NCBI GenBank assembly: GCA_030591195.1
Contig: JAUVBO010000029.1
Location: forward strand, 1 to 11,404
Direction: 5' to 3'
Length of the DNA: 11,404 nucleotides
Source of the DNA: Pseudomonadota bacterium
GTDB lineage: Bacteria; Myxococcota; Polyangia; GCA-2747355; JACKDQ01
Shown: piece by piece, positions 1 to 11,404 of the stretch
Numbering within the stretch: position 1 is the first letter of the stretch
How the letters are laid out: every line of letters starts with the position of its first letter
Program-made: the position numbers and the translations under genes
Notes under the pieces: model-generated
Databases searched by the model: none
The model's input: the letters and a program-made list of their open reading frames with translations, nothing else
What the model was told of the DNA's origin: nothing

Positions 1-1
1 C

Positions 2-58
2 GAGGGGACCGAGTTCAACCTGTATTTCCCAGGGTTGCGCAAGCAGCTTCACCTGTAG
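2..58 (+). CDS. 3' end of a probable sensor histidine kinase (partial)
   Basis: Only the last 18 codons and the TAG stop (56-58) lie in the window, and the gene enters from the left edge. The translation contains G-T-E-F-N-L-Y-F-P, which fits the end of the HATPase_c domain of sensor histidine kinases, where a G-T-x-F-x-(I/L)-x-(L/F)-P strand closes the ATP-binding fold. After it come only nine residues, so no receiver domain follows on this polypeptide. The other two plus frames give nothing recognisable. The call rests on one short motif. The gene has the same strand as the FecR-domain gene 88 bases downstream, so co-transcription is possible but unproven. Confidence 0.5.
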   Translation, partial: EGTEFNLYFPGLRKQLHL

Positions 59-93
59 AATAAAGGGGCTGCGGGGGCGTATCAGGAGGCAGA

Positions 94-107
94 CCGAACG
101 CGTTCGG
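94..107. promoter_or_regulatory. Perfect 14-bp palindrome upstream of the FecR-domain gene
   Basis: CCGAACGCGTTCGG equals its own reverse complement. It lies in the 88-base gap between the kinase stop and the TTG start at 147, about 40 bases upstream of that start. A second inverted repeat, CTTGGC-cga-GCCAAG (109-123), follows at once. There is no T-run, so this is not a standard intrinsic terminator. It could be a binding site for a dimeric regulator or two stacked RNA hairpins. In GC-rich DNA a 14-bp perfect palindrome can also arise by chance. Confidence 0.3.
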
Positions 108-146
108 GCTTGGCCGAGCCAAGGCCCCCAGGAGTGAGGGGATCCA

Positions 147-1133
147 TTGATCCGGCGATTGGTGCTCTTCGGTGGCGTCGCTCTGGCGCTGATCATCGGC
201 GGTTGGCTCGCGGTGAGCCAGCTGGTCCCGGAGACCGGAGCGCCCGGCAGGCTCGAGATCGATCGGGCGTCGGTGCAGCGCGCCCCCGACGCGGGTCGAG
301 TGGACTCGGCCGAGAGCCTGAGAGATCCGGTGCAGGTGACTTCGATCAGCGGCCGGGTCGAGCGGCAGGCGCCCGGTGAGACCTGGCGACCAGCCCGCGT
401 CGGTGACCGGCTGTCACGCGCTGAGTCGGTGCGGACCGGGCCGGACGCGGCGGCCCGTCTCTCCGTGGGGACCGGATCCCGCCTCGAGGTCGCCGGGTCG
501 TCCGAGCTGTCGGTTCGCGAGATCACCGAGGCGACCCACCGCTTCCGTCTCAAGGAAGGGCGCCTGTCGGTGGACTACCGCGACGATGGCAAGCGGGTGA
601 TCCAGATCGAGGGGCGAGACGGCACGGCCAAGGTGCGCGCTCGCGCGGGTCGGTTCGGCGTGGTGGCCACCAAGCGCTCCCTGGCGGTGGCCGCGCGCCA
701 GGGCGAGGTCAGCATCTCGTCGGCGGGCAAGGCGGTCAAGGTGCGAGCCGGCGAGCGGTCGGTGGCCCTGAGTGGTCAGGCGCCGAGCGATCCGCTGGCG
801 ATCCCGAAAGACGTCCTGCTCTCGATCGCCGGAATGGGACGCCGTCACCGCGTCAAGCAGCCGAGTGTCAAGCTCAGCGGGCGGACCCAGCCGGGCAACC
901 GGTTGCTGGTCGGTGACCAGGCGATCGCGCCCGACAAACGAGGCCGGTTTTCCGCTAAGATTGTCCTTGCAGCTGGCGCGACCCGCGTCCGGGTGGTGGC
1001 CGAGAGCCCTGAGGGCAAGCGCAGGGAGGGCGAGCTGACCTACGTCTATCGACCGGCACCGACTGGGCCGAGGCCGAAGAAGCCGCCACCGCGCGGCAAG
1101 ATCACGGATATCAATATCCGATGGGGAAAGTAG
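147..1133 (+). CDS. FecR-domain envelope protein with N-terminal membrane anchor
   Basis: The protein has 328 residues and starts at TTG. An in-frame TGA at 135-137 excludes an earlier start, and AGGAG (130-134) lies 12 bases upstream. Residues 5-25 form one hydrophobic segment (signal anchor), so the rest should be periplasmic. Residues about 62-208 match the FecR domain pattern: V-x-S-I-S-G-R-V-E, then G-E-T-W-R-P-A-R-V-G-D-R-L, then V-R-T-G-x-D-A-A-A-R-L. Residues about 236-300 resemble a small beta-sandwich of the kind that carries 'G-x-F-S-x-x-(I/V)-x-L-x-x-G' repeats. A Pro/Lys-rich tail ends the chain. FecR domains occur in anti-sigma regulators and in envelope proteins; no sigma-factor partner or cytoplasmic anti-sigma region is seen here, so a structural or sensory envelope role is the better inference. 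Its last 13 bases overlap the next gene. Confidence 0.75.
   Translation: MIRRLVLFGGVALALIIGGWLAVSQLVPETGAPGRLEIDRASVQRAPDAGRVDSAESLRDPVQVTSISGRVERQAPGETWRPARVGDRLSRAESVRTGPDAAARLSVGTGSRLEVAGSSELSVREITEATHRFRLKEGRLSVDYRDDGKRVIQIEGRDGTAKVRARAGRFGVVATKRSLAVAARQGEVSISSAGKAVKVRAGERSVALSGQAPSDPLAIPKDVLLSIAGMGRRHRVKQPSVKLSGRTQPGNRLLVGDQAIAPDKRGRFSAKIVLAAGATRVRVVAESPEGKRREGELTYVYRPAPTGPRPKKPPPRGKITDINIRWGK
1105..1120 (+). promoter_or_regulatory. Inverted repeat directly before an overlapping start codon
   Basis: CGGATAT-CA-ATATCCG ends on the base just before the ATG at 1121. As RNA it could form a 6-bp stem with a UCAA loop. No purine-rich ribosome-binding site is visible ahead of that ATG. The site lies inside the end of the FecR-domain gene, so ribosomes finishing that gene would melt the stem, which would fit translational coupling. 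The function is inferred. Confidence 0.3.
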
Positions 1134-2587
1134 CACCGCTCGCCACCGGCTGGGTGTTCCTGGCGGTCGCGCTGGTCGCGCTCGCCGAGCCGGCGGTCGC
1201 CGGCCCGGTGAAGCCCGGGCGGCTCAAGATCCGAGCGTCCGCCGGTCACCTGGTGCTCGGCGAGCAGCAACAGGTGGGGCTCAAGATCGCGGGTCCGACC
1301 GCGGTGGAGCGGATCCGGCTGGGCACCAACGTCGGCCGCGTCGATGGCCTGAAGCGGGTCAGCCCCGGTCGGTGGACCGCCAGCTACCACTGCCCGTCGT
1401 CCTTCCATCCCCAGGTGGCGATCATCTCGGCGGTCAGCGACGGCGGCGCCGACGAGCCGGCCGCGGTGGGCTGGACCCTGCTGCCCCTGTGGGGACGCGG
1501 CGAGGCGAAGGTCAAGACCCAGCGTCGGGTGGAGGTCACGGTTCGCATTGGCGAGCGGACCTTCGGCCCGGTGCGAGCCGATGGCCGCGGTCGGGCACGG
1601 GTCAAGGTGATCGTGCCGCCCGGCGTCAGCCACGGCGTCGACGGTCGCGGGCGCGAGGTAGACCTCGAGCTGCCGCCGATTCCACGGCTGCACGCGGTGG
1701 TCTGGCCGACTCGGGTAGTGGGCGTGAAGCCGAGCCGGGTGCGGATGTTGATGCTGACCATCGCCCCCGACGGGACGGTCCGCGGCGAGGCCGAGGCACC
1801 GCGCATCACCGGCCTGGATGCGGCGGCGCCCTCACGGCTCGGCGAGGGCCTGTGGCTGGCGCGGATCTCGGTGCCAGCTGGCAAGCCCGGCACCCTCTCC
1901 GCCACCGCGTCGCTGGCCGACGGCATCTCCACCGCCAGGGTGGCGGTCGAGCGCCTCGTCGGGCCACCGGCCAAGGTGGCGCTCAGCGCTCCGGCGACCA
2001 CCGACGACGACGCGCCGTTGGTGGTCCGCGCGCGGGTCTTCGACGCCCTCGGCTCCCCGGTCGATGCGGCCAGCTCTCCCCGCGCGTCGTCGCCGGCGGG
2101 GCGTCTTGGCCCCGTCAGTCATACGGGTGTCGGCGAATATGCCGTGCGGTGGCTGCCGCCGCGGTGGTCGTCGCGTGAGCGCGTGACGCTGCGGTTCGTC
2201 GCTGATGGCGCCGCTGGCGAGGTGGGGGTGAAGCTCGGCTACCCGGCTGACGCCTGGCGCAGGCGGCTGCGGCCCTACTGGTTCTGGACGGCCGTGGGCG
2301 TGAGCTCGGCGGTGCTGATCTCGGCGGTGATCAGCAGGGGTATCGCCCTCGACAAGAGCTCGGAGTACAAGGACCCGGCGACGAGCATCGAGCGTCGGCG
2401 GCAGCTCAAGGACAGCGGGGAGCCCCTGACCACCTTTTCGAGCGTGGCGATGGGCGTGGGCGCGGCCGCCGTGGTGGGCACCGCGGTGATCTACTACTTC
2501 ACCGACTTCGACCACGAGCAGGCCGATCCTTCGCCGGTTTCGGTCACCGTGGGGGTGGCTGGTGGCAGCCTGAAGGTTCGCTTCTGA
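1121..2587 (+). CDS. Exported protein with two C-terminal membrane helices, function unknown
   Basis: The protein has 488 residues. Residues 1-27 form a classic signal peptide ending A-V-A, which supports the ATG at 1121 even though it overlaps the upstream gene by 13 bases and has no clear Shine-Dalgarno. Residues about 30-380 look beta-rich, with repeated strands ending in 'G-x-W-x-A-x-(Y/I)' or 'G-E-Y-A-V-R-W', like the Ig-like repeats of bacterial surface proteins. Two hydrophobic helices follow at about 386-408 and 439-462, separated by a charged, Arg/Lys/Glu-rich segment, and the chain ends in a short beta-like tail. I do not recognise a named family with certainty. Co-translation with the FecR-domain protein suggests the two act together in the envelope. 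Its 3' end overlaps the convergent DUF89 gene by 44 bases. Confidence 0.7.
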   Translation: MGKVAPLATGWVFLAVALVALAEPAVAGPVKPGRLKIRASAGHLVLGEQQQVGLKIAGPTAVERIRLGTNVGRVDGLKRVSPGRWTASYHCPSSFHPQVAIISAVSDGGADEPAAVGWTLLPLWGRGEAKVKTQRRVEVTVRIGERTFGPVRADGRGRARVKVIVPPGVSHGVDGRGREVDLELPPIPRLHAVVWPTRVVGVKPSRVRMLMLTIAPDGTVRGEAEAPRITGLDAAAPSRLGEGLWLARISVPAGKPGTLSATASLADGISTARVAVERLVGPPAKVALSAPATTDDDAPLVVRARVFDALGSPVDAASSPRASSPAGRLGPVSHTGVGEYAVRWLPPRWSSRERVTLRFVADGAAGEVGVKLGYPADAWRRRLRPYWFWTAVGVSSAVLISAVISRGIALDKSSEYKDPATSIERRRQLKDSGEPLTTFSSVAMGVGAAAVVGTAVIYYFTDFDHEQADPSPVSVTVGVAGGSLKVRF

Positions 2588-3467
2588 GCGAGGAGGGGGA
2601 TCGCCGAGCCACGACCGGGGTGCCATTGGCCACGCCGACGTGCCGGGCGACCACGGTGCACTTGGCCTGGAACAGGAAGAAGACCTCGCGGGGCGTGGAC
2701 TCGGCCAGGGTCTCGAAGTTGCCCTGGCCCTTGGCGATCACCAGATCTGCCTCGTCAAAGGCGCGCCGAAAGCTCGGCGAGCAGTGCTCGAGGATCGTGC
2801 CCGGCGCATCGTAGCCGTTGTCGATCAGCGTCGCGAGCTGGTCGAGGCCCGCTTGCTGGGCGTCGGCCGCCGTCGCGTCGTTGATCACCGGCCCGCCGCG
2901 CACGGCCACGGTGAGGGTCGCGGCGGGTGCCGCGGCGCCCAGCTGCTCGAGCAGCAGCCGGTCGAAGAACACCTCGCCGGCGTTGTCCGCCAGCAGCAGC
3001 ACCGAGCTCGCGCGGTTCACGGCCTCGCGCAGCAGGGCGAGGGCCTCGTCATCGAGCGCGGCCTCGAAGCAGCGCTCGACGGTGGAGGCCAGCCGCTCGT
3101 CGTCGATCACCGCGCCGGGAACGCCGAAGTCGATGATGTTGCCCGCGATCGCCACGCGCACCGCGGCGTCGAAGGGGTCGGACGAGGCGCGGACCCGCTG
3201 TCGTAGCTCGGGCAGCATGCGCGCGGCCTTGGCGTTGAAGCGGCGCTTGATCTCCCGGTAGGGGTCGTCGTCGCCGAGGGCCTCGCGGATGAAGAGGTGG
3301 ATCTGCCGGCCCATGGCCGGCGGGCACTGGTCGAGATCGATCTCGGCGGTGGCGGCGAGCACCGATCGCAGCACCCGCTGGTGGACCACCGGATCGTCGC
3401 TGACCAGCCGCGCCGAGCGCAGGGCCTGGTTGACGAAGCAGGGCACGCAGTCGAGGTAGGTCTTCAT
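2544..3467 (-). CDS. DUF89 / ARMT1-like metal-dependent phosphatase
   Basis: The protein has 307 residues and is cytoplasmic, with no signal peptide. The sequence fits the DUF89 (ARMT1-like, damage-control phosphatase) family. It has an N-terminal C-V-P-C pair (Cys7, Cys10), G-N-I-I-D-F-G (109-115), A-D-N-A-G-E with the presumed metal ligands Asp161 and Asn162, R-G-G-P-V-I-N-D-A-T (190-199, Asp197 probably the third ligand), K-G-Q-G-N-F-E-T-L (246-254) and a final A-K-C (268-270). Family members hydrolyse phosphate esters, often damaged or surplus sugar or cofactor phosphates, with a divalent metal; the substrate here is unknown. The ATG lies 10 bases after the hydrolase stop with no clear ribosome-binding site, so translation is probably coupled. 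The last 14 residues are encoded antisense to the neighbouring gene and look like a late extension. Confidence 0.85.
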   Translation of the reverse strand: MKTYLDCVPCFVNQALRSARLVSDDPVVHQRVLRSVLAATAEIDLDQCPPAMGRQIHLFIREALGDDDPYREIKRRFNAKAARMLPELRQRVRASSDPFDAAVRVAIAGNIIDFGVPGAVIDDERLASTVERCFEAALDDEALALLREAVNRASSVLLLADNAGEVFFDRLLLEQLGAAAPAATLTVAVRGGPVINDATAADAQQAGLDQLATLIDNGYDAPGTILEHCSPSFRRAFDEADLVIAKGQGNFETLAESTPREVFFLFQAKCTVVARHVGVANGTPVVARRSPSSLRSEPSGCHQPPPR

Positions 3468-3477
3468 CGCTGTCGCG

Positions 3478-4689
3478 CTAGATCGGGCAGCCGGGCGGAT
3501 CGCACTCGCCGGTGCGCAGGGTGGCGCTACCGGCGCCGATGCCGCACCAGTCGAGGTAGCTCACCGGCTCGCTCTGGCCGTGCAGCGGTGAGGCGCCGGC
3601 CGGCAGCCAGAAGGGATGGACGAAGGCGAACTCCCAGATGCCGGTGTACTTCGCGATCCCGTCCGGAGGGGCGAGGGGAGGCTCGCCATGCTGGCAGTTG
3701 TGGATGCACTCGACGAAGAAGTGGCCACCCGCGGCCAGCTCCTGCTCGAGCTGCTGCGAGGCGGTCTGGAAGTTGAGCAGCACGCAGCTGTCGGCCGGGC
3801 CGCCCCAGAGCACCAGCACCGGCATCTTGCGCGGCGGCGGGATCCACGGCCGGATGAAGTCGTTGACCCCGCCACCCCCGCCGCTGCCGCCTGACAGCGA
3901 GACGACCGACGACAGGTGCTGGCTGCGCACCACCGCGAGCTGGACGGTGAACAGCGCGCCGGCGCTGACGCCGACGCTCGAGACGCACTCCTTGTTCACC
4001 GGGTACTGGGCCGAGACGCAGGAGAGCATGTCGTCGAAGAAGGCGAACTCCTCGGCCATCCGCGCGTCCGGGTCGAGGGTCGTGAACGGCCAGGGCAGCT
4101 CGACCTGGCCGAGCAGGGTCAGGTCGCCCTTCGCCTCGGGGATCACCGCGATGAAGCGCTGCTTGTCGGCCGCCTGCTGCACCTCTCCCTGCTCGAGGAA
4201 GCTCTTGGCCTTGCCCTTGAGCCAGTGCCACATGAAGACCACCGGGAAGGTCTCGTCCGGCTTGGCGTTGGCTGGCACCACCAGCAGGAATCGCCGCTGG
4301 TTGCCCTTGGTGACCAGGTCGTTGTAGCCCGGCAGAATCTGGGGGCACGTCCCGCCGCTGTAGGGCTTGGGCGGCGCCGCGAGCTTGGCTCCGGCCGGCG
4401 GCGGGGTGCTGCAGCTCACCCCGGCGAACGGGTTGTTGGTGTCGCTCGCTGGCAGGTCGGGCTCGGGTCCGACGTCGCCCGGGACGGGGTCGCCGTCGCC
4501 CGGACCTCGATCTGGCCCGCTCGGTCCCTGGTCCGTCCCTGCGTCGCGAGCCGCGTCGCGAGCCGCGAGGCCGTCGTCGGCCGGCGGCTCGCTGCCGCTG
4601 TCGCAGCGCACCGTCGCGAGCAGCACGCCACCGAGCAGGCATGAACCGAGCCGGCGCGATGCCGGCGACGACGAGGTCCACACTCTCAT
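3478..4689 (-). CDS. Secreted alpha/beta hydrolase, PHB-depolymerase/feruloyl-esterase-like
   Basis: The protein has 403 residues. The ATG at 4689 has an excellent ribosome-binding site, GGAGGTGA. A signal peptide covers about residues 1-29; Cys29 follows T-V-R, which is not a good lipobox, so attachment as a lipoprotein is doubtful. Residues about 31-85 are a low-complexity Asp/Gly/Pro linker, typical of surface proteins in Myxococcota. The hydrolase domain follows: V-V-F-M-W-H-W (150-156, oxyanion region), A-D-K-Q-R-F-I-A-V-I-P-E (174-185), nucleophile motif G-V-S-A-G with Ser242, Asp300 in W-G-G-P-A-D, and His330 or His334 as the likely third catalytic residue. This order matches LpqC/PHB-depolymerase-type esterases. 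At least ten Cys in the mature part suggest disulfides. The substrate is not deducible. It is followed by the DUF89 gene after 10 bases. Confidence 0.75.
   Translation of the reverse strand: MRVWTSSSPASRRLGSCLLGGVLLATVRCDSGSEPPADDGLAARDAARDAGTDQGPSGPDRGPGDGDPVPGDVGPEPDLPASDTNNPFAGVSCSTPPPAGAKLAAPPKPYSGGTCPQILPGYNDLVTKGNQRRFLLVVPANAKPDETFPVVFMWHWLKGKAKSFLEQGEVQQAADKQRFIAVIPEAKGDLTLLGQVELPWPFTTLDPDARMAEEFAFFDDMLSCVSAQYPVNKECVSSVGVSAGALFTVQLAVVRSQHLSSVVSLSGGSGGGGGVNDFIRPWIPPPRKMPVLVLWGGPADSCVLLNFQTASQQLEQELAAGGHFFVECIHNCQHGEPPLAPPDGIAKYTGIWEFAFVHPFWLPAGASPLHGQSEPVSYLDWCGIGAGSATLRTGECDPPGCPI
4541..4564. repeat. Two tandem copies of a 12-bp unit in the hydrolase linker
   Basis: GCGTCGCGAGCC occurs twice in direct succession (4541-4552, 4553-4564). 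On the minus strand it encodes the repeated A-R-D-A part of the low-complexity linker. A likely origin is replication slippage, which would change only linker length. Confidence 0.8.
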
Positions 4690-4693
4690 GCTC

Positions 4694-4701
4694 TCACCTC
4701 C
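4694..4701 (-). promoter_or_regulatory. Strong ribosome-binding site of the secreted hydrolase
   Basis: On the minus strand the sequence is GGAGGTGA, ending four bases before the ATG at 4689. It matches the 16S rRNA anti-Shine-Dalgarno over its full length and fixes the start. Its upstream edge touches the stem of the hairpin at 4702-4738. Confidence 0.8.
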
Positions 4702-4738
4702 CGCGGCGGGCGTGGCTCCGACGATGAAGCCCGCCGCG
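4702..4738 (-). promoter_or_regulatory. GC-rich 10-bp hairpin abutting the hydrolase ribosome-binding site
   Basis: CGCGGCGGGC (4702-4711) and GCCCGCCGCG (4729-4738) are exact reverse complements with a 17-base loop. In the minus-strand transcript the stem ends on the base before GGAGGTGA. It lies in the 109-base gap after the 190-residue gene. No U-run follows, so a rho-independent terminator is unlikely; a stem that limits or insulates translation of the hydrolase is possible. The pairing is seen directly and the role is inferred. Confidence 0.4.
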
Positions 4739-4798
4739 CGTCCGAGGCGAACGCGCGACGCGGGTGATGTTAGCAGCTTCTGACCGCTCGCCGGAGGC

Positions 4799-5371
4799 CT
4801 ACTTCTTCCGGTCGATCACGCCCGGCTTGAGGTAGACGCTCTCGCCGGTAGTGTTGAAGCGCCACGCGGCCTTGAGCGGTTGCACCGCGAGGAAGTAGCC
4901 CCCGCGGGGCCACTGGGGCACGACCTTGCCGCTCGGGGTCTTGATCGGCTCGTGGCTGACGCCAGGGATCGGCGAGGTCGTCACGCCCTTGAACAGCGAC
5001 ACCTTGAGCAGGTCCTTGCCCTGCTTGGCGCCGGGTGAGTAGTACAGCAGCCCCTGACCCGACACTGGCGGGTTGGCCGCCAGCAGCCGCTTGCCCGAGA
5101 GGGTCGCGCCGTGGGAGCCGACCTCGAGCGCCCGGGTCTGGCCGATCCTGACCATCGCGCCGTTGTTGAACACGGCATAGGGCGTACCGGTCTTGGCCTG
5201 GTAGAGATATCCCCGGGTTCGACCGGCCTTGTTGGTTATCTTGCCGATCGGGGTCATGCCCCGGCCCACCGGGCGGTAGGGGTTGGCCTGGTTCAGCCTG
5301 GCCCGGGCCGCGCCAGCGGTGAGCAAGCAGGTGACTGCAGCGACGAGCATCGCGGTGGTCTTGCGGGACAT
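4799..5371 (-). CDS. Exported protein of unknown function
   Basis: The protein has 190 residues. The start at 5371 is chosen because GGAGGAA (5375-5381) sits five to six bases before this ATG; an in-frame ATG at 5383 would add M-E-E-T and would turn that ribosome-binding site into coding sequence. Residues 1-25 form a signal peptide ending A-R-A. The mature part has no Cys, no membrane helix and a basic, Gly/Lys-rich composition with many short beta-like stretches (for example T-G-T-P-Y-A-V-F-N-N-G and R-G-G-Y-F-L-A-V). No domain family was recognised. It is the first gene of a minus-strand group with the secreted hydrolase and DUF89 phosphatase, and it is divergent from the Cys-rich lipoprotein, so it is probably periplasmic or secreted. 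Confidence 0.65.
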   Translation of the reverse strand: MSRKTTAMLVAAVTCLLTAGAARARLNQANPYRPVGRGMTPIGKITNKAGRTRGYLYQAKTGTPYAVFNNGAMVRIGQTRALEVGSHGATLSGKRLLAANPPVSGQGLLYYSPGAKQGKDLLKVSLFKGVTTSPIPGVSHEPIKTPSGKVVPQWPRGGYFLAVQPLKAAWRFNTTGESVYLKPGVIDRKK

Positions 5372-5374
5372 CGT

Positions 5375-5381
5375 TTCCTCC
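5375..5381 (-). promoter_or_regulatory. Ribosome-binding site deciding the start of the 190-residue protein
   Basis: On the minus strand GGAGGAA precedes the ATG at 5371 at standard spacing. It overlaps the G of the earlier in-frame ATG at 5383, which has only a weak AGGGA upstream of it. Confidence 0.6.
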
Positions 5382-5432
5382 ATGGCTTTCCCTGCCGTGG
5401 CTCGTCCGCGCTGATGGTCGCGCGCAAAACAT

Positions 5433-5449
5433 CGCTGATCGTCTCAGCG
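5433..5449. promoter_or_regulatory. Inverted repeat in the divergent 5372-5554 region
   Basis: CGCTGA-tcgtc-TCAGCG is a perfect 6-bp inverted repeat between the divergent 190-residue gene and the Cys-rich lipoprotein gene. A third CGCTGAT lies at 5409-5415. The placement suits an operator serving either gene, but the arms are short and this is only a candidate. Confidence 0.25.
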
Positions 5450-5488
5450 CCAGGGAATGGCTGCGCTATTCGACGCCGCGCTGCCGGC

Positions 5489-5517
5489 TTGACCACTGCT
5501 CGCGCCTCGGGGACGAT
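5489..5517 (+). promoter_or_regulatory. Candidate promoter for the Cys-rich lipoprotein
   Basis: TTGACC (5489-5494, five of six to the sigma-70 -35 consensus) is followed after 17 bases by GACGAT (5512-5517, only three of six to TATAAT). It would start transcription about 30 bases before the ATG at 5555. The -10 is poor, so this is weak. Confidence 0.25.
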
Positions 5518-5554
5518 GGATCTCAACCCCCCGAACGCAGGAGCGCGTCCTCCG

Positions 5555-6556
5555 ATGTCCCGACTGGCCGGAATCTCCACGCTCGGCGCGCTGCTCGCGC
5601 TGGGCCTGCTTGCCTGCAGTGAAAACAGCAACAACGCTCCCACCTGCCCGGCGGGCTACGCGCCCGACGCCTTGGGCAGGTGCTGCACCCCCCAGGGTAG
5701 CTGCCTCGGGGCGACGCCATGCGGCGCCAACACCACCCAGCAGGCGGGCGGCGGCTGTAGCTGCATCGCGCCGTTCGCCGACTGCAACGGCAACATTGGC
5801 CTGCCCGGCGGCGACGGATGCGAGTGCAACGGTCAGTGTAGCGGCGGCCAGTGCAACGCCTCGATCTGCGATCCGGCGACCAAGTCCGCCTGCGGCAGCC
5901 AGGCCAGCTTCTGCGAGGCGATCTCCCTGCGCTGCACCAGCTGCCCGGCCGGCAAGCACGACTGCGACGGGCTCGGCACCAACGGCTGCGAGAGCGACGA
6001 CGCGAGCTGCGGGGGCGGGGCCGGCCAGTGCAGCGCCACGGCGGCCAACGCCTGCCCGAGCCACGAGCAGTATTGCGACTCGAGCCAGCTGACCTGTCAG
6101 CCGTGTCCCAGCGGGATGCACAACTGCGACGGCCTCGGCCCCTGCGAGAGCACCAAGGACTGCGCGCCGAGCGGCTGCGAGGCCTCCTGCCAGGAAGAAA
6201 ACCAGATCTACTGCGTCAGGGATCCGGCGCGAAACAACCTCTGCACGCCGTGCCTCGAAGATGCCCACTGTCGCGCCAACCCCAGCTCCCGTGGGCCCTT
6301 CTGTGATACCGCGAAGAACCTCTGCTACTGCAAGACCGCCGCCGACTGCGCCGGCGATCGCCGCGGCTCGATCTGCAAGGAAGCGGGCAGCGTCAAGAGC
6401 TGTAGCTGTGACGACGACATCGACTGCAAGGTGCCCGAGTACACCAAGTGCTCACCCACCGTCTTCGGCAACTGCATCAAGCCCTGCAAGACCACCCAGG
6501 ACTGCGACGACCCGGTCAACGAGTACTGCGACGTCGAGTCGGGCCTCTGCTATTGA
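5555..6556 (+). CDS. Cysteine-rich outer-surface lipoprotein
   Basis: The protein has 333 residues. The ATG at 5555 is chosen over an open frame reaching far upstream because it has AGGAG (5539-5543) and begins a proper lipoprotein signal ending L-L-A-C; Cys21 is the lipidated residue. The mature chain holds 48 further Cys (49 in all), an even number that fits complete disulfide pairing. Two modules repeat with a 54-residue period: C-x6-C-x6-C-x2-C-P-x-G-x-H-x-C-D-G-L-G at 113-141 and 167-195. The last third has D-C, Y-C and L-C pairs resembling the small disulfide repeats common in myxobacterial surface proteins. The C-D-G module resembles calcium-binding loops but no ligand set is certain. 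No enzyme domain is seen; a surface or adhesive role is inferred. Confidence 0.8.
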   Translation: MSRLAGISTLGALLALGLLACSENSNNAPTCPAGYAPDALGRCCTPQGSCLGATPCGANTTQQAGGGCSCIAPFADCNGNIGLPGGDGCECNGQCSGGQCNASICDPATKSACGSQASFCEAISLRCTSCPAGKHDCDGLGTNGCESDDASCGGGAGQCSATAANACPSHEQYCDSSQLTCQPCPSGMHNCDGLGPCESTKDCAPSGCEASCQEENQIYCVRDPARNNLCTPCLEDAHCRANPSSRGPFCDTAKNLCYCKTAADCAGDRRGSICKEAGSVKSCSCDDDIDCKVPEYTKCSPTVFGNCIKPCKTTQDCDDPVNEYCDVESGLCY

Positions 6557-6568
6557 GCACTCCAGGGC

Positions 6569-6721
6569 TCAGCGGACCGCGCGGGCGATGACCTCGGCCA
6601 GCTCCCCGCGGGAGAACGGCTGGGGCAGGTAGTCGTCGAGGCCGCTCTGGAGCAGCTCCTCACGCGCGCCCTTCATCGCGTGAGCCGTGACGGCGATCCA
6701 GGCGTGGCGTGCGCCCAGGTG
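6569..6721 (-). pseudogene. C-terminal remnant of a response-regulator receiver domain
   Basis: Fifty codons read as the last third of a REC domain: W-I-A-V-T-A-H-A-M-K-G (beta4 with the conserved Thr), then L-L-Q-S-G-L-D-D-Y-L-P-Q-P-F, then an alpha5-like E-L-A-E-V-I-A-R-A-V-R and a stop at 6569-6571. Receiver domains usually have Lys before the conserved Pro (Y-L-x-K-P-F); here it is Gln. The phospho-acceptor Asp and the first three beta strands are missing. Upstream the frame runs antisense-like through arsR and has no credible start; an internal ATG at 6676 could give at most 35 residues. The 'T-A-H-A-M-K-G' style is that of receiver domains fused to hybrid histidine kinases. It is most likely a decayed or truncated gene left when the arsR locus was joined here. 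Confidence 0.7.
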
Positions 6722-6722
6722 A

Positions 6723-7154
6723 TCATTTCTCGCTTCGCGAAGGGGGGTCGAGGCGGGTGGCGGTGGCCTCGATGCCACGCTGGCGATTCTCGAGGTCGGC
6801 CTTGATCCGGTCGCAGAGGGTGCCGCAGATCTCGAACACTCGCTCGTCGGCGACACTGTAATATACCTGGTTGCCCTCCTGCTGACGGGAGAGCATCCCG
6901 GCTCGGTGCAGCTGGGAAAGGTGCCGCGAGACGTTGGGCTGGGAGCAGCCGAGCAACCCGCCAATATCGCCAACCGTTCGTGGGCCGTCGCGCAAGAGAT
7001 AGAGGATTCTCAGCCTGGACGGGTCACCCATCGCCCGCAGCCGGGCGGCTACCTCGCTGATCGCCAGCTCGGTCAGCTCCTCGTCGCTTGTCATCGCTGG
7101 CTCATCATCCCGCGCGGCCCATCCGGCTGACCATGTCACCTGTTTGAAATCCAT
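6723..7154 (-). CDS. ArsR/SmtB-family transcriptional repressor
   Basis: The protein has 143 residues from the ATG at 7154, which has GGGAGA (7161-7166) six bases upstream. Alternative in-frame starts are 7208 (without a ribosome-binding site, almost at the predicted transcript start) and 7094 (weak site, close to the core fold). The winged-helix domain spans about 27-105: A-M-G-D-P-S-R-L-R-I-L-Y-L-L (41-54), recognition helix S-Q-P-N-V-S-R-H-L-S-Q-L (71-82), wing G-N-Q-V-Y-Y-S-V (94-101). The alpha3 metal motif E-L-C-V-C-D-L of classic arsenic/cadmium sensors is absent. Candidate sensing residues are Cys110 and Cys114 (C-G-T-L-C) and Cys70 next to the recognition helix, so metal, redox or sulfur sensing are all possible. 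It is divergent from the transporter operon and very likely represses both through the palindrome at 7215-7250. Confidence 0.88.
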   Translation of the reverse strand: MDFKQVTWSAGWAARDDEPAMTSDEELTELAISEVAARLRAMGDPSRLRILYLLRDGPRTVGDIGGLLGCSQPNVSRHLSQLHRAGMLSRQQEGNQVYYSVADERVFEICGTLCDRIKADLENRQRGIEATATRLDPPSRSEK

Positions 7155-7160
7155 ACTTAT

Positions 7161-7166
7161 TCTCCC
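7161..7166 (-). promoter_or_regulatory. Ribosome-binding site deciding the arsR start
   Basis: GGGAGA on the minus strand lies six bases upstream of the ATG at 7154. It is the best such site among the three possible in-frame starts (7208, 7154, 7094). Confidence 0.6.
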
Positions 7167-7216
7167 GGGTAGTTCAGTAACAGTCAACGGGCATGCAAAT
7201 TTTCTCAACCTTGCAC

Positions 7217-7245
7217 TTGACTATATGCGAATGTGTGCATACAGT
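7217..7245 (+). promoter_or_regulatory. Predicted sigma-70 promoter of the transporter operon
   Basis: TTGACT (7217-7222, five of six) and TACAGT (7240-7245, four of six) are 17 bases apart. Transcription would begin near 7252, giving a leader of about 46 bases that carries the GGAGGAA site of the transporter. Confidence 0.65.
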
Positions 7246-7248
7246 CAA
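7220..7248 (-). promoter_or_regulatory. Predicted sigma-70 promoter of arsR
   Basis: On the minus strand TTGACT (7248-7243, five of six) and TATAGT (7225-7220, five of six) are 17 bases apart. Transcription would begin near 7213, giving a leader of about 59 bases to the ATG at 7154. It shares the same DNA as the opposite promoter, so RNA polymerase can serve only one direction at a time. Confidence 0.65.
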
Positions 7249-7283
7249 GTTACTGATGGAAGCGAGACAGAGTATTGGACAAC

Positions 7284-7290
7284 GGAGGAA
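7284..7290 (+). promoter_or_regulatory. Ribosome-binding site deciding the transporter start
   Basis: GGAGGAA lies seven bases before the ATG at 7298. Earlier in-frame ATGs at 7193 and 7256 precede or touch the predicted transcript start and lack such a site. Confidence 0.75.
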
Positions 7291-7297
7291 CAGCTCG

Positions 7298-9946
7298 ATG
7301 AGAGATCGGATCGTTCGGTTCGCCACCACCCACCCCAAGAAGGTCTTTCTCACGGTCGTGATCTTGGTCGCCGCCCTCGGCTCGCAGATGGTCCGGGTGG
7401 TGGTCGACACCGATCCCCAGAACATGCTGCCGGCCGATCAGGCCGAGCGACTGTTTCACAACCGGAGCAAGGAGACCTTCGCCCTGCACGACATGCTCGT
7501 GGTGGGCGTGGTCAACGACGAGGACGAGGACGGCGTCTTCAACCCGCAGTCCCTCGCCCGGATCCACGCCTTGAGCCGGGCGATCGCCAAGATCGACGGC
7601 GTGATCAAGCGCGACCTGCTGTCACCCTCGACGGTCGACAAGGTAACCCCGGAGGGCATGGGGACCGTGCGTTTCGCCTGGCTGCTGGACAAGATCCCCG
7701 TGACCCGGGCCGAGGCGCGCAGGGTGCGCGACGACGCGATGCGCCTGTCGATGCTCAAGGGCACGCTGGTCAGCGACAGCGGCAAGGCGGTGGCGATGTA
7801 CGTGCCGCTCGCGGACAAGAGCCAGAGTCACCGCATCTCCCAGGAGATCAAGCAGGTGGTCGCCGGCTACAGCGGCGCCGAGCGCTACTTCGTCACCGGC
7901 CTGCCGGTGGCCGAGGACACCTTCGGCGTCGAGATGTTCGTCCAGATGGCGATCTCGGCGCCGATGGCCGCGCTGGTGATCTTCATCATCCTTTGGTGGT
8001 TCTTCCGCAGCATCCCGCTGATCACCGCGCCGATGCTGCTGGCGATGTCCACCGTCGTGGTCACGATGGGCGCGCTGATCGGCCTCGGCTTCACCGTCCA
8101 CATCATGAGCTCGATGATCCCGATCTTCCTGATGCCGATCGCGGTCGTCAACTCGGTGCACATCCTCAGCGAGTTCTCTGACAGCTACCGTGCCGGTGCG
8201 GACAAGCGTCAGGTGATGCACGGCGTGATGAAGAAGCTCTTCACGCCGATGCTGTACACCTCGCTGACCACCATCGCCGGCTTCGGCTCGCTGGCCCTGG
8301 CGCCGATTCCACCGGTGCGCGTCTTCGGCGCCTTCGTTGCGATCGGCGTGGCGGTCTCGTTCCTGCTGAGCGTGATCTTCATCCCGGCCTACGTCGCCAG
8401 CCTCTCCGACAAGACCCTCGCCCGCCTGCCGGGCAGCGACGACAAGGATCCCGTCGATGGCGAGGCCCCCGAGGCGCCGCGCGGGCTGCTCGCCCGCCTG
8501 CTGCCGCGGGTCGGCCGCTGGTCGGTGTCCCACTCCCACGCGGTGATCGTCGGCATGGTGGCGCTCTCGGCGATCAGCGCCTACGGCATCTCCCAGATCA
8601 ACATCAACGACAACCCGGTGCTGTGGTTCAAGCCGACCCACGAGCTCCGCGTGGCCGACCGGGTGCTGAACAAGCACTTCGCCGGCACCTACCCGGCCTA
8701 CCTGGTCGTCTCCAAGCAGGGCGCAGAGCCCGAGCTGAAGCTCGAGCGGGCGGTCGCGGCCGCCCTGGCCAAGGCCGAGGACCAGGCTGCCGCGAAGCGG
8801 GTCGCCGCGCGCTACCAGGCGATCGCCGCGGCGGTCAAGGACGACCGCTTCGACCAGCGCGTGACCCAGCTGATCGAGAAGGTCGACGGCGAGCTCGAGC
8901 GGGCGGCCGAGGGGCAGGACGCCGCCTGGGAGGCGGTGATGGGTGCGCTGGAGCAGAGCCAGGCCGACCACAAGTACTTCCAGAGCCCGGCGGCGCTGGC
9001 GTTTCTTGCCGGCCTGCAGGCCGAGCTCGGCCGGTCCGCGGTGGTGGGCAAGACCACCTCGCTGGCCGATGTGGTCAAGACCCTCTACCGCGACCTGCAC
9101 GACGGTTCGGCCAAGTACTACAAGGTGCCCGCGACCGACCGAGCGGTGGCCCAGAGCCTGCTGACATACCAGTCGTCCCACCGGCCCCAGGACCTCTGGC
9201 ACTTCGTCACCCCGGACATGCGGCAGGCCTCCGTCTGGGTCCAGCTCAAGAGCGGCGACAACCAGAGCATGATGGGCGTCGTCGACCGGATGAAGACCTA
9301 CCTCGACCAGCACCCGGCGCCCGCTGGCGTGCAGGTGCGCTGGGCCGGAATGACCTACCTCAACGTGGTCTGGCAGCAGGCGATGGTCAGCGGGATGCTC
9401 AAGAGCCTGCTCGGTTCGTTCGTCATCGTGCTGGTGATGATGATCTTTCTCTTCCGCTCGGTGCTCTTCGGGCTGCTGTCGATGATCCCGCTCTCGGTGA
9501 CGATCACGATGATCTACGGGCTGATCGGCCTGCTCGGCAAAGACTACGACATGCCAGTGGCGGTGCTGTCGGCGATGACCCTCGGCCTGTCGGTGGACTT
9601 CGCGATCCACTTCCTCCAGCGCGCGCGCCGGATCCAGCAACGCCTGGGTGACTGGCGCGCCACGCTCGAGGCGATGTACCACGGGCCCGGCCGGGCGATC
9701 GCCCGCAACGCGATCGTGATCGCCTTCGGCTTCTTGCCCCTGCTCGCCGCGCCGCTGGTGCCCTACAACACCGTCGGCTTCTTCATGGCCGCGATCATGG
9801 CCGTCTCGTCGGCGGTGACGCTGGTGTTGCTGCCTTCGGCGATGAACCTGCTCTCGCGCTGGCTCAAGCCGCTGCCGCAGGCTGACCACCCCGTGTCCCA
9901 AACGAACAACGAAAGCAACAACGAGCTCGCGCTCGAACGGAACTGA
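7298..9946 (+). CDS. MMPL/RND-superfamily inner-membrane exporter
   Basis: The protein has 882 residues with the internal two-fold plan of RND proteins. The first half has one helix at about 16-36, a periplasmic domain to about 212, then five helices from about 215 to 370, including V-N-S-V-H-I-L-S-E-F. The second half has a helix at about 414-435, a large periplasmic domain to about 697, then five helices at about 700-865, including L-S-V-D-F-A-I-H-F-L. These S-V-x-(F/H)-x-(I/H)-(L/F) signatures are those of MMPL-type 'predicted exporters' (COG1033), which include hopanoid and lipid transporters; the Asp in the second half is Asn in the first, so proton coupling may rest on the second half. 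Residues about 476-560 form a charged Ala/Glu/Lys-rich helical insertion. It is the first gene of the operon, with the LolA-like gene 16 bases downstream. The cargo is unknown, probably hydrophobic. Confidence 0.88.
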   Translation: MRDRIVRFATTHPKKVFLTVVILVAALGSQMVRVVVDTDPQNMLPADQAERLFHNRSKETFALHDMLVVGVVNDEDEDGVFNPQSLARIHALSRAIAKIDGVIKRDLLSPSTVDKVTPEGMGTVRFAWLLDKIPVTRAEARRVRDDAMRLSMLKGTLVSDSGKAVAMYVPLADKSQSHRISQEIKQVVAGYSGAERYFVTGLPVAEDTFGVEMFVQMAISAPMAALVIFIILWWFFRSIPLITAPMLLAMSTVVVTMGALIGLGFTVHIMSSMIPIFLMPIAVVNSVHILSEFSDSYRAGADKRQVMHGVMKKLFTPMLYTSLTTIAGFGSLALAPIPPVRVFGAFVAIGVAVSFLLSVIFIPAYVASLSDKTLARLPGSDDKDPVDGEAPEAPRGLLARLLPRVGRWSVSHSHAVIVGMVALSAISAYGISQININDNPVLWFKPTHELRVADRVLNKHFAGTYPAYLVVSKQGAEPELKLERAVAAALAKAEDQAAAKRVAARYQAIAAAVKDDRFDQRVTQLIEKVDGELERAAEGQDAAWEAVMGALEQSQADHKYFQSPAALAFLAGLQAELGRSAVVGKTTSLADVVKTLYRDLHDGSAKYYKVPATDRAVAQSLLTYQSSHRPQDLWHFVTPDMRQASVWVQLKSGDNQSMMGVVDRMKTYLDQHPAPAGVQVRWAGMTYLNVVWQQAMVSGMLKSLLGSFVIVLVMMIFLFRSVLFGLLSMIPLSVTITMIYGLIGLLGKDYDMPVAVLSAMTLGLSVDFAIHFLQRARRIQQRLGDWRATLEAMYHGPGRAIARNAIVIAFGFLPLLAAPLVPYNTVGFFMAAIMAVSSAVTLVLLPSAMNLLSRWLKPLPQADHPVSQTNNESNNELALERN

Positions 9947-9962
9947 GGAAAGGAAGGCCACG

Positions 9963-10769
9963 ATGAACCGCACCACGCTCAAGAGTGTTCTCTTCGGACT
10001 GATCGCCACCGGGCTGGCGCTGACCACCGGTGACGCCCGCGCGGCGAACGTCAAGACGATCGTGCAGAAGGCGAGCAACGCGGCCTACTACCAGGGCAGC
10101 GACGGCCGGGCGAAGGTCCGGATGACCATCGTCGACGCCAAGGGGCGCAAGCGGGTCCGCCAGTTCACGATCCTCCGTCGTAACGTCACCAAGGGCGGAG
10201 ACCAGCACTATCTGGTGCTCTTCACCCGCCCCGCAGACGTGCGCCGCACGGTCTTCCTCGTCTCGAAGCACATCAAGCGCGGCGACGACCGCTGGATGTA
10301 CCTGCCGGCCCTCGACCTGGTCAAGCGCATCGCCGCCTCGGACAAGCGCACCAGCTTCGTCGGCTCGCACTTCCTCTACGAGGACATCTCGGGCCGTGGG
10401 CTGGCCGAGGACCGGCACCAGCTGATCAAGACCACCGCCAAGCACTACGTCGTCCGGGCCACGCCGAAGCGCGCCGGAGGGGTCGAGTTCAAGAGCTACA
10501 CGGTGTGGATCGACAAGAGCAGCTACCTGCCGCTGAAGATGGAGTACGTCGACCAGGCGGGCAAGATCTACCGCCGGATCGAGGCGCTCAAGGTCGAGAC
10601 GGTCGACGGCCTGCCCACGGTGACGAAGATGAAGGCCAGCGATCTGGCCTCGGGCGGCTACACGATCTCCGAGATGAAGGGCATCAAGTACAACATCGAC
10701 GTGCCCCTGCAGGTCTTCGCCGAGCGCTCCCTGCGCAACCCGCCGCGCAAGTGGTTCCGCAAGCGCTAG
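9963..10769 (+). CDS. LolA-like outer-membrane lipoprotein-sorting family protein
   Basis: The protein has 268 residues. GGAAGG (9952-9957) precedes the ATG. The signal peptide ends A-R-A at about residue 27 and no Cys follows, so this is a soluble periplasmic protein. The central signature D-R-W-M-Y-L-P-A-L-D-L-V-K-R-I-A (starting near residue 102), followed by S-F-V-G-S-H-F-L-Y-E-D-I, is typical of the LolA-like family often called 'outer membrane lipoprotein-sorting protein' (Pfam LolA_like, PF17131), whose open beta-barrel is thought to carry a lipid or lipidated molecule. Later strands (Y-T-V-W-I-D-K-S-S-Y-L-P-L-K-M-E-Y) fit the same fold. Members are frequently next to MMPL exporters, as here. 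Inferred role: taking cargo from the inner-membrane exporter across the periplasm. Confidence 0.85.
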   Translation: MNRTTLKSVLFGLIATGLALTTGDARAANVKTIVQKASNAAYYQGSDGRAKVRMTIVDAKGRKRVRQFTILRRNVTKGGDQHYLVLFTRPADVRRTVFLVSKHIKRGDDRWMYLPALDLVKRIAASDKRTSFVGSHFLYEDISGRGLAEDRHQLIKTTAKHYVVRATPKRAGGVEFKSYTVWIDKSSYLPLKMEYVDQAGKIYRRIEALKVETVDGLPTVTKMKASDLASGGYTISEMKGIKYNIDVPLQVFAERSLRNPPRKWFRKR

Positions 10770-10816
10770 TGCCCAGTGGCCCCAGTGCCCGCCGACAACG
10801 CGAAAGGGATCGAGCG

Positions 10817-11404
10817 ATGAGAAGAGGCAGCCGGACAACGAAACCAACCAGGCGCAGCCGTGGCGGCCTCGAGGCGGCCCTGCTGCTCGTCCTCGTCGTC
10901 GGCGTCGCCCACGCTGGCGACGACGACTGGGGCGATGACGACGACGACCAGACCGCCCCGACGGTCGAGCTGCACGGCTTCGTCGAGGCCGCCGGATCGG
11001 GCCGTCTGATCGACGACCCGACGACGCGCAACGAGTTCAACATGGGCGAGGCGCGCTTTCGTCTCGAGGTCCGCCACGAGCGCGACGCGGGCTCGCTGTC
11101 TTTCAAGGGCGACCTGCTCGCCGACGGATTGACCAACGCGGTGAGCGTCGACATCCGCGAGGCGCTGGTGAGCTTCTCGCCCTGGAGCTTCCTCGACGTC
11201 AAGGTCGGCCGGCAGGTGCTGACCTGGGGGACGGGCGACCTGCTGTTCCTCAACGACCTCTTTCCCAAGGACTGGGTCTCGTTCTTCATCGGGCGGGACG
11301 ACGAGTACCTCAAGGCCCCGTCGAACGCGCTCAAGGTGAGCCTGTTCCTGCCGAAGGTCTTCAACATCGACCTCGCCTGGTCGCTGATCTACGAGCCCGA
11401 TCGC
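10817..11404 (+). CDS. Outer-membrane beta-barrel protein of the exporter operon (partial)
   Basis: Open from the ATG at 10817 to the window end, 196 codons without stop. AAGGGA (10804-10809) lies seven bases before the ATG. A signal peptide with a basic start and hydrophobic core ends V-A-H-A, followed by an acidic run rich in Asp (about residues 35-45). Then come alternating beta-strand patterns typical of porins: V-E-L-H-G-F-V-E-A, F-N-M-G-E-A-R-F-R-L-E-V, and the strong motif V-G-R-Q-V-L-T-W-G-T-G-D, with F-L-N-D-L-F-P-K-D-W and later Y-L-K-A-P-S-N-A-L-K. Such motifs mark a DUF1302-like class of barrels found beside MMPL exporters; the family name is not certain. It lies 47 bases after the LolA-like gene and completes an inner-membrane, periplasm and outer-membrane set. 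Confidence 0.75.
   Translation, partial: MRRGSRTTKPTRRSRGGLEAALLLVLVVGVAHAGDDDWGDDDDDQTAPTVELHGFVEAAGSGRLIDDPTTRNEFNMGEARFRLEVRHERDAGSLSFKGDLLADGLTNAVSVDIREALVSFSPWSFLDVKVGRQVLTWGTGDLLFLNDLFPKDWVSFFIGRDDEYLKAPSNALKVSLFLPKVFNIDLAWSLIYEPDR

What the first reader, a model, noticed from the sequence alone, without database searches (positions are those of the whole stretch)
7215..7250. One palindrome serves as operator and as two face-to-face promoters
The 14-bp arms each hold TTGACT, and each arm also holds the -10 hexamer for the opposite strand, both with 17-bp spacing. The -35 of one promoter overlaps the -10 of the other by three bases, so the two cannot be occupied together. A dimeric ArsR protein on this symmetric site would close both at once. 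The design couples repressor and exporter synthesis in a single 36-bp element.
Basis: partly seen in the sequence, partly recalled or inferred. Interest (0 to 1): 0.72.

Follow-up and report, generated by a model that had tools for sequence, protein, structure and literature searches.

The report
ArsR operator inside superimposed divergent promoters
A 36-base stretch of DNA appears to hold one repressor-binding site and two overlapping promoters pointing away from each other, so that one repressor could shut off both its own gene and a membrane-exporter gene; this is a neat but already known kind of bacterial switch.

Summary
Arms 7215-7228 and 7237-7250 pair at 13 of 14 positions around 8 bp; TTGACT-17-TACAGT (+) and TTGACT-17-TATAGT (-) lie where stated, each -35 sharing three bases with the opposite -10. 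The operator is probably only the inner 18 bp, TATGC-N8-GCATA (7224-7241). That exact motif stands upstream of 4 of 65 related arsR genes examined: 4 of 6 whose recognition helix ends SRHL (as here) and 0 of 59 others; it is absent from about 235 kb of surrounding DNA. The two promoters are not independent evidence, since a palindrome mirrors one into the other. The third promoter-like site overlaps the probable arsR Shine-Dalgarno sequence. Divergent promoters with coinciding boxes (pLS20, PMC4207663) and one repressor closing both directions (AcrR, PMC12825309) are already described. Verdict: real, probably functional, new member of a known kind. Binding and start sites remain inferred.

The parts
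7215..7250 (.). composite 36-bp palindrome (14-8-14, 13 of 14 paired)
7224..7241 (.). probable ArsR operator core TATGC-N8-GCATA
   Evidence: exact motif upstream of arsR in L033, L048, L049, L050 (4 of 65 loci); none in about 235 kb of the same loci outside the upstream stretches; single match in the window with up to 2 mismatches, where 1.09 are expected by chance, but this one has none
7217..7245 (+). promoter for the exporter gene: TTGACT 7217-7222, 17 bp, TACAGT 7240-7245; start inferred near 7252
   Evidence: 9 of 12
7220..7248 (-). promoter for arsR: TTGACT 7248-7243, 17 bp, TATAGT 7225-7220; start inferred near 7213
   Evidence: 10 of 12
7159..7187 (-). third promoter-like site; its -10 (GAGAAT) overlaps the arsR Shine-Dalgarno-like GGGAG 7162-7166, so probably not a promoter
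6723..7154 (-). ArsR-family repressor gene, 143 aa from ATG 7154 (alternative ATG at 7094, near where relatives start); recognition helix SQPNVSRHL; ICGTLC near the end of the conserved domain
7298..9946 (+). MMPL/HAE3-type RND exporter, 882 aa, preceded by GGAGG
9963..10769 (+). LolA-like protein (PF17131), probably the same operon (inferred from spacing)
10505..11404 (+). open frame running off the contig whose later part reads like the third gene of L080-L083; true start not determined, no Pfam match
   Evidence: likeness judged by eye

Best explanation
The 36-bp element is a self-regulated switch. A dimer of the adjacent ArsR-family protein binds the inner 18 bp (TATGC-N8-GCATA). This site lies in the spacers of both promoters and takes in the first two bases (TA) of each -10, so one bound dimer would exclude RNA polymerase from both strands. 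When an inducer reaches the protein (perhaps at its CxxxC pair), both promoters open; polymerase can then occupy only one orientation at a time, giving arsR leftwards and the MMPL exporter with its LolA-like partner rightwards. Shown here: anatomy, promoter-like scores, regulator-motif association. Inferred: binding, repression of both directions, mutual exclusion, start sites, inducer.
For: Palindrome and hexamers; the window's only promoter-like sites lie here; overlapping opposed pair in 8 of 5000 shuffles; 42% GC at 7130-7260 in a 69% GC window. Operator core: of 65 ArsR loci, 4 carry the exact motif in the 200 bp upstream; among gaps 0-20 the only other upstream match is a gap-0 one inside L050's own site; none in about 235 kb of the rest of these loci; 300 shuffles of the upstream stretches average 0.01 loci, maximum 1. 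4 of 6 SRHL-helix loci have it, 0 of 59 others. L048-L050 are the top three of the 61 places listed, of which 30 were fetched. Gene assignments.
Against: L049 and L050 share gene order and look closely related, so independent instances are about three. L055 and L056 have SRHL without the motif. The same TATGC-N8-GCATA also occurs beside a padR gene (L036) and upstream of tauE near an ArsR with another helix (L084), so the motif is no proof of ArsR binding. A refined motif is hardly enriched: 10 of 299 genomes against 6 of 299 for the reversed control. Start sites are unmapped; the + strand -10 matches 4 of 6.
Confidence: 0.72

Rival explanations
1. Only one direction is a real promoter. The palindrome mirrors its hexamers onto the other strand, and the second promoter is a by-product with little activity.
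For: In random palindromes of this shape, 676 of the 2021 that had any promoter had one on both strands. The + strand -10 (TACAGT) matches 4 of 6. The relatives keep the operator without the TTGACT mirror.
Against: Each gene has a Shine-Dalgarno-like sequence and needs a promoter; apart from the doubtful third site, no site of 9 of 12 or better is found in the gap. The outer arms are perfectly symmetric for 8 bp beyond the operator core.
Confidence: 0.15
2. The whole 36 bp is the operator, for instance for two ArsR dimers or a longer contact, and the TTGACT hexamers are symmetric because the protein reads them.
For: The outer 8 bp of each arm are perfectly complementary (7215-7222 / 7243-7250); ACAGTCAA recurs at 7180-7187.
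Against: The four relatives with the core lack the TTGACT/AGTCAA pair; TTGACT matches 5 of 6 of the -35 consensus and is spaced as a promoter needs.
Confidence: 0.12
3. The inner palindrome is bound by another winged-helix repressor, such as a PadR-type protein, not by the adjacent ArsR.
For: A padR gene in L036 sits beside the same TATGC-N8-GCATA.
Against: The adjacent regulator here is an ArsR with the SRHL helix that tracks with this motif.
Confidence: 0.06

Closest known systems
pLS20 Pr/Pc overlapping divergent promoters with RcoLS20 (PMC4207663; section 10 and passages read)
   Same: Divergent promoters whose -10 and -35 boxes are thought by the authors to correspond exactly to each other's -35 and -10; the mapped start of Pr lies 6 bp upstream of the -35 of Pc; they serve regulator and target.
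   Different: RcoLS20 represses one promoter and both activates and represses its own, with DNA looping; promoter strengths differ. Family and operator layout differ from a single ArsR palindrome (operator sites in passages only).
E. coli PacrA/acrR bidirectional promoter with AcrR (PMC12825309; abstract, introduction and passages read)
   Same: One repressor lowers both the repressor and the exporter transcript; opposed polymerases cannot bind together.
   Different: The shared element is a -10; usual start-to-start distances there are 18, 10 and 23 bp, against about 39 bp predicted here. AcrR is of the TetR family (recalled).
tetR/tetA operon (PMC3037858, passages read; Bertrand 1983 seen only as a title in the reference list of PMC11686294)
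   Same: Repressor and exporter driven from promoters that overlap the operators; repressor on tetO1 shuts both genes.
   Different: Two operators and three promoters; TetR family.
SoxR/sHdrR ArsR-type repressors of sulfur oxidation (PMC10451225; passages read)
   Same: ArsR-type repressors that bind regions between divergent genes; L048-L050, which share this operator core, lie beside a soxC-like gene (Pfam for L049; L048 and L050 by eye).
   Different: They use two conserved cysteines (Cys50, Cys116 in H. denitrificans SoxR) and respond to polysulfide. The window protein keeps CxxxC but lacks the earlier cysteine shared by P0002-P0007.
E. coli bioA/bioB operator with BirA (recalled; no text on it read)
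   Same: One palindromic operator over two opposed promoters (recalled).
   Different: BirA is not ArsR; geometry recalled only.

Membership tests
ArsR/SmtB family | ArsR-type winged HTH above curated cut-off | tested here: met
   PF01022 57.6 bits (cut-off 22), NF033788 85.8 bits (cut-off 55)
ArsR/SmtB family | membership of a named sensor subtype (TsoR, CmtR, BigR) | tested here: not met
   58.3 of 115, 50.7 of 150 and 42.5 of 155 bits
ArsR/SmtB family | ligand-binding residues | tested here: inconclusive
   CxxxC shared with P0002-P0007; the earlier cysteine of those six is missing here
MMPL/HAE3 RND exporter | MMPL domain above cut-off | tested here: met
   PF03176 115 bits (cut-off 20.5); but the best NCBIfam model, TIGR00921 (HAE3), is below its cut-off, 170.9 of 351.9
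Overlapping divergent promoters with a common operator | two sigma70-like promoters on opposite strands sharing bases | tested here: met
   sequence match only
Overlapping divergent promoters with a common operator | transcription in both directions from the element | not testable with these tools
   needs 5'-end mapping
Overlapping divergent promoters with a common operator | repressor bound over both promoters | tested here: inconclusive
   motif association only
Bidirectional promoter with shared -10 (PMC12825309) | start sites either side of or within a shared -10, commonly 10, 18 or 23 bp apart | tested here: not met
   -35 overlaps the opposite -10 instead; predicted distance 39 bp

The most novel reading that the evidence does not exclude
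Mirror promoters of this kind (TTGACT overlapping the opposite -10 by three bases, both spacers 17, a repressor palindrome on the common axis) are a recurrent solution reached independently by unrelated repressor families. The only two near matches to the full palindrome in 398 genomes lie between a tetR gene and a divergent neighbour (L037, promoter-like on both strands, 9 and 8 of 12) and between a padR gene and a divergent neighbour (L036, promoter-like on one strand only, 8 of 12). I lowered the probability from 0.15 to 0.12 on recheck because L036 passes on one strand only.
Probability: 0.12. Interest if true: 0.5.

Novelty: new member of a known kind. Interest (0 to 1): 0.3.

Why it matters
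It is a compact case in which operator and promoter parts can be told apart by comparison: the operator core goes with the repressor subgroup, the superimposed promoters do not. It gives a testable operator for an uncharacterised ArsR subgroup and points to ArsR control of an MMPL/LolA-like export operon. The principle itself is not new.

Tried and rejected
Optimal-register idea: I expected a three-base -35/-10 overlap to be the register in which two sigma70 promoters fit best. Rejected: that offset has four conflicts (20 of 24 at best) while others allow 23-24. The window has 19.

Promoter skeleton: TTGACWNTA-Nk-TANWGTCAA, k 7-21, in 398 genomes gave 10 sites in 10 genomes spread over k; the reversed control gave more (21 sites in 19 genomes by my count). 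The single k=14 hit (L038) lies inside a long frame that reads like a recombinase. No enrichment.

Full palindrome with up to 3 mismatches in the same 398 genomes: 2 genomes (L036, L037), both between a regulator gene and a likely divergent gene (neighbours by eye; regulators by Pfam); the reversed control also hit 2 genomes, both inside long open frames. Equal counts, different places, too few to conclude.

Refined motif TATGCGNATNNRYGCATA: 10 of 299 genomes, reversed control 6 of 299. Two of the ten are the L049 and L050 sites again; L084 precedes a TauE gene with an arsR gene nearby; in the printed frames of the other seven I saw no arsR by eye. The refinement is doubtful: L033 and L048 fit it in only one of two equally valid orientations. 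Of 11 ArsR-like matches in L084's genome, the two I looked at have SQHL helices.

Exporter relatives: 4 of 299 genomes at E<=1e-150 (at most three candidates per genome were scored); all four are followed by a LolA-like gene by eye (Pfam-checked for L083 only); 1 of 4 (L083) has a divergent arsR, without this operator. MMPL in viral contigs: nothing. Genome contigs with ArsR: 5 weak relatives.

One search listed more matches than it showed; 30 loci were fetched. Literature: nine of ten searches used; no paper on an ArsR-MMPL pair appeared.

Full report
The window is an 11,404-base contig for which no whole genome is held. The two closest exporter relatives that carry an organism name come from a Deltaproteobacteria and a Myxococcota record, so the host is probably of that kind (inference).

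Observation. The palindrome, hexamers, spacings and three-base overlaps are as described. A palindrome with at least 13 of 14 pairs occurs once in the window and arises in 1 of 300 shuffles of the surrounding 300 bp, but in 5 of 60 shuffles of the whole window. The promoter evidence is stronger: three promoter-like sites against 0.3 expected, all in this gap, and an opposed overlapping pair, each at least 9 of 12, in 8 of 5000 shuffles of the gap. The two promoters should not be counted as two coincidences: of 200,000 random palindromes of this shape, 2021 had a promoter on at least one strand and 676 of these had both.

Genes. Leftwards lies an ArsR-family gene, probably from ATG 7154 with GGGAG seven bases before it; relatives begin near the later ATG at 7094. 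Rightwards lie an 882-aa MMPL/HAE3-type exporter from ATG 7298 with GGAGG before it, a LolA-like protein, and an open frame running off the contig. The third promoter-like site uses GAGAAT, which overlaps the arsR Shine-Dalgarno-like sequence, so I discount it.

Which part is the operator? I aligned the ArsR with near relatives and searched 398 genomes of the phylum of L003 with that alignment: 57 of 398 matched, 61 places were listed and 30 fetched. These 30 were pooled with 35 loci (5; 30). All 65 were examined; L001 and L034 are the same place and L025-L027 look alike, leaving 62 distinct upstream stretches. Exact TATGC-N8-GCATA stands upstream of arsR in L033, L048, L049 and L050. Scanning gaps 0 to 20, gap 8 gives these four; the only other upstream match is a gap-0 one inside L050's own site. 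The remaining sequence of the loci (about 235 kb) holds none at any of these gaps, and 300 shuffles of the upstream stretches average 0.01 loci, maximum 1. By recognition helix, 4 of 6 SRHL loci have the motif and 0 of 59 others. The two SRHL exceptions, L055 and L056, read TAAN[VI]SRHL, whereas the four positives and the window have Q at the second place (SQ or AQ). L049 and L050 have the same gene order, so about three instances are independent. L033 lacks the CxxxC pair.

None of the four sites has the TTGACT/AGTCAA pair at its flanks. L049 does have a promoter-like TTGACC-19-TATAGT (10 of 12) towards the ABC-permease genes, beside the operator rather than across it. So the inner 18 bp is what goes with the repressor, and the outer parts here are best read as promoter hexamers particular to this locus. 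A divergent arsR beside MMPL and a LolA-like gene is found in 1 of 4 exporter loci (L083), with an unlike palindrome and other, partly overlapping promoter candidates.

Mechanism. A dimer on 7224-7241 lies in both spacers and takes in the TA of each -10, so it should exclude polymerase from both strands; once an inducer releases it, the two promoters would compete for polymerase. Binding, start sites and inducer are inferred. L048-L050 lie beside soxC-like genes (Pfam molybdopterin oxidoreductase for L049; the others by eye), and L033 lies near frames that read like sulfur-metabolism proteins (by eye). The subgroup may therefore sense sulfur species or thiol-reactive compounds, but the window protein lacks one cysteine common to P0002-P0007, so its signal may differ.

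Against a special status: the same TATGC-N8-GCATA also occurs beside a padR gene (L036); the refined motif is hardly enriched over its control (10 against 6 of 299 genomes); the mirror-promoter skeleton is less frequent than its control; and the register is not the best-fitting one. In favour of a wider pattern: the only two near matches to the full palindrome in 398 genomes lie between tetR or padR genes (Pfam) and likely divergent neighbours, L037 with promoter-like sites on both strands and L036 on one, while the two control matches lie inside long open frames. Counts are equal and small, so this stays a lead.

Known precedents. In pLS20 the authors favour Pr boxes that correspond exactly to the Pc boxes, and the mapped Pr start lies 6 bp upstream of the Pc -35 (PMC4207663, section 10). 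AcrR represses both transcripts of the acrA/acrR bidirectional promoter, and opposed polymerases cannot bind together (PMC12825309). The tet operon has promoters and operators overlapping between repressor and exporter (PMC3037858 passages). The present element is a clean, symmetric candidate of that kind, with an ArsR operator on the common axis.

Noticed in passing
window 7174-7181 / 7249-7256 and 7180-7187 / 7241-7248: A second inverted repeat (TCAGTAAC / GTTACTGA, 67 nt apart) and a direct repeat (ACAGTCAA) flank or overlap the palindrome; possibly chance, a relic of duplication or a second weak site.
   Followed up: partly
L083 3990-4101: An arsR gene stands divergent from an MMPL-LolA-like operon, with palindrome ATGCTAAT-N6-ATTAGCAT and promoter candidates that overlap: same gene logic, other operator.
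   Followed up: partly
L049 692-1433, L050 689-1431: The operator core lies between divergent ABC-permease genes (Pfam for L049; modB-like by eye) and arsR followed by a soxC-like gene.
   Followed up: partly
L084 1486-1518: TATGCATATATTCGCATA stands 14 bp upstream of a TauE/SafE sulfite-exporter frame; an ArsR gene nearby has helix SQHL, not SRHL.
   Followed up: partly
L085, L086 and L087 near 1501: Sites with TATGCG...CGCATA next to AAAGTCAA or TTGACT; in L086 the next frame reads like PadR by eye.
   Followed up: no
window 5111-6556: The later part of this frame is rich in cysteine repeats and may be a secreted Cys-rich protein (by eye).
   Followed up: no
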